Assembly (NCBI RefSeq): GCF_014205015.1
Contig: NZ_JACHMO010000001.1
Coordinates: forward strand, 9,176,001-9,240,000
Length of the DNA: 64,000 nt
From: Saccharothrix ecbatanensis
GTDB taxonomy: Bacteria; Actinomycetota; Actinomycetes; Mycobacteriales; Pseudonocardiaceae
Direction: 5' to 3'
A program made the position numbers and the translations under genes. Below, in pieces: positions 1 through 64,000 of the stretch (its first letter is position 1; each line of letters opens with the position of its first letter). The notes under the pieces are model-generated. The model searched no databases. It saw only the letters and a list, made by a program, of their open reading frames with translations, and was not told the DNA's origin.

Positions 1-2
1 GC

Positions 3-272
3 ACCGAGTTCCAGGCCGTGCAGTTCATGCCCGCGATCGTGATGCCGCAGGTGCTGCTGTGCGGGCTGTTCGTGCCGCGCGACGAGATGGCGACGGTGCT
101 GAACTGGATCTCCGACGCGCTGCCGCTGTCCTACGCGGTCGACGCGCTGACGCAGGTCACGACGTCCGACGAAGTGGACGGCACGCTGGTGCGGAACCTC
201 GTGGTCATCGCGGGGTGTGCGCTCGTGGCCTTGCTGCTGGGCGCCGCGACCTTGCGCCGACGGACCCCGTGA
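3..272 (+). CDS. ABC-2 type transporter permease, C-terminal fragment
   Basis: Only the last 89 residues lie in the window; the gene begins to the left. The fragment shows the pattern of ABC-2 (DrrB-like) export permeases: a hydrophobic segment around MPAIVMPQVLLCGLFVP, a short loop with LPLSYAVDAL, and a final membrane helix (VVIAGCALVALLLGAATL) ending in a basic tail RRRTP. The family exports drugs or lipids together with an ATPase subunit that would lie upstream, outside the window. Its 3' end overlaps the convergent crtI-like gene by 68 nt. The substrate cannot be inferred. Confidence 0.8.
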   Translation, partial: TEFQAVQFMPAIVMPQVLLCGLFVPRDEMATVLNWISDALPLSYAVDALTQVTTSDEVDGTLVRNLVVIAGCALVALLLGAATLRRRTP

Positions 273-1698
273 TCCGCTGCGCGGCGAGCCGGCCCGAGAT
301 CAGCACCGGTGGCACGCCCACGCCCGGCGTGGTGCCGCAGCCGGCCAGCACGACGTTGTCCAGCACCAGGTTGCGCGGCCGGAACGGGCCGGTCTGGGCG
401 AACGTGTGCGCGGCGGAGAACGGCGTGCCGGCGGCCAGGCCCATCGCGGCCCAGTCGTTCGGCGTGACCAGGTGCTCGACCTGGATGGAGTCGCCGAAGC
501 CGGTCAGCCCGCGCGCCTCCAGCACGCCGACCAGCTCGTCCCGGTAGGCGGGCCCGACGCGGTCCCAGTCGATCCGGCCGGTGCGCAGGTTCGGCGCGGG
601 CGCCAGCACGAACATGCCCTGTCCGGGCGGCGCGGTGACCAGCAGTGACGGGTCGCTCATCAGCGTGCCGCGGCGGGTCAGCTCGTCGAACGTCCGCTCC
701 CACGCGCGGCCGAAGAACAAGGTGTGGTGGGCCAGCTCCGGCCACGTCCGGTCCACGCCCGCGTGCAGCACGACCGCCGACGGCGACCACGTCATCGGCA
801 GCGGACGGCGGGGGCGGTGGCCGAGCAGGCGGTACGACATCGGCAGGTCAGGGGTGAGCACGACCGCGTCGCACGGGATGCGCTCACCGTGCGAGGTGCG
901 CACCGCGGAGACCCGGCCGCCGATGCGTTCCAGCCAGGCCACCGGGGTCTGGAGGCGCAGGTCCGCGCCCGCGTCCCGGGCGGCTGCCGCCAACGCGTCC
1001 GGCAGCGCCCGCATCCCGCCCTGCGGGTAGTGGACGCCCGCGATGGTGTCCATGTACGCGATGACGCCGTACGCGGCGAGGGCCTTGCGCGGCGGCACGC
1101 CCGCGTACAGCGACTGGAACGAGAACACCCGCTGCAGCCGCTCGTCGCGCACGAACCGCGCCACCGACGGCCCGAGCCGGGCGAACCCGCGCAACGCGGC
1201 CAGCTTCGCCAACTGGGGCGTGACCAGGGAAAACGGCGAGTCGAAGTTCGCGCCGATGAACGTGTCGCGCTCCACCCGGTACAGCTCGGTCAGCCAGCGG
1301 CGCAGCGCCCGGTACCCCTCGGCCTCGCGCGGACCGGCGAACCGGCGCACCTCGGCCTCCATCGCCTCGGCGTCCGCGAGCACGTCCAGCGTGCTGCCGT
1401 CGGCGAACCGGGCCCGGTAGGCGGGCTCCACGGGACGCAGGTCCAGCCGGTCGCGCAGCGACTCGCCGACCGCGTTCAGCGCCTCGTCCACCAGCTCCGG
1501 CATGGTCAGCACGGTCGGCCCGGTGTCGAACCGGTACCCGCCCAGGTCCAGCCGTCCGGCCCGGCCGCCGGGCACGGCGTCCCGCTCGACCACGGTGACC
1601 CGGCGGCCCGCGCCGAGCAGGTGCAGCGCCGCGGACAACCCCGCGAGTCCCGCGCCGACCACGACGACGTGGTCCGTGCGGCCGGAGACCGTGCGCAT
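205..1698 (-). CDS. crtI: Phytoene desaturase-like FAD-dependent carotenoid oxidoreductase
   Basis: A 497-residue FAD enzyme of the CrtI/CrtN family. An N-terminal dinucleotide-binding motif (VVVGAGLAGLSAALHL, residues about 12-27) is followed by the ERD-PGGRAG loop, and the C-terminal family signature (GCGTTPGVGVPPVLISG) is present. The family desaturates or oxidises colourless carotenoid precursors at the membrane. The gene starts 2 nt after the stop of the upstream polyprenyl synthase, so the two are probably co-transcribed and linked in isoprenoid/carotenoid synthesis. No phytoene synthase (crtB) is visible in the window. A related activity (CrtD or CrtO type) cannot be excluded. The 3' end overlaps the convergent permease gene. 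Confidence 0.85.
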   Translation of the reverse strand: MRTVSGRTDHVVVVGAGLAGLSAALHLLGAGRRVTVVERDAVPGGRAGRLDLGGYRFDTGPTVLTMPELVDEALNAVGESLRDRLDLRPVEPAYRARFADGSTLDVLADAEAMEAEVRRFAGPREAEGYRALRRWLTELYRVERDTFIGANFDSPFSLVTPQLAKLAALRGFARLGPSVARFVRDERLQRVFSFQSLYAGVPPRKALAAYGVIAYMDTIAGVHYPQGGMRALPDALAAAARDAGADLRLQTPVAWLERIGGRVSAVRTSHGERIPCDAVVLTPDLPMSYRLLGHRPRRPLPMTWSPSAVVLHAGVDRTWPELAHHTLFFGRAWERTFDELTRRGTLMSDPSLLVTAPPGQGMFVLAPAPNLRTGRIDWDRVGPAYRDELVGVLEARGLTGFGDSIQVEHLVTPNDWAAMGLAAGTPFSAAHTFAQTGPFRPRNLVLDNVVLAGCGTTPGVGVPPVLISGRLAAQRITGSVGARSRRPAARPRAHTPR

Positions 1699-1700
1699 GG

Positions 1701-2768
1701 TCAGTAGGTCCGCTTCGTGGCGCTGACCGCCAGCTCCGCCAGCCGTTCACCGGCCGGTTCGGCGATCGGCGCCTGGTCCAGGGCGCGCAGGGCCGACCCG
1801 GTCAGCTCGGCGATCCGGTCCTCGATCGCGTCCACCGCGCCGACCTCGCGCAGCCGGGCGCGCACCTCGTCCACCATGGCCACGTCCAGGTCGGGCTTGC
1901 CCAGCGCCTCGTGCAGCACGTCCGCGCCGTACTCCATCCCCAGCGCCACCAGCAGCGTCCGCTTGCCCTCGCGCAGGTCGTCGCCCGCGGGCTTGCCGGT
2001 CACCACCGGGTCGCCGAACACGCCGAGCAGGTCGTCCCGCAGCTGGAACGCCACCCCGATGTCCGTGCCGAACGAGCGCAGGCCGGCCACCAGCTCGGGT
2101 GAGCCGCCGCCGATCGCCGCGCCCATGTGCAGCGGGCGTTCCACGGTGTACGCGGCGGTCTTGAGCCGGTCGATGCGCAGAGCCGCGTCGGGCGAGCTGT
2201 CGCCGCGCGCCTGGGTGAGCACGTCGAGGAACTGGCCGGCGAGCATCTCGGTGCGCATGTCGCGCCACGGCAGGCTCAGCCGCTGGAGGGCGTCGGTGGG
2301 CAGGCCGGCGGCGAACAGCATGTCGTCCGCCCAGGCCAGCGCCACGTCGCCGATCAGCACCGACGCCGCCAGCCCGAACCGGTCGGCCTCACCCAGCCAG
2401 CCCTCGGCGCGGTGCTTGCGCGCGAACCGGACGTGCACGGTGGGCATGCCGCGGCGGGTCTCGGAGGCGTCCATCAGGTCGTCGTGCACCAGCGCGCACG
2501 CCTGGAGCAGCTCCAGCGAGCTGACCGCGGTGAGCACCGCGTCGGCCAGCTCGTCACCCGGGTCGCCGCCCGCTGCGCGCCAGCCCCACCACGCGAACGT
2601 CGGCCGGATCCGCTTGCCACCGCCGAGGACGAAATCGGACAGCGCGTCCACCGCGTCGGTGAACGTCTCCTCCATGCGCACGCCCAACGCCCGGCGGTCG
2701 GCGAGATAACCTGCCAACGCCTCGTCGACGTGCTTGGGCAGTTCTAGGTCCAACGCATGGAACGGCAC
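1701..2768 (-). CDS. crtE: Polyprenyl (geranylgeranyl) diphosphate synthase
   Basis: A 355-residue trans-prenyltransferase. The first aspartate-rich motif is HDDLMD followed by RRG, the second is QLRDDLLG, and GGGKRIRP near residue 52 is the diphosphate-binding region. The family condenses isopentenyl diphosphate with allylic diphosphates; chain length cannot be fixed from the sequence, though GGPP is likely beside a crtI-like gene. It is the first gene of the crtE-crtI pair and is divergent from metF. In M. tuberculosis the homologous neighbourhood is idsA2 (Rv2173) beside an MTHFR gene and lppM, so idsA-type naming is equally valid. Confidence 0.88.
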   Translation of the reverse strand: MPFHALDLELPKHVDEALAGYLADRRALGVRMEETFTDAVDALSDFVLGGGKRIRPTFAWWGWRAAGGDPGDELADAVLTAVSSLELLQACALVHDDLMDASETRRGMPTVHVRFARKHRAEGWLGEADRFGLAASVLIGDVALAWADDMLFAAGLPTDALQRLSLPWRDMRTEMLAGQFLDVLTQARGDSSPDAALRIDRLKTAAYTVERPLHMGAAIGGGSPELVAGLRSFGTDIGVAFQLRDDLLGVFGDPVVTGKPAGDDLREGKRTLLVALGMEYGADVLHEALGKPDLDVAMVDEVRARLREVGAVDAIEDRIAELTGSALRALDQAPIAEPAGERLAELAVSATKRTY

Positions 2769-2860
2769 CCGTCTATGGTCACCTCTGCCGCCGCCGGGTG
2801 CCCAACCGGGGGCCTTGTCCCATCACGTGAAAGGGAACTCCCACTGTCCGGACGTACCTC

Positions 2861-2866
2861 TAAGCT
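2861..2866 (+). promoter_or_regulatory. -10 box (TAAGCT) of metF, probable leaderless start
   Basis: TAAGCT lies 7 nt before the metF ATG at 2874. Transcription would then begin at or next to the start codon, and no Shine-Dalgarno sequence is visible. This supports choosing 2874 over the in-frame ATG at 2757. Confidence 0.5.
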
Positions 2867-2873
2867 GAGCCCC

Positions 2874-3761
2874 ATGACGTCGGTGGTCGAACGCCTGCGC
2901 GGGGATTCCCCCGTGTTCTCCGTCGAGTTCTTCCCGCCACGCGACGAGGCGGACGAGACCGTGCTCTGGCGCGCGATCCGCGAGCTGGAAGCCTTCGACC
3001 CGGCGTACGTGTCCATCACCTACGGCGCGGGCGGCTCCTCGCGTGACCGGACCATCCGCACCATCGGCCGGGTGGCGCAGGAGACGACGCTGGTGCCGAT
3101 GGCGCACCTGACCGCCGTCGACCACTCGGTGGCCGAGCTGCGCAACGTGATCGGCTGGTACGCGGCGGTCGGCGTGCGCAACATCCTGGCCGTGCGCGGC
3201 GACCCGCCCGGCGACCCGAACGGCGAGTGGGTGGCCCACCCGGAGGGGCTGACGTACGCCGAAGAGCTGGTCCGGCTGTGCCGTGAGCTGGGCGACTTCT
3301 GCGTGGGCGTGGCGGCGTTCCCGTACGGGCACCCGCGGTCGGCGGATTTGGACGAGGACACCAAGTACCTGGTGCGGAAGCTGCGGGCGGGCGCCGACTT
3401 CGCGATCGCGCAGCTGTTCTTCGAGCCGGACGACTTCTTGCGCCTGCGTGACCGGGTCGCCGCCCTGGGGTGCGACGCGGACATCCTGCCGGGCCTCATG
3501 CCGTTGACCACGCCGCGGACGTTGGCCAAGACGGTGGAGCTGTCGGGCGCGCCGATGCCGGACTCGTTCGCGCGGCGGCTGAACCCGTACCTGGACGACC
3601 CCGCCGGGTTCCGCAAGGAAGGCATCGACGTGGTGACGGAGGTGGCGGAGCGGCTGCTCGCCGAGGGCGTGCCGTGCCTGCACTTCTACACGTTCAACCG
3701 GTCCAAGGCGACCCGCGAGATCGTCGGCAGACTCGGTCTGGTCCCAGCCAGGAGTGTGTGA
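2874..3761 (+). CDS. metF: 5,10-methylenetetrahydrofolate reductase
   Basis: A 295-residue MTHFR, the usual length of the bacterial enzyme. It reduces methylene-THF to methyl-THF for methionine synthesis. The N-terminal VEFFPPR motif carries the catalytic Glu, and other conserved blocks are SITYGAGGSSRDRT, LAVRGDPP, AQLFFEPDDFLRLRD and the C-terminal LHFYTFNRS. I chose ATG 2874 because the protein then aligns with the family N-terminus and a TAAGCT box sits 7 nt upstream; the in-frame ATG at 2757 adds an unrelated extension. A strong hairpin follows the gene. Confidence 0.93.
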   Translation: MTSVVERLRGDSPVFSVEFFPPRDEADETVLWRAIRELEAFDPAYVSITYGAGGSSRDRTIRTIGRVAQETTLVPMAHLTAVDHSVAELRNVIGWYAAVGVRNILAVRGDPPGDPNGEWVAHPEGLTYAEELVRLCRELGDFCVGVAAFPYGHPRSADLDEDTKYLVRKLRAGADFAIAQLFFEPDDFLRLRDRVAALGCDADILPGLMPLTTPRTLAKTVELSGAPMPDSFARRLNPYLDDPAGFRKEGIDVVTEVAERLLAEGVPCLHFYTFNRSKATREIVGRLGLVPARSV

Positions 3762-3765
3762 ATGG

Positions 3766-3806
3766 CCGCGAGGTCGCCTCGCTGAACGACCGAGGCGACC
3801 TCGCGG
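3766..3806. terminator. Bidirectional terminator hairpin between metF and the AhpD-like gene
   Basis: A perfect 16-bp inverted repeat (3766-3781 and 3791-3806, arm CCGCGAGGTCGCCTCG) with a 9-nt loop. It begins 4 nt after the metF stop and ends 8 nt before the stop of the convergent gene. There is no T-tract, as is usual in high-GC actinomycetes. Confidence 0.8.
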
Positions 3807-3814
3807 GCGTGTGG

Positions 3815-4258
3815 CTAGGCGTGCAGGTGGCGTTCGGTCGCCGAGTCGAGGGTGACGCCGAGCCGGTTCAGGCCGTTGATGCTGATGATCAACGCGAGCA
3901 GGTCGGCCAGTTCCTTCTCCGTGAACGTCGCGCTCGCGCGCTCCCACAACTCGTCGGGAACGCCGTGCTCGCCGAGCCGGGTCACCGCGTCGGTCAACTC
4001 CAGCGCGACCCGCTCGGTACCGCTGAAGAACTTCGACTCCCGCCACACCGACACGGCGAACAGCCGCTGCGGGTTCTCACCGGCCTTCATCGCGTCCGTC
4101 GTGTGCAGGTCCACGCAGAAAGCGCAGCCGTTGAGCACCGACGCCCGCAGCTGGACCAGCTCCACCAGCGTGCGGTCGACGTTCTCGGCGGCGTAGGCGG
4201 CCAGTCCGGTCATCAAGCGGTAGGCCTCGGGCGCGACCTTGGCGAATTTCATCCTCAT
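3815..4258 (-). CDS. AhpD-like / carboxymuconolactone decarboxylase family protein
   Basis: A 147-residue protein with the AhpD-type redox motif NGCAFCVDLHT (CxxC plus His, about residues 44-54), within an all-helical fold of the family's usual size. Members are alkylhydroperoxidase-like reductases or uncharacterised thiol proteins; the CxxC/His pattern favours peroxide or disulfide chemistry. It lies 40 nt downstream of the lppM-like gene on the same strand and converges on metF across a hairpin. An alternative start is the ATG at 4252. The physiological substrate is unknown. Confidence 0.85.
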   Translation of the reverse strand: MRMKFAKVAPEAYRLMTGLAAYAAENVDRTLVELVQLRASVLNGCAFCVDLHTTDAMKAGENPQRLFAVSVWRESKFFSGTERVALELTDAVTRLGEHGVPDELWERASATFTEKELADLLALIISINGLNRLGVTLDSATERHLHA

Positions 4259-4298
4259 GCCAGGTGGACGAGGCCGCCCCCGATCATGTGACAGCGCT

Positions 4299-4949
4299 CT
4301 ACACGACCTGGCTGCGGCGGTGCGCCACCAGGGCCAGGACCAGGACGATCAGCACCGCGCCACCGGTCAGGCCGGCGACCAGCATGGTCCAGCCGAAGTA
4401 CGACACCGAGTTCTCCCCGGCGTACCGGACCGTCGCGGTCAGCATCGAGGCCTGGCCGGGCTTCGGGGACCACGCGATGGTCGCGTCGTCCTCCTCTCGC
4501 CCGTTCGTGTCCACGATCTCACCCGGGAAGCTGATCTTCACCTGGATGTCCGAGCGCTCGGGCGGCACCTGCGTCAGGTCCACCGACCCGGACAACGTCA
4601 CCAGGTCGCCCGACCGGCGGAAGGACAGCTGGTACCGGCTGGACGACGCGCTTGTCGCCGCCGACAGCGCCCTGACCTCCTCGAACGTCAACGCGCTGAA
4701 CGACAGCTGCGTGCCGACGTAGTCGTCCACCTTGTACGGCTTGGTGCTCACCCGGCTGGCCAGCTCGTTCGGCACCTTCAACTGCGGCCCGGGGTCGTTG
4801 TCCTGGGTGGGCGGTGTGGCGGCGGTGATCTCGCCGGACACCCGGTCGTCCGAGGACAACGCCATGGCGGCGTGCAGCCGGACGCACCCCGTCAGCGAGA
4901 AGAGCGCGAGGAGGAACATCGGCAGGAGGAGCGCGGAGGCCCTGGACAC
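4299..4949 (-). CDS. lppM: LppM-like membrane lipoprotein
   Basis: A 216-residue protein with a lipoprotein signal peptide (hydrophobic stretch ending in lipobox LTGC), an extracytoplasmic domain of about 160 residues and a C-terminal membrane helix with a short basic tail (AHRRSQVV). This two-ended anchoring and the sequence match M. tuberculosis LppM (Rv2171) as I remember it. The neighbours agree: metF and a polyprenyl synthase, as in Rv2172c and Rv2173. I chose GTG 4949 because it starts directly before the signal peptide; ATG 4994 would add 15 polar residues. Confidence 0.78.
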   Translation of the reverse strand: MSRASALLLPMFLLALFSLTGCVRLHAAMALSSDDRVSGEITAATPPTQDNDPGPQLKVPNELASRVSTKPYKVDDYVGTQLSFSALTFEEVRALSAATSASSSRYQLSFRRSGDLVTLSGSVDLTQVPPERSDIQVKISFPGEIVDTNGREEDDATIAWSPKPGQASMLTATVRYAGENSVSYFGWTMLVAGLTGGAVLIVLVLALVAHRRSQVV

Positions 4950-5029
4950 GCGGCCATCCTGCCGGCAGCGGTCAAAAGTTGACCGCTGGGACACGATCGT
5001 GAGCGTGGCTAATTACCTGTTGGAGGGAC

Positions 5030-6736
5030 ATGGCCCGCAGTAACGTGCGACTCATGTCGACCTCCTCCTCCGCCGGCGTGCACGGCATCAGCAACCAGTT
5101 CGTAGCCGACTACGTGGCGGCGGACCCGCTGATCGCGACGTTCATCGGCGTGCCCGGTCACGACGACCGGCTGACCGACTACTCGCCGGAGGGTCACGCC
5201 GCCCGCAAGGAGCTGGCACAGCGCGCGCTCGCCGCCGTCAACGCGGCCGAACCCGCGGACAAGTCCGAAGCCGACGCCAAAGCCGTGTTCACGGAGCGGA
5301 TCGGCCTGGAGGTCGAGCTGTACGAAGCCGGCCTGATGGAGGGCAGGCTCAACGTCATCGCCAGCCCCGTGCAGTCGATGCGCGAGGTGTTCGACCAGAT
5401 GCCCACCGAGACGGCCGACGACTGGGCCGTGATCGCCAAGCGGCTCATCGCCGTGCCGGACGCGGTGGCGAACCTGCGAGCGGGCCTCGCGTACGCCGCG
5501 GACAAGAACCGGTCGGCGGCGTTGCGGCAGGTCACGCGGGTCGCCGAGCAGTGCGACACGTGGGCGGGCCGTGGCGGCCAGTCGTCGTTCTTCGCCACCC
5601 TGATCGCCGACGCACCCGCGGACGGCGCGCTGCGCACCGAGCTGGAGGCGGGCGCGAAGGCCGCCGCCGAGGCGTACGGCGACCTGGCCGCGTTCCTGCG
5701 CGACGACCTCGCGCCGAAGGCGCCGAAGAAGGACGCGGTCGGCGAGGACGTCTACCGGCTCCAGTCCCGCTACTTCACCGGCTCCCGCTTCGACCTGGCC
5801 GAGGCCTACGCGTGGGGCTGGGAGGAGTTCACCCGCATCGAGACCGAGATGAAGCAGGTGGCGGACCGGATCAAGCCGGGCGCCACGCTCGCCGAGGCCG
5901 CCGCCGCGCTGGACGCGAACCCGCGTTACCTGGTGCACGGCAAGGACGGCCTCCAGTCGTGGATGCAGGAGCTGTCCGACAAGGCGCTGCTGGACGTGCG
6001 CGGCGTGCACTTCGAGCTGCCGGACGAGCTGATGAAGCTGGAGTGCCGCATCGCGCCGCCCGGTGGTGGCGTCGGCGCGTACTACAGCGGTCCCACGCCG
6101 GACTTCACCCGACCGGGCCGCATGTGGTGGTCCGTGCCGGACGACAAGGAGGAGTTCTCCACCTGGCGCGAGGTGTCGACCGTCTACCACGAGGGCGTGC
6201 CCGGCCACCACCTCCAGATCGCCACGGCGGTCTACCAGGCGGAGAAGCTGAACGAGTTCCAGCGGCTGCTGTGCTGGGTGTCCGGCCACGGCGAGGGCTG
6301 GGCCCTGTACGCCGAGCGGCTGATGCGCGAGCTCGGCTACCTGGAGGACGACGGCGACCTGCTGGGCATGCTCGACGCGCACCTGTTCCGCGCCGCCCGC
6401 GTCATCATCGACATCGGCATGCACCTGGAGCTGGAGATCCCCCGCGGCACCGGGTTCCACGAGGGCGAGCGGTGGACGCCGGACCTGGGCCTGGAGTTCA
6501 TGCTCACCCGGACCATCACCGACGCGGCGCACGTGAAGGACGAGATCGACCGCTACCTGGGCTGGCCCGGCCAGGCGCCGTCGTACAAGCTCGGCGAACG
6601 GCTGTGGCTGGCGGCCCGCGAAGACGCCCGTACCCGGCATGGTTCCGAGTTCGACCTCAAGCGTTTTCACAAGGAAGCCTTGGAGATGGGGGCCATGGGG
6701 CTGGACACTCTTCGTGAGCGGCTCGCGGAGCTCTGA
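5030..6736 (+). CDS. DUF885 family metallopeptidase-like protein
   Basis: A 568-residue protein of the DUF885 family, widespread in actinobacteria and distantly related to M32/M3-type zinc peptidases. The zinc-binding motif HEGVPGHH is present at about residue 388, with a downstream GHGEGWALYAERLM that would supply the third ligand. There is no signal peptide, so it is probably cytoplasmic. GGAGGG lies only 2 nt before ATG 5030, so the real start may be GTG 5045 or ATG 5054 (MSTSSSAG). A 12-bp hairpin follows the stop codon. The substrate is unknown. Confidence 0.85.
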   Translation: MARSNVRLMSTSSSAGVHGISNQFVADYVAADPLIATFIGVPGHDDRLTDYSPEGHAARKELAQRALAAVNAAEPADKSEADAKAVFTERIGLEVELYEAGLMEGRLNVIASPVQSMREVFDQMPTETADDWAVIAKRLIAVPDAVANLRAGLAYAADKNRSAALRQVTRVAEQCDTWAGRGGQSSFFATLIADAPADGALRTELEAGAKAAAEAYGDLAAFLRDDLAPKAPKKDAVGEDVYRLQSRYFTGSRFDLAEAYAWGWEEFTRIETEMKQVADRIKPGATLAEAAAALDANPRYLVHGKDGLQSWMQELSDKALLDVRGVHFELPDELMKLECRIAPPGGGVGAYYSGPTPDFTRPGRMWWSVPDDKEEFSTWREVSTVYHEGVPGHHLQIATAVYQAEKLNEFQRLLCWVSGHGEGWALYAERLMRELGYLEDDGDLLGMLDAHLFRAARVIIDIGMHLELEIPRGTGFHEGERWTPDLGLEFMLTRTITDAAHVKDEIDRYLGWPGQAPSYKLGERLWLAAREDARTRHGSEFDLKRFHKEALEMGAMGLDTLRERLAEL

Positions 6737-6746
6737 CCCTTTCGGG

Positions 6747-6775
6747 TCCGGTGACCTCACGTCGAGGTCACCGGA
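6747..6775 (+). terminator. Terminator hairpin after the DUF885 gene
   Basis: A perfect 12-bp stem (TCCGGTGACCTC and its complement) with a 5-nt loop, starting 10 nt after the stop codon. It separates this gene from the CHAP protein gene. Confidence 0.75.
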
Positions 6776-6821
6776 TCGAGGGTTGGATGTGGGCGGACGA
6801 AAAACGGGGAGCGGGGGAACG

Positions 6822-7448
6822 ATGGCCAGACGTGCGATGCGGTCCGCGCTGGGCGTGGTGCTGGCGGGCGCGCTGCTGATCGCCGGCGCCCCGGCGTCCG
6901 GGCAGGCCCAGCCGGTCGAGGACCAGACCGAGTGGCGCGTCCGGCAGGAGATCGTGGACCACGCGCTGCGCGAGGTCGGCCAGCGTGAGGGGAACGGCAA
7001 CTACTACCCCGAGAAGTACTCGCAGACCGGTCAGGGCGTGCTGCGCCCGGCCGAGTGGTGCGGCGTGTTCGTCAACTGGGCGTGGACGACGGGCGGCGTG
7101 CCGGACAAGCCGTCGATGCGCCCCGCGCCGGGTGGGTCCGTGCTCGACCAGGGGCACTGGGCGACGTACTGGCAGAAGTGGGGCAAGGCGAACGGCCGGT
7201 GGAAGGACATCGGCGAGCGCGACGTGGAGCCTGGTGACGCCGTGGTGTACGGCAACTACCCGGACATGCACGCGCACGTCGGCCTGGTGGTCGAGGTCAA
7301 GTACGACCGGAGCGGGCATCAGGCGACGCACGTCCGCACCGTCGAGGGAAACTTCGGCGACCGGGTCGTCTACTCGAAGATGCGCCCGATCGAAGGGCTG
7401 AACGCGGGCAGGTACCTCCAGGCGACGGGCTTCGTCTCGCCGTTCTAG
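6822..7448 (+). CDS. Secreted CHAP-domain protein
   Basis: A 208-residue exported protein. Residues 1-30 form a signal peptide (arginines, then VVLAGALLIAGAPASG-type hydrophobic core). The rest is a CHAP-like papain-fold domain: the likely nucleophile is the Cys in AEWCGVFVNWAW and the His is in MHAHVGLVVEV, as in NlpC/CHAP amidases that cut peptidoglycan peptides. I chose ATG 6822 because it has an SD-like GGGGGAAC just upstream and begins the signal peptide; upstream in-frame codons belong to the preceding gene region. A SUKH protein gene follows 27 nt later. Confidence 0.85.
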   Translation: MARRAMRSALGVVLAGALLIAGAPASGQAQPVEDQTEWRVRQEIVDHALREVGQREGNGNYYPEKYSQTGQGVLRPAEWCGVFVNWAWTTGGVPDKPSMRPAPGGSVLDQGHWATYWQKWGKANGRWKDIGERDVEPGDAVVYGNYPDMHAHVGLVVEVKYDRSGHQATHVRTVEGNFGDRVVYSKMRPIEGLNAGRYLQATGFVSPF

Positions 7449-7475
7449 CACTTCCGTTGATCTACCCTGCGGCAC

Positions 7476-8159
7476 GTGATCACCACGGACTGGGGCGGGG
7501 TGCGTGAACGCGTCGAGGCGCTCGCGCGACGGGACAAGGCCGACGTGCTCTTCGGCTACGGCGGCCGGGGGCACGGCCACCGGTTGCGGCTCGACGCACC
7601 GCTCTCGGAAGAGCAGCTGGATGAGGCCGAGGCGCGATTGCGGGTGACCCTGCCGGCGGACTACCGCTCGTTCCTGCTCCAGGTCGGGGCGGGCGGCGCG
7701 GGTCCGTTCTACGGGATCGGCTCGTTGGTGCGGCAGGACGACGGCTGGAGCTGGAACGGCCCGGGGCTGGAGTCCGATCTCGGCCGGCTCCACCTGCCGT
7801 TCGCGGGCGAAGACGTCATCACGGAGGCCCTGGCCGAGCACGACGGTAGGGAGCCGGTCTTGCGGGACTTCCCCGGCATCGAGGAGTTCAGCCGGGCGTT
7901 CAAGGCCTGGGACGGCGAGGGCGAAGTCCTGTTCCGCCGGATGGCCACCGGCGCGGTGCGGCTGAGCCACTTCGGCTGCGGCGCCTACTACTGGCTCGTC
8001 GTCAGCGGGTCCGAACGCGGTCACCTGTGGGTCGAGAACCGTCCGGTCGACCTCGGCTTCACCCCGCTCACCCGTCCCGAGCCGCGGGTCACCTTCACCC
8101 GGTGGTACCTCGACTGGCTGGCCGCGGCCGAAGACCAAGTAGACCGCGCGAGCCGCTGA
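7476..8159 (+). CDS. SMI1/KNR4 (SUKH) family protein
   Basis: A 227-residue protein with the SUKH-fold signature LSEEQLDEAEARLRVTLPADYRSFLLQVGAGG near residues 50-80 (quoted in part: LPADYRSFLLQVGAGG) and a GPFYGIGSL strand after it. SUKH proteins are often immunity proteins of bacterial toxin systems but many are uncharacterised. The gene starts at GTG 7476 with a TACCCT box 7 nt upstream, which suggests its own leaderless transcript. Its position after a secreted CHAP protein makes an immunity role possible but unproven. Confidence 0.8.
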   Translation: MITTDWGGVRERVEALARRDKADVLFGYGGRGHGHRLRLDAPLSEEQLDEAEARLRVTLPADYRSFLLQVGAGGAGPFYGIGSLVRQDDGWSWNGPGLESDLGRLHLPFAGEDVITEALAEHDGREPVLRDFPGIEEFSRAFKAWDGEGEVLFRRMATGAVRLSHFGCGAYYWLVVSGSERGHLWVENRPVDLGFTPLTRPEPRVTFTRWYLDWLAAAEDQVDRASR

Positions 8160-8176
8160 CCTCAGGTGACCGGTTT

Positions 8177-8737
8177 CTAGGTGACCGGCAGGGTGCGGCC
8201 CAGCACGGCGAACGGCCGGGGGTCGCCGGTGAACTGGTAGTGCCGCAGCACGTCCACGAAACCCATCCGCCGGTACAGCCGCCACGCCTTGCTCGGACCC
8301 TCCGGAGTGGACAGCAGCACCCGTGAACTGGGCACGCCGGCCAGCAGGTTCCGCAGCAGCTGCTCACCGATGCCCCGGCTCTGCGCGCGCGGCAGGACGT
8401 GGAGTTCGGTCAGCTCGAAGTAGTCGCGCATCCACTCCTCTACCGCGTTCGGCCCGGCGACCATGGTCAGCCCGTGCCGCACCTGCTCGTGCCACCACTG
8501 GCCGACCGAGCCGCGGTAGCCGTAGCCGATGCCGACCAGCTCGTCCTGCTCTCCCAACGCCACCACGCACCGCCAGCCCTCGCGCAGCATGTGCGCCAAC
8601 CACATGGGCGCGCGCTGCTCGGCCGTGCCGGGCGGGTAGTCCATCGCGCTCACGTAGAGCGCGAGCGCCTCGTCCAACCGGGAGTTCAGCTCACGCGAGG
8701 ACAGCGTGACGATCCGCTGCGACGGCGCGGCGGTCAC
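8177..8737 (-). CDS. GNAT family N-acetyltransferase
   Basis: A 186-residue acetyltransferase. The acetyl-CoA binding loop is RAQSRGIGEQLLRNLL (motif A), followed by the beta-bulge strand and the C-terminal AWRLYRRMGF signature. The GTG start at 8737 overlaps the stop of the upstream YbaK gene (GTGA), so the two genes form an operon and are likely translationally coupled. The last bases, CCGGTCACCT plus stop, are repeated immediately downstream. The acceptor substrate is unknown. Confidence 0.85.
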   Translation of the reverse strand: MTAAPSQRIVTLSSRELNSRLDEALALYVSAMDYPPGTAEQRAPMWLAHMLREGWRCVVALGEQDELVGIGYGYRGSVGQWWHEQVRHGLTMVAGPNAVEEWMRDYFELTELHVLPRAQSRGIGEQLLRNLLAGVPSSRVLLSTPEGPSKAWRLYRRMGFVDVLRHYQFTGDPRPFAVLGRTLPVT

Positions 8738-9234
8738 CGGGCGACCTCGGCGGGTGTGCCACCGGTCAGGTCGACCAGACCCGCGTAAGTGGTGGGGTAG
8801 AGCGCGTGCGGGTGCCCGGCGGCGGCCCACACCACGTCGTGCCGCTCCAGCGCGACGTCGACGAACGTGCGGATCGGCGCGGGGTGGCCCACCGGGGAGA
8901 CGCCGCCGATGACCTGGCCGGTGTGCTCACGCACGAACGCGGGGGTGGCCCGTTCGATCGAGTCGGCGCCGGCCAGCGCGGCGAGCTTGTCGGTGTCCGC
9001 CCGGTGCGCGCCGGACGTGAGCACGAGCAGTGGCGCGGCGACACCGTCGCGGACCGCGGCGAACACCAGGCTGTTCGCGATCGCGCCGACCGGCACGCCC
9101 ACCGCGTCGGCCGCTTCGGCGGCGGTGCGAACGGCGTCGGCCAGCACGCGAATCCCGTTCGCCGCCTCGTGATGGCCCGCCTCGGACAGTGCGGCGGCCA
9201 CCTTGCGGATGCCGGGGTGGTCGAGTGCGCTCAC
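8734..9234 (-). CDS. YbaK/ProX-type aminoacyl-tRNA deacylase
   Basis: A 166-residue YbaK-fold protein, the usual size for stand-alone editing domains. Family features are VGVPVGAIANSLVF, LVLTSGAHRADTDKLA with the conserved Lys, and GVSPVGHPAPIRTFVD. Such proteins hydrolyse misacylated tRNAs such as Cys-tRNA(Pro) or Ala-tRNA(Pro). I chose GTG 9234 because upstream in-frame sequence enters the promoter and LexA-box region of the divergent HEPN gene. It is followed by the overlapping GNAT gene. Confidence 0.85.
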   Translation of the reverse strand: MSALDHPGIRKVAAALSEAGHHEAANGIRVLADAVRTAAEAADAVGVPVGAIANSLVFAAVRDGVAAPLLVLTSGAHRADTDKLAALAGADSIERATPAFVREHTGQVIGGVSPVGHPAPIRTFVDVALERHDVVWAAAGHPHALYPTTYAGLVDLTGGTPAEVAR

Positions 9235-9261
9235 CTGTTCATAAGACCACGGGCGGTCGGC

Positions 9262-9291
9262 TTGAGGAGTTCCGGGCCGGCAGGTTACTCT
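9262..9291 (+). promoter_or_regulatory. Promoter of the HEPN operon
   Basis: TTGAGG (9262-9267) and TACTCT (9286-9291) are separated by 18 nt and look like -35 and -10 elements. The predicted start of transcription, near 9298, falls inside the palindrome at 9296-9319, an arrangement expected for repression. Confidence 0.55.
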
Positions 9292-9295
9292 GGTC

Positions 9296-9319
9296 TTGCT
9301 CGAACATTTGTTCGAGCAA
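9296..9319. promoter_or_regulatory. LexA (SOS) box on the HEPN operon promoter
   Basis: A perfect 24-nt palindrome (11-nt arms, TT centre) whose core TCGAACATTTGTTCGA fits the Bacillus/mycobacterial-type LexA consensus TCGAAC-N4-GTTCGA exactly. It overlaps the predicted transcription start of the HEPN gene, 98 nt upstream of its ATG. The same motif occurs at lexA and recA in this window. Confidence 0.82.
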
Positions 9320-9322
9320 TGC

Positions 9323-9359
9323 CTTGGTGGTGGGGCGGGGGAAGCGCCCCACCACCAAG
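9323..9359 (+). other. 15-bp leader hairpin upstream of the HEPN gene
   Basis: A perfect 15-bp inverted repeat (arm CTTGGTGGTGGGGCG at 9323-9337, partner at 9345-9359) with a 7-nt loop, GGGGAAG. It lies just after the LexA box, inside the predicted 5' leader of the HEPN mRNA. It could act as an attenuator, a stability element or a terminator of leaky transcription. Confidence 0.75.
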
Positions 9360-9416
9360 TGCCGCCGTCTCCCCGCGGCGGTCGTCGCTGTCCCGACGCC
9401 GCGAGGAGGCCGCGAT

Positions 9417-9830
9417 ATGACTCAGACCTTCCCCCGCCGCATTCCCCTCCCACTGCCACCGGCGTCGGCCGTGACCCTGCTCGGTCAGGCGCGCGAGTGC
9501 CTGGCCGAGGCCGAACGGGACCCGTTGCCGCACACCCGCTTCGCCACGGCCTACCTGGCCGCGATGCGGGCCGCGGCGGCCGTGCTGGCGGCCCGCGGCC
9601 GACCCCACCGGGGCCGGGCCAGGCCGACCAGCGTGTGGCTCCTGCTGTCCTCCCTCGCGCCGGAACTGCGCGAGTGGGCCGCGTTCTTCGCCGAGTGCTC
9701 GGCGACGCGCGCGGCCGTGTTGGCGGGCATCACCAGGCAGGTCACCCCGCGGGCAGCCGACGACCTGGTGCGCCAAGCGGCGCAGTTCACCGAGTTGGTC
9801 GACGAGATCATGTACGAGGACGGACTGTGA
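9417..9830 (+). CDS. SAV_6107-type HEPN domain protein, LexA-box controlled
   Basis: A 137-residue helical protein resembling the actinobacterial SAV_6107 family of HEPN-like proteins. The first helix carries LGQARECLAEAERDPLPHTRFATAYLAAMRAAAA in part (quoted: LLGQARECLAEAERD), followed by a conserved SVWLLLSSLAPELREWAAFF-like block. It lacks an obvious RxxxxH RNase motif, so catalytic activity is uncertain. ATG 9417 has a good SD (GAGGAGG). Its stop overlaps the start of the next gene (GTGA), indicating coupling. Upstream are a promoter, a perfect LexA box and a strong hairpin, so damage induction is likely. Function unknown. Confidence 0.78.
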   Translation: MTQTFPRRIPLPLPPASAVTLLGQARECLAEAERDPLPHTRFATAYLAAMRAAAAVLAARGRPHRGRARPTSVWLLLSSLAPELREWAAFFAECSATRAAVLAGITRQVTPRAADDLVRQAAQFTELVDEIMYEDGL

Positions 9831-10591
9831 GCAGGGGACTGGTCGCCTACGACCGCCTGATCGACGTAGTGGAGCAGGAAGCCGAGCGCCTGGCGGCGTC
9901 GGCCGAAGGACAGCGCCCGGAACGCCAGGTGCCCGCGTGCCCGGGACTCAACCTCGGGGAGACGGCGAGGCACGTGGGCAGCACGTACCGGATGGTGTCG
10001 ACGTGGCTGAGGGAAGGCAGCCAACCGCTGGTGTGGCAGCAGGACCCGGAGAAGGGGCAGACGCTGCCCGAGTACGTCCGGTCGGGTGTGCCGCCGTTGG
10101 TTCGGGCATTGCGGGCTCGTGAGCCGGACGACCCGTGCGAGACGTGGTGGCCCGCCGAGCGCAACCACAACTTCTGGGCGCGACGGCTGGCGCACGAGTC
10201 GACCGTGCACCGGATGGACGTCCAGTCGGCGGTCGGGCTGCCGGTGGACCCGGTGGACGACGACGTGGCCGAGGACGGTGTGGACGAGATCCTGTCGCTG
10301 TGGCTGGGACACCGGCTGGACCTCCTCGGTGTGCGCGGCACCCGGCAGGGGACCGTGGCGCTCCGTGCCGGGAACAAGGTGTGGCTCGCGACGACCGGAC
10401 CGGACCCGGCCGTGGCACGGCTGGTCGACGACGAGGAAGCGGCGTCGGCGGACGGCGAGGTGACCGGCACTCCGATGCAGCTGTACCGCTGGCTGTGGGG
10501 CCGCATCCCGGACCGCGACCTGCCACCGCCGACCGGTGACCACGACGCGATCGCCCAGCTGTGGGCGTTGCTGAGGCTGGCCACCAAGTAG
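9827..10591 (+). CDS. Mycothiol-dependent maleylpyruvate isomerase (DinB-fold) family protein
   Basis: A 254-residue protein of the actinobacterial family typified by mycothiol-dependent maleylpyruvate isomerase. Metal-ligand positions are visible as GETARHVGSTYRMV (His) and LAHESTVHRMDV (Glu, His). The N-terminal DinB-like helical bundle is followed by a smaller C-terminal domain ending LWALLRLATK. Members perform mycothiol-linked isomerisation, transfer or detoxification. The GTG start overlaps the HEPN stop by 4 nt, so it is translated with the HEPN gene from the same LexA-box promoter. The last codons and stop are repeated three times in a row. Substrate unknown. Confidence 0.82.
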   Translation: MSRGLVAYDRLIDVVEQEAERLAASAEGQRPERQVPACPGLNLGETARHVGSTYRMVSTWLREGSQPLVWQQDPEKGQTLPEYVRSGVPPLVRALRAREPDDPCETWWPAERNHNFWARRLAHESTVHRMDVQSAVGLPVDPVDDDVAEDGVDEILSLWLGHRLDLLGVRGTRQGTVALRAGNKVWLATTGPDPAVARLVDDEEAASADGEVTGTPMQLYRWLWGRIPDRDLPPPTGDHDAIAQLWALLRLATK

Positions 10592-10624
10592 CCGGACCAC
10601 CAAGTAGCCGGCCACCAAGTAGAC
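10579..10624 (+). repeat. Triple echo of the 3' end of the upstream gene
   Basis: Three near-identical 15-16 nt units with core CCACCAAGTAG (10579-10593, 10594-10609, 10610-10624). The first contains the real stop codon (ACC AAG TAG); the other two follow it. Confidence 0.85.
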
Positions 10625-10662
10625 GTGCGTCCGCCGCCGGGTAACCCGACCCCCCACCCGGC

Positions 10663-10733
10663 GGCGGGCGCACCCGACCCGCGCTCGACGGCGGGCGCAC
10701 CCGACCCGCGCTCGACGGCGGGCGCACCCGACC
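10663..10733. repeat. 27-nt tandem repeat, 2.6 copies
   Basis: Exact 27-nt units at 10663-10689 and 10690-10716, then 17 nt of a third. Core: GGCGGGCGCACCCGACC. It lies between the DinB-fold gene and the dienelactone hydrolase gene, 25 nt before the latter's start. Confidence 0.85.
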
Positions 10734-10757
10734 GCACGGCCCGGTAGCTTTCCGGCG

Positions 10758-11390
10758 ATGACCGAGTTCCGACCGCCAGGACGTGCCCGCGGTGGTGTCG
10801 TGGTGTGCCATGAGATCTGGGGCATCACGCCACCGCTGCTGACCGCGGCACGCGCCCTGGCCGCCGCCGGTTTCCTCGTCACCGTGCCGGACTTCTACGC
10901 CGGGCTGGACCGTCCGCACCCGCCGACCCACGCCCGCGCACGCCAGTGGCGTGACAGCCTCGACGTCACCGGAATCCGGCGGGTGCTGGACGAGGCGATC
11001 GACCGGCTGCGGACCGAGGGTGTGCCACGGGTCGGTGTGCTCGGGTACTCGATGGGCGGCGCCATCGCGCTGTGGGCCGCCACGGTCCCCGACATCGACG
11101 CGGCCGTCACGTTCTACGGCGGCGGCCTGCTGAAGCCGTACTGGCCGGACATGCCCGCGGGAGTCGTGCTGGCCGAACGCCTGGCCGTGCCGTGGATCGG
11201 CTTCTACGGGGCACGCGACCCGCTCACCCCGCCGGACGCGCTCCGACGACTCCAAGACGTGGTCGACGGCCGCGCCACCGTCTTCGAAGGGCTGGACCAC
11301 GGCTTCGCCCTCGACCCCGCCGATCCCCGCCACGCGCCGGTTGAAGCCGCCGCCGCCTGGCAGGACACCATCGCGTTCCTCAACGGCTGA
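10758..11390 (+). CDS. Dienelactone hydrolase family protein
   Basis: A 210-residue alpha/beta hydrolase of the dienelactone hydrolase family. The nucleophile elbow is GYSMGGAIAL, with Ser where classical dienelactone hydrolases have Cys; the acid is in FYGARDPLTPP and the His in GLDHGFALD. The early VVVCHEIWGI motif is typical. The protein is cytoplasmic with no signal peptide. TAGCTT lies 7 nt before ATG 10758, suggesting a leaderless start. A real ester or lactone substrate cannot be named. Confidence 0.87.
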   Translation: MTEFRPPGRARGGVVVCHEIWGITPPLLTAARALAAAGFLVTVPDFYAGLDRPHPPTHARARQWRDSLDVTGIRRVLDEAIDRLRTEGVPRVGVLGYSMGGAIALWAATVPDIDAAVTFYGGGLLKPYWPDMPAGVVLAERLAVPWIGFYGARDPLTPPDALRRLQDVVDGRATVFEGLDHGFALDPADPRHAPVEAAAAWQDTIAFLNG

Positions 11391-11400
11391 CGCACGAAGT

Positions 11401-12984
11401 TCAGAGCGCGATCGAGGTCGCCTCACGCAGGCCGTCGGCGGTCGCCGTCTCCAGGCGGAACCGGGCGTCGCGGCCGTCGATCTCCAGCACGCCCACCGAG
11501 TTGCCGAAGTGCGGGCCGCTGAGCTTGCGCCACGCCACCGGGTCCGGCGAGATCCCGCGCCGGTCCGCCCACCACCGCAGCACCCGCGCGATCGGCCGTG
11601 ACCACGCCAGCCGGAACGCGGGCCGGAACACCCACGGCGGCTCGTTGTGCACGGGCGAGCACACGAGTTGGTACACCTTCGAGGCCACCGGCGACTCGAA
11701 CGCCGCCCGCGCCGCGTAACTGTGGTGCACGTCCCCGGACAGCACGCACACCGTGGCGGGCGCGTCGTCGGACCGCCCGATCCGCCCCAGCAGCCGGGCC
11801 AGCCGCTCGAACGACCCGCGGAACGCGGGCCAGTGCTCCAGGTCCCAGGCCTGCCGCACCTTCTCCCCGAGCCGCCCGCGCCACCCCGGCAGGCCCGCCA
11901 TCCGCTCGTTCAGCGACTGGAAGTGGCTCAGCGCGTGCGGCATCAGCCACGGCAGCGACGAGCCGACCAGCAGGTGGTCGAAGTCGCCCTGCGCGTTCTC
12001 CTCGATCCAGCCGAACTCGCGGTCGCCCACCATCAGCCGTTGCGGCCCGGACAGGATCCGACCACCGCGGGTGTCGATCACCAGCAGCCGCACCCGGCCG
12101 AAGTCACGCCGGTAGCTCCACCGCGTCGACTTGCCACCGTCGACCTCCTTGTCGGCCTGCCCGGCGAAGTCCTCCAGCAGCCCTTGCACGTCACCGCCGC
12201 TCGCCCGGACCTTCCCGTACAGCTCGTCGCGCGCCAACTCGTCGGGGGAGAGGTTGCCCAGGTGCTGGTACACCCAGTACGACGCGAGCCCCGCCCGGAT
12301 GCGCTCCGGCCACCACGGCTTGGCCGCCATCTGCTCGCGCCACGTCCGCGAGGTGTTCCAGTCGTCCCGCACGTCGTGGTCGTCGAAGATCATCGACGTC
12401 GGCGCCACGGACATCAGCCAGCGGACCTCCGGGTCGGCCCACGACTCGTGGTAAAGCTCGGCGTACTCGCGGAACGACACCACTTCGCCTGCGGGCTCGG
12501 GTCTGCGTTCCGCCAACCACCGGGTGACGCGCGGCGTCGGCTCGTCCGCGTAGACCTGATCGCCGAGCAGCACCAACGCGTCCGGCCACTTGTCCCGCGG
12601 CTGGTCCACCATCCGCGACGCGTACGCGTCCAGGGCGTCCAGCCCGAGCTTGTCCGGTTTCCCCGGCACGGGTTCGGTCTTCGCCGCCCGGCACGAGCCG
12701 AACATCAGCCGCCGCACCGGGCCGGTCCTGATGACGGGCGGCGGGTACGGCGAATCCGGCCGCGGCCACACCACCTCGTCGTCCAGCCGCACGTCGTACG
12801 GCGTGGTCGTGCCGGGCGCCAGCCCTTCGACCACGACCAGGGCGAAGTGCTGCTCGCCCACCTGGAACGTCTCGGCCCGCCCGCCCGCGACGGCGACCTC
12901 ACAAGCGACGTCGGTCTCGACCCACACCGTCGCCGAAGTGGAGTCGACGTGCCGCAACACCGGACCAAGTACCAGCTCAGCCAT
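11401..12984 (-). CDS. PhoD-like alkaline phosphatase/metallophosphoesterase
   Basis: A 527-residue protein with an N-terminal beta domain and a PhoD-like metallophosphatase core. Metal-binding blocks are GSCRAAK, LLGDQVYADEPT, FDDHDVRDDWNT and LSGDVHHSYAAR. The family hydrolyses phosphomonoesters or diesters; unlike secreted PhoD this protein has no Tat signal, so it may act inside the cell. I chose ATG 12984 (MAELVLGP): a TAACGT box sits 7 nt upstream, and the longer form to 13059 would run into the divergent gene. Confidence 0.87.
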   Translation of the reverse strand: MAELVLGPVLRHVDSTSATVWVETDVACEVAVAGGRAETFQVGEQHFALVVVEGLAPGTTTPYDVRLDDEVVWPRPDSPYPPPVIRTGPVRRLMFGSCRAAKTEPVPGKPDKLGLDALDAYASRMVDQPRDKWPDALVLLGDQVYADEPTPRVTRWLAERRPEPAGEVVSFREYAELYHESWADPEVRWLMSVAPTSMIFDDHDVRDDWNTSRTWREQMAAKPWWPERIRAGLASYWVYQHLGNLSPDELARDELYGKVRASGGDVQGLLEDFAGQADKEVDGGKSTRWSYRRDFGRVRLLVIDTRGGRILSGPQRLMVGDREFGWIEENAQGDFDHLLVGSSLPWLMPHALSHFQSLNERMAGLPGWRGRLGEKVRQAWDLEHWPAFRGSFERLARLLGRIGRSDDAPATVCVLSGDVHHSYAARAAFESPVASKVYQLVCSPVHNEPPWVFRPAFRLAWSRPIARVLRWWADRRGISPDPVAWRKLSGPHFGNSVGVLEIDGRDARFRLETATADGLREATSIAL

Positions 12985-12991
12985 TCGGCAG

Positions 12992-13001
12992 ACGTTACCG
13001 T
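12992..13001. promoter_or_regulatory. Overlapping divergent -10 boxes
   Basis: The 23-nt gap between two divergent start codons contains TAACGT on the minus strand (12992-12997, 7 nt before the phosphatase ATG) and TACCGT on the plus strand (12996-13001, 6 nt before the VOC gene ATG). The boxes share two bases. Both transcripts would be leaderless and the two promoters cannot be occupied at once. Confidence 0.55.
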
Positions 13002-13007
13002 CGGGAC

Positions 13008-13718
13008 ATGGCAACGAGGTGGTGCGATGTCGTCGTGGACGCGGTCGACCCGGCGGCACTGGCCCGTTTCTGGTCGGCGTTGCTGGAGCGGCCGATCACC
13101 GGCGAGAGCGCCGACGAGGTCGACGTGGCGCTGGCCGACGGGATGGAGTTGGTGTTCGGGACGGTGCCCGAGCCGAAGTCGGTGAAGGACCGCGTGCACC
13201 TGGACCTGGCTTCCTCCTCGCCGGAGGACCAGGCGGCGATCGTGGCGCGGGCCGTCGACCTCGGGGCGAAGACCGTGGACGTCGGGCAGGGCGACGTGCC
13301 GTGGGTGGTGCTGGCCGACCCGGAGGGCAACGAGTTCTGCGTGTTGGAGCAGCGTGACGAGTACGCGCACACCGGCCCGGTGGCCGCGGTCGTGGTGGAC
13401 TCGTTCGACCCGCCTGCGCAGGCGGCGTTCTGGGCCGGCGTGGTCGGGTTGCCGGTGATCGGCGAGGGTGCCGACTTCGCGTCGTTGGCGCGGGAAGCCG
13501 GGCCGTCGCTGGAGTTCGTGCGGGTGAACGAGCCGAAGGTGGTGAAGAACCGGATCCACCTGGACGTCGCGCCGCCCGCGGACGGCGACCTGCTGATCGA
13601 GGTGGCGCGGTTGGAGGCGTGGGGCGCGGTGCGGGCGGACGTGGGGCAGATCGACGTGCCGTGGGTGGTGCTGGCGGATCGTGAAGGCAACGAATTCTGC
13701 GTGCTGACACCACGTTGA
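13008..13718 (+). CDS. Two-domain VOC (glyoxalase-like) protein
   Basis: A 236-residue protein built from two repeated VOC half-domains of about 115 residues each. Each half starts with a VVVDxxDPxxxAxFW pattern and ends with VPWVVLADPEGNEFCVL (second copy: ADREGNEFCVL). It belongs to the actinobacterial glyoxalase-like group often annotated as bleomycin-resistance-like; metal ligands are not fully conserved and no substrate can be named. It is divergent from the PhoD-like gene over only 23 nt. Confidence 0.85.
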   Translation: MATRWCDVVVDAVDPAALARFWSALLERPITGESADEVDVALADGMELVFGTVPEPKSVKDRVHLDLASSSPEDQAAIVARAVDLGAKTVDVGQGDVPWVVLADPEGNEFCVLEQRDEYAHTGPVAAVVVDSFDPPAQAAFWAGVVGLPVIGEGADFASLAREAGPSLEFVRVNEPKVVKNRIHLDVAPPADGDLLIEVARLEAWGAVRADVGQIDVPWVVLADREGNEFCVLTPR

Positions 13719-13725
13719 CCCGGCC

Positions 13726-14865
13726 ATGATGGCGAGCGTGATGCAGCCCGCGTACTTAGAACCGCGCACGGACGTCCCCGCGGTGGACGACTGGTCCACC
13801 AAGTTGTTCCTCGACGAGGACAAGGCCTTCGCGCACGTGAACGACGCGATGGCCGTGGGGTCGCTGACGGTCGCGGTGAGCCTCGTGGTGTTCCCCGAGA
13901 CCACTCCCGGCACCGTGGCGGCGGTGGTGGTGCTCGCGCTGCTGGGTCTCAACGCGGCGCTCGCAGCGCTGGTCCACCGGCACGAGCGGGCGCCGCGCCG
14001 GCGTGGACTGCTCGACCGACCGTGGCGGCGCGTTCCCGCGACGGTCGCCGCCGGCGGGACGTGGGACGAGGATCGGCTCATCCTCTTCACCGAGGACGGC
14101 ACGGTCGTCCTGCGCGGTTCGCTGCCCGACGTGCCGCTCCAGGTGTTGGACCGGCAGGAGGTGTTCCTGTGCGGGCCGGACGACGAGGGCCGCGCCGTGG
14201 TTCGCGTCGCGGGCCTGTGCACCCTGTTCCCGATGCGGGTGGACGCCGAGGCCGACGAAGTGCGTCCCCGTGAACGCGAACCACACCTGATCGGCCGTCC
14301 GCTGGACGACCCGGTGGTGGCGCGGGCGTTCCGCGGCTTCCGTTGGGGCGCCCGAGCCTGGGTGTGGCCCACGGGGGCAGCGGTGATCGGCGCCGCGGTG
14401 GTGTCGCTGAGCCTGTCACCCCTGGCCCCGGCGGGTCTGGTGGTCGGCGGGCTCCTGATCGTCGCCGCAGCCATCCTGTCGCCGGGTGTGGCCCTCATCG
14501 GCGGGCTGTACCGCCAGGCGGTGGCGGCGGCCGAAGCGGCGACGAAGTGGACGCCGGTCCCCGTCACGCTCTTCCCATGGGAAGAGGAGCACGAGGTAGC
14601 CGGGCTCGCCCAGTTGCCGACCGGCACGGCGGTGGTGCGGTTCCCGCTGCCGGACCGGGACCTGATCGCGAACATCGCCGAGACGGGGACGATGTGGATG
14701 GCGGGCGAGGGCAGCGGCGTCGTCACCGTCGGCCTGCCGCGCGTGCACGCGCTCATGGTCGTGATGGTCGAGCGGGACCGCGACGTGCCGGAGGAGAACC
14801 CGCAGCCGTGGCTGCGGCGCGTCTTCGAACCGTCATGGGACGGTGTTCCGACGCTCCGCGGCTGA
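13726..14865 (+). CDS. Membrane protein of unknown function
   Basis: A 379-residue protein I do not recognise. It has a short cytoplasmic N-terminus, two closely spaced membrane helices (LTVAVSLVVFP and VAAVVVLALLGLNAALAAL), a soluble segment of about 120 residues, two more helices (GAAVIGAAVVSLSLSPL and LVVGGLLIVAAAILSPGVALIGGL), and a soluble C-terminus. It starts 8 nt after the VOC gene and may be co-transcribed. Alternative starts are GTG 13738 and ATG 13741; CATGAT lies 7 nt before the former. Confidence 0.75.
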   Translation: MMASVMQPAYLEPRTDVPAVDDWSTKLFLDEDKAFAHVNDAMAVGSLTVAVSLVVFPETTPGTVAAVVVLALLGLNAALAALVHRHERAPRRRGLLDRPWRRVPATVAAGGTWDEDRLILFTEDGTVVLRGSLPDVPLQVLDRQEVFLCGPDDEGRAVVRVAGLCTLFPMRVDAEADEVRPREREPHLIGRPLDDPVVARAFRGFRWGARAWVWPTGAAVIGAAVVSLSLSPLAPAGLVVGGLLIVAAAILSPGVALIGGLYRQAVAAAEAATKWTPVPVTLFPWEEEHEVAGLAQLPTGTAVVRFPLPDRDLIANIAETGTMWMAGEGSGVVTVGLPRVHALMVVMVERDRDVPEENPQPWLRRVFEPSWDGVPTLRG

Positions 14866-14969
14866 ACGAAAAAAGTCCGGAGTCGATGTCGGATCGGGGC
14901 AGAGGCGTTCGTAGTAGGGGTGAGAGGCCGCCCACGAGGGGCGCCCCGAACCACAGGAGATGATCTCAG

Positions 14970-15293
14970 ATGCAGTACCTGCTTTCCGTGATCCACGACT
15001 CGTCCACCTTGGCCACGTCGGACGAGATGGCCGCCATCGACGTGTTCAACGACCGGCTCCAGGCCGAGGGGTACTGGGTCTTCGCCGGCGGACTCGGCGG
15101 GCCCGACATGGCCACCGTCGTCGACAACCGCGGTGGCGAGGCGATGGTCACCGACGGGCCCTTCGTGGAGACGAAGGAGTACCTCATCGGCTTCTGGATC
15201 ATCGAGGCCCCCGACCTCGACGTCGCGCTCAAGCTCGCCACCGATGGGTCGAAGGCCTGCAACCGGAAGGTCGAGGTGCGGCCGTTCCTGTGA
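14970..15293 (+). CDS. YCII-related DGPF-domain protein
   Basis: A 107-residue YCII/DGPF protein: ferredoxin-like fold with the hallmark TDGPFVETKEYLIGFWIIE at about residues 61-79. DGPF proteins are genetically tied to ECF42-type sigma factors. The stop overlaps the sigma-factor start (GTGA), and ATG 14970 has an AGGAG motif about 12 nt upstream. It may be a binding partner or regulator of the sigma factor; biochemical function is unknown. Confidence 0.9.
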   Translation: MQYLLSVIHDSSTLATSDEMAAIDVFNDRLQAEGYWVFAGGLGGPDMATVVDNRGGEAMVTDGPFVETKEYLIGFWIIEAPDLDVALKLATDGSKACNRKVEVRPFL

Positions 15294-16540
15294 ACGAAGT
15301 CCGTGAGGCGATCACCCGAGCCCACCACGAGGAGTGGGCACGGGTGGTCGCCGCCTTGACCAGGCGTTTCGGTGACCTCGACATCGCCGAGGAGGCGGCG
15401 GCCGAGGCGTTCGCGGCCGCCGTCGAGCGCTGGCCGGCCGACGGTGTGCCCGCCAACCCCGGCGCCTGGCTGACCACCACCGCCAACCGCAAGGCCATCG
15501 ACCGGATCCGGCGCGAGACCAAGCGCGACGACAAGCACAAGGAGGCTCGGATGTTGTACGACGACTCGCGCGGGCCTCTCGAAGGCTCTGTGGACGACGC
15601 CATCGAAGACGCCATCGAGGACGAGCGGCTCCGGCTGATCTTCACCTGCTGTCACCCGGCGCTCGCGCCGGAGACCCGCGTGGCGCTGACGTTGCGCATG
15701 GTCGGCGGTCTGACCGTGGCCGAGATCGCCCGTGCCTTCCTGGTGCAGGAGGCCGCCATGGGGCAGCGGATCACCCGCGCGAAGGCCAAGATCAAGGCGG
15801 CCCGCATCCCCTACCGGGTGCCGTCGGCGGAGGATCTCCCGGCACGCGTCTCCGGCGTGCTCGCCGTGCTCTTCCTCGTCTTCAACGAGGGCTACCTGGC
15901 GACCGGCCCCGACACCGATCCGGTGCGTCCCGGCCTGACCGCCGAGGCGATCCGGCTCGCCCGCCTGGTCCGCGCCCTCATGCCGGAGGACGGTGAGGTG
16001 GCCGGGCTGCTGGCGTTGATGCTCCTCATCGAGTCCCGCCGCCCCGCGCGGGTTTCGGCGAGCGGCGAACTGGTCGCCCTGGACGAGCAGGATCGCGGGT
16101 CCTGGGACACGGCGCTGATCGCCGAGGGGCATCGGCTGGTGCGCGAGCGCCTGGCCACCGGGGTGGCGCCGGGCCGCTACCAGATCCTCGCGGCCATCAA
16201 CGCCGTGCACACCTCCGCCCGCGACGTGCGCGACACCGACTGGTCGCAGGTAGTCGCCCTCTACGACCAGCTCGTCCGCCTCGACGCCTCGCCGATCGTC
16301 GCCCTCAACCGGGCCATCGCGGTCGCCGAACTCGACGGCGCGGAGGTGGCGCTGGCGGCCGTCGACCGTCTTGAGGACAGGTTGGCCGGCTATCACGCCT
16401 ACCACGCGACCCGTGCCGACCTGCTACGACGGCTGGGCCGCAGCCGGGAGTCGCGCGCCGCCTACGACAGGGCCATCGAACTGGCGGGCAACACCGCTCA
16501 GACCGCCTACCTGACCCGCCGCCGCGACCAGCTGGGATAG
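15290..16540 (+). CDS. ECF42-type RNA polymerase sigma factor
   Basis: A 416-residue sigma factor, much longer than standard ECF sigmas. Sigma-2 occupies about residues 10-80 (DIAEEAAAEAFAAAVERWP, TTTANRKAIDRIRRE), sigma-4 about 110-175 (LTVAEIARAFLVQEAAMGQR), and a C-terminal extension of about 230 helical, TPR-like residues follows, containing FNEGYLAT and LNRAIAVAELDG. This architecture plus the upstream DGPF gene defines the ECF42 group. There is no anti-sigma factor nearby, in line with regulation through the extension or partner. GTG start coupled to the upstream stop. Confidence 0.9.
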   Translation: MNEVREAITRAHHEEWARVVAALTRRFGDLDIAEEAAAEAFAAAVERWPADGVPANPGAWLTTTANRKAIDRIRRETKRDDKHKEARMLYDDSRGPLEGSVDDAIEDAIEDERLRLIFTCCHPALAPETRVALTLRMVGGLTVAEIARAFLVQEAAMGQRITRAKAKIKAARIPYRVPSAEDLPARVSGVLAVLFLVFNEGYLATGPDTDPVRPGLTAEAIRLARLVRALMPEDGEVAGLLALMLLIESRRPARVSASGELVALDEQDRGSWDTALIAEGHRLVRERLATGVAPGRYQILAAINAVHTSARDVRDTDWSQVVALYDQLVRLDASPIVALNRAIAVAELDGAEVALAAVDRLEDRLAGYHAYHATRADLLRRLGRSRESRAAYDRAIELAGNTAQTAYLTRRRDQLG

Positions 16541-16588
16541 CCCGCGCTGGGCGCTGCGCGGTCGGGCATCAGCGTCTACAGTGCCGAT

Positions 16589-17230
16589 ATGCAATATATT
16601 GGTCGGGCGTTATTCCGTGACCAGGCGCTGACCGCGATCCGCGAGGCGATCCTCGGCGGCGACCTCGCGCCCGGCGTGCCGATCAAGGACGCCGAGTTGG
16701 CCGAGCGGCTGGGCCTGTCCCGGACGCCGGTGCGCGAGGCGTTGGCGCGGCTGACCGACGAAGGCCTGGTCGAGAGCAAGCCGCACAGCTACACGCGGGT
16801 CACTCCGCTGGACACGGCGGCGGTGCGTGACGCGTACGTCGTCGTCCGGACAATGCACGCGTTGGCCGCACGGCTGGCCGTCCCGCGCATGGTGGCGGCG
16901 GACCTGGACGCGATGCGTGCCGCCAACACGTCGTTCGCCCAGGCCTTGACCGCCGGCGACGTGCCCGCCGCACTGGCCGCGGACGACGAGTTCCACGCGG
17001 TGGCGGTGCGGGGGAGTGCCAACTTCGCCATCGCGGCCACCATCGAGCGCTACACGCCGCTCGTCCGCCGGCTGGAGCGGTTGAGGTTCGCCGCGCCGAC
17101 CGGCCGCCACTCGGTGGCGATGCACGACGAGATCATCACCGCCTGCGCCGCGGCCGACGCCGACCTGGCCGCGCGGCTGGTCGAGCGGAACTGGGCGACG
17201 TTGGCCGACCTGCTGGTTGAGGAGAACTGA
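16589..17230 (+). CDS. GntR family (FCD) transcriptional regulator
   Basis: A 213-residue FadR-type regulator: an N-terminal winged helix ([29 protein letters not shown]) and a C-terminal FCD ligand-binding domain with conserved His positions ([16 protein letters not shown]). It ends 2 nt before the ACC deaminase gene and almost certainly regulates it. TACAGT 6 nt before ATG 16589 suggests leaderless transcription, and an AT-rich palindrome CAATATATTG lies within the first codons, a candidate autoregulatory site. Confidence 0.9.
16592..16601. promoter_or_regulatory. Candidate GntR operator, AT-rich palindrome at the start codon
   Basis: CAATATATTG is a perfect 10-nt palindrome starting at the third base after the GntR ATG, and stands out as AT-only in a GC-rich region. 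With transcription starting at or near the ATG, a protein bound here would block initiation. Confidence 0.4.
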
Positions 17231-17232
17231 TC

Positions 17233-18228
17233 ATGGCGCTGGACGATTTCGCGCGCTTCCCGCTGACCTTCGGCCCATCGCCGGTGCACGAGCTGGAGCG
17301 GCTGAGCCGGCACCTCGGCGGTGCGCGGGTGTGGGCCAAGCGGGAGGACTGCAACTCCGGGTTGGCCTTCGGTGGCAACAAGACGCGCAAGCTGGAGTAC
17401 CTGGTGGCGGACGCGTTGGCCACGGGCTGCGACACGCTGGTGTCCATCGGCGGCGTGCAGTCGAACCACACCCGGCAGGTGGCCGCGGCGGCGGCTCGGG
17501 CCGGGCTGAAGTGCGTGCTGGTGCAGGAGAGCTGGGTCGACTGGCCGGACGCGGTGTACGACCGGGTGGGGAACATCCTGCTCAGCCGGTTGATGGGCGC
17601 GGACGTGCGGCTGGTGGAGGCGGACTTCGGCATCGGCGTGAAGCCCGCTTGGGAGCAGGCGATCGAGGACGTGCGTGCGGCGGGCGGCACGCCGTACGCG
17701 ATCCCGGCGGGGGCGTCGGACCACCCGTTGGGCGGGCTCGGGTTCGCCGGGTGGGCGGTCGAGGTGGAGCGGCAGGAGGCGCTGCTCGGGGTGCGGTTCG
17801 ACACGGTGGTCGTGTGCTCGGTGACCGGCAGCACGCAGGCGGGCATGGTGGCCGGGTTCGCGGGCAGTGGGCGGACGATCATCGGGATCGACGCGTCCGC
17901 CGAGCCGTGCGACACCCGTGACCAGGTGTTGCGGATCGCCAAGAACACGGCGGACCTGCTGGGGGTCGAGGTGACCGACGCGGACGTGATCCTCGACGAC
18001 CGGTTCCACGAAGGCATCTACGGTGTGCCGGGGGAGTCCACTTTGGACGCCATGCGGCTGGGTGCGAGCCTGGAGGGCATGATCACCGACCCGGTGTACG
18101 AGGGGAAGTCGCTGGCGGGGTTGATCGAACTCGTCTCCACCGGCGAGATCCCGCGTGACTCCAACGTCCTGTACGCGCACCTGGGCGGTCAGCCCGCGCT
18201 CAACGCGTACAGCGCGCTGTTCCGCTGA
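17233..18228 (+). CDS. acdS: 1-aminocyclopropane-1-carboxylate deaminase
   Basis: A 331-residue PLP enzyme that closely follows characterised ACC deaminases. PLP-lysine block [21 protein letters not shown] (the Lys is in GGNKT), catalytic Ser in [16 protein letters not shown] phosphate loop [11 protein letters not shown], and the deaminase-type blocks DPVYEGKS (Tyr-Glu) and [15 protein letters not shown]. These residues distinguish true ACC deaminase from D-cysteine desulfhydrase. The enzyme converts the ethylene precursor ACC to 2-oxobutyrate and ammonia. It is translated with the upstream GntR gene (SD GAGGAG, 2-nt gap). The 3' end is echoed directly downstream. Confidence 0.92.
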
Positions 18229-18243
18229 CCGCGCTGTTCCGCT
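18214..18243 (+). repeat. Echo of the acdS 3' end
   Basis: GCGCTGTTCCGCT followed by TGA (end of acdS) recurs 17 nt later as GCGCTGTTCCGCT followed by TAA. Both copies read Ala-Leu-Phe-Arg-stop. Confidence 0.85.
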
Positions 18244-18264
18244 AAGCATCAGCTCCGCTGGACG

Positions 18265-18732
18265 TCAGCCGAACCAGCCCGGCACGTCGACGGGGAACCC
18301 GGCGTTGGGCACGACCGTGCGGAGGGACGACTCCAGCTGCGTGACGCGGTCGGCGCCGAGCTTGTGGACCCACTGGGCCCGCAGCCGGTCGAAGATCTCC
18401 GCTGCCTGGGCCAGCGAGTCGATGCCGCGCGGCGTGAGCCGGATCAGCTTGCGCCGCGCGTCCTGCGGGTCGTCGACGCGTTCGACGTAGCCGAGGGCCG
18501 CGAGCCGGTCGACGGTCTTGCCGGCGGCTTGTTTGGAGACGCCGAGGCGGCGTCCGATCTCGCTGGCGGACGCGCCGTGGGCGCCGATGGCCTGCATGGC
18601 GAAGCCGTAGGCGGGTCGGACGTCGGGGTGCCCGCGTTCGGCCAGTTCGGCGTGCAACTGGTCGATGAGTGAGCGGAACCCGGCGAACAGCAGCAAGGGC
18701 AGCTCAAAGCCCGGCGGCTCCCGGTCAGCCAT
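18265..18732 (-). CDS. MarR family transcriptional regulator
   Basis: A 155-residue MarR protein. The winged-helix region reads SASEIGRRLGVSKQAAGKTVDRLAALGYVER in part (quoted: RRLGVSKQAAGKTVDRLA), followed by the wing DPQDARRKLIRLTPRG. I chose ATG 18732 (MADREPPG); ATG 18756 would add eight residues lying over the operator region. It is divergent from a carboxymuconolactone-decarboxylase-like gene across 74 nt that contain a palindrome, so it probably represses that gene and itself. Confidence 0.88.
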   Translation of the reverse strand: MADREPPGFELPLLLFAGFRSLIDQLHAELAERGHPDVRPAYGFAMQAIGAHGASASEIGRRLGVSKQAAGKTVDRLAALGYVERVDDPQDARRKLIRLTPRGIDSLAQAAEIFDRLRAQWVHKLGADRVTQLESSLRTVVPNAGFPVDVPGWFG

Positions 18733-18772
18733 CGGGATGCTCGACAAACTCGACAACCTGGTTTACGGTTTC

Positions 18773-18787
18773 GACAACCACGTTGTC
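18773..18787. promoter_or_regulatory. Candidate MarR operator
   Basis: A perfect inverted repeat GACAAC-CAC-GTTGTC in the shared regulatory region of the MarR gene and its divergent neighbour, with further GACAA half-sites at 18743-18757. Position and symmetry fit a MarR site. Confidence 0.55.
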
Positions 18788-18806
18788 TACTTTATCGGAG
18801 TGCTCC

Positions 18807-19310
18807 ATGTTTGCTCAGCACACGCTCGAATCCGCCCCCACCGGCTCACGGCGACTTATGGAGTCCACCGTCGCCCACCTCGGCCACTTGCCGCCGGCTG
18901 TGGCGCTGCTCGCCGAGTCACCCGAGATGCTCGGCGGCTTCCTCCACGCCAGTGGCCTCTTCGAGGCAAGCACCCTCGACCCACTCGGCCGCGAGGTGGT
19001 GATCATGACCATCGCCACCGGAAACGGCTGCCGGGTCTGCGTCGCCATGCACACCGGCCGGCTGCGGGAGCTGGGGGCTGATGCGGCACAGATCGCGGCC
19101 CTGCGGTCCGGGGAGCCACTGGACGACCTGCGGCTGGAGGCGCTGCGGCAGTTCACCCTGCGGGTGCTCGCCACTGCCGGCGAGGTGCCGGAGGACGAGC
19201 TGGCCGAGTTCCTGGACGCCGGCTTCAGCACGCGCAACGCGCTGGAGGTGGTGCTGGGCATCGGCACGTACACGATGTCCACCCTGGCGAACCGCCTAGT
19301 GCGCGCCTGA
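18807..19310 (+). CDS. Carboxymuconolactone decarboxylase-like (AhpD superfamily) protein
   Basis: A 167-residue AhpD-superfamily protein. The redox motif is NGCRVCVAMHTGRL (CxxC and His) at about residues 70-83, followed by a conserved helical C-terminus ALEVVLGIGTYTMSTLANRL. Such proteins handle peroxides or act as disulfide reductases. ATG 18807 has GGAG 6 nt upstream. Divergent from the MarR gene that probably controls it, a common redox-sensing arrangement. The final codons are echoed twice in the next 130 nt. Confidence 0.85.
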   Translation: MFAQHTLESAPTGSRRLMESTVAHLGHLPPAVALLAESPEMLGGFLHASGLFEASTLDPLGREVVIMTIATGNGCRVCVAMHTGRLRELGADAAQIAALRSGEPLDDLRLEALRQFTLRVLATAGEVPEDELAEFLDAGFSTRNALEVVLGIGTYTMSTLANRLVRA

Positions 19311-19443
19311 CCGGCGCACCCCGCGCGCCAGCCCGCCGGCCGTCGGCACCCACCGCAGCGGTTCGTTTGGTGCCCGCCTGACCGACACACCCCGCGCGCC
19401 CGCAGCCCGTGTCCGCCTGGGCGAACCGCCTGGTCCGTGCCTG
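19285..19443 (+). repeat. Degenerate direct repeats derived from the preceding gene's 3' end
   Basis: The segment GCGAACCGCCTAGTGCGCGC plus stop (19287-19310) recurs as GCGAACCGCCTGGTCCGTGC plus TGA (19420-19443). A second overlapping repeat pairs 19301-19329 with 19371-19400 (core CGCCTGACCG and ACCCCGCGCGCC). The interval up to the Lhr stop is made almost entirely of such echoes. Confidence 0.75.
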
Positions 19444-19453
19444 AAGCCCGCCG

Positions 19454-22400
19454 TCACGCCCGCAGCCGCAACCCCTTGGGCGTCGCCCGGAAGCCCGCGT
19501 CCTGGAGGATGCCGGCCAATCGTGAGCCCAATGCCACCTCCCCATCCGCCCGCTGCACCGCCAGCTGACCCAACCACCCGTCGCGCACGGCCCGTCCCAG
19601 AGCCTGGGCGGCCGAGCGCAGCGACTCCTCCTCCTCGGTGAACGACAGCAGCGACCGCCCACCCCGCTCCACGTAGAGCGTCGCCGCACCGTCCACCAGC
19701 ACTACCAGCGCACCGGACTTCCGGCCCGGCCGGTGCTTGCCCTCGCCCGACGACTCCGGCCACGGGAGCGCCGCACCGTAGGGCTGCGCCGGATCGGCCG
19801 CCGCCAGCACCACGGCGTCCGGCGTGCCCATGTGCTCCTGCCCCGGCGGCCGGGACGACGCGCGCAGCCGGTCCACCGCACCCCGCGCCGCGAACTGCGC
19901 CGCACCGAGCCCTTCGACCACGTACCCGCGCACGACCTGCCCGGACTCCTCCATCGCCCGCAGCACCCGGTACACCGCGCTGAACCCGCCCGTCACCCGC
20001 TCGGTGTCCAACGCGCCCCGCGTCAGCACACCGTGCCGCTCCAGGAACGCCTCGGCCCGCGCGTGCGCCCGCCGCGTCGCATCGACAGCGGGCACGACGG
20101 CCAGCGACCACCGGCCCGCCACCGTCGGCGGCCCGGTGCGGCTCGGCATGTCCGGTCTACCGGCCCGCATCCGCGCGTACCGACCTCGCGGCGCGGTACG
20201 CCGGGGTTTGTGCGCCGTGCCACCACCCGCGACCAACGCCCGCAACGGCGCCAACGTGTCGTTCGTGACCACACCGGCCCACACCAGGTCCCACAGCGCG
20301 CCGACGACCTCGCCGTCCGTCGTCGGACCCTGCAACGACACCCGGTCCACCAGCTGCCGGAAGAACAACGCCCCGCCGCCCAACGCCTCCACCACGGCGG
20401 TGTGCAGCGACGAGTCCGGCATCGCCTCCGGCACCAGGTCCGGCAGCAGCAGATCGGCCACATCCGTCGGCGCCAACGCGATCCAGCCGTCACCACCGGC
20501 CAGCGAGCCGCACCCCGTCCACGTCACCTCACCGGACGCGGTCAGCTCGTCCAGCAGCGCCGGGCTGTAGCCGGGCAGCCGCGCGGGCAGCACCAGCGAC
20601 TCGACCGCGCTCGCGGGCAGCGGCGCGCCGGCCAACTGCTCGACCACCGAGTACACGTCGTCCACCGTCGGCGCGGACCGCAACCGCCGCCCCACCCCGT
20701 GCCAGCCCGGCAGGAATCGGCCCAGCGCGGCGGGCTCCACCGGCTCCACCTCGGCCCGCAGCCTGGCCAGCGACGCCCGCCGCAACCGCCGCAGCACCTC
20801 GGCGTCGCAGTACTCGGTGTGCGTGCCACCGGGTCTCAACTCACCGCGCACCAGCCGCCCGGTGGCCGCCATCCGCTCCAACACCCCGGTCACCACGGCC
20901 ACGCCCAACCCGAACCGCTCCGCCGCCTCCATCGCCGGGAACGGCCCGTGCGTCCGCGCGTACCGGGACAGCAAGTCGCCCAAGGGATCGGCCACCGGCT
21001 CGGTGAACACCTCCGGCACACCCACCGGCAACGCCACGCCCAACGCGTCCCGCACGCGGCCCGCGTCCTCGATCGTGATCACGCGGTCCTCGCCCGCGAT
21101 GCGCACCCGGATCGCCCGCCGCTGCGCCACGAGGTCCGCCAGCCACTCCGGCCGCACACCCCGTTCCAGCGCCTCCGCCTCGGACAGGTCGCCGAGGAAC
21201 CGCAGCAGGTCCGCCGCGCCCTCCGCGTCCCGCGCATGCCGGTCCGGCGCGAGGCGTTGCAGGTTGCGCTCGACCTCCTCGACGACCTCCGGGTCCAGCA
21301 ACTCGCGGATCGCCTCGGAGCCCAGCAACTCCGCCAGCAGTGCCGAGTCCAGCGACAACGCCGCCGCCCGCCGCTCGGCCAGCGGCGCGTCCACCTCGTA
21401 CAGGAACATCCCGACGTACCCGAACAACAGGCTGCGCGCGAACGGCGACGGCGACGGTGTCTCCACCTCCACCACCCGCACCCGCCGGGCCCGGATCTCC
21501 GTCATCAGCTCACGCAGGCCCGGCACGTCGTACACGTCCTGCAAGACCTCGCGCATCGCCTCCAGCACCACCGGGAAGCTCTCGTACTTCGCCGCCACCG
21601 ACAGCAACTGCGCCGCCCGCTGCCGTTGCTGCCACAGCGGGGAACGCTTGCGCGGATCACGCCGGGGGAGCAGCAGGGACCGCGCCGCGCACTCCCGGAA
21701 CCGGGCCGCGAACAGCGCCGACCCGCCCACCTCGGCCACCACGACCTGCTCGACCTCCTCCGGGTCGAGCAGCACGTCGTCCGCACCCGCCACGACCTGC
21801 GCGCCGTCCAGGTCGACCGCGTCCGGCAGCCGGATAACGATCCCGTCGTCGGAGTGCGCCGCCTGCACCTCGATACCGCGCCGCTCCCGCAGCCGGGCCG
21901 CGATCGCCAACGCCCACGGCGCGTTGACCTGCGCCCCGAACGGCGAGTGCACCACCAGCCGCCAGTCGCCCAGCTCGTCCCGGAACCGCTCCACGAGCAC
22001 GATCCGGTCGTTCGGCACGTGCCTGGTCGCCTCACGCTGCTCACCCAGGTACGCCAACAGGTTCGACGTCGCCCACGCGTCCAACCCGGCCGACGCCGTC
22101 CGCTCGGCCGCCTTCGCTTCGTCCATTGTGGACACTTCGCGGAGGAACTTCCCCAGCGCCCGCCCCAACTCCAGCGGACGCCCCGGCGCGTCGCCCTTCC
22201 AGAACGGCATCCGTGCCGGCTGACCGGGCGCGGGCACCACGATCACCCGGTCGTGGGTGATGTCCTCGACCCGCCACGATGACGTGCCCAGCAGGAACGT
22301 GTCGCCCACCCGCGACTCGTACACCATCTCCTCGTCCAGCTCGCCCACCCGCGAGCCGGGACCGCGCTCCGACGGCGGCGTCATCACCGCGAACAGCCCC

Positions 22401-24127
22401 CGGTCCGGGATCGTGCCGCCCGACGTCACCGCCAGCCGCTGAGACCCCGGCCGGCCGCGCAGCTCACCGGTGATCCGGTCCCACGTGATCCGGGGCCGCA
22501 GCTCGCCGAACTCCTCGCTCGGGTACCGGCCCGCGAGCATGTCGAGCACCGCCTGCAACGCCGACTCCGGCAGCGCGGCGAACGGTGCGGCCCGCCGCAC
22601 CAGCCCGGCCAGCGCCTCGACCGTCCACGTCTCCATCGCCACCATGGCCACGACGTGCTGCGCCAGCACGTCCAGCGGGTTGCGCGGGTACCTCACGGCC
22701 TCGATCGCGCCGTCCCGCATCCGCTCCGCCACCACCGCGCACGACACCAAGTCGCCCCGGAACTTCGGGAACATCACCCCGCGCGACACCGCGCCCACCT
22801 GGTGCCCGGCCCGGCCGACCCGCTGCAACCCGGACGCCACCGTCGGCGGGGCCTCCACCTGCACCACCAGGTCGACCGCGCCCATGTCGATGCCCAGCTC
22901 CAGCGACGACGTCGCCACCACGCACGGCAGCCGCCCGGACTTCAGCTCCTCCTCGACCACCACCCGCTGCTCGCGTGACATGGAGCCGTGGTGCGCACGG
23001 GCGATCGCGGCGCTGCGCTGGGTCGTCACGCCGGACTGGCCGACCGCCTCCGCGGGAAACCGCTCGGGTTCGGACCGCTCGTCGTGGGACCGCCCGGCTT
23101 GGGGCCGCTCGGCTTCGGACCGTCCGGCTTGGGGCCGCCCGGGTTCGGACCGCTCGTCGCGGGATTGCCCGAGCTGGGACCGCTCCAGCTCCGCGGCCTC
23201 CTCGGCCAGCTCGTTGAGCCGCGCGGTGAGCCGTTCGGCCAGCCGCCGGGAGTTGGCGAACACGATCGTGGACCGGTGCGCCTGGACCAGCTCCAGGATC
23301 CGCTGCTCCACCGCCGGCCAGATCGACGCCCGCTGCACCGCGCCCGACGCCGAACCCGACACCTCGCCGGTCGGCTCGCCGAGCACCGACATGTCCTCGA
23401 CCGGAACCTCGACCCGCACCTCGATCGTCTTCGCCGTCTTCGGCTGCACGACCCGCACCGGCCGACCGCCCGCGAGGAACGCGCCCACCTCCTCGACCGG
23501 CCGGACCGTCGCGGACAGCCCGATCCGCTGGGCGGGCCGCTCCAGCAGCGAATCCAACCGTTCGAGTGAAAGTGCGAGGTGCGCCCCTCGCTTCGTGCCC
23601 GCCACCGCGTGCACCTCGTCCACGATCACCGTCTCGACGCCGCGCAACGACTCACGTGCCGCCGACGTGAGCACCAGGAACAGCGACTCCGGCGTCGTGA
23701 CCAGCACGTCCGGTGGTGTCCGCGCGAACGCCCGGCGCGCGTCCGCCGGTGTGTCGCCGGTGCGCATGCCGACCGTGATGTCCGGCTCGGGCAGCGATAG
23801 CCGGTGCGAGGCCTGCCGGATGCCCGCCAACGGCGCCCGCAGGTTCCGCTCCACGTCCACTGCCAGCGCCTTCAGCGGCGAGACGTACAGCACCCGACAC
23901 CGCCGCTTCGGCTCCGCGGGCTTCGGCGTGGACGCCAGCCGGTCCAGCGCCCAGAGGAACGCGGCCAACGTCTTGCCGGACCCCGTGGGCGCGATGACCA
24001 GCGCGTGTTCGCCCGCGGCCGCCGCCTCCCACGCGCCCACCTGCGCCGCGGTGGGCTCGGCGAAGGCCCCGGCGAACCACTGCCGGGTCGCGGGGGAGAA
24101 CGCGGACAGAACTTCCATGCCGTCCAT
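19454..24127 (-). CDS. lhr: Large ATP-dependent helicase Lhr
   Basis: A superfamily 2 DNA helicase of 1557 residues, the size of actinobacterial full-length Lhr (nucleic-acid unwinding and repair). Motif I APTGSGKT, motif II VDEVHAV, motif III GLSATVRP, and motifs IV-VI around TSSLELGIDMG and QRVGRAGHQ are all present, followed by the winged-helix and long C-terminal Lhr domain. Between the two RecA-like domains lies a low-complexity insert of about 45 residues made of RS/ER/PQAGRS repeats (23060-23190). Starts: ATG 24127 or ATG 24118; ATG 24169 seems too far upstream. Divergent from the Hsp70-like gene. Confidence 0.93.
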   Translation of the reverse strand: MDGMEVLSAFSPATRQWFAGAFAEPTAAQVGAWEAAAAGEHALVIAPTGSGKTLAAFLWALDRLASTPKPAEPKRRCRVLYVSPLKALAVDVERNLRAPLAGIRQASHRLSLPEPDITVGMRTGDTPADARRAFARTPPDVLVTTPESLFLVLTSAARESLRGVETVIVDEVHAVAGTKRGAHLALSLERLDSLLERPAQRIGLSATVRPVEEVGAFLAGGRPVRVVQPKTAKTIEVRVEVPVEDMSVLGEPTGEVSGSASGAVQRASIWPAVEQRILELVQAHRSTIVFANSRRLAERLTARLNELAEEAAELERSQLGQSRDERSEPGRPQAGRSEAERPQAGRSHDERSEPERFPAEAVGQSGVTTQRSAAIARAHHGSMSREQRVVVEEELKSGRLPCVVATSSLELGIDMGAVDLVVQVEAPPTVASGLQRVGRAGHQVGAVSRGVMFPKFRGDLVSCAVVAERMRDGAIEAVRYPRNPLDVLAQHVVAMVAMETWTVEALAGLVRRAAPFAALPESALQAVLDMLAGRYPSEEFGELRPRITWDRITGELRGRPGSQRLAVTSGGTIPDRGLFAVMTPPSERGPGSRVGELDEEMVYESRVGDTFLLGTSSWRVEDITHDRVIVVPAPGQPARMPFWKGDAPGRPLELGRALGKFLREVSTMDEAKAAERTASAGLDAWATSNLLAYLGEQREATRHVPNDRIVLVERFRDELGDWRLVVHSPFGAQVNAPWALAIAARLRERRGIEVQAAHSDDGIVIRLPDAVDLDGAQVVAGADDVLLDPEEVEQVVVAEVGGSALFAARFRECAARSLLLPRRDPRKRSPLWQQRQRAAQLLSVAAKYESFPVVLEAMREVLQDVYDVPGLRELMTEIRARRVRVVEVETPSPSPFARSLLFGYVGMFLYEVDAPLAERRAAALSLDSALLAELLGSEAIRELLDPEVVEEVERNLQRLAPDRHARDAEGAADLLRFLGDLSEAEALERGVRPEWLADLVAQRRAIRVRIAGEDRVITIEDAGRVRDALGVALPVGVPEVFTEPVADPLGDLLSRYARTHGPFPAMEAAERFGLGVAVVTGVLERMAATGRLVRGELRPGGTHTEYCDAEVLRRLRRASLARLRAEVEPVEPAALGRFLPGWHGVGRRLRSAPTVDDVYSVVEQLAGAPLPASAVESLVLPARLPGYSPALLDELTASGEVTWTGCGSLAGGDGWIALAPTDVADLLLPDLVPEAMPDSSLHTAVVEALGGGALFFRQLVDRVSLQGPTTDGEVVGALWDLVWAGVVTNDTLAPLRALVAGGGTAHKPRRTAPRGRYARMRAGRPDMPSRTGPPTVAGRWSLAVVPAVDATRRAHARAEAFLERHGVLTRGALDTERVTGGFSAVYRVLRAMEESGQVVRGYVVEGLGAAQFAARGAVDRLRASSRPPGQEHMGTPDAVVLAAADPAQPYGAALPWPESSGEGKHRPGRKSGALVVLVDGAATLYVERGGRSLLSFTEEEESLRSAAQALGRAVRDGWLGQLAVQRADGEVALGSRLAGILQDAGFRATPKGLRLRA
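23060..23190 (-). repeat. Imperfect repeats inside lhr encoding a charged insert
   Basis: Units such as CGGGTTCGGACCGCTCGTCG (two copies, 23065 and 23141 regions) and CGGCTTGGGGCCG (two copies) alternate. They encode a Glu/Arg/Ser/Pro-rich linker between helicase domains. Confidence 0.7.
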
Positions 24128-24195
24128 AGTGAACCTGCGGTCCGACAATTTTGTTTGTGGCACGATCACCCCCGTTCGAAACCAAAGGGGTGACC

Positions 24196-26184
24196 GTGCG
24201 CGTCCTGTCCGTTGACCTGGGCACTTCCAACACCGTCGCGGTGCTTGCCGCGCACGGCCGGCCGCCCCGGGTCGTGGAGGTGGACGGTTCCGCCACCATG
24301 CCGTCGGCCGTCTACTGCGAAGAGGACGGCACCCTCGTCGTCGGCCGTGACGCCGAGCGCCGCGCCCGCCTCGACCCGGCCCGCTTCGAACCCAACCCCA
24401 AGCGCCGCGTGGACGACGGCGTGCTGCTCCTCGGCGACAACGTCGTACCCGTCACCGACGCGCTGGCCGCCGTGCTGCGCCGCGTCCTGGACGAGACGAA
24501 CCGCCAGCTGGGCGGCGAGTCGCTGGACGAGATCCGCCTCACCCACCCTGCCCAGTGGGGCCTGACCCGCCGCAACGTGCTGCTGTCCGCGGCCCGCCTC
24601 TCCGGTGCCAAGGGCGAGGTCGTGCTGGTCCCGGAGCCGGTCGCCGCCGCCTCCCACTACGCCTCGCTGGCCGTCGGCCAAGCGCTTGCGGTGTACGACC
24701 TCGGCGCGGGCACGTTCGACGTGGCCATCGTCGGCGCGACCCAGAACGGCTTCACCGTGCTCGCCGAGGACGGCCTCCAGGACCTGGGCGGCCTGGACGT
24801 CGACCAGGCACTCCTCGAACACGTCGGGCGGCAGGTCTCGCACCGCGACCCGGCGGCCTGGCAGCGGCTGCTGCGCCCGGAGTCCACCGCCGACCGCAGG
24901 GCCCGGCGCGCGCTCCAGGAGGACGTGCGGGCCGCCAAGGAGTCCTTGTCACGGCACGCGCACACCGAGGTGCCGATGCCCGAGCCGTTCGAGGACGTGC
25001 TGGTCAACCGGTCCGACCTGGAAGCGCTGGTCCGGCCGAGCATGATGCGCAGCGTGGAGCTGCTGGAGTCCACGATCCGGTCCACCGGCATGGCCCCCAA
25101 CCAGCTCGCGGGCATCTACCTGGTCGGCGGCGCCAGCCGCATCCCGCTGGTCGCGACGATGATCGCCGAGCAGGTGCGGATCGTGCCGACGAGCCTGGAC
25201 CAGCCGGAGACCTCGGTGGCCCTGGGCGCGCACCACGTCCCCAAGGACGGCGTCACGCCGCGCTCGCAGGAGACGGCCAGGCCCAAGGAGCCGGACACGG
25301 TCGTCACCAAGCCGGTGAACCCGAACGCCGGCGGCGGGTACCAGGTCAACCCCGCGACCAGCGGCGCGTACCAGGTGAACCCGAACGCCGGCGGCGGGTA
25401 CCAGGTCAACCCCGCGACCAGCGGCGCGTACCAGGTGAACCCGAACGCCAGCGGCGCCTACCAGGTGAACCCGGGCGTCAGCGGCCCGTACCAGGTCAAC
25501 CCGAACGCGAGCGGCGCCTACCAGGTCAACCCGAACGCCAGCGGGCCCTACCAGGTGAACCCGCAGACCGGGCCGCAGCAGTTCAACTTCCCGTCCGTCA
25601 CGCGCAGGCTGCCCGCCGAGAAGAAGAAGCCCAGCCGGACCATGCTGATCTCGGTCGGCGCGGCGGTGGTGGTGCTCGCGCTGGCGGTGGTCGGCGGGCT
25701 CGTCGCGTTCAGCGGGCCGGGCGTGCCCACCGCGCAGGACTGCAAGAACGACACCCAGCAGGACGACAAGGGCTTCACCGAGTGCCTGCGCCGCCTCGCG
25801 GGCACGATCCCGGACACGAGCACGTGCAAGGCTGGCGGCACGCCGGGTGTGGGCGGCGTCAACGCCATCAAGGGCACCGTGGTCAGCTGCGCCGTGAAGG
25901 ACGACTACTCGGTCCAGTACGTCCTCACCGAGACGGTCGTGGGCGCGCAGCACGGCGCGGAGGCCGTCGTGCAGTCGCTCAAGAGCGACATGGTCGAGGC
26001 TCAGTGGGCGGGCAACGGCCTCAAGGGCAAGTACCGTGCCGCGGCCGACGGCGGGCTGGGGCTGCTCGTGTTCACCGCGGACGACCTCCCGTTGCTGGGC
26101 ATCGTGACCAAGAGCGGCGGCGAGGAGCTGACCGCGGACCAGGTCGCGGACTTCTTCGAGGCTGCCGTCCAACCCGGCACCTGA
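24196..26184 (+). CDS. Membrane-anchored Hsp70-like ATPase with repeat linker
   Basis: A 662-residue protein of unusual build. Residues 1-355 are an Hsp70/actin-type ATPase: phosphate-1 loop SVDLGTSNTVAVL, phosphate-2 loop VYDLGAGTFDVAIV, adenosine loop YLVGGASRIPLV. The Hsp70 substrate-binding domain is missing. Instead there are eight 10-residue repeats of the form NPNxxGxYQV (about 375-454), a basic stretch, one membrane helix (about 482-507) and an external domain of about 150 residues with four cysteines. GTG 24196 has AAAGGGG 5 nt upstream; GTG 24190 is an alternative. An envelope or signalling role is plausible but unproven. Confidence 0.85.
   Translation: MRVLSVDLGTSNTVAVLAAHGRPPRVVEVDGSATMPSAVYCEEDGTLVVGRDAERRARLDPARFEPNPKRRVDDGVLLLGDNVVPVTDALAAVLRRVLDETNRQLGGESLDEIRLTHPAQWGLTRRNVLLSAARLSGAKGEVVLVPEPVAAASHYASLAVGQALAVYDLGAGTFDVAIVGATQNGFTVLAEDGLQDLGGLDVDQALLEHVGRQVSHRDPAAWQRLLRPESTADRRARRALQEDVRAAKESLSRHAHTEVPMPEPFEDVLVNRSDLEALVRPSMMRSVELLESTIRSTGMAPNQLAGIYLVGGASRIPLVATMIAEQVRIVPTSLDQPETSVALGAHHVPKDGVTPRSQETARPKEPDTVVTKPVNPNAGGGYQVNPATSGAYQVNPNAGGGYQVNPATSGAYQVNPNASGAYQVNPGVSGPYQVNPNASGAYQVNPNASGPYQVNPQTGPQQFNFPSVTRRLPAEKKKPSRTMLISVGAAVVVLALAVVGGLVAFSGPGVPTAQDCKNDTQQDDKGFTECLRRLAGTIPDTSTCKAGGTPGVGGVNAIKGTVVSCAVKDDYSVQYVLTETVVGAQHGAEAVVQSLKSDMVEAQWAGNGLKGKYRAAADGGLGLLVFTADDLPLLGIVTKSGGEELTADQVADFFEAAVQPGT
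25318..25557 (+). repeat. 30-nt coding tandem repeat, 8 copies
   Basis: Eight in-frame 30-nt units encode NPxxxGxYQV. The first 60 nt (25318-25377) are repeated exactly at 25378-25437, so this part expanded recently as a two-unit block. Confidence 0.92.
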
Positions 26185-26233
26185 CCCGGACGGTGGCTGG
26201 TCGGGACACTGGTCCCCTGGCACGATCAAGATC

Positions 26234-27469
26234 ATGACTGTGGTCGACGTCGTGCAGCGCAGGGTCCTGCGGGTGCTGGCGGTGACCCAGGTGCTGGGCG
26301 CGGCGGGCGTCACCATCGGCTTGGCGGTGAGCTCGCTCATCGCGGCCGTGCTCGCGGACTCCGACGCGGTCGGCGGGCTGGCGCAGACCAGCGCGGTGCT
26401 CGGCGCGGCCCTGTTCGCGCTGCCCGCGGCCCGGATGGCGGCCCGGCGCGGACGTCGTCCGGCGCTGGTCTTCGGCTACGGCGCGGGCGCGATCGGCGCG
26501 GTGGTGGCGGCGTGCGCGGTGGTGCTCGGCTCGTGGCACGTGCTGCTGGTCGCGCTCGTGCTGTTCGGGGCGGCGTCCAGCGCGAACCTCGCGGCCCGGT
26601 ACGCGGGCGCGGACCTGGCCCATCCGCATCGCAGAGCGCGCTCGGTGGCGTTGGTGGTGTGGGCGTCCACGTTGGGCGCGGTGGCCGGGCCGAACCTGGC
26701 CGCCCCGGCGGGTGACGTGGCGGTGCGGCTTGGGTTGCCGGTGGGCGCCGGGCCGTACCTCTTGGCGGCCGCGCTGTTCGGTCTGGCCGCGGTCGTCGTC
26801 CTGCGGTTCCTCAGGCCCGATCCGCTGGCCATCGCGCAGTCCGCCGTCGTACCCGCGCACTGCGCCGGGGGAGTGGGCGAGACCAAGGGCGCGAAGGCCC
26901 TGTGGCGGTCGCTGCCCTCCGCCGCGAAGCTCGCGCTGGGCGGGGTGACCCTGTGCCACACCGCGATGGTGGGTCTGATGTCGATGACCCCGGTGCACAT
27001 GGACCACGGTGGCTCGTCGCTGCGCGTCGTGGGCGTGGTCATCAGCCTGCACGTCGCCTCCATGTACGCGGCCAGCCCGCTGTTCGGGTGGATGGCCGAC
27101 CGGCTCGGTCGGGTGCCGGTGCTGACGATCGGCGCCGCGCTCGTGGTCGCCGCGGCCGGTATCGCGGGCATGGCGTCCTCGCACGACGCGCCGCAGCTCG
27201 CCGCCGGTCTGGCACTGCTCGGCTTCGGCTGGTCGGCGGGCCTGGTGGCGGGATCGGCGCTGCTCACCGAGTCGGTGGAGGTGCTGGACCGGCCGGCCGC
27301 GCAGGGGTTGTCCGACCTGTGCATGAACGTCGGCGGCGCGCTCGGCGGCATCACGGCGGGCGTGGTGGTGACCGCGTGGTCCTACGCCGCGTTGGGGCTG
27401 CTCGTCGGGTTCATCGCGCTGCCGCTGCTGGTGGCGTGCCTGTTCTCGTCGTTGCAGCGGGTGTGGTGA
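26234..27469 (+). CDS. MFS transporter
   Basis: A 411-residue major facilitator with about 12 hydrophobic segments. The loop-2 signature ARMAARRGRRPALVFGYGAG and its C-half counterpart FGWMADRLGRVPVLTIG are present, with a mid-protein hydrophilic loop around residues 195-225. Proton-coupled export is likely; the substrate is unknown. It lies 49 nt after the Hsp70-like gene, possibly on the same transcript. Confidence 0.87.
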   Translation: MTVVDVVQRRVLRVLAVTQVLGAAGVTIGLAVSSLIAAVLADSDAVGGLAQTSAVLGAALFALPAARMAARRGRRPALVFGYGAGAIGAVVAACAVVLGSWHVLLVALVLFGAASSANLAARYAGADLAHPHRRARSVALVVWASTLGAVAGPNLAAPAGDVAVRLGLPVGAGPYLLAAALFGLAAVVVLRFLRPDPLAIAQSAVVPAHCAGGVGETKGAKALWRSLPSAAKLALGGVTLCHTAMVGLMSMTPVHMDHGGSSLRVVGVVISLHVASMYAASPLFGWMADRLGRVPVLTIGAALVVAAAGIAGMASSHDAPQLAAGLALLGFGWSAGLVAGSALLTESVEVLDRPAAQGLSDLCMNVGGALGGITAGVVVTAWSYAALGLLVGFIALPLLVACLFSSLQRVW

Positions 27470-27595
27470 TCAGCGCTTGCGGTTGTGCCAGAGCGCCCTC
27501 ACGCCCACGACGATCGCGGCGACCAGCACGGCGATCACCGCGATCGTGGCGATCGGTGACGACATCCCCGTGGGGTCTTCCTGCAGCAACAGCAC
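27470..27595 (-). CDS. Small single-pass membrane protein
   Basis: A 41-residue reading frame (GTG 27595; 31 residues from ATG 27565) encodes one hydrophobic helix (TIAVIAVLVAAIVVGVRALW) and a basic tail HNRKR, a positive-inside pattern. Its stop touches the convergent MFS stop (3 nt apart in position), and it lies 9 nt after the LysR stop on the same strand, so it may be translated from the LysR transcript. I cannot assign a function. Confidence 0.5.
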   Translation of the reverse strand: MLLLQEDPTGMSSPIATIAVIAVLVAAIVVGVRALWHNRKR

Positions 27596-27604
27596 ACTTC
27601 GAGG

Positions 27605-28444
27605 TTAGCGCGCCGCCGCGGCGAATTCGCGGACCCGGGCCGTTTCGCCGGCACTGCGCCAGACCAGTCCCCACGCCACGCGCGGAGCGTCCACCAGCGG
27701 CAGGAACGCGATCTTCGGACGGGTGAAGTAGCCGACCGCGTGCGCGCCCAACGGGCAGACGCCCTCGCCGTCGGCGATCGCGGTGAGCAGTTCCTGGAAC
27801 GTCGTGAGGTCCCGTCCACGCTTGACAGGCGCCCCGTGGGGGGTCGTGTCACGCCAGTAGGAGGCACGGAAGACCGTGTCGCGGGCCAGGTCCTCCAGGG
27901 TCACGGACTTCTGCCGCGTGAACGGGTGCGTGTCGGACACGGCGAGCACCAGAGGCTCCTCGAAGACCACCGGACCGGACGTCAGATCGGGTTCGTCCAC
28001 CGGGAACAAGGTCACCAGCACGTCCACCTCATCCGCCCTGAGCAGCGCGAACGGGTCGGTGAACGGGGCCTCGCGGACGCGCACCTCGCTGCCGGGGTGG
28101 CGGGCGCGGAAGGTGTCGAGGACGTCCGTGACGAGGTCGGCGACGGCCGGCGCCTCGAACCCGACCCGCAGCAGGTCCGTCCCGCGTGCGGCCTCCACAG
28201 CGCGCGCTATGCCGTCCACGATCTGCTGGTAGGCCGGTGCGAGGTCGTCCCGCAGCCGGCGGCCGATGGGGGTGAGCGCGACCCGGCGGCTGGTGCGCTC
28301 GAACAAGGGCGCGCCGATGCGGCGTTCCAGCTGCTTGACGGACTGGCTGACCCGCGCCTGGGAGACGTGCAGGCGCTCGGCGGTGCGGCTGAAGTGCAGC
28401 TCCTCCGCCAACGTCAGGAAAACCTCCAGGTCACGCCGTTCCAT
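27605..28444 (-). CDS. LysR family transcriptional regulator
   Basis: A 279-residue LysR protein: N-terminal helix-turn-helix (MERRDLEVFLTLAEELHFSR, AERLHVSQARVSQSVKQLE) and a periplasmic-binding-like effector domain. It is divergent from the cupin gene, its probable target. The sequence ATAACTGCCAGGTTAT, an imperfect dyad, overlaps its own start codon and fits LysR autoregulation. Confidence 0.9.
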   Translation of the reverse strand: MERRDLEVFLTLAEELHFSRTAERLHVSQARVSQSVKQLERRIGAPLFERTSRRVALTPIGRRLRDDLAPAYQQIVDGIARAVEAARGTDLLRVGFEAPAVADLVTDVLDTFRARHPGSEVRVREAPFTDPFALLRADEVDVLVTLFPVDEPDLTSGPVVFEEPLVLAVSDTHPFTRQKSVTLEDLARDTVFRASYWRDTTPHGAPVKRGRDLTTFQELLTAIADGEGVCPLGAHAVGYFTRPKIAFLPLVDAPRVAWGLVWRSAGETARVREFAAAAR

Positions 28445-28458
28445 AACTGCCAGGTTAT
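28443..28458. promoter_or_regulatory. Candidate LysR binding site
   Basis: ATAACTGCCAGGTTAT has perfect 5-bp arms (ATAAC/GTTAT) and contains the T-N11-A spacing typical of LysR sites. It overlaps the LysR start codon, 58 nt before the divergent cupin gene. Confidence 0.45.
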
Positions 28459-28515
28459 CGTTCTATCCGGTTTCCGTCGTTGTTCGGGGTCCTGCCGGCG
28501 ACGAGGCTCGACCTC

Positions 28516-28977
28516 ATGGAAAACACGCTCCTCGTCCGCGCCGCCCAGGCCGAAAAGCTCGACGCCGACCCCGCCGCCATCGTCACCCTCCTCGCCGACC
28601 TGGACGGCCTGACCAGCAACCGGTCCACCTTCCGCGACGGCTCGGACGGCGCGCCGCCGCACTTCCACACCCGCGCCTCGGAGTTGTTCTTCGTGCTCGA
28701 CGGGACGCTCCAGGTGCTGCTGGACGAGGACGTGGTGACGTTGGAACGCGGCGACTTCCTCGTCGTGCCGCCACGCGTGCCGCACGCCTTCGGCGCGCTC
28801 AAGGGCGCCGACGCGGACGTGTTGTTCGTCTTCACGCCCGGCATGGGCCGGTTCGACTACTACCGACTGCTCGACCGCGTGCAGCGCGGTGAGGCGAGCC
28901 CGCAGGAGATCCGCGACTCGCAGGACCGGTTCGACAACCACTACGTCGACAGCCCTGCCTGGAAGGCGGTGCGCTGA
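28516..28977 (+). CDS. Cupin domain protein
   Basis: A 153-residue single-domain cupin. Motif 1 reads PPHFHTRASELFFVLDG (His, His and Glu ligands) and motif 2 GDFLVVPPRVPHAFG (His ligand), so a metal site is likely. Small cupins of this type are dioxygenases, isomerases or sensors; the substrate is unknown. Start ATG 28516 fits the family N-terminus. Divergent from the LysR gene. A degraded copy of its 3' end lies 1.75 kb downstream. Confidence 0.85.
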   Translation: MENTLLVRAAQAEKLDADPAAIVTLLADLDGLTSNRSTFRDGSDGAPPHFHTRASELFFVLDGTLQVLLDEDVVTLERGDFLVVPPRVPHAFGALKGADADVLFVFTPGMGRFDYYRLLDRVQRGEASPQEIRDSQDRFDNHYVDSPAWKAVR

Positions 28978-29001
28978 CCGGGCTCGTTGCTACCGTGGCG
29001 T

Positions 29002-29856
29002 GTGACCAGCGAATCCCCCGCGGTGAGACTGCGTCGGCGAGAACAGCTCCGCGACTTCCTGCGGACCTGCCGGGCGCGGCTCACGCCCGCTGACGTCGGC
29101 ATCGTGGCGGTGGGCCGGCGCCGGACGCCGGGGCTGCGGCGCGAGGAGGTCGCCGCGCTCGCCGGGGTCGGCGTGTCCTGGTACACCTGGCTGGAGCAGG
29201 GCCGCGACATCACCGTCTCGGCCGAGGTGCTCGACGCGATCAGCCGTGCGCTGCGCCTGACCGCCCTCGAACGCGCGCACCTGTACGTGCTGGCCGGTCT
29301 CAACCCGCCACGGGTCGGTGGTGCGCGCGGTGACGCGGTCGGTCCGGAGTTGCGGCGCCTGGTCGACGCGTGGACGCCGCGGCCCGCGATCCTCCGGGAC
29401 CGGTACTGGAACCTGCTCGCGATCAACGCCGCGACCCGGACCGTGTTCGGCTATGACGACACCGACCACAACTGCCTGATCACGTTCTTCACCAATGCCC
29501 GGTACCGCGACATGCACGTCCACTGGGCATCGGTCGCACCGGTCGTCGTCGCCGCCTTCCGCGCCGACGCGGCGCACGCGCCCGCGGACCCGGAGTTCGA
29601 CCGGGTGGTCGACGCGCTCAGCGCCGCGAGCACCGAGTTCGCCGAGCTGTGGGCACGCCACGAGGTGGGCGCCCCGGTCCAGGCGGTGAAGGCGATCCAC
29701 CACCCCGAGGCCGGTGACCTGGTCTTCGACGTGACGACCCTGGCGGTGGCCGACCGCTCGGACCGGTTCCTGGAGCTGCACAACCCGCGGCCCGGGACGG
29801 GGACCGAGGAGCGGCTCGAACGGCTGCAGCACGGCGTGCAGGCCGCCTCGGCCTGA
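29002..29856 (+). CDS. XRE family regulator (MmyB-like)
   Basis: A 284-residue protein with an N-terminal helix-turn-helix (RTPGLRREEVAALAGVGVSW, then YTWLEQGRDI) and a C-terminal MmyB-like ligand-binding domain (NLLAINAATRTVFGY, FRADAA). These regulators commonly sit beside and repress a short-chain dehydrogenase gene, as here. GTG 29002 has TACCGT 5 nt upstream, suggesting a leaderless start. Confidence 0.88.
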   Translation: MTSESPAVRLRRREQLRDFLRTCRARLTPADVGIVAVGRRRTPGLRREEVAALAGVGVSWYTWLEQGRDITVSAEVLDAISRALRLTALERAHLYVLAGLNPPRVGGARGDAVGPELRRLVDAWTPRPAILRDRYWNLLAINAATRTVFGYDDTDHNCLITFFTNARYRDMHVHWASVAPVVVAAFRADAAHAPADPEFDRVVDALSAASTEFAELWARHEVGAPVQAVKAIHHPEAGDLVFDVTTLAVADRSDRFLELHNPRPGTGTEERLERLQHGVQAASA

Positions 29857-29936
29857 TCAGGGCCGAGGGTGGTGGTGCCGCTCCCAGGTTGAGCGCGCAC
29901 TGTTTGCGCCCCACGCCGGTCGGCACGCTGGACCCC

Positions 29937-30701
29937 ATGACGCACAGCGCTACTTCCCGGTTCAAGGACAAGATCGCGCTCATCACCGGCGGCACGAGCG
30001 GCATGGGGCTCGCCACCGCGCGGAGGTTGCTCGCCGAGGGCGCCCAGGTGGTCGTCACCGGGCGCGACCAGACCCGGCTGGACGCCGTGGTCGACGAGCT
30101 GGACGGCGGTGACGGCGTCCTCGCGGTGCGCGGCGACGTGGCGAGCCTCACCGACCTCGACGCGCTGACGGCCGTGATCCTGGACCGGCACGGGCGGCTG
30201 GACGTGGTCTTCGCGAACGCGGGCGTCGCTTCGTTCCAGCCGAACGGCGACGTCACCGAGGCCGAGTTCGACCGCGTCGTGGACATCAACTTCAAAGGGG
30301 TGTTCTTCACCATCCAGAAGACCCTGCCGCTGCTGTCCGACCACGCCGCGATCGTGATCAACGCGTCGTGGACGCTGCACCGCGGCCTGGCCGGCGCGTC
30401 CCTCTACGCGGCGACCAAGGCGGCCGTGCACAACCTGGCGCACACCCTCGCGGCCGAGCTGGCGCCCAGGGGAGTGCGGGTCAACTCGGTCAGCCCCGGC
30501 TACATCGAGACCCCGATGTTCCACGACAACGTCTCCGCCGAGGCCGGAGCCGCCGTCGTCGCCGCGGTGGCCGCCGGTCGCATCGGCACCGCTGACGACG
30601 TCGCCGGCGCGGTTGCGTTCCTCGCCTCCGGTGATGCGTCCTACATCAACGGGCAGGACCTGATCATCGACGGCGGTCTGGTCGCCGCTGCCCCGCGTTG
30701 A
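29937..30701 (+). CDS. SDR family oxidoreductase
   Basis: A 254-residue classical short-chain dehydrogenase. The NAD(P) motif is ITGGTSGMGLATARRL; NAG appears in VVFANAGVASF. The catalytic set is INASW(S-type position) followed by YAATKAAVHNL (Tyr-x3-Lys). The usual catalytic Ser is in the NASW block. C-terminal NGQDLIIDGG is typical. It follows the XRE gene by 80 nt; the two form a regulator/target pair. GCGCA-N5-TGCGC at 29896-29910 could be the operator. Substrate unknown. Confidence 0.88.
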   Translation: MTHSATSRFKDKIALITGGTSGMGLATARRLLAEGAQVVVTGRDQTRLDAVVDELDGGDGVLAVRGDVASLTDLDALTAVILDRHGRLDVVFANAGVASFQPNGDVTEAEFDRVVDINFKGVFFTIQKTLPLLSDHAAIVINASWTLHRGLAGASLYAATKAAVHNLAHTLAAELAPRGVRVNSVSPGYIETPMFHDNVSAEAGAAVVAAVAAGRIGTADDVAGAVAFLASGDASYINGQDLIIDGGLVAAAPR

Positions 30702-30726
30702 CGACCACCCTCGCTTTGACGGCCTA

Positions 30727-30763
30727 CTACGTCGACAGCCCCGCCCGGAAGGCGGCGCGATAG
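30727..30763 (+). pseudogene. Remnant of a cupin gene 3' end
   Basis: 30727-30759 matches the last 33 coding bases of the cupin gene (28941-28973) with three mismatches, all T to C, and still reads to a stop codon. It lies after the XRE-SDR pair, as if that pair had been inserted next to, or had replaced, a second cupin copy. Confidence 0.6.
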
Positions 30764-30773
30764 CCTGGCGTCG

Positions 30774-30968
30774 ATGCGCATCACGGTGTTCCGCGGGCGG
30801 ATGGCCGACGAGTTCGGCCAGGTCAGAGCGGAGATGGTGGCCAGGGACCACGTGCTGTCGGCCCTCGGCGGTAGGACGCCCGACGAGGCGTTGGAGGCGG
30901 GGCTGCAGGTCAAGGAGGTCTGGCTGGCCGTCTGCGACGCCTTCGACGTGCCGGAACAGCGGCGGTGA
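30774..30968 (+). CDS. DUF3046 protein upstream of recA
   Basis: A 64-residue protein of the DUF3046 family, regularly found just before recA in actinobacteria (Rv2738c in M. tuberculosis). Typical residues include MRITVFRGRMADEFG and the C-terminal LAVCDAFDVPE. TAGCCT 7 nt before ATG 30774 suggests a leaderless mRNA. Function unknown. Confidence 0.88.
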   Translation: MRITVFRGRMADEFGQVRAEMVARDHVLSALGGRTPDEALEAGLQVKEVWLAVCDAFDVPEQRR

Positions 30969-30999
30969 CCGGGCGTGACCCGGTGTGTCGACCAGGCGG

Positions 31000-31015
31000 T
31001 CGAACACCTGTTCGG
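31000..31015. promoter_or_regulatory. LexA box of recA
   Basis: TCGAACACCTGTTCGG matches TCGAAC-N4-GTTCGA with one change in the last base. TACACT follows at 31017-31022 as a -10 candidate, so the box lies between the -35 and -10 positions. It is 135 nt before the recA ATG. Confidence 0.85.
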
Positions 31016-31149
31016 CTACACTCCCCGACACGACCGGGTGACGACACCCCGCTGGTGACCTGGTCCCCACCCGAAATTGTCGGACCCCACCCGTAACGTC
31101 GGCCCCGACATCGCACAGCGACCCCAAGACACTCCAAGGTGGACTCCAG

Positions 31150-32196
31150 ATGGCACCCCAGGCACCCGACCGGGACAAGGCCCTCGAACTGGCCCTGGCC
31201 CAGATCGACAAGCAGTACGGCAAGGGCTCGGTCATGCGGCTCGGCGACGAGGTCCGCGCCCCGCTCCAGGTGATCCCCACCGGCGCGATCGCGCTCGACG
31301 TGGCGCTGGGCATCGGCGGCCTGCCGCGTGGCCGCGTGGTGGAGATCTACGGCCCTGAGTCCTCCGGTAAGACGACGGTGGCGCTGCACGCCGTGGCCAA
31401 CGCCCAGCGCGCCGGCGGCATCGCGGCGTTCATCGACGCCGAGCACGCGCTCGACCCGGACTACGCGAAGAAGCTGGGCGTCGACACCGACGCGCTGCTG
31501 GTCTCCCAGCCGGACACCGGTGAGCAGGCGCTGGAGATCGCGGACATGCTGGTCCGCTCCGGCGCCCTCGACATCCTGGTCATCGACTCGGTGGCGGCCC
31601 TGGTGCCGCGCGCCGAGATCGAGGGCGAGATGGGCGACAACCACGTGGGTCTCCAGGCCCGCCTGATGAGCCAGGCGCTGCGCAAGATCACCGGCGCGCT
31701 CAGCAACTCCAACACCACCGCGATCTTCATCAACCAGCTGCGCGAGAAGATCGGCGTGATGTTCGGCTCGCCCGAGACCACGACCGGTGGCAAGGCGCTG
31801 AAGTTCTACGCGTCGGTGCGGCTGGACGTGCGGCGCATCGAGACCCTGAAGGACGGCGGCGAGCCGGTCGGCAACCGCACCAGGGTCAAGGTCGTGAAGA
31901 ACAAGGTGGCCCCGCCGTTCAAGCAGGCCGAGTTCGACATCCTCTACGGCCACGGCATCAGCCGTGAGGGCTCGCTCATCGACATGGGCGTCGACCAGGG
32001 CATCCTGCGCAAGTCGGGCGCCTGGTACACCTACGAGGGCGACCAGCTGGGCCAGGGCAAGGAGAACGCGCGGAAGTTCCTGCGCGACAACCCGGACGTG
32101 GCCAACGAGATCGAGAAGCGGATCAAGGACAAGCTGGGTATCGGCGCCACCCTCGACGCCGACGACACCGCTCCGGCGGCGCCGGTCGAGTTCTAA
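31150..32196 (+). CDS. recA: Recombinase RecA
   Basis: A 348-residue RecA, full length with no intein. Walker [13 protein letters not shown], Walker [14 protein letters not shown]2 loop [13 protein letters not shown] and the conserved KGSVMRLGD start block are present. It catalyses strand exchange and promotes LexA self-cleavage. ATG 31150 is preceded by an SD-like AAGGTGG. It is controlled by the LexA box at 31000 and followed 6 nt later by recX. Confidence 0.98.
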
Positions 32197-32202
32197 CCTG
32201 GC

Positions 32203-32787
32203 ATGGCAGGGCGAGGTGGCCGTGGTCGCGGGCTGTCCCGCGACCCTTCGGCCGACGACACCGAGCCGGTACCGGTCGACCCGGCGAAGGAGCAGCGCAA
32301 GGCGACGGACATCTGCTACGCGCTGCTCACCGCTCGGGCACGGACGCGCGTGGAGTTGAAGGACGCGCTGCTGCGCAAGGGCATCACGGAGCCGACGGCC
32401 GAACTGGTGCTGGCCAAGTTCGACCGGGCGGGCCTGATCGACGACGTGGCCTTCGCCGAGGTCTGGGTCCGTTCCCGGCACACCTACCAGGGTCTGGGTC
32501 GGCGGGCCTTGGCGATGGAGTTGCGGCGCAAGGGCGTGGCGGACGAGGTGGTCACCGAGGCCGTCGCGGCCGTGGACGACCAGGCTGAGGAAGACCGGGC
32601 GCGGGATTTGGTGCGCAAGAAGCTGCGCACCATGGCGGGCCTGGACGACACCACCAAGATCCGCCGCCTGGTCTCCGCCCTGGCACGGAAGGGCTACGCG
32701 GAAGGCCTCGCCTACCGGATCGTGCGCGAAGAGCTGCGCCGGGCCGGCGAGGACACCACGACCCTGGACGACCTGACCCAGTTCTGA
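32203..32787 (+). CDS. recX: RecA regulator RecX
   Basis: A 194-residue RecX with its repeated three-helix modules: CYALLTARARTRVELKDALL, VLAKFDRAGLIDDVAFAEVW (quoted separately), RALAMELRRKGV and RRLVSALARKGY. It binds RecA and limits filament growth. The 6-nt gap and shared strand make it part of the recA operon. Confidence 0.93.
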   Translation: MAGRGGRGRGLSRDPSADDTEPVPVDPAKEQRKATDICYALLTARARTRVELKDALLRKGITEPTAELVLAKFDRAGLIDDVAFAEVWVRSRHTYQGLGRRALAMELRRKGVADEVVTEAVAAVDDQAEEDRARDLVRKKLRTMAGLDDTTKIRRLVSALARKGYAEGLAYRIVREELRRAGEDTTTLDDLTQF

Positions 32788-32845
32788 CCCGGCGCCGCCC
32801 CCCTGACAGTCCCGGAGTGGACGGTGCCGCAGTGGACGGTGGAGG

Positions 32846-33538
32846 TCAGGGGAGTTGGCGGGTCAGGCGCCAGTACTGGCGCTTCTTCTCCTCGCGCACC
32901 ACGACGCCAAGGCGGCTCAGCTCGTCGCGCAGCTCGGCGGCGTCCGTGTTGTCGCCCTTGCGCAACGCCTCGGCCCGCACCTTCAACAACGCGTTCGCCC
33001 CCGGCGGCAACCCCGGCGACCCGTCGACCCACCGCCGGTAGTCGTCCCGGTACGGGTCACCGCCTTCGAGCCACTGGTACCCGTGCGACTGGAAGGCGTC
33101 CGCCAGCTCCGCCGGCTTCAGGTCGTGGTTCTCCCGGGCCAGCTCACCGGTGTCCACCCCGAGCAGCACGAGCTTCTTGCCGTCCAGGAACGCCCCGGAC
33201 ACCAGCGTCCGGTCGAAGCTCCGGTGCTTCCCACCCCGCAGCAGCTCGACACCCTCGTTGAACACCTCGACCACGAGCCGCTCGTGCGCCGCGATCCCGG
33301 CCACCACCAGCCCGAGCACGGCGCCCACGGCCAGCGACCCGATCGTCGCCCAAGGCTCCGGAATCGACGCCACCAACCGGAACGGCCCTTGCATCGGCGC
33401 CCAGGACAGGTCGGCCACCCAGCCGGCGACGGACTTCAAACCCCACACCACGCCCGCACCCACCAACGGGAACCCGACGGACACCAGCGCCACCTGGCCG
33501 TGCGGTTCGGCGACCACCGTGGTTCGTCGCGCGCTCAT
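32846..33538 (-). CDS. YqeB-like membrane protein
   Basis: A 230-residue protein resembling actinobacterial proteins annotated as YqeB family. Two N-terminal membrane helices (about 17-40 and 63-83: VGAVLGLVVAGIAAHERL) are followed by a cytoplasmic domain with RSFDRTLVSGAFLDGKKLVLLG-type sequence and a basic C-terminus. ATG 33538 has a strong SD (GGGGGAGG). Convergent with recX. Function unknown. Confidence 0.7.
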   Translation of the reverse strand: MSARRTTVVAEPHGQVALVSVGFPLVGAGVVWGLKSVAGWVADLSWAPMQGPFRLVASIPEPWATIGSLAVGAVLGLVVAGIAAHERLVVEVFNEGVELLRGGKHRSFDRTLVSGAFLDGKKLVLLGVDTGELARENHDLKPAELADAFQSHGYQWLEGGDPYRDDYRRWVDGSPGLPPGANALLKVRAEALRKGDNTDAAELRDELSRLGVVVREEKKRQYWRLTRQLP

Positions 33539-33624
33539 CCCTCACTACCTCCCCCGAAGTGAACGGCCCAACGCTATCGCCGTAGGCAGCGCCGGCAGGG
33601 ATCAGGGGGCGAGAGTACGAAGAA

Positions 33625-33652
33625 GGGCGCCTCCCCGTGAAGGGAGACGCCC
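33625..33652 (-). terminator. Terminator hairpin after eda
   Basis: An 11-bp stem (GGGCGCCTCCC with GGGAGACGCCC, one mismatch) and a 6-nt loop, 13 nt beyond the eda stop on the minus strand. Confidence 0.65.
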
Positions 33653-33665
33653 CACTGGCCAGGAC

Positions 33666-34319
33666 CTAAAGGGCGGCGGCGGCCCTGGCCAGGTCTTCGA
33701 TCCGGGCGAAGTCACCCGAGGCCAGCGCGTCCTTCGGCGCCAGCCACGACCCGCCCACGCAGCCGACGTTCGGCAACGCCAGGTAGCGCGGCGCGCTCTC
33801 CGGCGTGATGCCACCGGTCGGGCAGAACCGCAGGCCCGGCAACGGGCCGCCGATGGACTTCAGGTAGTCCACCCCGCCCGCGGCCTCGGCCGGGAAGAAC
33901 TTGAGCGACGTCAGACCGCGCTCGACCAGCCGCATCGCCTCCGACACGGTCGCCACACCCGGCAGGAACGGCAGCCCGGTGTCCTCGGCCGCGTCCAGCA
34001 CCCGGTCCGTCGACCCCGGCGTCACGAGGAACGCCGCACCGGCCTTCGCCGCCTGCTCCGCGTGCTCCGGCGTGGTCACCGTGCCCGCGCCGATCACGAT
34101 GCCCGGCACCTCCGCCGCCACCCGCTCGATCGCGGCCAGCGCGGCGGGCGTGCGCAGGGTCAGCTCGATCACCCGGACACCACCGCGCAACAACGCCTGC
34201 GCCAGCGGCACGGCGTGCGAGGCGTCGTCCACGACGACGACCGGGATGACGGGCGACAGCGCCAACAGGTCCGCCGCCGTGGCGTGCGCCGGGGTGGTGG
34301 TCGCTGAGTTGGTGGTCAC
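33666..34319 (-). CDS. eda: KDPG/KHG aldolase
   Basis: A 217-residue class I aldolase that splits 2-keto-3-deoxy-6-phosphogluconate into pyruvate and glyceraldehyde 3-phosphate, the last step of the Entner-Doudoroff pathway. Conserved blocks: [28 protein letters not shown] (base Glu region in IELT), FLVTPG, the Schiff-base Lys in [11 protein letters not shown], and FCPTGGI. The GTG start overlaps the edd stop (GTGA), so expression is coupled to edd. Confidence 0.93.
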
Positions 34320-36181
34320 CGGGAAACCTCCTGGTTGAACTGGCCCTCGAAGTGCGAGGCCGCGATCGGTCCGAACACGCTCGCGCCCCGGTCCGCGGGC
34401 CCGACCGCCCGGCGCAGCGCGGCGAACAGCTCCCGACCGGTGCCGGTCCACGCCTGCGCGTCCGGTGGGAAGTCCACCAGCTCACGCCCGGCCAGCTCCT
34501 CCGGGTCCACGAACACCTCCAGCGTGCCGGTCTCGGCGTCGAGCCGCAGCACGTCACCGTCCCGCACGCGCGCCAACGGCCCGCCGACGGCCGCCTCCGG
34601 GGTGACCTGGATGGCGGCCGGGATCTTGCCGGACGCGCCGGACATCCGACCGTCGGTGACCAGCGCGACCTTGAACCCGCGGTCCATCAGCACGCCCAGC
34701 GCCGGGGTGAGCTTGTGCAGCTCGGGCATCCCGTTCGCCTGCGGCCCCTGCTGCCGGACCACGACCACCACGTCCCGCTCCAGCTCGCCCGCGTTGAACG
34801 CGGCGCTGAACGCCTCCTGCGTGGTGAACACCCGCACGGGCGCCTCCACGATCCGGTGCTCGGCCTTGACCGCAGACACCTTGATCACCGCACGGCCGAG
34901 GTTGCCGGACAGCATGCGCAGGCCGCCGTCGGCCGCGAACGGCTCCGACACGGGCCGCAGCACGTCGGTGTCCAGCGAGTGCGGCGGGCCGGGACGCCAC
35001 ATCAGCACGCCCTCGACCAGCACCGGCTCCTGTCGGTAGCGGTCCAGCCCGGGACCGGCCACGGTCTGCACGTCGGCGTGCAGCAGACCGGCGTCCAGCA
35101 GCGTCGAGACCAGGTACGACACGCCGCCCGCCGCCTGGAAGTGGTTGATGTCCGCCGAACCGTTCGGGTAGACGCGCGCCAGCAGCGGCACCACCGAGGA
35201 CAGCTCGGAGAAGTCGTCCCAGTTCAGCTCGATGCCCGCGGCCGACGCGATGGCCACCAGGTGCATCGTGTGGTTGGTCGACCCGCCGGTGGCCAGCAGC
35301 GCGATCACGCCGTTGACGACCGACTTCACGTCGACCACGTGCCCGATCGGCGTGTACTCCTCGCCGCGGCTGATCTCCACCGCCCGCCGCGCGGCCTCTT
35401 CGGTCAGCGCCTTGCGCAGCTTGGTCCCCGGCGGCACGAAGCTCGCGCCGGGCAGGTGCAGGCCCATGACCTCGACCACGAGCTGGTTCGAGTTGGCCGT
35501 GCCGTAGAACGTGCAGGTCCCGGGGCTGTGGTACGACTGAGCCTCGGCCTCCAGCAGGTCCTCGCGGGACGCCTTGTTCTCCGCGAACAGCTGCCGCACC
35601 CGGGCCTTCTCCGAGTTCGGCAGGCCGGAGTTCATCGGGCCTGCGGGCACCAGGATCGCGGGCAGGTGCCCGAACGACAGCGCGCCGATCAGCAGGCCGG
35701 GCGTGATCTTGTCGCACACGCCGAGCAGCAGCGCCGAGTCGAACATCTCGTGCGACAGGGCGATACCGGTGGCCATCGCGATGACCTCACGGCTGAACAG
35801 GGACAGCTCCATGCCCGCGCGGCCCTGCGTGATGCCGTCGCACATGGCGGGCACGCCGCCCGCGAACTGGGCCACACCGCCGACGGCACGCGCCGCGTCC
35901 TTGATCCACGCGGGGTACTCGTTCATGGGCTGGTGTGCGGACAGCATGTCGTTGTACGCGGACACGATCGCCACGTTCGGGCGACGCAGTGCACGAAGGA
36001 GGTCTTTGTCACCGCCAGTGATCCCGGCGAAGCCGTGCGCGAGGTTGCTGCACGCCATGTCGCGCCGGGCGGGGCCATCCTGCTGGGCCTGGGCGATGCG
36101 TTCGAGGTAGGCGGACCGGCCGGCGGCGCTGCGGGCGGCGATTCGAGCCGTCACGTCGGTGACGACGGGATGCACGCTCAT
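34316..36181 (-). CDS. edd: Phosphogluconate dehydratase
   Basis: A 621-residue IlvD/Edd dehydratase, the first committed enzyme of the Entner-Doudoroff route. Iron-sulfur cysteines and family blocks: [54 protein letters not shown], and [15 protein letters not shown] near the end. The Edd-specific length and the coupled eda gene separate it from dihydroxyacid dehydratase IlvD. I chose ATG 36181 (MSVHPVVTD); upstream in-frame sequence enters a regulatory region with inverted repeats. Confidence 0.95.
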
Positions 36182-36284
36182 GGGTTCGCTGTCTCCGGTG
36201 GTGATCACGGGCCGTGGTGGGCCCGGTGGACGACAGCGCTGGCGTCGCACGGACGGACGTGACAGCTCGCACACTATGTCACGA

Positions 36285-36319
36285 CTCATGATCGTCACAA
36301 AACCGATTCAGATCATGAG
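36285..36319. promoter_or_regulatory. Inverted repeat upstream of edd-eda
   Basis: Perfect 9-bp arms CTCATGATC and GATCATGAG separated by 17 nt, about 105 nt upstream of edd and 90 nt before the divergent small gene. A second, imperfect dyad TGTCACGA...TCGTCACA overlaps the left arm (36278-36299). It looks like an operator region; the binding protein is unknown. Confidence 0.5.
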
Positions 36320-36408
36320 ACACGACTGGGTTGGTTGTGGTCCTTGTCACAGCGCTTTCTACTTGGCAGAGTCGGCACACGGACCGGACCCCGAGGGAGG
36401 TGCTGACC

Positions 36409-36705
36409 ATGACGTCCTCCGAGATCGTGGAGCTGCGCCGGGCGCTAGGCCAGTTGCGCCACTGCGTCGGCGGCCTGCGCGCGCGGTACGGCGACGTGGC
36501 CGCGGTGCAGAGGCTGGCCAACGACGTCGAACGCCTGGACATCGACGCGACCGAGCTGCTCGACCTGGACAGCACGCCCCGGCAACGCGAGGCGCCCCGG
36601 GCCGAACGGGAGGTCGTCGTCGTCCCCGACACGCCCTACGACCCGAAGCTGTGGAGCGACGCCGACGACGAAGGTCTCGGCGGCTACCGCAGCCAACGCA
36701 CCTGA
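36409..36705 (+). CDS. Small hypothetical protein, helical
   Basis: A 98-residue protein I do not recognise. The first 60 residues look like a helical hairpin or coiled coil (SSEIVELRRALGQLRHCVGG, AVQRLANDVERLDIDATELL); the rest is acidic and probably disordered, with VPDTPYDPKLWSDADDEGLG. ATG 36409 has GGGAGG 8 nt upstream. A strong terminator follows. Divergent from edd. Confidence 0.7.
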   Translation: MTSSEIVELRRALGQLRHCVGGLRARYGDVAAVQRLANDVERLDIDATELLDLDSTPRQREAPRAEREVVVVPDTPYDPKLWSDADDEGLGGYRSQRT

Positions 36706-36718
36706 ACGAACCCCGACC

Positions 36719-36744
36719 GGCCCCCGCGTGACCACGCGGGGGCC
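36719..36744 (+). terminator. Terminator between the small gene and the sdh operon
   Basis: GGCCCCCGCGTG and its exact complement form a 12-bp palindromic stem (effective tetraloop GACC), followed by CTCCCTTTCC. It isolates the sdh operon. Confidence 0.85.
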
Positions 36745-36839
36745 GCTCCCTTTCCCGGCCCTGCACTGTGTCCCACGCCACAATGTGTCTCGCACCACAG
36801 CATTCTTCACGCCCACAACGAAGTGGAACGAGGTGAGGT

Positions 36840-37601
36840 ATGAGGGCGCAGATAGGCCAGCGCACGTTGCGGACGGACCGGTGGTGGCTACCCCCGCTGA
36901 TGACGTTCGTGGGCCTGCTCCTGATCTCCATCTACGCGGGCGTGCGGACCTTCATGGGCGACCACTACTGGGTCGACGAGTACCGCTACCTCACGCCCAT
37001 GTACTCGCCGTGCCTGACCGCGGAGTGCCTGCCGAACGCGGCGCACTTCGGCCGGCTGCTGCCCGAGCTGCCGGGGTTCCTCACCCCGCCGGTGATCATC
37101 ATCCCGTTCCTGCTCGGCTTCCGGGTGACCTGCTACTACTACCGCAAGGCGTACTACCGGGCGGCGTGGCTGTCCCCGCCCGCGTGCGCGGTGGCCGAGC
37201 CCCACACCAAGTACACCGGTGAGACCCGCTTCCCGCTGATCGCCCAGAACCTGCACCGGTACTTCTTCTACGTCGCGTCGCTCCTGCTGCTGATCAACAT
37301 CTACGACGCGATCTTCGCGTTCAGCACCGGCATCGGCCTCGGCAACATCGTGCTGCTGGTGAACGTCGCGCTGCTCGGCGCGTACACGCTGTCGTGCCAC
37401 TCGTGCCGGCACATCGCGGGCGGGCGGTTGAAGCACTTCTCCAAGCACCCGGTCCGGTACTGGGCGTGGACGCAGATCTCCAAGCTCAACGCCAAGCACA
37501 TGCAGTTGGCGTGGGCCTCGCTGATCTTCGTCTGCGTCACGGACCTCTACGTCGCGCTGGTCGCCTCCGGGACGATCTCCGACCTCCGATTCGTCAACTA
37601 G
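36840..37601 (+). CDS. Sdh1-type succinate dehydrogenase membrane anchor subunit
   Basis: A 253-residue membrane protein with about five helices, placed just before the flavoprotein and iron-sulfur genes exactly as Rv0249c in the M. tuberculosis Sdh1 operon. Histidines suited to haem ligation occur in QNLHRYFFYVASLLLL and CHSCRHIAGG. It anchors the catalytic subunits and passes electrons to menaquinone. ATG 36840 has an SD-like GAGGTGAGG. The next gene starts 9 nt after its stop. Confidence 0.85.
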   Translation: MRAQIGQRTLRTDRWWLPPLMTFVGLLLISIYAGVRTFMGDHYWVDEYRYLTPMYSPCLTAECLPNAAHFGRLLPELPGFLTPPVIIIPFLLGFRVTCYYYRKAYYRAAWLSPPACAVAEPHTKYTGETRFPLIAQNLHRYFFYVASLLLLINIYDAIFAFSTGIGLGNIVLLVNVALLGAYTLSCHSCRHIAGGRLKHFSKHPVRYWAWTQISKLNAKHMQLAWASLIFVCVTDLYVALVASGTISDLRFVN

Positions 37602-37610
37602 GGAGCTGTT

Positions 37611-39497
37611 TTGCCCGAGGTGGAGCGGCATTCGTTCGACGTCCTCGTGATCGGTGCCGGCGGTGCCGGTCTGCGTGCCGCGATCGAGGCCAGGGAACAC
37701 GGGATGCGCACGGCGGTCCTGTGCAAGTCGCTGTTCGGCAAAGCCCACACGGTGATGGCCGAGGGCGGTATCGCCGCGGCCATGGGCAACGTGAACTCCG
37801 ACGACAGCTGGCAGGTGCACTTCCGGGACACCATGCGCGGCGGGAAGTTCCTCAACAACTGGCGGATGGCCGAGCTGCACGCCAAGGAAGCCCCCGACCG
37901 GGTGTGGGAGCTGGAGACCTACGGCGCGCTGTTCGACCGCACCAAGGACGGTCGGATCAGCCAGCGCAACTTCGGCGGCCACGAGTACCCGCGGCTGGCG
38001 CACGTCGGCGACCGCACCGGCCTTGAGCTGATCCGCAGCCTTCAGCAGAAGGTGGTGTCGCTCCAGCAGGACGACTTCGCCGAGACCGGGGACTACGAGT
38101 CGCGGCTGAAGGTGTTCCAGGAGTTCACCGTCACCGACCTGGTCCTGGACGACGGCCGGGTGGCCGGCGCGTTCGGCTACTGGCGCGAGTCCGGCCGGTT
38201 CGTGCTGTTCGAGGCACCCGCGGTGGTGCTGGCGACGGGCGGTATCGGCAAGTCGTTCAAGGTGACGTCGAACTCGTGGGAGTACACCGGCGACGGTCAC
38301 GCCCTGGCGCTGCGGGCCGGCGCGTCGTTGATCAACATGGAGTTCGTCCAGTTCCACCCGACCGGCATGGTCTGGCCGCCGTCGGTGAAGGGGATCCTGG
38401 TCACCGAGTCGGTCCGCGGTGACGGCGGCGTGCTGCGCAACTCCGACGGCAAGCGGTTCATGTTCGACTACATCCCCGAGGTGTTCAAGGACAAGTACGC
38501 CGACAACGAGGCCGAGGCCGACCGCTGGTACGCCGACCCGGCCGGCAACCGACGGCCACCGGAGCTGCTGCCACGTGACGAGGTCGCCCGTGCGATCAAC
38601 TCCGAGGTGAAGGCAGGGCGCGGGTCGGAGCACGGCGGTGTGTTCCTGGACGTGTCGACGCGCCTGCCCGCCGAGGAGATCATGCGGCGGCTGCCGTCGA
38701 TGCACCACCAGTTCAAGGAGCTGGCGGACGTCGACATCACGGCGCAGCCGATGGAGGTCGGGCCGACGTGCCACTACGTGATGGGTGGCGTGCAGGTCGA
38801 GCCGGACACGGGCGAGTCGTCGGTGCCGGGGCTGTTCGCGGCCGGTGAGGTGTCCGGCGGGATGCACGGCTCGAACCGGCTGGGCGGCAACTCGTTGTCC
38901 GACCTGCTCGTGTTCGGGCGTCGGGCTGGCGCGGGCGCTTCTGATTACGTGGCAGGGCTTTCCGCGCGGCCCGTGTGTTCGGATGCGGCCGTGGCCGAGG
39001 CGGAACGGGTGGCCGTCGCGCCGTTCTCCGGTTCCGCCGAGGGTGGCGAGAACCCGTACACGCTGCACATGGAGTTGCAGCAGGCGATGAACGACCTGGT
39101 CGGCATCATCCGCAAGGCCGACGAGATGGACCAGGCGATCAAGCGGCTGGGCGAGCTGAAGCGGCGGGCCGCGACGTTGGTGGTCGAGGGGCACCGGCAG
39201 TTCAACCCCGGCTGGCACCTGGCGCTCGACCTGCGGAACATGCTCGTGGTCAGCGAATGCGTGGCGCGGGCCGCGTTGCTGCGCACCGAGAGCCGTGGCG
39301 GGCACACGCGTGACGACTTCCCCGGGATGGATGCCGAGTGGCGGCGGAAGTTGTTGGTGTGCAAGCTCTCCGACTCCTCGGTCGAGGCCGTCGAGGTCGT
39401 GGAAGAGGCGCAGATCCCGATCCGGCCGGACCTGCTGGCGTTGTTCGAGCACAGTGAGTTGCAGAAGTACCTGGCCGCGGACGAGCTGGAGGGGTGA
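37611..39497 (+). CDS. sdhA: Succinate dehydrogenase/fumarate reductase flavoprotein subunit
   Basis: A 628-residue catalytic subunit. FAD motif VLVIGAGGAGLRAAIEA; His for covalent FAD in KSLFGKAHTVMAEGGIAAAMG; active-site blocks FVQFHPTGM and the capping-domain Arg/His region MEVGPTCHYVMGGV, followed by GSNRLGGNSL. It oxidises succinate to fumarate. The start is TTG 37611. The iron-sulfur gene begins 1 nt after the stop. It corresponds to Rv0248c. Confidence 0.95.
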   Translation: MPEVERHSFDVLVIGAGGAGLRAAIEAREHGMRTAVLCKSLFGKAHTVMAEGGIAAAMGNVNSDDSWQVHFRDTMRGGKFLNNWRMAELHAKEAPDRVWELETYGALFDRTKDGRISQRNFGGHEYPRLAHVGDRTGLELIRSLQQKVVSLQQDDFAETGDYESRLKVFQEFTVTDLVLDDGRVAGAFGYWRESGRFVLFEAPAVVLATGGIGKSFKVTSNSWEYTGDGHALALRAGASLINMEFVQFHPTGMVWPPSVKGILVTESVRGDGGVLRNSDGKRFMFDYIPEVFKDKYADNEAEADRWYADPAGNRRPPELLPRDEVARAINSEVKAGRGSEHGGVFLDVSTRLPAEEIMRRLPSMHHQFKELADVDITAQPMEVGPTCHYVMGGVQVEPDTGESSVPGLFAAGEVSGGMHGSNRLGGNSLSDLLVFGRRAGAGASDYVAGLSARPVCSDAAVAEAERVAVAPFSGSAEGGENPYTLHMELQQAMNDLVGIIRKADEMDQAIKRLGELKRRAATLVVEGHRQFNPGWHLALDLRNMLVVSECVARAALLRTESRGGHTRDDFPGMDAEWRRKLLVCKLSDSSVEAVEVVEEAQIPIRPDLLALFEHSELQKYLAADELEG

Positions 39498-39498
39498 C

Positions 39499-40248
39499 AT
39501 GGGGTACCAGGGGCACTTCCGGGTGTGGCGCGGATCGGACCAGGGCGGCGGACTGGAGGACTTCACCGTCGAGGTGAACGAGGGCGAAGTGGTGCTCGAC
39601 GTGATCCACCGGTTGCAGGCGACCCAGACGCCGGACCTGGCCGTGCGGTGGAACTGCAAGGCGGGCAAGTGCGGGTCGTGCTCGGCGGAGATCAACGGCA
39701 AGCCCAGGCTGCTGTGCATGACGCGGATGTCGGTGTTCGCGGAGGACGAGACGGTGACCGTGACGCCGATGCGCACGTTCCCGGTGATCCGCGACCTGGT
39801 GACGGACGTGTCGTACAACTACAAGAAGGCGCGGGAGATCCCGTCGTTCCGGCCGCCTACCGGTGTGGGGCCGGGGGAGTACCGGATGCAGCAGGTCGAC
39901 GTGGAGCGCTCGCAGGAGTTCCGCAAGTGCATCGAGTGCTTCCTGTGCAACAACACGTGCCACGTCATCCGGGACCACGAGGAGAACAAGGAGTCGTTCG
40001 CCGGGCCGCGGTTCCTGATGCGGGTGGCGGAGCTGGAGATGCACCCGCTGGACGAGGCGGACCGGGTGGACCAGGCGCAGGCGACCCACGGGTTGGGGCT
40101 GTGCAACATCACCAAGTGCTGCACGGACGTGTGCCCGGAGAACATCAAGATCACCGACAACGCGTTGATCCCGATGAAGGAACGAGTGGCGGACCAGCGC
40201 TACGACCCGCTCGTCTGGCTGGGCAACAAGCTGTTCCGGCGGTCCTGA
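39499..40248 (+). CDS. sdhB: Succinate dehydrogenase iron-sulfur subunit
   Basis: A 249-residue SdhB. The [2Fe-2S] cysteines are in CKAGKCGSCSAEINGKPRLLC (quoted within 20: AGKCGSCSAEI, RLLC); the [4Fe-4S] and [3Fe-4S] clusters in CIECFLCNNTCH and CNITKCCTDVCPE. Third gene of the operon, equivalent to Rv0247c. The last 49 nt overlap the convergent ferritin-like gene. Confidence 0.95.
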   Translation: MGYQGHFRVWRGSDQGGGLEDFTVEVNEGEVVLDVIHRLQATQTPDLAVRWNCKAGKCGSCSAEINGKPRLLCMTRMSVFAEDETVTVTPMRTFPVIRDLVTDVSYNYKKAREIPSFRPPTGVGPGEYRMQQVDVERSQEFRKCIECFLCNNTCHVIRDHEENKESFAGPRFLMRVAELEMHPLDEADRVDQAQATHGLGLCNITKCCTDVCPENIKITDNALIPMKERVADQRYDPLVWLGNKLFRRS

Positions 40249-40946
40249 CCTGCTTGTGCGTTCGCCAGGGCGGTCCGGAACAGGCCGGCGACGTCCAGGG
40301 CGAACCCGCGTCGCGTCACCCCGAGGTGGCGCAACGCGGGGCCGTGGTCCCAGGCGACCGTGATCACGGCGCCGCAGAGGAGCGTCCACCAGATCGCCGT
40401 CACTGCTGTTCTCGTCGGACCTGACCACCCGGCGAACGCGTCCCGCAGCCGGTCGCAGTGGAACGGAACGTGCCGTTCCTCGTCGGCGAGGATGCGTCCG
40501 GCCACCTCGGTCGTGAGCGGATCGCGGGTGCCGTCGCGGAGGGCGCGGTAGTAGCGGAGGGCCACGACTTCGGCGATCAGCAGGACCATCAGTTCGAGCT
40601 TCAACCCCAACGCCCGCCGGAGCTTGACGAACACCACGTCCGACCAGTGGCTGCTGATCGTTTGGGCGCCGGCCGAGGACAGCAGCAGCGCGAGCAGCCG
40701 AGCGTGGTTCTGCTCCTCCTTGACGAACATCCGCACGACTTTCTCGTAGTCGCCATCGCCCGCGCCCGCGGCCTTCGCGATCAGGTTCGCCCCGTCACCG
40801 GCCTCCCCGACCTGGAACCGCTGCACGCTCTCGACCACCGCGGCGTCCATCCGCGCGGCCTTCGTGAAATCGGGGTCACCAACCTCCTGCCGCCGCCGCG
40901 CCTCCGCCTCGAACTCCTGCACCCAATCACTGAAGCTGCTGTTCAC
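40200..40946 (-). CDS. Ferritin-like di-iron domain protein
   Basis: A 248-residue helical protein with two metal-binding motifs, KEEQNHARLL and DEERHVPFH (ExxH type), plus preceding Glu-bearing helices, so a di-iron carboxylate site is likely. No signal peptide; a hydrophobic stretch TAIWWTLLCGAVITVAW near the C-terminus may be a membrane contact. Function (oxidase, hydroxylase or ferritin-like) is unknown. It overlaps the 3' end of sdhB on the opposite strand. Confidence 0.7.
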   Translation of the reverse strand: MNSSFSDWVQEFEAEARRRQEVGDPDFTKAARMDAAVVESVQRFQVGEAGDGANLIAKAAGAGDGDYEKVVRMFVKEEQNHARLLALLLSSAGAQTISSHWSDVVFVKLRRALGLKLELMVLLIAEVVALRYYRALRDGTRDPLTTEVAGRILADEERHVPFHCDRLRDAFAGWSGPTRTAVTAIWWTLLCGAVITVAWDHGPALRHLGVTRRGFALDVAGLFRTALANAQAGQDRRNSLLPSQTSGS

Positions 40947-41043
40947 GACCCTGACCTTCCGTGCGCTGGTGCCCCTGGTTCCAGCATGGACGGAGCCGGG
41001 TCGTTCGCGCGTGGAGATCCGGTGGAGGTCTCGTGGAGACCGG

Positions 41044-41454
41044 TCAACCGGTGAAGGGGTTCAGCAGGCGTGCGCCGGATGACGCGACATCACCGACGTT
41101 CCGCGTGACCAGCGTCCAGCCGTGGACCAGCGCGGTCGCCGCCAGCAGACCGTCGACAACGGGCAGCGGGTCCGGGACGTTGAGGCGTCCCCAGACTTGG
41201 GCCACCTCGGCGGTGACCGGGACCATCCGGTCACCGTAGGCGTCGGCCAACTGCGCCAGCCACCGCTCGAACGTCTCCGCCTGGGCCGGGTCGCGTCGGG
41301 CCAGCCGCTCGACACCCTGTCTGATCTCGCCGACGACCAGCACGCTCAAGAACAGCTCATTCGGGGAAACCGACGCGAACCAGGCGGAAACGCCGGCGTT
41401 CGGCACCTTCTTGCGGATCTCCGACACCACGTTGGTGTCAAGGAGAAAGCTCAC
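41044..41454 (-). CDS. vapC: VapC-type PIN domain toxin
   Basis: A 136-residue PIN RNase. Acidic residues: Asp in LLDTNVVSE, Glu in VLVVGEIRQGVE, Asp in VVDGLLAATAL, and Asn/Asp in TRNVGDV, forming the Mg site. VapC toxins cut tRNA or rRNA. The start overlaps the antitoxin stop (ATGA), the normal antitoxin-toxin order. Confidence 0.92.
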   Translation of the reverse strand: MSFLLDTNVVSEIRKKVPNAGVSAWFASVSPNELFLSVLVVGEIRQGVERLARRDPAQAETFERWLAQLADAYGDRMVPVTAEVAQVWGRLNVPDPLPVVDGLLAATALVHGWTLVTRNVGDVASSGARLLNPFTG

Positions 41455-41708
41455 TCGCCCTCGCTCAGGTCGACGGCTCGTGCGGGCGTCGACGGCCGGG
41501 TGATCTCCAGGTCGACATCGGGGGCGGAGCGCAGGAACGACTTGAAGTCCTCCCCGCCGCCGCGGAGACGTCGGTACTCGGCGATGTCGATGACCACGGC
41601 GACTTCTTCGCCGTGCCTGGTGACGAACTGCGGACCGTCGGTCTCGACCGACCTGATCAGCTCGCTGAAGCGCTGCTTGGCCTCCTGCAACTGCCAGTGC
41701 CCGTTCAT
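41451..41708 (-). CDS. Phd/YefM-type antitoxin
   Basis: An 85-residue antitoxin. The N-terminal Phd/YefM DNA-binding fold reads WQLQEAKQRFSELIRSV and FVTRHGEEVAVVIDIAEYRRL; the C-terminus is a disordered toxin-neutralising tail. It precedes the toxin with an ATGA overlap. A perfect 16-nt palindrome lies 22 nt upstream of its start and is the likely autoregulatory operator. Confidence 0.92.
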   Translation of the reverse strand: MNGHWQLQEAKQRFSELIRSVETDGPQFVTRHGEEVAVVIDIAEYRRLRGGGEDFKSFLRSAPDVDLEITRPSTPARAVDLSEGE

Positions 41709-41730
41709 CGCAACCTCCTCGCCCGGTCCG

Positions 41731-41746
41731 GTCTGTCTAGACAGAC
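41731..41746. promoter_or_regulatory. Operator palindrome of the toxin-antitoxin operon
   Basis: GTCTGTCTAGACAGAC, a perfect 16-nt palindrome just upstream of the antitoxin gene, with a third GACTAG half-site beside it. Position and symmetry fit autorepression by a Phd-type antitoxin. Confidence 0.7.
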
Positions 41747-41783
41747 TAGATGGCGGTGACCGATCTGTCAGGTCGCGTGCCCG

Positions 41784-42650
41784 TCACGGCAGGGGCGAAC
41801 CGGTCCGCAAGTCTGGTGGCAGCGGCTCGCGGAGGGCCAGCCAGTCACCCGGAACGCCCGTGCGGCAGGCGACGATGCCGCCGACCATCGCCGCCGTCGT
41901 GTCCATGTCACCGCCCGCTTCCACGCACGCCACGATGGCGGCCCGGTAGTCGTCGGCGTGCGTGGCGGCAGCCCAGAGGGCGAACGGCACGGTGTCCTGG
42001 GCGGTCGAGTGCGAGCCGTTGCCCAACTCGTACGCGGCCTCGGCGGTCGGACGTCCAAGCAGCCGACGTGCGTCCTCCACACCACGGCGCACCTCACTGC
42101 CATCCAGGTAGTCGAGCACCGCGTCCAGCAGATTCGGCCCCGCCATCGCCGCACCCACCGCCACCGCCACCGCCACCGCGCCCGCGATCCCCTCCGGATG
42201 CAGATGAGTCACCTCGGCCGACAGGACCGCCTGCTTGACCACGACGTCGAGGTCATCCGCGAAGAACGCGCCAAGCGGAGCCACCCGCATCGCCGCCCCG
42301 TTGCCACACGACCCTTCGCCCCGGTAGGCCGTCGTCGCAGCCTCCCGCCACGGCACCCCATCCCGAATCCGGTGCAACACCACCACCGCCCCAGGCCCGT
42401 ACCCCCGGTAGGGCTCGCAGTGCTCGGCGAACGAGGCGGCCAGGCGGTCCTGGTCGACGTGGCCGTGGTCGAGGAGTTCGGCCAGCAGCAGGCAGGCCAT
42501 CTCGGTGTCGTCCGTCCAGGGCCACGGCCCGGCGGGCGGCCTACCCGCTGTGAGGTCGGAGCGGGAATGGCCGGGAACGAAGTACTGCGCGCCCAAGGCG
42601 TCGCCGACGGAAAGCCCGTCCAGTGATCGGTGTGCGGAGTTGGCAGACAT
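41784..42650 (-). CDS. ADP-ribosylglycohydrolase family protein
   Basis: A 288-residue DraG/ARH family protein that would remove ADP-ribose from proteins or small molecules. Metal blocks: GLSVGDALGAQYF, WTDDTEMACLLLAELL, and GGDMDTTAAMVGGI, where Met replaces the usual Thr of GGDTDT. The other ligands are kept. TAGGGT lies 9 nt before ATG 42650. It is next to, but not overlapping, the toxin-antitoxin pair; no ADP-ribosyltransferase is visible nearby. Confidence 0.85.
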   Translation of the reverse strand: MSANSAHRSLDGLSVGDALGAQYFVPGHSRSDLTAGRPPAGPWPWTDDTEMACLLLAELLDHGHVDQDRLAASFAEHCEPYRGYGPGAVVVLHRIRDGVPWREAATTAYRGEGSCGNGAAMRVAPLGAFFADDLDVVVKQAVLSAEVTHLHPEGIAGAVAVAVAVGAAMAGPNLLDAVLDYLDGSEVRRGVEDARRLLGRPTAEAAYELGNGSHSTAQDTVPFALWAAATHADDYRAAIVACVEAGGDMDTTAAMVGGIVACRTGVPGDWLALREPLPPDLRTGSPLP

Positions 42651-42718
42651 GTGCCGCCAACCCTAAGCCAGTTGTTCTGGAGTCTGGCAACCGTCTTACT
42701 GGTGTGGCCTCACAACCA

Positions 42719-43498
42719 TCAGGTGCTCGGGTCCGTTTCCCAGATCGACACGTGCTTGGTGCTCTCAGCCGTGAGCTCCGAGCGGTCCCAGTCTGCCCAG
42801 CGGTACTTCAGGCTCATCCCGGCGATGCGCGCCATGAGGTCCATCTCGGCCGGCCAGGCATACCGGAAGGGGATGCGGCGGAACCGCCCTGTCCCGTCCG
42901 GTGACACGGTGACGTGGTTCGACGTGAACTCCTGCGTGACGACGTCGTACTGGTCGAACCCGACATACCCGCCGCCGTCGACGCCGGGCGCCACCGTGAA
43001 CGGGACGGTGTCCTGCCCGGGCGGTAGGCGACGCAGGTCCGGCAGGCCGACCTCGACGAGGAACAGCCCGCCCGGCCGCAGGTGCGCGGCCGCGTTGCGG
43101 AAGACGTCGACCTGCCCGTCCTGCGTGGTCACGTTGCTGATCGTGTTGAACACCAGGTAGACCAGTGAGAACTGACCGGCCACCCGCGTTGTCGTCACGT
43201 CGCCGATCGTGACCTCGACCGCGTCGCCGCCCGGCTTGCCCGCGATCCGCGACGCCATCGCCCGACTCAACTCGATGCCGCTCACCGGCACGCCGCGAGC
43301 GGCCAGCGGCGCGGCGATCCGCCCGGTGCCGACGGCGAACTCGAGGACCGGACCGTCGGCCAAGTCTTCGAGCACGTCCACCGCGGGCGTCACCACATCG
43401 GGTGCGTTCGCACCGCCCGGTGCGTCGTAGTCCACGGCCACGCTCTCGGGGAACCAGCCGTCCGCAGGGTTGTCTCCCGCATTCGCTTCACCGATCAC
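42719..43498 (-). CDS. Class I SAM-dependent methyltransferase
   Basis: A 259-residue methyltransferase. SAM motif I is VLEFAVGTGRIAAPLA, acidic loop VSGIELS, and motif post-I IGDVTTTRV. The N-terminus YDAPGGANAPDVVTP is typical of small-molecule methyltransferases. I chose GTG 43498 because a TAGCGT box lies 8 nt upstream; an ATG at 43555 gives 19 more residues. Substrate unknown. Confidence 0.82.
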   Translation of the reverse strand: MIGEANAGDNPADGWFPESVAVDYDAPGGANAPDVVTPAVDVLEDLADGPVLEFAVGTGRIAAPLAARGVPVSGIELSRAMASRIAGKPGGDAVEVTIGDVTTTRVAGQFSLVYLVFNTISNVTTQDGQVDVFRNAAAHLRPGGLFLVEVGLPDLRRLPPGQDTVPFTVAPGVDGGGYVGFDQYDVVTQEFTSNHVTVSPDGTGRFRRIPFRYAWPAEMDLMARIAGMSLKYRWADWDRSELTAESTKHVSIWETDPST

Positions 43499-43601
43499 GG
43501 TCGCCGACGCTACGCCCGCGACCCTCCGTCCCTCACCCCATTTTCGAAAGGCCACGACACCTGCTGAGGAGGCCAGAGCCCCCTCAGCAGGTGGCCCGGT
43601 A

Positions 43602-46463
<2,862 letters not shown>

Positions 46464-46481
46464 CCCGGGTCCCTCTCGTCT

Positions 46482-46498
46482 TTCGAATCGTCTTCGAA
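46482..46498. promoter_or_regulatory. TTCGAA pair upstream of nrdJ
   Basis: TTCGAA-TCGTC-TTCGAA: two copies of a 6-nt palindrome separated by 5 nt, 19 nt before the nrdJ start. It may be a protein site or an RNA element; no known factor is assigned. Confidence 0.3.
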
Positions 46499-46561
46499 GT
46501 TTTTCGGCGCGACCACGTCCGGGCTCCCCGTCCGAGGCGGTCGCAGGTTGGTGCCGCCGTG

Positions 46562-46594
46562 CTGTTGTGCCGCTGTCGTGCTGCTGTTGTGCTG
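46562..46594. repeat. 11-nt tandem repeat, 3 copies, between nrdR and nrdJ
   Basis: CTGTTGTGCCG, CTGTCGTGCTG and CTGTTGTGCTG follow each other directly, ending 1 nt before the nrdR stop codon. Confidence 0.7.
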
Positions 46595-46595
46595 C

Positions 46596-47054
46596 TCAGT
46601 CGTCCGTGCGCTGGGCGTCACGAAGGTCGGCGATCTCCTTCTCGAAGTCCTCGACGGACGAGAAGGAGCGGTAGACGGAGGCGAACCGCAGATAGGCCAC
46701 CTCGTCCAGGTCGCGCAGCGGGCCGAGGATGGCCAGGCCGACCTCGTGGCTCGGGATCTCGGCGTTGCCGCCCGAGCGGATGGATTCCTCGACGCGGTGG
46801 GCGAGCTGCTGGAGGGCGTCCTCGTCGACGGGGCGGCCCTGGCAGGCGCGGCGGACGCCGTTGACGACCTTGTCCCGGCTGAACGGCTCGGTGACGCCCG
46901 AGCGCTTGACGACCGCGAGCACGGCTTCCTCCACGGTGGTGAACCGGCGACCGCAGCTGGAGCAGGACCGCCGGCGGCGGATCACCTGGCCTTCGTCCAC
47001 CTCGCGCGAATCGACCACGCGAGAGTCCGCGTTCCGGCAGAACGGGCATCGCAC
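46596..47054 (-). CDS. nrdR: Transcriptional repressor NrdR
   Basis: A 152-residue NrdR. The zinc ribbon has CPFC (residues 3-6) and [10 protein letters not shown], and the following ATP-cone begins [20 protein letters not shown]. It binds ATP/dATP and represses ribonucleotide reductase genes, here nrdJ downstream. The start is GTG 47054. Candidate NrdR boxes lie upstream at 47130-47159. Confidence 0.96.
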
Positions 47055-47129
47055 GGCTCGTCTTCCCTCCTCCGCGCAGCATCCATCGCGTTAGCCTCCA
47101 TGATGGGGAATACCCCAACCTGTGGACTA

Positions 47130-47159
47130 ACTACAACGGTGTAACCACTAGATGTAGGG
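47130..47159. promoter_or_regulatory. Candidate NrdR boxes upstream of nrdR
   Basis: Two similar, overlapping imperfect dyads, ACTACAACGGTGTAAC (47130-47145) and ACCACTAGATGTAGGG (47144-47159), about 75-105 nt before the nrdR start. Pairs of NrdR boxes are expected here, but the fit to the published consensus is only partial. Confidence 0.35.
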
Positions 47160-47302
47160 GTCAACCTATGCCGCGAGCCTACTGCTCTGCAACTCGGACA
47201 CGCCCGTTCTCGTCCCCCGCTCGGGTGAACGAGCGCTCCGCGACCCGCCGGTCACGCAACGCCCACGGCTCGCCGCAGGTCACCGCCAAATCGCAAACGC
47301 AA
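47160..47302. other. Intergenic stretch without recognisable content
   Basis: Between the nrdR control region and the 22-nt repeat array. I see no coding, RNA or regulatory feature here beyond a short CAAACG duplication next to the array. Confidence 0.5.
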
Positions 47303-47546
47303 ACGCGCGAGTCCTACGTTCAGAACGCGCGAGTCCTACGTTCAGAACGCGCGAGTCCTACGTCCAGAACGCGCGAGTCCTACGTCCAGGACCCCCGAGT
47401 TCAACGCTCAGGACAGCCGGCCGCGGCGTCACGACGTTCTGAGCGTTGAACTCGGGGTACGCGAACGTAGGACTCACGGGTCCTGAACGTAGGACTCACG
47501 GGGTCTGGAGGTTCGACACGCGGGGCCTGGAGGTTCGACTCGCGCG
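47303..47546. repeat. Mirror array of 22-nt units, 5 forward and 5 inverted
   Basis: Five consecutive 22-nt units run forward (47303-47412; core GCGAGTCCTACGTTCAGA in the first two). A 24-nt GC-rich spacer (47413-47436) follows, then five 22-nt units in inverted orientation (47437-47546; core GAACGTAGGACTC). Outer units are more diverged. The innermost pair forms a perfect 19-bp stem (47393-47411 with 47439-47457). It lies between the end of the chiZ-like gene and the nrdR promoter. As RNA it would fold into a long hairpin. Confidence 0.9.
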
Positions 47547-47577
47547 GGGGTTACTGGGAGTGATTAAGAGGGTGTGA

Positions 47578-48087
47578 TCAGGGGGTGCCGTCGGGGACGA
47601 CGAGGGGTTGGCCGGGGACTACGTCGGAGTCGGGGAGGTCGTTCAGCTCGCGGATGCGGGAGACGACGGCTTCCGGGTTGCTGTTGGGGGCGTTGCGCTC
47701 CGCTACGTCCCACAGCGTCTCGCCCACCTGGACGTGTACGACGTTAGTGCGTTCGGGGACGGTCGTGGCTCCCGAGACGTACAGATAGAGCAGGCTCAGC
47801 AGCGCGGCGAACACGGCTGCAGCAGTCGCGTACGCGAGGAACTGGAGCACCGGGTGGCGCTGGGGCCGCACCGCACAGGCGGCGGGCTCGGGCGCGGTCT
47901 GGTGTACTTCGAGTCGCCGGGCTCGGCTGGCCGGGCGACGATTGTCCTTGTCCGCCAACTCGAACCGGCGGAGCACCCGCGGTCCGGGGCGCAATCCGGC
48001 GCCGAGGGCGACATCCTCGACACCCGCGCCGTCCACGAGTTCGAAGCTGTTCCGGGTGCCAATGACCACCGCCATGATGCCCTCCAA
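47578..48087 (-). CDS. chiZ: LysM membrane protein, ChiZ/YneA-like SOS cell-division factor
   Basis: A 169-residue protein with a basic cytoplasmic N-terminus, one membrane helix (about 82-105: LQFLAYATAAAVFAALLSLL) and an external LysM domain (VHVQVGETLWDVAERNAPNS to LVVPDGTP). Gene order nrdR-chiZ-lexA matches Rv2718c-Rv2719c-Rv2720, and Rv2719c (ChiZ) is a damage-induced division regulator. Tandem LexA boxes lie 21-52 nt upstream. Start ATG 48087, or ATG 48075. A division-delay role is inferred from synteny and LexA boxes. Confidence 0.85.
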   Translation of the reverse strand: MEGIMAVVIGTRNSFELVDGAGVEDVALGAGLRPGPRVLRRFELADKDNRRPASRARRLEVHQTAPEPAACAVRPQRHPVLQFLAYATAAAVFAALLSLLYLYVSGATTVPERTNVVHVQVGETLWDVAERNAPNSNPEAVVSRIRELNDLPDSDVVPGQPLVVPDGTP

Positions 48088-48107
48088 CGCAGGTCATCCG
48101 ATCATGA

Positions 48108-48123
48108 TCGAACCTGTGTTCGA
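48108..48123. promoter_or_regulatory. LexA box 1 in the chiZ/lexA region
   Basis: TCGAACCTGTGTTCGA, a perfect match to TCGAAC-N4-GTTCGA, 21 nt upstream of the chiZ-like start. Confidence 0.92.
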
Positions 48124-48139
48124 TCGAACGTCCGTGCGA
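48124..48139. promoter_or_regulatory. LexA box 2, directly abutting box 1
   Basis: TCGAACGTCCGTGCGA differs from the consensus by one base and starts immediately after box 1, so two LexA dimers could bind side by side at a 16-nt phase. Confidence 0.7.
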
Positions 48140-48189
48140 ATGTGTACCACTTCATCGGGCATAATCGCTACGACACGCCGAGGTTTACT

Positions 48190-48205
48190 TCGAACAGGTG
48201 TTTGA
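48190..48205. promoter_or_regulatory. LexA box 3 on the lexA side
   Basis: TCGAACAGGTGTTTGA matches TCGAAC-N4-GTTCGA with one mismatch, 88 nt upstream of the lexA start. It probably mediates lexA autoregulation. Confidence 0.82.
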
Positions 48206-48292
48206 TCTGGACCGGTAACGCGACTACCGTCCACAAGTGAAGATCGTCGGAGAGCCGGCCTGGGCAATCGGGACCGGTGAGGAGGAAGCACC

Positions 48293-48994
48293 GTGGCACG
48301 CAAGACAAACGAAGACCTGCGCACCGCCGATGTGCCCTCCGCGCCCGAACCGGCGGACATCGCGGGCAACGCCGGGCTCACCCTGCGTCAGCGCAAGGTG
48401 CTCGACGTGATCCGCGACTGGCTGGACCGGTTCGGCTACCCGCCCAGCGTGCGCGAGATCGGGGAGGCGGTCGGCCTGACCTCCACCTCCTCGGTCGCCC
48501 ACCAGCTGCGCGCGTTGGAGCGGAAGGGCTACCTGCGTCGCGATCCGAACCGGCCGCGCGCGGTGGGTGTGCTGCCGGCCGAGATCGTCACCGGCCTGGA
48601 CCCGTCGTCCAAGCCGACGCCCGCCTACGTGCCGATGCTGGGTCGCATCGCGGCCGGTGGGCCGATCCTGGCGGAAGAGGCCATCGAGGACGTGTTCCCG
48701 CTGCCGCGCGAGATCGTCGGCGAGGGCGACGTGTTCCTGCTGAAGGTCGTGGGTGACTCGATGGTGGACGCCGCCATCACCGACGGCGACTGGGTCGTCG
48801 TCCGGCAGCAGCCCACGGCGGACAACGGCGAGGTGGTGGCCGCGATGATCGACGGCGAGGCCACCGTGAAGTCGTTCAAGCGCAAGGAAGACGGTCACGT
48901 GTGGCTGATGCCGCACAACGTCGCCTACCAGCCGATCCCGGGTGACGAGGCGACGATCCTGGGCAAGGTCGTGGCGGTCCTGCGCAGGCTCTAG
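48293..48994 (+). CDS. lexA: SOS repressor LexA
   Basis: A 233-residue LexA. N-terminal winged helix [20 protein letters not shown] and [20 protein letters not shown]; cleavage site region [13 protein letters not shown] (Ala-Gly); catalytic Ser in [11 protein letters not shown] and Lys in [10 protein letters not shown]. RecA filaments trigger self-cleavage and derepression of SOS genes. GTG 48293 has GAGGAGGAA about 5 nt upstream. Divergent from the chiZ-like gene across three LexA boxes. Confidence 0.98.
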
Positions 48995-49040
48995 AAGTCC
49001 ACGGGCGGGCGGGCGGTCCGGGTCGAACGGCACGGGCCGC

Positions 49041-50069
49041 TTACGCCTTCCGCCTGCGCGAACGTCGCACCAGGGCCCCTAGCAGCACCAACGCCACCGC
49101 GCCGCCACCCACCACCGGCCACACCGAACGCGAGTCGGAGGCCGGGGCAGCGGCCGAGGCGTCACCGCCTGGCGCCGGAGCGTCGGCAGTGGTCGTAGTG
49201 GGCGCCGGGGGCTCGGCCAACGCCGCCGCACCCGCCACCGCCCGCACGGTCGACGACGTGGCCCCGCCGTTCCCGAACTCGGACGCCGACAGCAGCGTGC
49301 CGTCCGGGTCGAACGCGATGGCCTCACCCTGCGGCTCACCGGCCAGCGGCACCCGCACCGGGTCGCCTTCCAGCGCCTTCGCCAGGTCGCCGTCCGGCAC
49401 CGGGAACAGGTACGCGTCGGTGTACGTCCGCAGCGCCGCCACCTTGCCGTCCCGCGACATGGCGCCACCGGTGACCACGCGTGTCACCACGGGGTTCTGC
49501 AACGGCCCGCCGGGGGTCTCCGTGCCGCTGATGGACACCCGGGCCACCTGCTCCATCGGCGTCGCCGCGCCCTCGCTCAACCCGGACGCCGGCCGGTACA
49601 CCAATGCCGACCCGAACGTTTCCTTGGTGATGATGTGCGGAATGCCCGCGCCGTCCACCAACAATGCTTCCGCGTCGTGCTTTCCGTCAGGATACGTGAG
49701 TCGGTACAAACGACTGCCGCCGTCCGGTGAAACCGCGTGCAATGCCACGGTTTCCCGAGACTTGCCGTTGTCCCCGGTGTCCGCCGCCCACAGGGTTCCG
49801 TCAGGAGCGAGGGCTAGGTCTTCGACGTCGAACGGGTTGTTCGGCGCGGTGATCGTGCGGGTGATCGCGCAATTCCGGTCGAGCACCTGGATCAGCAGTC
49901 GGCCGCTGTCGCTGTCGTTCACCGCGAACCACTGGTTGCCGTCGGACGCGAAGCCGGACAGCTCCTCCAGCCGCGGGTCGGTCACCGCGCACACGTCGGC
50001 GACGGCCGGCTCCGCCGAGGCGGAACCGGCCGTCAACAACAGCCCGACGACTACCGCGAACGCGCGCAA
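49041..50069 (-). CDS. Secreted, membrane-anchored beta-propeller-like protein
   Basis: A 342-residue exported protein: signal peptide to about residue 19 (AVVVGLLLTAGSASA), a central domain of about 250 residues with propeller-like repeats (FDVEDLALAPDGTLWAADTG, IAFDPDGTLLSASEFGN), a Thr/Ala/Pro linker, and a C-terminal helix with a basic tail RRSRRRKA. Start TTG 50069, 4 nt after the hflX stop, so probably co-transcribed with hflX. Function unknown. Confidence 0.75.
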   Translation of the reverse strand: MRAFAVVVGLLLTAGSASAEPAVADVCAVTDPRLEELSGFASDGNQWFAVNDSDSGRLLIQVLDRNCAITRTITAPNNPFDVEDLALAPDGTLWAADTGDNGKSRETVALHAVSPDGGSRLYRLTYPDGKHDAEALLVDGAGIPHIITKETFGSALVYRPASGLSEGAATPMEQVARVSISGTETPGGPLQNPVVTRVVTGGAMSRDGKVAALRTYTDAYLFPVPDGDLAKALEGDPVRVPLAGEPQGEAIAFDPDGTLLSASEFGNGGATSSTVRAVAGAAALAEPPAPTTTTADAPAPGGDASAAAPASDSRSVWPVVGGGAVALVLLGALVRRSRRRKA

Positions 50070-50073
50070 CGGC

Positions 50074-51519
50074 TCAAGCGTGGCTTCCGTTCACGGCGAA
50101 CTTCTCCAGCACGCCGGCCAGGTCGCGCGGCACCCGGGCGGACAGCTCGGTGCCCTCCTCGGTGTGCCGCTCCTTGAGCACCTCGCCCTCGCGGTGCACG
50201 CGCGCGACCAGCTCGCCTCGCGCGTACGGCACCATCGCGTCGACCACGACCTCCGGCCGCGGCGTCATGGCCGCGATGCGTTCACGCAGCTCGGGGATGC
50301 CCTCACCGGTCTGCGCCGACACGAACACCGCCGTCGGGAACAGGTGCCGCAGGCGGGCCATGCCCAGCTCGCCCACCGCGTCGACCTTGTTCACCACGAG
50401 CAGCTCGGTCGGCATCGGGTCGTCCCGCCGCGACGAGATCTCGGTGATCACCTCGCGGACCGCGACGACCTGCTTCTCCGGCATCGCGTCCGAACCGTCG
50501 ACCACGTGGACCAGCAGGTCCGCGTCGGCGACCTCTTCCAGCGTCGACCGGAACGCCTCGACCAGCTGGTGCGGCAGGTGCCGCACGAAGCCGACCGTGT
50601 CGGTCAACGTGTAGGGCAGGCCCTCGGGCGTCTCGGTGCGCCGCGTGGTCGGGTCGAGGGTGGCGAACAGGGCGTCCTGCACCAGCACTCCCGCGCCGGT
50701 CAGCGCGTTGAGCAGGCTGGACTTGCCCGCGTTCGTGTAGCCCGCGATGGCCACGTTCGGCACCGAGTTGGCGATCCGGCGGTGCCGCTTGGTCTCCCGG
50801 GTGACGCTCATGGCGGCGATCTCGCGGCGCAGCTTCGAGATGCGCGCGCGGATGCGCCGGCGGTCGGTCTCCAGCTTCGTCTCACCGGGACCGCGCAGAC
50901 CCACGCCGCCGTTGCCGCCGCCGGCACGACCACCGGCCTGCCGGGACAGCGACTCACCCCAACCGCGCAGTCGCGGCATGAGGTACTGGAGCTGGGCCAT
51001 CTCGACCTGCGCCTTGCCCTCACGGGTGGACGCGTGCTGGGCGAAGATGTCCAGGATCAGCGCGGTGCGGTCGACGACCTTGACCTTGAGCTTCTCCTCC
51101 AGCTGCCGGAGCTGGCCGGGGGAGAGCTCGCCGTCGCAGATCACCGTGTCCGCGCCCGTCGCGATCACGACGTCGCGCAGCTCGTGGACCTTGCCGGAGC
51201 CGATGTAGGTGGCCGGGTCGGGCCGGTCGCGCCGCTGCACGAGGCCTTCGAGCACCTCGGAGCCCGCCGTCTCGGCGAGCAGGGCCAGCTCGGCCAGGGA
51301 CGCCTCGGAGTCGGCCGCCGTGCCTTCGGTCCACACGCCGACCAGCACGACGCGCTCCAAACGGAGCTGCCGGTACTCGACCTCGGTGACGTCCTCAAGC
51401 TCGGTGGACAGTCCCGCGACGCGACGCAGTGCGGCGCGCTCTTCGAGCGCCATGTCGCCGGTGGACAGCTCGTCCTCGTGGTCGAGCCAGTCGTTGCTGT
51501 TGTGCGTGTTTTCCGTCAT
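50074..51519 (-). CDS. hflX: Ribosome-associated GTPase HflX
   Basis: A 481-residue HflX that splits or rescues stalled ribosomes. The glycine-rich linker RQAGGRAGGGNGGVGLRGPGE-type block (quoted: GGNGGVGLRGPGETKLETD) precedes the G domain: G1 GYTNAGKSSLLNAL, G2/G3 LDPTTRR and DTVGFVRHLP, G4 VVNKVD, G5 VSAQTGEG. In M. tuberculosis hflX (Rv2725c) lies in the same lexA-miaB region. A propeller gene follows 4 nt later. Confidence 0.96.
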   Translation of the reverse strand: MTENTHNSNDWLDHEDELSTGDMALEERAALRRVAGLSTELEDVTEVEYRQLRLERVVLVGVWTEGTAADSEASLAELALLAETAGSEVLEGLVQRRDRPDPATYIGSGKVHELRDVVIATGADTVICDGELSPGQLRQLEEKLKVKVVDRTALILDIFAQHASTREGKAQVEMAQLQYLMPRLRGWGESLSRQAGGRAGGGNGGVGLRGPGETKLETDRRRIRARISKLRREIAAMSVTRETKRHRRIANSVPNVAIAGYTNAGKSSLLNALTGAGVLVQDALFATLDPTTRRTETPEGLPYTLTDTVGFVRHLPHQLVEAFRSTLEEVADADLLVHVVDGSDAMPEKQVVAVREVITEISSRRDDPMPTELLVVNKVDAVGELGMARLRHLFPTAVFVSAQTGEGIPELRERIAAMTPRPEVVVDAMVPYARGELVARVHREGEVLKERHTEEGTELSARVPRDLAGVLEKFAVNGSHA

Positions 51520-51562
51520 TTGCCCTTCATCGTTTCACGGCACCCCTGCCGGTTTCGAGTGG

Positions 51563-52051
51563 TTAATCGCCCGGGTACATCGCCAGGTAGATCGCCACGC
51601 GCTCCCCGTCGGGGTGGGCCGGCTCCGCTGCCAGCTCATCGAACAACGAACGGAGACGCCGGTTTAGTTCCTCCGGGTCGGCCCGCACCACGAGTCGGAC
51701 CTGTCGCAGCGAGTCGATGCCCACGTCGGCGACCTCGCCCAGGAACGCCTGGAGGACCGCCTCCTTGGCCGCCAGCGGCTTCTCCCGCCAGTCGAGCCGC
51801 CACGAGAGGCCGGTCGACAGGTAGGGGATCTCCCGCGCGCCCCGGTTGCCCGCACGCGGCTCCTGGGGTTCGAGAAAACCCGAGGCGACGAGTTTGCGCA
51901 CGTGGTGGAGGGTGGTGGCGGGGTCCTTGCCGAGGCGTTCGGCGATCTCCTTGTTCGTCAACGGCGTGTCGTACGTCAGTCGGATGATGCGCAGCCGCAC
52001 GTCCGAGGAGAGGGCAGCGGCCTCGTCCGCGGTGGCGATGCGTCTGGGCAC
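51563..52051 (-). CDS. ArsR-type HTH transcriptional regulator
   Basis: A 162-residue winged-helix regulator (LSSDVRLRIIRLTYDTPLTN, IAERLGKDPATTLHHVRKLV) with a C-terminal domain of unknown ligand. I chose GTG 52051 because a TATGCT box lies 6 nt upstream; in-frame sequence to 52102 would cross the operator. Divergent from an MFS gene with an inverted repeat between them, so it probably represses that transporter. Confidence 0.82.
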   Translation of the reverse strand: MPRRIATADEAAALSSDVRLRIIRLTYDTPLTNKEIAERLGKDPATTLHHVRKLVASGFLEPQEPRAGNRGAREIPYLSTGLSWRLDWREKPLAAKEAVLQAFLGEVADVGIDSLRQVRLVVRADPEELNRRLRSLFDELAAEPAHPDGERVAIYLAMYPGD

Positions 52052-52078
52052 GGGCACAGCATAAGACCCGCCAGAACT

Positions 52079-52104
52079 GAGTGATTGACAGTTTCCAATC
52101 ACTC
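52079..52104. promoter_or_regulatory. Operator between the ArsR and MFS genes
   Basis: Perfect 9-bp arms GAGTGATTG and CAATCACTC separated by 8 nt. The left arm overlaps a TTGACA -35-like hexamer (52085-52090) reading toward the MFS gene, so binding should block its promoter. Confidence 0.6.
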
Positions 52105-52121
52105 CCGAGAGACTTCACGTC

Positions 52122-53339
52122 GTGTCCCTCTGGTCTCATCGCGACTTCCGCCTGCTCTGGGCAGGCGACACCATCAGCCAGTTCGGCTCGACGATCGGCC
52201 GCACGGTGTTGCCGCTGCTCGCCGTGGGCGCGCTGGCCGCGACACCGTTCGAGATGGGCGTGCTGTCCGCCGCCGGAACGGCCGCGTTCCTGCTGATCGG
52301 GCTGCCCGCCGGGGTGTGGGTGGACCGGCTGCGCCGCCGTCCGGTGATGCTCGTCGCCGACCTCACCCGTACGGTGCTGCTGCTGTCGGTGCCGTTGGCC
52401 TGGTGGCTGGACGTGCTCACGCTGCCGCACCTCGTCGTGGTCGCGCTGCTGGTCGGCGCGGCCACCGTCATGTTCGACATCGCGTACCAGTCGTACCTGC
52501 CCGCGCTGGTCGGCCGGGAGCAGCTGGTCGAGGGCAACTCGAAGCTGGAGGCCAGCCGGGCGGTGGCGGAGGTGTCCGGGCCAGCCGTGGCGGGTGGTGT
52601 CGCGCAGGCGGTCGGCGCGGCGCTCGGCGTGCTCGCCACCGCGGTCGGTTACGTCGCCTCGGCGTTGTTCCTGCTGCGTATCCGCACGGAGGAGCCGCCG
52701 CCCCGTGTGCCGGACAAGCCCGGCTTGGCGCACGAGATCGCCGAGGGCCTGCGGTTCGTCTTCGGGCACCGGTCGCTGCGCGCGATCGTCGGGTGCACGG
52801 GGACCGCCAACCTGTTCGGCGGCATGACGATGGCCGTGCTGGTGCTGTTCCTCGTCCGCGACCTGGAGTTGTCCGAAGGCGTGGTGGGCCTGGTGCTCAG
52901 CTCGGCCGGCATCGGCGGGGTGCTGGGCGCGCTGACCGTGAACCGGTGGAACGCCCGGTTCGGCCAGACCAAGGTGATCTGGCTGTCCGGCCTGGTCACG
53001 TGGCCGCTCGGGCTCCTGGTGCCGCTCGGCGCGGCGGACTGGCGACTCGCGTTCCTGGTCGTCGGCGAGGCCGGGGTGGCGTACGGGGCGACCGTCTACA
53101 ACATCGCCCAGGTCAGCTACCGGCAGTCGATCTGCCCGGACCACCTGCTGGGCCGGATGAACGCCAGCATCCGGTTCGTGGTGTGGGGCTCGATGCCGAT
53201 CGGCGGGTTGGTGGGCGGCGTGCTGGGCGGTGGCATCGGCGTCACGGCGACGTTGTGGGTGGCGATGACGGGACAGGCCCTGTCCGTGCTGTGGGTGGTC
53301 CTGTCACCGCTGAGGACCCGCAACACCGTCACCGCGTGA
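52122..53339 (+). CDS. MFS transporter
   Basis: A 405-residue MFS protein of the enterobactin exporter EntS-like/macrolide-type group: start SLWSHRDFRLLWAGDTISQFG, loop 2 AGVWVDRLRRRPVMLVADL, later SGPAVAGGVAQAVGAALG and GASRLGRMNASIRF-like GRMNASIRFVVWG. About 12 membrane helices. Export of a drug or siderophore is typical. GTG start at 52122. Probably controlled by the divergent ArsR regulator. Confidence 0.88.
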   Translation: MSLWSHRDFRLLWAGDTISQFGSTIGRTVLPLLAVGALAATPFEMGVLSAAGTAAFLLIGLPAGVWVDRLRRRPVMLVADLTRTVLLLSVPLAWWLDVLTLPHLVVVALLVGAATVMFDIAYQSYLPALVGREQLVEGNSKLEASRAVAEVSGPAVAGGVAQAVGAALGVLATAVGYVASALFLLRIRTEEPPPRVPDKPGLAHEIAEGLRFVFGHRSLRAIVGCTGTANLFGGMTMAVLVLFLVRDLELSEGVVGLVLSSAGIGGVLGALTVNRWNARFGQTKVIWLSGLVTWPLGLLVPLGAADWRLAFLVVGEAGVAYGATVYNIAQVSYRQSICPDHLLGRMNASIRFVVWGSMPIGGLVGGVLGGGIGVTATLWVAMTGQALSVLWVVLSPLRTRNTVTA

Positions 53340-53406
53340 TCCTTTCCGGTGCTGTCACCACTGCGGGCGATGCGGGAGGCGCCGGCGATCACTACGGTCG
53401 ACCGGC

Positions 53407-54264
53407 ATGGCTGACACCACCGTGCTCCGCGAAGGTCTCCGGTTCGGCGAGGGTCCGCGTCAGGGGCCTGACGGCCGGCTCTTCTACTCCGACTTCTACG
53501 CCCACGAGGTCCGCGCGCTCGACCTGGCCACCGGCGACGAAGAGGTCGTCTGCACGGTGCCGGAGCAACCGTCGGGCCTGGGCTGGCTGCCGGACGGCCG
53601 ACTGCTCGTGGTGTCGATGCGGGACCGGAAGGTGCTGCGGCTGGACGACGGCGGCCTGGTCGAGCACGCCGACGTGAACGGCATCGCGACCTTCCACGCC
53701 AACGACATGCTGGTCGACGCGCAGGGCCGCGCGTACGTCGGCAACTTCGGCTTCGACCTGCACGCGGCCATCGCGGCGGGTGGTGAGGGGCCGATGCTGG
53801 AACCGGACTGGGTGCCGCCAGGCACGCCGTTGGCGCTGGTCCAGCCGGACGGCGCGGTCACGGTGGCCGCCGACGACCTGAAGTTCCCCAACGGGATGGG
53901 CCTGCTGCCCGACGGCCGGCTGGTCGTCGCGGAAACCCTCGCCTTCTGCCTGACCAGCTTCGCGGTGGCCGACGACGGCACGTTGTCCGGCCGGCAGGTG
54001 TGGGCGTCGTTGCGCGATTACGGCATCGCGCCGGACGGCATCGCGGTGGACGCCGACGGCGGAGTGTGGGTCGCGCCCGCGCTCCAACCGTTCGCGTTCC
54101 GGGTCGAAGAAGGCGGCGAGATCACCCGAAAGGTGGAAACGAGCCAGATCTGCTTCGCCGTCGCGATCGTCGACGACAAGCTCGTCTGCTGCACCGCACC
54201 CACCTCCCAGCCGGAGACGGTTGCCACCGCACAGCTGGGCAAACTGGAGGTGTTCGCCCTCTAG
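53407..54264 (+). CDS. SMP-30/gluconolactonase family protein
   Basis: A 285-residue six-bladed propeller of the SMP-30/gluconolactonase family. Metal ligands: Glu in [13 protein letters not shown], Asn in [14 protein letters not shown], and Asp in [14 protein letters not shown]; another Asn is in [14 protein letters not shown]. It hydrolyses lactones. TACGGT lies 8 nt before ATG 53407. The stop codons of this gene and dapF share the bases CTAG (54261-54264). Confidence 0.88.
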
Positions 54265-55061
54265 AGCGCGTCCCACCAGGCCTGGTCGAGCTCACCGCGG
54301 GCCAGCAGCACGGCCGGGCCGGTCAGCGTCGCGGTCTCCTCCTCGATCACCACGGACACCTGTCCACCCAGGACGTCCACAGTGGCCTTGCCGACCCGCC
54401 GGCCGGTGCCGTACAGCCACGACGCCACCGCGGCCACCGTGCCCGTGCCGCAAGACCTGGTCTCGCCCACACCACGCTCGTGCACGCGCATCCGCAGCGC
54501 GCCGTCGCCGAGCACGTTGACGAACTCCACGTTCACCCCGTGCGGGAACAGCACCGGGTCGTGGCCCGGCGGAACGTGCAGGTCCAGTTCGGCCACGGGC
54601 ACGTCCGTCACGCACCCCAGGTGCGGGTTGCCGACGTCCACCGCCACCCCGCTGAACGCCCGGCCGTCGACCGTCGCGGTACCGGTCCCGGTGACCTGCG
54701 CGCGCCCCATGTCCACCGTCACGGTGCCGTCGGAGTGCGTGATCACGTGCCGCTCACCGGCCCGCGTGCCGATGGTGAACTCCCCGGCGGGCACGAGCTC
54801 GGCCTCCACCAGGTACCGGGCGAACACGCGCACCCCGTTGCCGCACATCTCGGCGATCGAGCCGTCCGCGTTGCGGTAGTCCATGAACCACGGGCCGAAA
54901 TCGGGCCGCACGACCCGCAGCACACCGTCCGCGCCCAAGCCCCGCTGACGGTCGCACAGCGCGCGCACCCGCGACTCGGTCAGGTCCAGCACGCCGTCCG
55001 GATCGGGCAGCACCACGAAATCGTTCTCGGTGCCGTGGCCCTTCAGAAACTCGACTCCCAC
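54261..55061 (-). CDS. dapF: Diaminopimelate epimerase
   Basis: A 266-residue DapF that converts LL-DAP to meso-DAP for lysine and peptidoglycan. Active-site cysteines are in [15 protein letters not shown] and [14 protein letters not shown]-terminal [12 protein letters not shown] is conserved. I chose GTG 55061 ([10 protein letters not shown]), 10 nt after the miaA stop. The much longer in-frame sequence upstream belongs to miaA. Confidence 0.95.
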
Positions 55062-55071
55062 AGCCGCCAGA

Positions 55072-55974
55072 TTACGGGGCGACCAGCGACAGCACGTCCC
55101 CGGCCACGTCCGACGCCGCCGCGTCGAACCACCTGACCCGCTGGTCACGGCGGAACCAGGACCGCTGCTTGCGGACGAACCGCCGGGTGGCCTGCGCGGT
55201 GGTCGCCGCCGCCTCCTCCAGAGTGCACTCGCCGTCGAACGCCGCCAGCACCTGCTGGTAGCCCAGGGCCCGGGACGCCGTGCGGCCATCGCGCAGCCCC
55301 CGTGCCTCCAACGCGCGCACCTCGTCCACCAGCCCGGCCGCGAACATCCGCGCCACCCGCTCGTCCACCCGCTCGTCCAGTTCGGACACCTCGCGGTCCA
55401 GCCCCACCATCACGGTGCCGTACCGCGCGGGACCGGGCTTGGGGAGCGTCGCCGAGAACGGCTGCCCGGTCAGCTCGATGACCTCCAGCGCGCGCACCAC
55501 CCGGCGACCGTTGCTCGGCAGGATCGCCAACGCCGCCGCCGGGTCGAGCTGCGCCAGCCGCCCGTGCAGCGTCTCCGGGCCGAACACCGACAGCTCCTGC
55601 TCCAGCTGGGTGCGGATCTTCTCGTCGGTGCCGGGGAACACCAGGTCGTCCACCACAGCCTGCACGTACAGGCCCGAACCGCCGACCAGCACCGGCGTGC
55701 GCCCCTCGGCCAGCAGCCGCTCCACGACGGCCCGAGCCTCACGCTGGTAGGCCGCCACGGACGCCGTCTCGGTCACGTCCAGCACGTCCAGCAGATGGTG
55801 AGGAACCCCCTGCCGCTCAAGATCACTGATCTTCGCAGTGCCGATGTCCATGCCCCGGTAGAGCTGCATCGCGTCCGCGTTGACCACCTCACCGCCCAGT
55901 TCCAGGGCAAGCCGGACGGCCAGATCGGACTTCCCGGTGGCGGTGGGGCCGACGACGGCGACGGGGGTGCTCAC
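55072..55974 (-). CDS. miaA: tRNA dimethylallyltransferase
   Basis: A 300-residue MiaA that adds the isopentenyl group to A37 of UNN tRNAs, the step before MiaB. P-loop [17 protein letters not shown], then [24 protein letters not shown], and [15 protein letters not shown]-terminal [16 protein letters not shown] 55974 gives the family N-terminus and lies 4 nt after the preceding gene's stop. Operon with the dioxygenase-like gene and dapF. Confidence 0.96.
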
Positions 55975-55978
55975 GGGC

Positions 55979-56662
55979 TCAAGCCTCCCAGACGGCGAAG
56001 TGGTAGCCGACCCCGAACGGCGCGAGGAACGACGACCAGGTGCACCGCCACCCCCCAGGCACACCCGCGGCGACCTGCCAAGCAGCCCGCCCGTAAGCGC
56101 CCAACTCAGCAGCCAACACCGGGTCCAACCCACGCAACGCACCCCTGTCCGCCGTGGCCAGCGCCTTGCGCACGTCTTCGTCAAACGTCCCGGCCCGCTC
56201 ATCCGAACGTCCCACCGCCAACTCGCCATGCCGATGCGACCCATCACCCAGCACCAGAACGGCCCGCTCACCACCCAGCCGTTCACCGAGCGCGACACAC
56301 TCGGCAACCGGCAGGTCCGGCGGCACGAGGTGCACCCGAACCCTCCGAACGCCCACCTGTTCCCGCAGCCAGGCAGCGACCAGCACCGGCAACGGCAGGT
56401 CGTCATCCACAGAGGACGCGTCGTCCGACAGCGACACCCGCACGTCCACCCCGAAGCCCCGGAACGTGCCCGCGACGTCCTCGACCACCCGAGGCCCAGA
56501 GGGGTCCACCGCGACCGCCACCCACTCCGACGAGTGCGCGGCCAACTCCCGGGCGACGGCCAGGCACGCCGAGCGCACCGGTTCGGTGTCCGGCGCGGCG
56601 CCGGAGACCAGTTCGGGCACCAGCAGGGGAGGGTGCGGCAGGACCGCCAGACGCGGGATCAT
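55979..56662 (-). CDS. Class III extradiol dioxygenase-like protein
   Basis: A 227-residue protein of the LigB/class III extradiol fold, syntenic with Rv2728c next to miaA. Early PHPPLLVPEL supplies His residues, GDGSHRHGELA follows. The catalytic set may be incomplete, so dioxygenase activity is uncertain. I chose ATG 56662 because a TAGCGT box lies 8 nt upstream. First gene of the operon with miaA and dapF. Confidence 0.8.
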   Translation of the reverse strand: MIPRLAVLPHPPLLVPELVSGAAPDTEPVRSACLAVARELAAHSSEWVAVAVDPSGPRVVEDVAGTFRGFGVDVRVSLSDDASSVDDDLPLPVLVAAWLREQVGVRRVRVHLVPPDLPVAECVALGERLGGERAVLVLGDGSHRHGELAVGRSDERAGTFDEDVRKALATADRGALRGLDPVLAAELGAYGRAAWQVAAGVPGGWRCTWSSFLAPFGVGYHFAVWEA

Positions 56663-56708
56663 GGCAGCCAACGCTACTCATCGGCCACCACCGGTACCGA
56701 TGCGAGCT

Positions 56709-56737
56709 TTGACCTGTTTGAATGCGCGCGAGGTACT
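56709..56737 (+). promoter_or_regulatory. Promoter candidate of the DUF349 gene
   Basis: TTGACC (56709-56714) and GGTACT (56732-56737) are 17 nt apart, with a CG-rich imperfect hairpin in the following leader, about 110 nt before the ATG. Confidence 0.4.
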
Positions 56738-56847
56738 GGACACTCTGAAGGAGCGTCGCGGTACCCGGGTGCTGGGCCCCGTCGTAGGCGGGGCGCCCGT
56801 GGTCGGCACGGGCACCACGAAGTGGGCAGGCGAGGAGGAAGCCGGCG

Positions 56848-58200
56848 ATGACGGAGCACGAGACGACACCGGGAACCACTGGCGACAGTGGCGCGGGGGC
56901 GGTGGTCGAGGAGACCAGGGTGGAGGCAACGCCGGTAGCAGCAGCAGCTGCGACGGCGGCGGCACCACCGGTCCCCGTGGCGTCGGACCACCCTGACCGC
57001 TGGGGGCGCGTGGACGCGGACGGCACCGTCTACGTCAAGACGGCGGACGGCGAGCGGGTCGTCGGTTCCTGGCAGGCGGGCGAGCCCGCCGAGGGCCTGG
57101 CGCACTTCGCGCGTCGGTTCGACGACATCCGCACCGAGGTCGAGCTGCTGGTGACACGGCTGTCCTCCGGCGCGGGCGACCCGAAGCACGCGATGACCAG
57201 CGCGAAGCACGTCAAGGAGAGCCTGGCCGACGCGGCGGTGGTCGGTGACCTCGCCGCCCTGGCCGCTCGCGTCGACTACGTGCTGGTCAAGGCGGAGGAG
57301 GGGTTGGAGGCCGCGAAGGCCGCCAAGGACGAGGCCCGTGCCGCGGCAGGCGCTCGCAAGCAGGAGCTGGTCGAGGAAGCCGAGGTGTTGGCGAACGAGT
57401 CGACGCAGTGGAAGTCCGCCGGTGACCGGCTGCGGCAGATCCTGGACGAGTGGAAGACCATCCGGGGTGTGGACCGCAAGACCGACGAGCAGCTGTGGCG
57501 GCGGTTCTCCAAGGCGCGTGACGCGTTCAACCGCAGGCGCGGTTCGCACTTCGCGGACCTCGACCGGCAGCGCACGGTGGCCAAGAACCGCAAGCAGGAG
57601 CTGGTCGAAGAGGCCGAGAAGCTCATCGAGTCCGACGACTGGGGCCCCACGGCCGGTCGGTACAAGGACCTGATGGTCGAGTGGAAGGCCGCCGGCCGGG
57701 CGCCCAAGGAGGCCGACGACGCCCTCTGGCAGCGTTTCCGCGCCGCCCAGGACGCGTTCTTCGCCAAGCGGTCCGAGGCGTTCAGCGAGCGTGACGCCGA
57801 GTTCTCGACCAACGCGAAGCTGAAGGAGGAACTGCTCGCCGAGGCCGAGCGGATCGACCCGTCACTGGACCTCGAATCCGCCCGCCAGCAGCTCTACAAG
57901 ATCCAGGAGCGCTGGGACGCCATCGGCAAGGTCCCCCGCGAACGCGTCCGCGAACTGGAGGGCAAGCTCCGCACCATCGAGGAGCGGGTCCGGGGCGCGG
58001 TCGACGCCCAGTGGCGCAAGTCCGACCCGGAAGCCGAAGCCCGAGTGGCCCAGTTCCGCGAGCGCGTAGAACAGTTCGAAGCCCAGGCCGCAAAGGCACG
58101 CACAGCAGGTGACAAGCGCCGCGCCGAGCAGGCCGAGGCCCAGGCCAAGCAATGGCGCGAATGGCTGGCCGCCGCCGAACAGGCAGTCTCCAGCCGCTAG
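56848..58200 (+). CDS. DUF349 coiled-coil protein
   Basis: A 450-residue protein with an Ala/Pro-rich N-terminus and tandem DUF349 helical repeats (each about 75 residues, containing W-K-x-A/x-D...LW-R-F: LRQILDEWKTIRGV, LWRRFSKARDAFNRRR, DLMVEWKAAGRAPKEADDAL in part). It matches the Rv2731 position between the miaA group and miaB. DUF349 proteins are long helical proteins of unclear role, possibly nucleic-acid or ribosome related. A strong terminator follows. Confidence 0.88.
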   Translation: MTEHETTPGTTGDSGAGAVVEETRVEATPVAAAAATAAAPPVPVASDHPDRWGRVDADGTVYVKTADGERVVGSWQAGEPAEGLAHFARRFDDIRTEVELLVTRLSSGAGDPKHAMTSAKHVKESLADAAVVGDLAALAARVDYVLVKAEEGLEAAKAAKDEARAAAGARKQELVEEAEVLANESTQWKSAGDRLRQILDEWKTIRGVDRKTDEQLWRRFSKARDAFNRRRGSHFADLDRQRTVAKNRKQELVEEAEKLIESDDWGPTAGRYKDLMVEWKAAGRAPKEADDALWQRFRAAQDAFFAKRSEAFSERDAEFSTNAKLKEELLAEAERIDPSLDLESARQQLYKIQERWDAIGKVPRERVRELEGKLRTIEERVRGAVDAQWRKSDPEAEARVAQFRERVEQFEAQAAKARTAGDKRRAEQAEAQAKQWREWLAAAEQAVSSR

Positions 58201-58211
58201 CAAGCAACACT

Positions 58212-58249
58212 CCGATGGCCCCTTCACCACCCGGTGAAGGGGCCATCGG
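58212..58249 (+). terminator. Strong terminator after the DUF349 gene
   Basis: A perfect 17-bp stem (CCGATGGCCCCTTCACC and its complement) with a 4-nt loop, 11 nt after the stop codon. Confidence 0.92.
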
Positions 58250-58318
58250 CATCTTCGAACGCCTGTATCAACCGGCCCTTTTAATGCACCCACAACGGAC
58301 CCGCAATCAACCCACCAA

Positions 58319-58452
58319 GGCCTGATTTGACATGGGTTCGGGTGCCATAGGCTGGACGAAGCCGGGCAGGCTTGGCGGACGCTCTTCCCGCCATGCCTGC
58401 CCGGCTTTGGCCTGCCTGGGGTGCCCGTACGGGCCCCATGTCAAATCAGGCC
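58319..58452. repeat. 134-nt nested inverted-repeat element
   Basis: Outer 18-nt arms GGCCTGATTTGACATGGG (58319-58336) and their exact complement (58435-58452) enclose 98 nt. Inside is a second perfect 13-bp stem (58359-58371 with 58395-58407) whose loop contains GGCGG/CCGCC, plus a GCCCGTACGGGC palindrome (58423-58434). The layout resembles a MITE-like insertion or a structured RNA. It is between a terminator and the end of the convergent membrane gene. Confidence 0.85.
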
Positions 58453-58478
58453 GGACCCGCCCACCACACCCACACACA

Positions 58479-58976
58479 TCACTGCATAGGCGGCCGAGAA
58501 GCAGCCAACTTCAACCACTTCACCAACAACACCACCACAGCCACCACAGCCAAAACGAGCCCAAAACCGGGCCCAGGCCCAGGGTGGTGCCCAGTAGTCG
58601 TCTGCGTAGTCCAAATCGACACCACACCCGTAAACGCACCGACAAAAGAAGCCAGCGCGCAAATCCAAGCCAATACCCACCGCCGCAAAGCCAACGTCAA
58701 CGCCGGCAGCAGCACACCCCCGACCACCGCCACGTACGAGAAGATCTTCGGCAACGAATCCGCGTCGCCGAACAGCACCGTCAACCCCGTCGCGCCATCC
58801 GCCCACGGCAGAATCAACGACACCAGAATCGCCAACGCCGCGACAGCAATCGTCAACGCCCCGGCACCCGGATCGATCCGCTTGGCCGCCGACCGACCCA
58901 CACTGTCAATCTCTTCACGCAGCCCGGCCACGTCCTCGGGCTCGTCACCTACGGGCTCACCTGCGGGATCACTCAC
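58479..58976 (-). CDS. Small integral membrane protein (Rv2732c-like position)
   Basis: A 165-residue protein with an acidic N-terminus and about four membrane helices ([76 protein letters not shown]). GTG 58976 overlaps the miaB stop (GTGA), so it is translated with miaB. In M. tuberculosis a membrane protein gene (Rv2732c) occupies the same place. Function unknown. Confidence 0.82.
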
Positions 58977-60442
58977 GGAGCCGCACACCCACCCACAGCC
59001 GCAGGCAGCGGAGCAGGCTTGCCGAACGAAGGCAGCCCCAACGTCACACCAGGCGTCTTCGGCTTGATCCCAGCCTCGGACCGATCCCCTGCCTTGGTCC
59101 GCCGATGCGACAACAACGGCCCGTCCGCGATCAGGTTGTGCGGGGCCCCGTACGTCACCACCGTCTCCACCACATCACCCGGCCGCACCCGCGCGTCACC
59201 AGGCGTGAAGTGCACCAACCGACCGTCACGCGCCCGACCGGTCATCCGCAGCGTCTCGGCGTCCTTGCGCCCCTCGCCCGAGGCCACCAACAACTCCACC
59301 CGACGTCCGACCTGCTCCAGGTTCAGCTCATGCGCGACGTCGTTGACCAGCGTCACCAGCCGGTCATACCGCTCCTGAACGACCGCCTTCGACAGTTGCC
59401 CAGGCAACTCAGCCGCCGGCGTGCCAGGCCGCTTCGAGTACTGGAACGTGAACGCCGACGAGAACCGAGCCTCCCGCACCACGTCCAAAGTGGCCTGGAA
59501 GTCCTCCTCGGTCTCACCGGGGAAGCCGACGATGATGTCCGTCGTGATGGCCGCGTCCGGCATCGCCGCGCGCACCTCGTCCAGGATGGACAGGTACTTC
59601 GCGGTCCGATAAGACCGGCGCATCTCCTTCAGCACGCGGTCCGAGCCCGACTGCAACGGCATGTGCAGCTGGTGGCACACGGCCGGCGTCTCGGCCATCG
59701 CGGCGATCACGTCGGAGGTGAAGTCCTTCGGGTGCGGCGACGTGAACCGGACCCGCTCCAGACCCTCGATCCCACCCGCGGCGCGCAGCAGCTTGCCGAA
59801 CGCGAACCGGTCGCCGAACTCGACGCCGTAGGAGTTGACGTTCTGCCCGAGCAGCGTCACCTCCAGCACGCCCTCGTCGACCAGCGCCTGCACCTCGGCC
59901 AGCACCTCGCCGGGACGGCGGTCCTTCTCCTTGCCGCGCAGCGACGGGACGATGCAGAACGTGCACGTGTTGTTGCAGCCGACGGACACCGACACCCAGC
60001 CGGAGTACGCCGAGTCGCGGCGGGCGGGCAGCGTGGACGGGAAGGTCTCCAGCGAGTCCAGGATCTCGACCTGCGCCTCGCGGTTGTGCCGGGCGCGTTC
60101 CAACAGCACCGGCAGCGAGCCGATGTTGTGCGTCCCGAAGACCACGTCCACCCACGGCGCGCGCCTGACGATCTCGTGCTGGTCCTTCTGCGCGAGGCAG
60201 CCGCCGACGGCGATCTGCATGTCGGGGTTCGCGGACTTGGCGGGCGCGAGGTGGCCGAGCGTGCCGTAGAGCTTGTTGTCGGCGTTCTCCCGCACGGCGC
60301 AGGTGTTGAAGACCACCACGTCCGGCGGGGCGTCGCCCTCGGCCGGTTCGTAGCCCGCGTCCTCCAACATGCCGGCCAGGCGCTCGGAGTCGTGCACGTT
60401 CATCTGGCAGCCGAACGTGCGGATCTGGTAACTGCGAGTCAC
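58973..60442 (-). CDS. miaB: tRNA-2-methylthio-N6-dimethylallyladenosine synthase
   Basis: A 489-residue radical-SAM methylthiotransferase that acts after MiaA on A37. N-terminal UPF0004 domain with cysteines in [25 protein letters not shown] and VGGCLAQ; radical-SAM CxxxCxxC in [17 protein letters not shown] domain near the end. GTG 60442 fits the family N-terminus; sequence further up to 60526 overlaps the divergent TAXI start. Confidence 0.95.
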
Positions 60443-60499
60443 TGCACCTAGTCCTTCCGTCGGGTCCAGCGTAGAGCGTGGACGTGCGACGATGCGCAG

Positions 60500-61447
60500 G
60501 TGTCGGGAACGCTGCTGCGGTTGCACGCGGTCGGGGCCGCCTTGGCCCTGGCCACTCTGTCATTGACCGCGTGCGGTGACGACTTCGACCACGTCAAGCT
60601 CACCATGGCCGCAGGCAGTCCGGGCGGGGTCTACCACGCGTTGAGCACGGCGCTGGCCGACGCGTGGACGCGCGACCCCGGCATCCCCCGCCCGCAGGTG
60701 GCGAACACGGCCGGCTCGGTGGACAACCTGGACCGGCTGCGGACCAACCAGGCGCAGGTCGGGTTCTCGGCGGCCGACGCGGCGGAGGAGAAGCAGAAGG
60801 ACGGGGCCGGCCACAAGCTGTACGCGCTGGCCAGGATGCACGACGACTACCTCCAGCTCGTGGTGCGGGACGACGTCCCGGCGACCAAGCTGGCCGACCT
60901 GAAGGGCCTCCGGGTGAGCGTGGGCGCCCGCGACTCGGGTGTGTGGCTGATCGCGCAGCGGCTGCTGAAATCGGCGGGCATGTCACCCGACCAGGACCTG
61001 AAAGTGCAGTACATGGACCTTCCGACCAGCACGGACGCGATGCGGAACGGTGCGTTGGACGCGTTCTTCTGGTCCGGTGGCGTGCCGACGAACGCCGTCA
61101 CCACGCTGGCCACGACGGTGAAGCTCCGGATGCTCGACCTGGGCGACGAGCTGCCGAAGCTGCGGCAGGCGTACCCGGTGTACGGCTCGGCGACGCTGCC
61201 CGCGTCGGCGTACCGGCTGGGCGGCGGCCCGGTCGTCACGCTGGTCGTGCGCAACTTCCTGCTGGTCAACGACACGATGTCGGAGGAGGTGGCAGAAGCC
61301 CTGGTCAAAGGCCTGTTCCAGGCGCAGTCATCCCTCGTCGCGGCGAGCCCCGTGGCGAGGTCGATAGAGGTCAGGTCGGCGATCGAGACAACCCCGGTGG
61401 AGCTGCACCCGGGGGCCGCGCGGTACTACCGGGACGCAAAGATCTAG
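60500..61447 (+). CDS. TAXI family solute-binding lipoprotein
   Basis: A 315-residue lipoprotein (signal with lipobox LTAC, residues about 15-25) of the TAXI TRAP-transporter receptor family: [50 protein letters not shown], and [19 protein letters not shown] receptors normally pair with a DctM-like permease, but none is nearby; a sensor kinase gene converges on it instead. Start GTG 60500. Ligand unknown. Confidence 0.87.
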
Positions 61448-61477
61448 GTAGTCGCAGTTCCCTGAATCTCTGGCTAC

Positions 61478-62857
61478 TCAGGCAGCCGGAAACTCGACCA
61501 CCACCCGCAACCCACCCGCCTCCGGCAACTCCAACCGCACCGACCCGTCCACCCGATCCACGATCTGCCGCACCAACGCCAGCCCCAACCCGGACCCCTG
61601 CACGTTCTGGTGCGCCGGACTGCGCCAGAACCGGTCGGTGGCCCGCTCCAACTCGTCCGGCGCCAACCCCGGCCCCTCGTCCTGCACCGACAGCCGCACC
61701 ACACCATCCCGCCGCCGCACGTCGACGTGCACCATCGTCCCGTCCGACGTGAACTTCAGCGCGTTGTCCAGCAACGCGTCCAACACCGTCTCGACACCAC
61801 GCGGCGGCACAAGGGCCCGTCCACCCGGCTCCCCGTCCAGCACCAGGTGCACCCCACGCGCCGCGGCAGCGGGCTGCCAAGCCGTCAACCGCCCGGCCAC
61901 CGCCCGGTCCACGTCCACCGGCACCGGATCGACCGACTGCGCCCCCGCCCGCGCCATGGACAGCAGCTCGTCCAGGATCCGGTTCAACCGGTTGGTCTCG
62001 TCCAGCGCGGCGGCCTGGTGCGCGATCCCCTCGCCCACCACGTGGTCCTCCAAATTGGACAGACGCAGCTTCAACGCGGTCAACGGGTTGCGCAGCTGGT
62101 GCGAGGCGTCCGCGACGAACGCCCGTTGGGCGGCCAGAACATCGCTCACGTTCGCCGCCATCTGGTCGAACGACCGGGACAGCTGCCGCAGTTCCGGCGG
62201 ACCGTCGGACGAGCCGACCGGCTGCACGGGCTGACCGGACACCACCGCCGCCAACAGCCGCCCGGTCGCGTCGTCCAGCCGCCGCACGGGCCGCAACGTC
62301 CACCGGACCAGCGGCAACGCCACGAACACGCCGAGCACCAGCACCAGCAGGCTCGACCCGAGCAGCACCGACCACCACACCACGATCTCGACCCGGGTCT
62401 TCGACGTCGGCGACATCGTCACCACCGCGCCCCGGACCTCGCCCGCCTCCAGCACCGGCTCGGCCAGCACCAGCTCGGTCGACTCCCACGGCATGACGAG
62501 CGCGGGCGCGACCGGCTGCCGACCGGCCAGCGCGCCCCGCACCAGGTCGGCCACCTCGGGTGAGGACACGTCCACGTCGTCCGAGGACGCCGCCACCACC
62601 TGCCCGTCCCGGCCCAGCAACGCCACCCGGACCCCGTACAGCTCGTGGTACCGGCGCAGCTCCGCTTCCAGCACCTCGGGCTGGTCGTCGATGAACGGCC
62701 GCTGCGCCACCGACGCGAATCGGTTGGTGTCGGTGAGCCGGTCCAGGAACAACTCCTGCTGCTCGGTCTGCGCCACCCCGCGGCCCAGCGGCACGCCCAT
62801 GCCGACCAGCACGAGCACGACCAGCGTCAACACGATGCCCAGCAGCCGCGACCGCAC
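61478..62857 (-). CDS. Two-component sensor histidine kinase
   Basis: A 459-residue membrane kinase: first helix (about 5-25), an extracytoplasmic domain of about 130 residues, second helix (about 165-190), HAMP linker, H-box DASHQLRNPLTALKLRLSNL (phosphorylated His), and ATPase with N-box DALLDNALKFTSDG, G1 DEGPGLAPDE and G2 GSGLGLALVRQIVD. GTG 62857 follows the regulator stop directly (TGAGTG), so it is coupled to the response regulator. Confidence 0.93.
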   Translation of the reverse strand: MRSRLLGIVLTLVVLVLVGMGVPLGRGVAQTEQQELFLDRLTDTNRFASVAQRPFIDDQPEVLEAELRRYHELYGVRVALLGRDGQVVAASSDDVDVSSPEVADLVRGALAGRQPVAPALVMPWESTELVLAEPVLEAGEVRGAVVTMSPTSKTRVEIVVWWSVLLGSSLLVLVLGVFVALPLVRWTLRPVRRLDDATGRLLAAVVSGQPVQPVGSSDGPPELRQLSRSFDQMAANVSDVLAAQRAFVADASHQLRNPLTALKLRLSNLEDHVVGEGIAHQAAALDETNRLNRILDELLSMARAGAQSVDPVPVDVDRAVAGRLTAWQPAAAARGVHLVLDGEPGGRALVPPRGVETVLDALLDNALKFTSDGTMVHVDVRRRDGVVRLSVQDEGPGLAPDELERATDRFWRSPAHQNVQGSGLGLALVRQIVDRVDGSVRLELPEAGGLRVVVEFPAA

Positions 62858-63529
62858 TCAGCCCCCGCTCAACCGGTACCCGACCCCGCGCACCGTCTCC
62901 AACAAAGAAGGACGCCCGAGCTTCGTCCGCAGCGTCGCCACGTGCACGTCCAGGGTCCGGTTGGCTCCCGCCCAGGTGCGTCCCCACACCTCCGCCAGGA
63001 TGCGCTCCCGGGTGCACACCGCGCCACCCGCCGCCATGACCAGCGCCAACACCTGGAACTCCTTGCGCGACAACGCCACAGGTTCACCCGCGACGGTGAC
63101 CTCGTGCCGGCCGAGGTCCACCCGCACGTCGGACACCTCGAACACCTCGGTGCCGGTGCCGCCGAGCCCGACCGGGTCGCCGCGCCGCCGCCGCACCGCG
63201 TGCACCCGGGCCACCAGCTCCCCCACGTCATAGGGCTTGACCAGGTAGTCGTCCGCGCCGGCGTGCAGGCCGAGGATCCGGTCGTCGATCTCGCCGCGGG
63301 CCGACACGACGATGATCGCGACGTCACTCGCCGCACGGATGTGGCGGCAGAGCGTGACACCGTCCACATCTGGCAGCCCGAGATCGAGCAACACCACGTC
63401 GATCCCGGCCAACCGATCGAGCGTCCCCCGTCCGGTGGCCTGACGGTCTACCGTGAACCCGCGCCGCGTCAACGCCGGTACCAGCGCTTCTGCGACGCGG
63501 TCGTCGTCCTCGACCAACAGCACCCGCAC
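62858..63529 (-). CDS. OmpR family response regulator
   Basis: A 223-residue regulator. Receiver: acidic pocket VLLVEDDDRVAEAL, phospho-Asp in VVLLDLGLPDVDG, Lys in DDYLVKPYDVGELV. C-terminal winged helix: LSRKEFQVLALVMA and RTLDVHVATLRTKLG, GYRL at the end. Starts at GTG 63529. Partner of the kinase that follows. It lies divergent from the ABC ATPase gene at the window edge, which it may control. Confidence 0.93.
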   Translation of the reverse strand: MRVLLVEDDDRVAEALVPALTRRGFTVDRQATGRGTLDRLAGIDVVLLDLGLPDVDGVTLCRHIRAASDVAIIVVSARGEIDDRILGLHAGADDYLVKPYDVGELVARVHAVRRRRGDPVGLGGTGTEVFEVSDVRVDLGRHEVTVAGEPVALSRKEFQVLALVMAAGGAVCTRERILAEVWGRTWAGANRTLDVHVATLRTKLGRPSLLETVRGVGYRLSGG

Positions 63530-63664
63530 CGTGGAGCCTCCCCGATAAGTGTCGCCACCCTGTGACAGAGTTGAGACCCTAAGTCTTGCTCAACCGCCTG
63601 GACTGGTGTGGTGATACGCACCTAGGTTTCCGCCATCGCTCAGGAACCCCTACCTGGAGGACTG

Positions 63665-64000
63665 ATGACCGCCGCCACTCCTGCTCCGCCGATGATCCGG
63701 ATGGCGGGCGTGGACAAGTTCTTCGGACCTCTGCACGTCCTCAAGGACGTGACGTTGGAGGTGCCGAAGGGGCAGGTCGTCGTGGTGCTCGGGCCGTCCG
63801 GCTCGGGCAAGTCCACCCTGTGCCGCACGATCAACCGGTTGGAGCCGATCAACGCCGGCGCCATCGAGGTCGACGGACAGTTGCTGCCCGCGGAGGGCAA
63901 GGAGCTGGCCCGGCTGCGCGCGGACGTGGGCATGGTCTTCCAGTCGTTCAACCTGTTCGCCCACAAGAGCATCGTGGACAACGTGATGCTCGCGCCGGTG
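63665..64000 (+). CDS. gluA: Polar amino-acid (glutamate-type) ABC transporter ATPase, 5' part
   Basis: The first 112 residues of an ATPase continuing past the window. Walker A is VVVLGPSGSGKSTLCRTINR, and the Q-loop VGMVFQSFNLFAHKSIVDNV is typical of GlnQ/GluA. In Streptomyces and Corynebacterium the gluABCD glutamate importer lies in this recA/miaB neighbourhood, so gluA is likely. ATG 63665 has a good SD (GGAGG) 5 nt upstream. Confidence 0.85.
   Translation, partial: MTAATPAPPMIRMAGVDKFFGPLHVLKDVTLEVPKGQVVVVLGPSGSGKSTLCRTINRLEPINAGAIEVDGQLLPAEGKELARLRADVGMVFQSFNLFAHKSIVDNVMLAPV

Follow-up and report, generated by a model that had tools for sequence, protein, structure and literature searches.

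This locus raises the question of why a HEPN gene and a gene for a DinB-fold protein should stand together behind a LexA box in the chromosome of the soil actinomycete Saccharothrix ecbatanensis, and what the two products would do once the SOS response is induced. The initial annotation of the 64,000-nucleotide stretch of DNA analysed here (the window) had described such an operon and had hinted at an RNase or toxin. The explanation that we favour, and regard as reasonably probable as a whole, is an SOS operon with an RNA leader, in which the HEPN protein would aid translesion synthesis (TLS) and be accompanied by an MDMPI-like enzyme. The features concerned are the following.

8734..9234, minus strand: divergent YbaK/tRNA_edit gene (PF04073), context, which could share the box
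9262..9291, plus strand: promoter hexamers TTGAGG/TACTCT, spacer 18, read directly and kept in relatives
9300..9315, no strand assigned: LexA box, perfect, read from the sequence and conserved upstream of PF18726 genes
9323..9359, plus strand: leader hairpin P1, 15-bp stem (9323-9337/9345-9359), loop GGGGAAG (9338-9344)
9362..9381, plus strand: leader hairpin P2, stem 9362-9367/9376-9381, loop UCUCCCCG
9403..9409, plus strand: HEPN ribosome-binding site GAGGAGG, read directly
9417..9830, plus strand: HEPN protein, SAV_6107 type, 137 aa (PF18726)
9827..10591, plus strand: MDMPI/TIGR03083 (DinB-fold) protein, 254 aa, 4-nt GTGA overlap with HEPN
48108..48205, no strand assigned: LexA boxes before lexA, perfect at 48108, one mismatch at 48124 and 48190
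48293..48994, plus strand: lexA, the presumed repressor (TIGR00498, 248 bits), context

The LexA box and probable SOS control

Direct reading of the sequence bore out both DNA signals claimed by the initial annotation. The perfect LexA box, TCGAACATTTGTTCGA, occupies positions 9300-9315 within a 24-nt interrupted palindrome (9296-9319; TTGCTCGAACA-TT-TGTTCGAGCAA), and its place on the presumed start point of the HEPN operon is that of a LexA operator. The promoter hexamers TTGAGG (9262-9267) and TACTCT (9286-9291), with a spacer of 18, are both present; across seven aligned Saccharothrix sequences, that of the window among them, the first hexamer does not vary and the second conforms to TAnnCT, and in Lentzea the alignment gives TTGAAG and TACGCT at the HEPN operon. 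A scan for the strict sigma-70 consensus listed no promoter at 9262-9291. The window contains two perfect TCGAAC-N4-GTTCGA sites, one at the HEPN operon and one that precedes lexA (48108), while there are 16 in the entire genome, that of HEPN included. When up to two mismatches are allowed, 9 sites are found in the window (3.25 expected), and with up to one mismatch the genome has 114, compared to 19 for the reversed pattern.

A scan for the box upstream of orthologues, which had been proposed as a check on the operator, revealed that it is conserved, with the Streptomyces-like loci, those of g18 and distant homologues as the exceptions. The scan covered 102 loci, a set weighted toward Saccharothrix and Pseudonocardiaceae that was left when 23 of 125 loci had been dropped for identity over 200 nt. 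In 85 of these, the PF18726 gene has a box with no more than one mismatch within 700 bp upstream, as against 0-1 for six control palindromes. The box is perfect at 77 of these 102 loci, and up to two mismatches it is found at 92, with one control palindrome reaching 6. Among named loci, 58 of 59 have a LexA box upstream of HEPN. Two loci of genus g18 lack a good box, theirs having 2 mismatches. None of the six Streptomyces-like HEPN loci (such group names being assigned by inference, with gene order among the grounds) has a good box at up to one mismatch, and none was found upstream of six distant HEPN homologues (L146-L151). The orthologue boxes strongly support SOS control of the HEPN operon, and we have very little doubt about this assignment.

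On the opposite strand, the start codon of YbaK is 66 bp away from the box, and YbaK or GNAT is divergent in many loci, so that the box might serve these divergent genes with HEPN as a bystander. This reading, which we judge to be very improbable, was rejected, as the box follows HEPN across differing upstream genes: it is still found with HEPN when GNAT is the only divergent gene, when some other gene takes that place, or when the upstream gene is co-directional. Furthermore, a covarying leader is located on the HEPN side.

A covarying hairpin in the leader

This leader, which is absent from the initial annotation, contains the hairpin P1. Two-sided changes occur at 9 of its 15 pairs in a comparison of 15 leaders, and at 13 of 14 pairs (138 cells) in a set of 29 hairpins. 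In the latter set, which left out L237 (8 of 13 pairs), L224, L226, L231-L233 and L238-L240, covariation is 0.913 versus 0.213 in shuffles, with 0 of 500 shuffles reaching it; stems are less regular in the two last-named groups. In 1.17 Mb of HEPN loci, 43 of 48 GGGGAAG hairpins are situated 3' of a box and no more than 110 nt from it, whereas eight other loop heptamers yielded 0-1 such hairpins each in the same search; P1 was counted in 67 of the 102 loci, stem pairing being demanded in both counts. As the searches for P1 were seeded with GGGGAAG, the invariance of the loop is a matter of construction, while the covariation of the stem is not. When the RNA model R1 was applied to 200 Pseudonocardiaceae genomes, 123 of the 150 matches listed were just upstream of HEPN. 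P1 is thus well supported by comparative data as a real functional RNA, an interpretation that we consider highly probable.

The leader in the window does not match any of 4227 Rfam families, 6C included, near the gathering score, and at six other loci the Rfam models gave no match at E 0.5. A known Rfam element was rejected, the matches to FsrA, COG3860 and C4 being far under the gathering score. Also rejected was a general SOS leader, as GGGGAAG occurs within 120 nt on either side of one of the 16 perfect boxes, which is that of HEPN.

The P1 hairpin, located at the 5' end, is GC-rich and very stable, and actinobacterial terminators are not known to need a U run. Both points would suit transcriptional attenuation or an element that acts as DNA, such as a protein site or a read-through barrier, in place of a regulatory RNA. 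We think this rather unlikely, as the stem varies freely, with compensation, around a constant loop, and the other loop heptamers are nearly devoid of such hairpins. A terminator was rejected since the terminator scan detected no terminator-like site at P1.

P1 could also be the functional product, a small RNA induced in the SOS response, while HEPN, MDMPI or other genes merely lie downstream. Three genomes (G004, G012, G014) from which HEPN is gone retain the box and P1 with matched stem changes, box and hairpin also occur before unrelated small genes, and at three loci (L231-L233) no near same-strand ORF was called (by our own codon-usage caller, which left HEPN uncalled in 9 of 95 loci). 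We nevertheless regard this as unlikely, as HEPN follows the leader closely at HEPN loci, and MDMPI persists downstream of the retained box and hairpin in the HEPN-less genomes examined.

A second hairpin and possible loop pairing

A regulatory RNA of this kind might act through pairing of its loop. In many other genera the loop of the second hairpin, P2, contains CUUCCCC, which is exactly complementary to that of P1; in Saccharothrix the complementarity extends over 5 nt only, and many loci are without P2. In the P2 stem, 1 of the 6 pairs shows a two-sided change and 84.3% of cells are paired. Hairpins of the P2 type, their loop being CUUCCC-like, are also seen in two ImuA' leaders. In the minimum-energy fold of the leader, the ribosome-binding site GAGGAGG (9403-9409) is paired with the C-rich P2 segment. 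The complementarity between the P1 and P2 loops shows no covariation, as 6 of 7 pairs are invariant and the seventh only fails, and a covariation-proven kissing loop was rejected on these grounds.

A candidate partner in trans is 6C RNA, of which the genome has one copy (7779706-7779780, RF01066). No LexA-like site within 2 mismatches was found near the 6C gene, and the computed pairing between 6C and P1 covers 4-5 nt only. According to two papers, the C-rich loops of B11/6C pair with G tracts in 5' UTRs in M. abscessus (PMC10470900), mitomycin C raises 6C about two-fold in C. glutamicum, and DNA repair genes are not raised by 6C overexpression in M. tuberculosis (both as stated in PMC6789036). 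Among 13 HEPN genomes from the same order but outside the family (G024-G029, G032, G034-G039), 6 have 6C and P1, 3 have 6C only, 4 have neither and 0 have P1 only, in a tally that ignores kinship. Two genomes (G334, G335) break this rule, with P1 present and no 6C at E 0.001. The loops do not vary and hence yield no covariation signal for or against pairing with 6C, which was rejected as a certain partner.

We propose the following sequence of events. DNA damage would trigger self-cleavage of LexA, by which the operator is vacated. The leader would then be transcribed, and the P1 loop may pair with a C-rich loop, that of P2 in cis or possibly that of 6C, and so set the use of the ribosome-binding site. 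HEPN would be translated, followed by the MDMPI-like enzyme through translational coupling via the GTGA overlap. The loop-loop step, in cis or with 6C, is possible rather than probable. With similar reserve, we suggest that the GGGGAAG hairpin may represent a new class of LexA-operator-coupled regulatory RNA in actinomycetes, a second, RNA-level switch for the transcripts of SOS genes, chromosomal or mobile, that would operate via C-rich loops (its own P2, a hairpin of the mutasome message, or 6C) and would be able to outlive its gene.

The HEPN protein and translesion polymerases

A SAV_6107-type HEPN protein followed by a second gene with a GTGA overlap had been correctly described: in a profile search the protein scores 119 bits with PF18726 (curated cut-off 27.2), it has the four-helix HEPN fold, and the overlap is 4 nt. 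The Rx4-6H motif is absent from what we take to be its usual location in HEPN proteins. Its sole match in the window protein, RDPLPH at residue 34, falls in the turn linking helix 1 to helix 2 and is common only to this protein, L046 and L047 among the listed homologues. Where the helix-2 His of the motif would stand, the protein has a Tyr (RFATAY). The SAV_6107 HEPN family as a whole is listed as being without a conserved Rx4-6H in a table of Anantharaman 2013 (PMC3710099). Other PF18726 members might have a non-canonical catalytic site.

These data bear upon the hint of a toxin, according to which an SOS-induced HEPN RNase would cut RNA after damage and slow growth, with MDMPI as a detoxifying or antitoxin partner. 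We found this hint to be unsupported and consider it improbable, as the usual motif is missing and no nucleotidyltransferase (MNT) or other known antitoxin partner is found beside the window HEPN, its neighbours being MDMPI, YbaK and GNAT. In addition, the partners of HEPN vary among families, unlike those of a toxin-antitoxin pair. Several relatives have lost HEPN or retain it in reduced form, and it is therefore dispensable.

The gene neighbourhood of HEPN in other genomes suggests a role in translesion synthesis. With neighbour families profile-tested in a few loci and extended to others via BLAST clusters, TLS genes were found beside HEPN in 20 of 86 loci, MDMPI in 43 and neither in 23, so the link to TLS is comparative and not positional in the window. 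Translesion polymerases had not been considered in the initial annotation. At three named loci of Micromonosporales/Glycomycetales (L080, L083, L084), HEPN is located directly before ImuA', ImuB and DnaE2 and behind a LexA box; at five others of this group (L093, L095, L096, L098, L099) it occurs with ImuA'-ImuB-DnaE2 with gaps, and it likewise stands with mutasome genes in L152 and L156. As ImuB is preceded by its own box (1 mismatch) in L095, L096, L098 and L099, a shared HEPN/ImuB-DnaE2 transcript is not required there. DnaE-like genes beside HEPN at six loci (L100, L137, L140, L143, L159, L163) score 535-703 bits with the NCBIfam DnaE1 and DnaE2 models, below the cut-off of both, and “DnaE2-like” denotes a resemblance. 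In the collection of papers searched, none mentions HEPN and ImuB together.

Because the usual Rx4-6H is missing and TLS genes are neighbours elsewhere, we read HEPN as an accessory of translesion synthesis and not as an RNase toxin. It would most likely be a non-catalytic binding subunit that aids SOS translesion polymerases (ImuA'-ImuB-DnaE2 or Y-family). Gene order inclines us, if only slightly, towards accepting this link.

The second gene

The protein encoded by the second gene scores 50 bits with MDMPI_N (cut-off 24.2) and 55.5 bits with TIGR03083 (cut-off 50) in profile searches, and 25.8 bits with MDMPI_C, which is under the cut-off of 29.5. An MDMPI gene is directly downstream of HEPN in 41 of 59 named loci, and in 31 of these the two genes overlap by 4 nt; residues H123 and H128 are kept in 44 of 44 MDMPI sequences, the window included. 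Sequence searches found no PDB relatives at E 0.01. Judged by its family, a thiol-linked enzyme is plausible. It would presumably be metal-dependent as well and might remove an electrophile formed with the damage, a role that we consider doubtful.

Relation to known systems

At four loci (L138, L139, L141, L144) HEPN is followed by two genes that we take, from their sequence, to be DUF3040-like and MraZ-like, in this order. C. glutamicum, which served as a control genome, has a PF18726 gene. In this species cg2381 is a gene of the LexA regulon, induced by ciprofloxacin (M 3.86) and located near mraZ (cg2378), according to PMC5055667. Gene order indicates that cg2381 is probably the orthologue of the window HEPN. 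Hence, the view that the module was undescribed holds in part: a probable orthologue had already been placed under LexA, while the covarying GGGGAAG leader hairpin, which lies outside the Rfam models, appears to be newly seen.

The results point to a widely conserved actinomycete SOS gene that is tied by gene order to the error-prone polymerases responsible for damage-induced mutation. A covarying RNA behind LexA operators would add a post-transcriptional layer to the SOS response, which is usually described as transcriptional.

Among known systems, the actinobacterial LexA/SOS regulon (ChIP-seq in S. venezuelae, PMC9380542; C. glutamicum, PMC5055667) has the same type of operator; no HEPN gene appears in Table 1 of the S. 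venezuelae paper, and the portions of the two papers drawn on here contain neither a leader RNA nor a mutasome link. The proposed pairing of the leader resembles that of 6C/B11 (RF01066), in which G tracts are bound by C-rich loops, but the HEPN leader is not itself a 6C RNA, having no match near the gathering score. The window HEPN differs from the HEPN-MNT (HepT/MntA) toxin-antitoxin system in having no MNT partner and in belonging to a family without a conserved Rx4-6H. Its downstream neighbour resembles the mycothiol-dependent maleylpyruvate isomerase family in passing TIGR03083 and in having H123 and H128, but differs in its sub-cut-off MDMPI_C score, and its use of a thiol is putative. 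The VIA-align list held no closer functional analogue. As to the ImuA'-ImuB-DnaE2 mutasome, the genome has its own cassette (approximately 6742080-6748133) behind a perfect LexA box of its own; the HEPN operon of the window lies outside this cassette, 2.4 Mb away, whereas in other families HEPN stands with it.

LexA box and operon

The initial annotation had placed a perfect LexA box (TCGAAC-N4-GTTCGA) at the predicted promoter start of a gene pair for an HEPN protein and a mycothiol-linked enzyme, and direct reading finds it there. The elements of the region are as follows.

9300–9315: perfect LexA box, on the presumed start point of the promoter
9323–9359, plus strand: leader hairpin P1, 15-bp stem, loop GGGGAAG (from the leader fold)
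9362–9381, plus strand: leader hairpin P2
9417–9830, plus strand: gene of the SAV_6107-type HEPN protein (PF18726)
9827–10591, plus strand: gene of the MDMPI (TIGR03083) protein, joined to the HEPN gene by a GTGA overlap

The promoter hexamers are kept across 7 aligned sequences from Saccharothrix, the genus of the nearest named homologues, and are slightly altered in Lentzea. The genome is a single contig of 9.69 Mb, with the window at 9176001–9240000. A genome-wide scan yielded 16 perfect boxes, among which those belonging to lexA and to the ImuA'-ImuB-DnaE2 cassette (the mutasome) were identified. It also gave 114 sites with at most one mismatch, compared with 19 when the pattern was reversed. 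At 31000–31015 the window has a LexA-like sequence, TCGAACACCTGTTCGG, that departs from the box by one mismatch.

Three imperfect repeats, spaced 15–16 nt, run across the MDMPI stop codon (10576–10625) and have CCACCAAG in common with the 3' arm of P1. Downstream of the operon, 10625–10740 holds an inverted repeat and three tandem GGCGGGCGCACCCGACC units, possibly its terminator region.

Conservation of the box

The initial annotation had read the operon as an SOS module and proposed a scan for the box upstream of homologues, where it proved to be widely kept. Of 125 loci that carry PF18726 (59 of them named), 23 were left out because the first 200 nt of the domain were identical to those of another locus. 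Among the remaining 102, the 700 bp upstream of HEPN hold a perfect box in 77 and one with no more than a single mismatch in 85, a level at which six similarly built control palindromes gave 0–1; the named loci alone give 58 of 59. The best upstream site has no fewer than two mismatches in six Streptomyces-like loci (a label given from size and gene order alone), two in two loci of genus g18, and three or more in six distant homologues (L146–L151). Locus L137 is absent from the 700-bp count because its perfect box lies 714 bp upstream, with a small gene in between. The link between box and HEPN is conserved, with these exceptions, and from the comparison SOS control of the operon appears close to certain.

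One locus titled Rhodococcus rhodnii (L073) shares its gene order, box and leader with Kibdelosporangium aridum (L069), and probably represents a mislabelled or mixed assembly.

A conserved leader hairpin

The 5' leader is conserved more strongly than the HEPN gene itself. It is near-identical among Saccharothrix sequences, including that of S. obliqua, where the HEPN is 67% identical. Its predicted fold (−69.3 kcal/mol, z −4.94) was equalled by none of 200 shuffles. In 15 leaders, 9 of the 15 P1 stem pairs show two-sided changes, with 99.6% of cells paired. Across 29 hairpins taken at sites with and without HEPN, such changes affect 13 of the 14 pairs (138 cells), giving a covariation of 0.913 vs 0.213 (sd 0.024; 0/500) for shuffles and 0.09–0.18 for slid controls.

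GGGGAAG flanked by arms in which 10 or more of 14 positions pair occurs within 800 bp upstream of HEPN in 67 of the 102 loci, and the hairpin is found in 52 of the 59 named ones. The second hairpin, P2, holds CUUCCCC, which complements the P1 loop exactly and usually starts 30–31 nt from the beginning of that loop; the Saccharothrix segment is UCUCCCC, and a CUUCCCC-type segment is absent from many other HEPN loci. The 95 loci fetched for HEPN, 1,169,239 bases in all, contain 48 GGGGAAG-loop hairpins in which 11 or 12 of 12 pairs form, and 43 of these stand no more than 110 nt 3' of a box that has one mismatch or none. Each of eight unrelated heptamers tried as the loop yielded 0 or 1 hairpin, while the reverse complement CTTCCCC yielded 39. 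The count shows loop specificity and not frequency.

Genome searches with the covariance model R1 matched all 24 own-genus genomes searched (E 1.3e-4 or better) and, at E 0.01, 148 of 200 Pseudonocardiaceae genomes, 180 of which contain PF18726. Among the 150 matches listed, 123 precede HEPN on the same strand by no more than 2 kb, 3 lie elsewhere in genomes that have HEPN and 7 come from genomes where PF18726 gave no match; 17 are unplaced, their HEPN site not being among the matches listed. The three elsewhere follow a one-mismatch box before another gene (L218), follow a two-mismatch site (L217), or fall, weakly, in an ImuA' leader (L219). One match in a genome without PF18726 (G402, E 0.003) lacks both box and GGGGAAG and probably arose by chance.

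The RNA without HEPN

In three relatives (G004, G012, G014) a six-frame search found no trace of HEPN, but all three retain the box, P1 and the MDMPI gene. Their P1 stems differ in matched fashion: a G-C pair has become A-U, or a G and a C are both missing. Two genomes (G006, G021) match weakly the C-terminal part of HEPN only (E 1.6e-4 and 1.2e-3), and in G353 it is reduced to a 74-codon stub. Three more (G366, G399, G360) have box, P1 and MDMPI with no PF18726 match, the G366 box having one mismatch.

The pattern GAACNNNNGTTCNA-N10-40-GGGGAAGC, which requires no stem, occurs in 131 of 200 genomes vs 2 control matches. Eighteen matches not evidently at HEPN were fetched: two proved to be HEPN loci (L238, L240) and one (L239) lies 2.4 kb upstream of such a locus, with an opposite-strand gene between. 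Twelve of the other 15 (L223–L230, L234–L237) fold with the same 7-nt loop directly behind the box, 10 of them with a same-strand ORF of 51–199 codons called within 900 nt. The stems of the other three (L231–L233) are less regular, with no close same-strand ORF called; L232 and L233 precede an opposite-strand tRNA-Tyr, and the gene after the L232 hairpin is presumably yajQ-like.

At these 12 sites and at L217 (box with two mismatches) and L218, the genes that follow box and hairpin are unrelated. Most are small ORFs, and some belong to runs resembling mobile elements. One genome (G472) has two copies 38 kb apart (L225, L226).

The Saccharothrix genome itself has, from 6922120 onwards (L009, 1501–1600), a perfect box followed by a stable hairpin whose loop, GAGAGGAAG, is related to that of P1; it precedes an opposite-strand tRNA-Tyr, no ORF is called, and we regard it as a candidate SOS small RNA. 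Two mutasome leaders, examined outside any survey, hold P2-kind hairpins: CGCCG-ACTTCCCA-CGGCG, 15 nt behind the box of the own ImuA' (6748118, minus strand, L008), and CCGCCG-GCTTCCCCA-CGGCGG behind a perfect box in G349 (L219, reverse complement, about 6363–6450), with the same P2 letters as several HEPN leaders.

Translesion polymerases beside HEPN

MDMPI directly follows HEPN in 41 of the 59 named loci, 31 of these with a 4-nt overlap. In Virgisporangium (L080), Actinorhabdospora (L083) and Stackebrandtia (L084), ImuA', ImuB and DnaE2 come after HEPN; profile NF058630 confirmed ImuA' in the first two, and in L080 ImuB matched IMS and DnaE2 NF004225 (1129.6 bits vs a cut-off of 939). In Phytohabitans (L095, L096, L099) ImuA' is close behind HEPN and ImuB further on, with its own one-mismatch box just before it; ImuB of Micromonospora (L098) also has one there. 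The HEPN–mutasome arrangement of L093 contains a 1.9-kb gap. A DnaE2-like gene overlaps HEPN by 4 nt in a Micrococcales MAG (L100) and directly follows it in L137, L140, L143, L159 and L163; these six proteins score 535–703 bits on both DnaE models, below both cut-offs. In L153, L154, L158 and L164 the genes downstream are a Y-family polymerase gene and another, which we take from its sequence to be methyltransferase-like.

A HEPN gene was called in 86 loci, of which 20 have a translesion synthesis gene among the four same-strand genes that come next, 43 have MDMPI and 23 neither. That HEPN recurs next to translesion genes, under the same box, suggests that it acts together with them. A small gene is frequent between box and HEPN, and three of four tested matched PF20114 (DUF6504; L097, L100 and L103, not L079); given that position, the DUF6504 gene is probably also an SOS gene.

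Possible mode of action and relation to known systems

We favour a process where P1 would act by loop-loop pairing, as the stem is free to vary around the loop, P2 supplies the exact complement in many genera, and actinomycetes possess a small RNA with C-rich loops, 6C/B11. The P1 loop may pair with the P2 loop of the same leader (computed −11.2 kcal/mol; −8.7 in Saccharothrix), and the own ImuA' leader loop could pair with P1 (computed −9.8) or with the ribosome-binding site of the same gene (−10.5). A single 6C copy is present in the genome, with a computed loop pairing to P1 of 4–5 nt (−9.0 to −9.5).

According to PMC10470900, 6C/B11 acts on G tracts in 5' UTRs of M. abscessus. In the account of PMC6789036, 6C is raised about two-fold by mitomycin C in C. 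glutamicum, and DNA repair genes were not raised by overexpression of 6C in M. tuberculosis. As far as tested, Rfam 15 has no model of the leader RNA, and the literature searched yielded no paper linking SAV_6107 HEPN to LexA or ImuB. Provided that cg2381 of C. glutamicum is the PF18726 gene, which its distance from mraZ suggests, LexA control of this HEPN family is probably already implicit in the regulon of that species.
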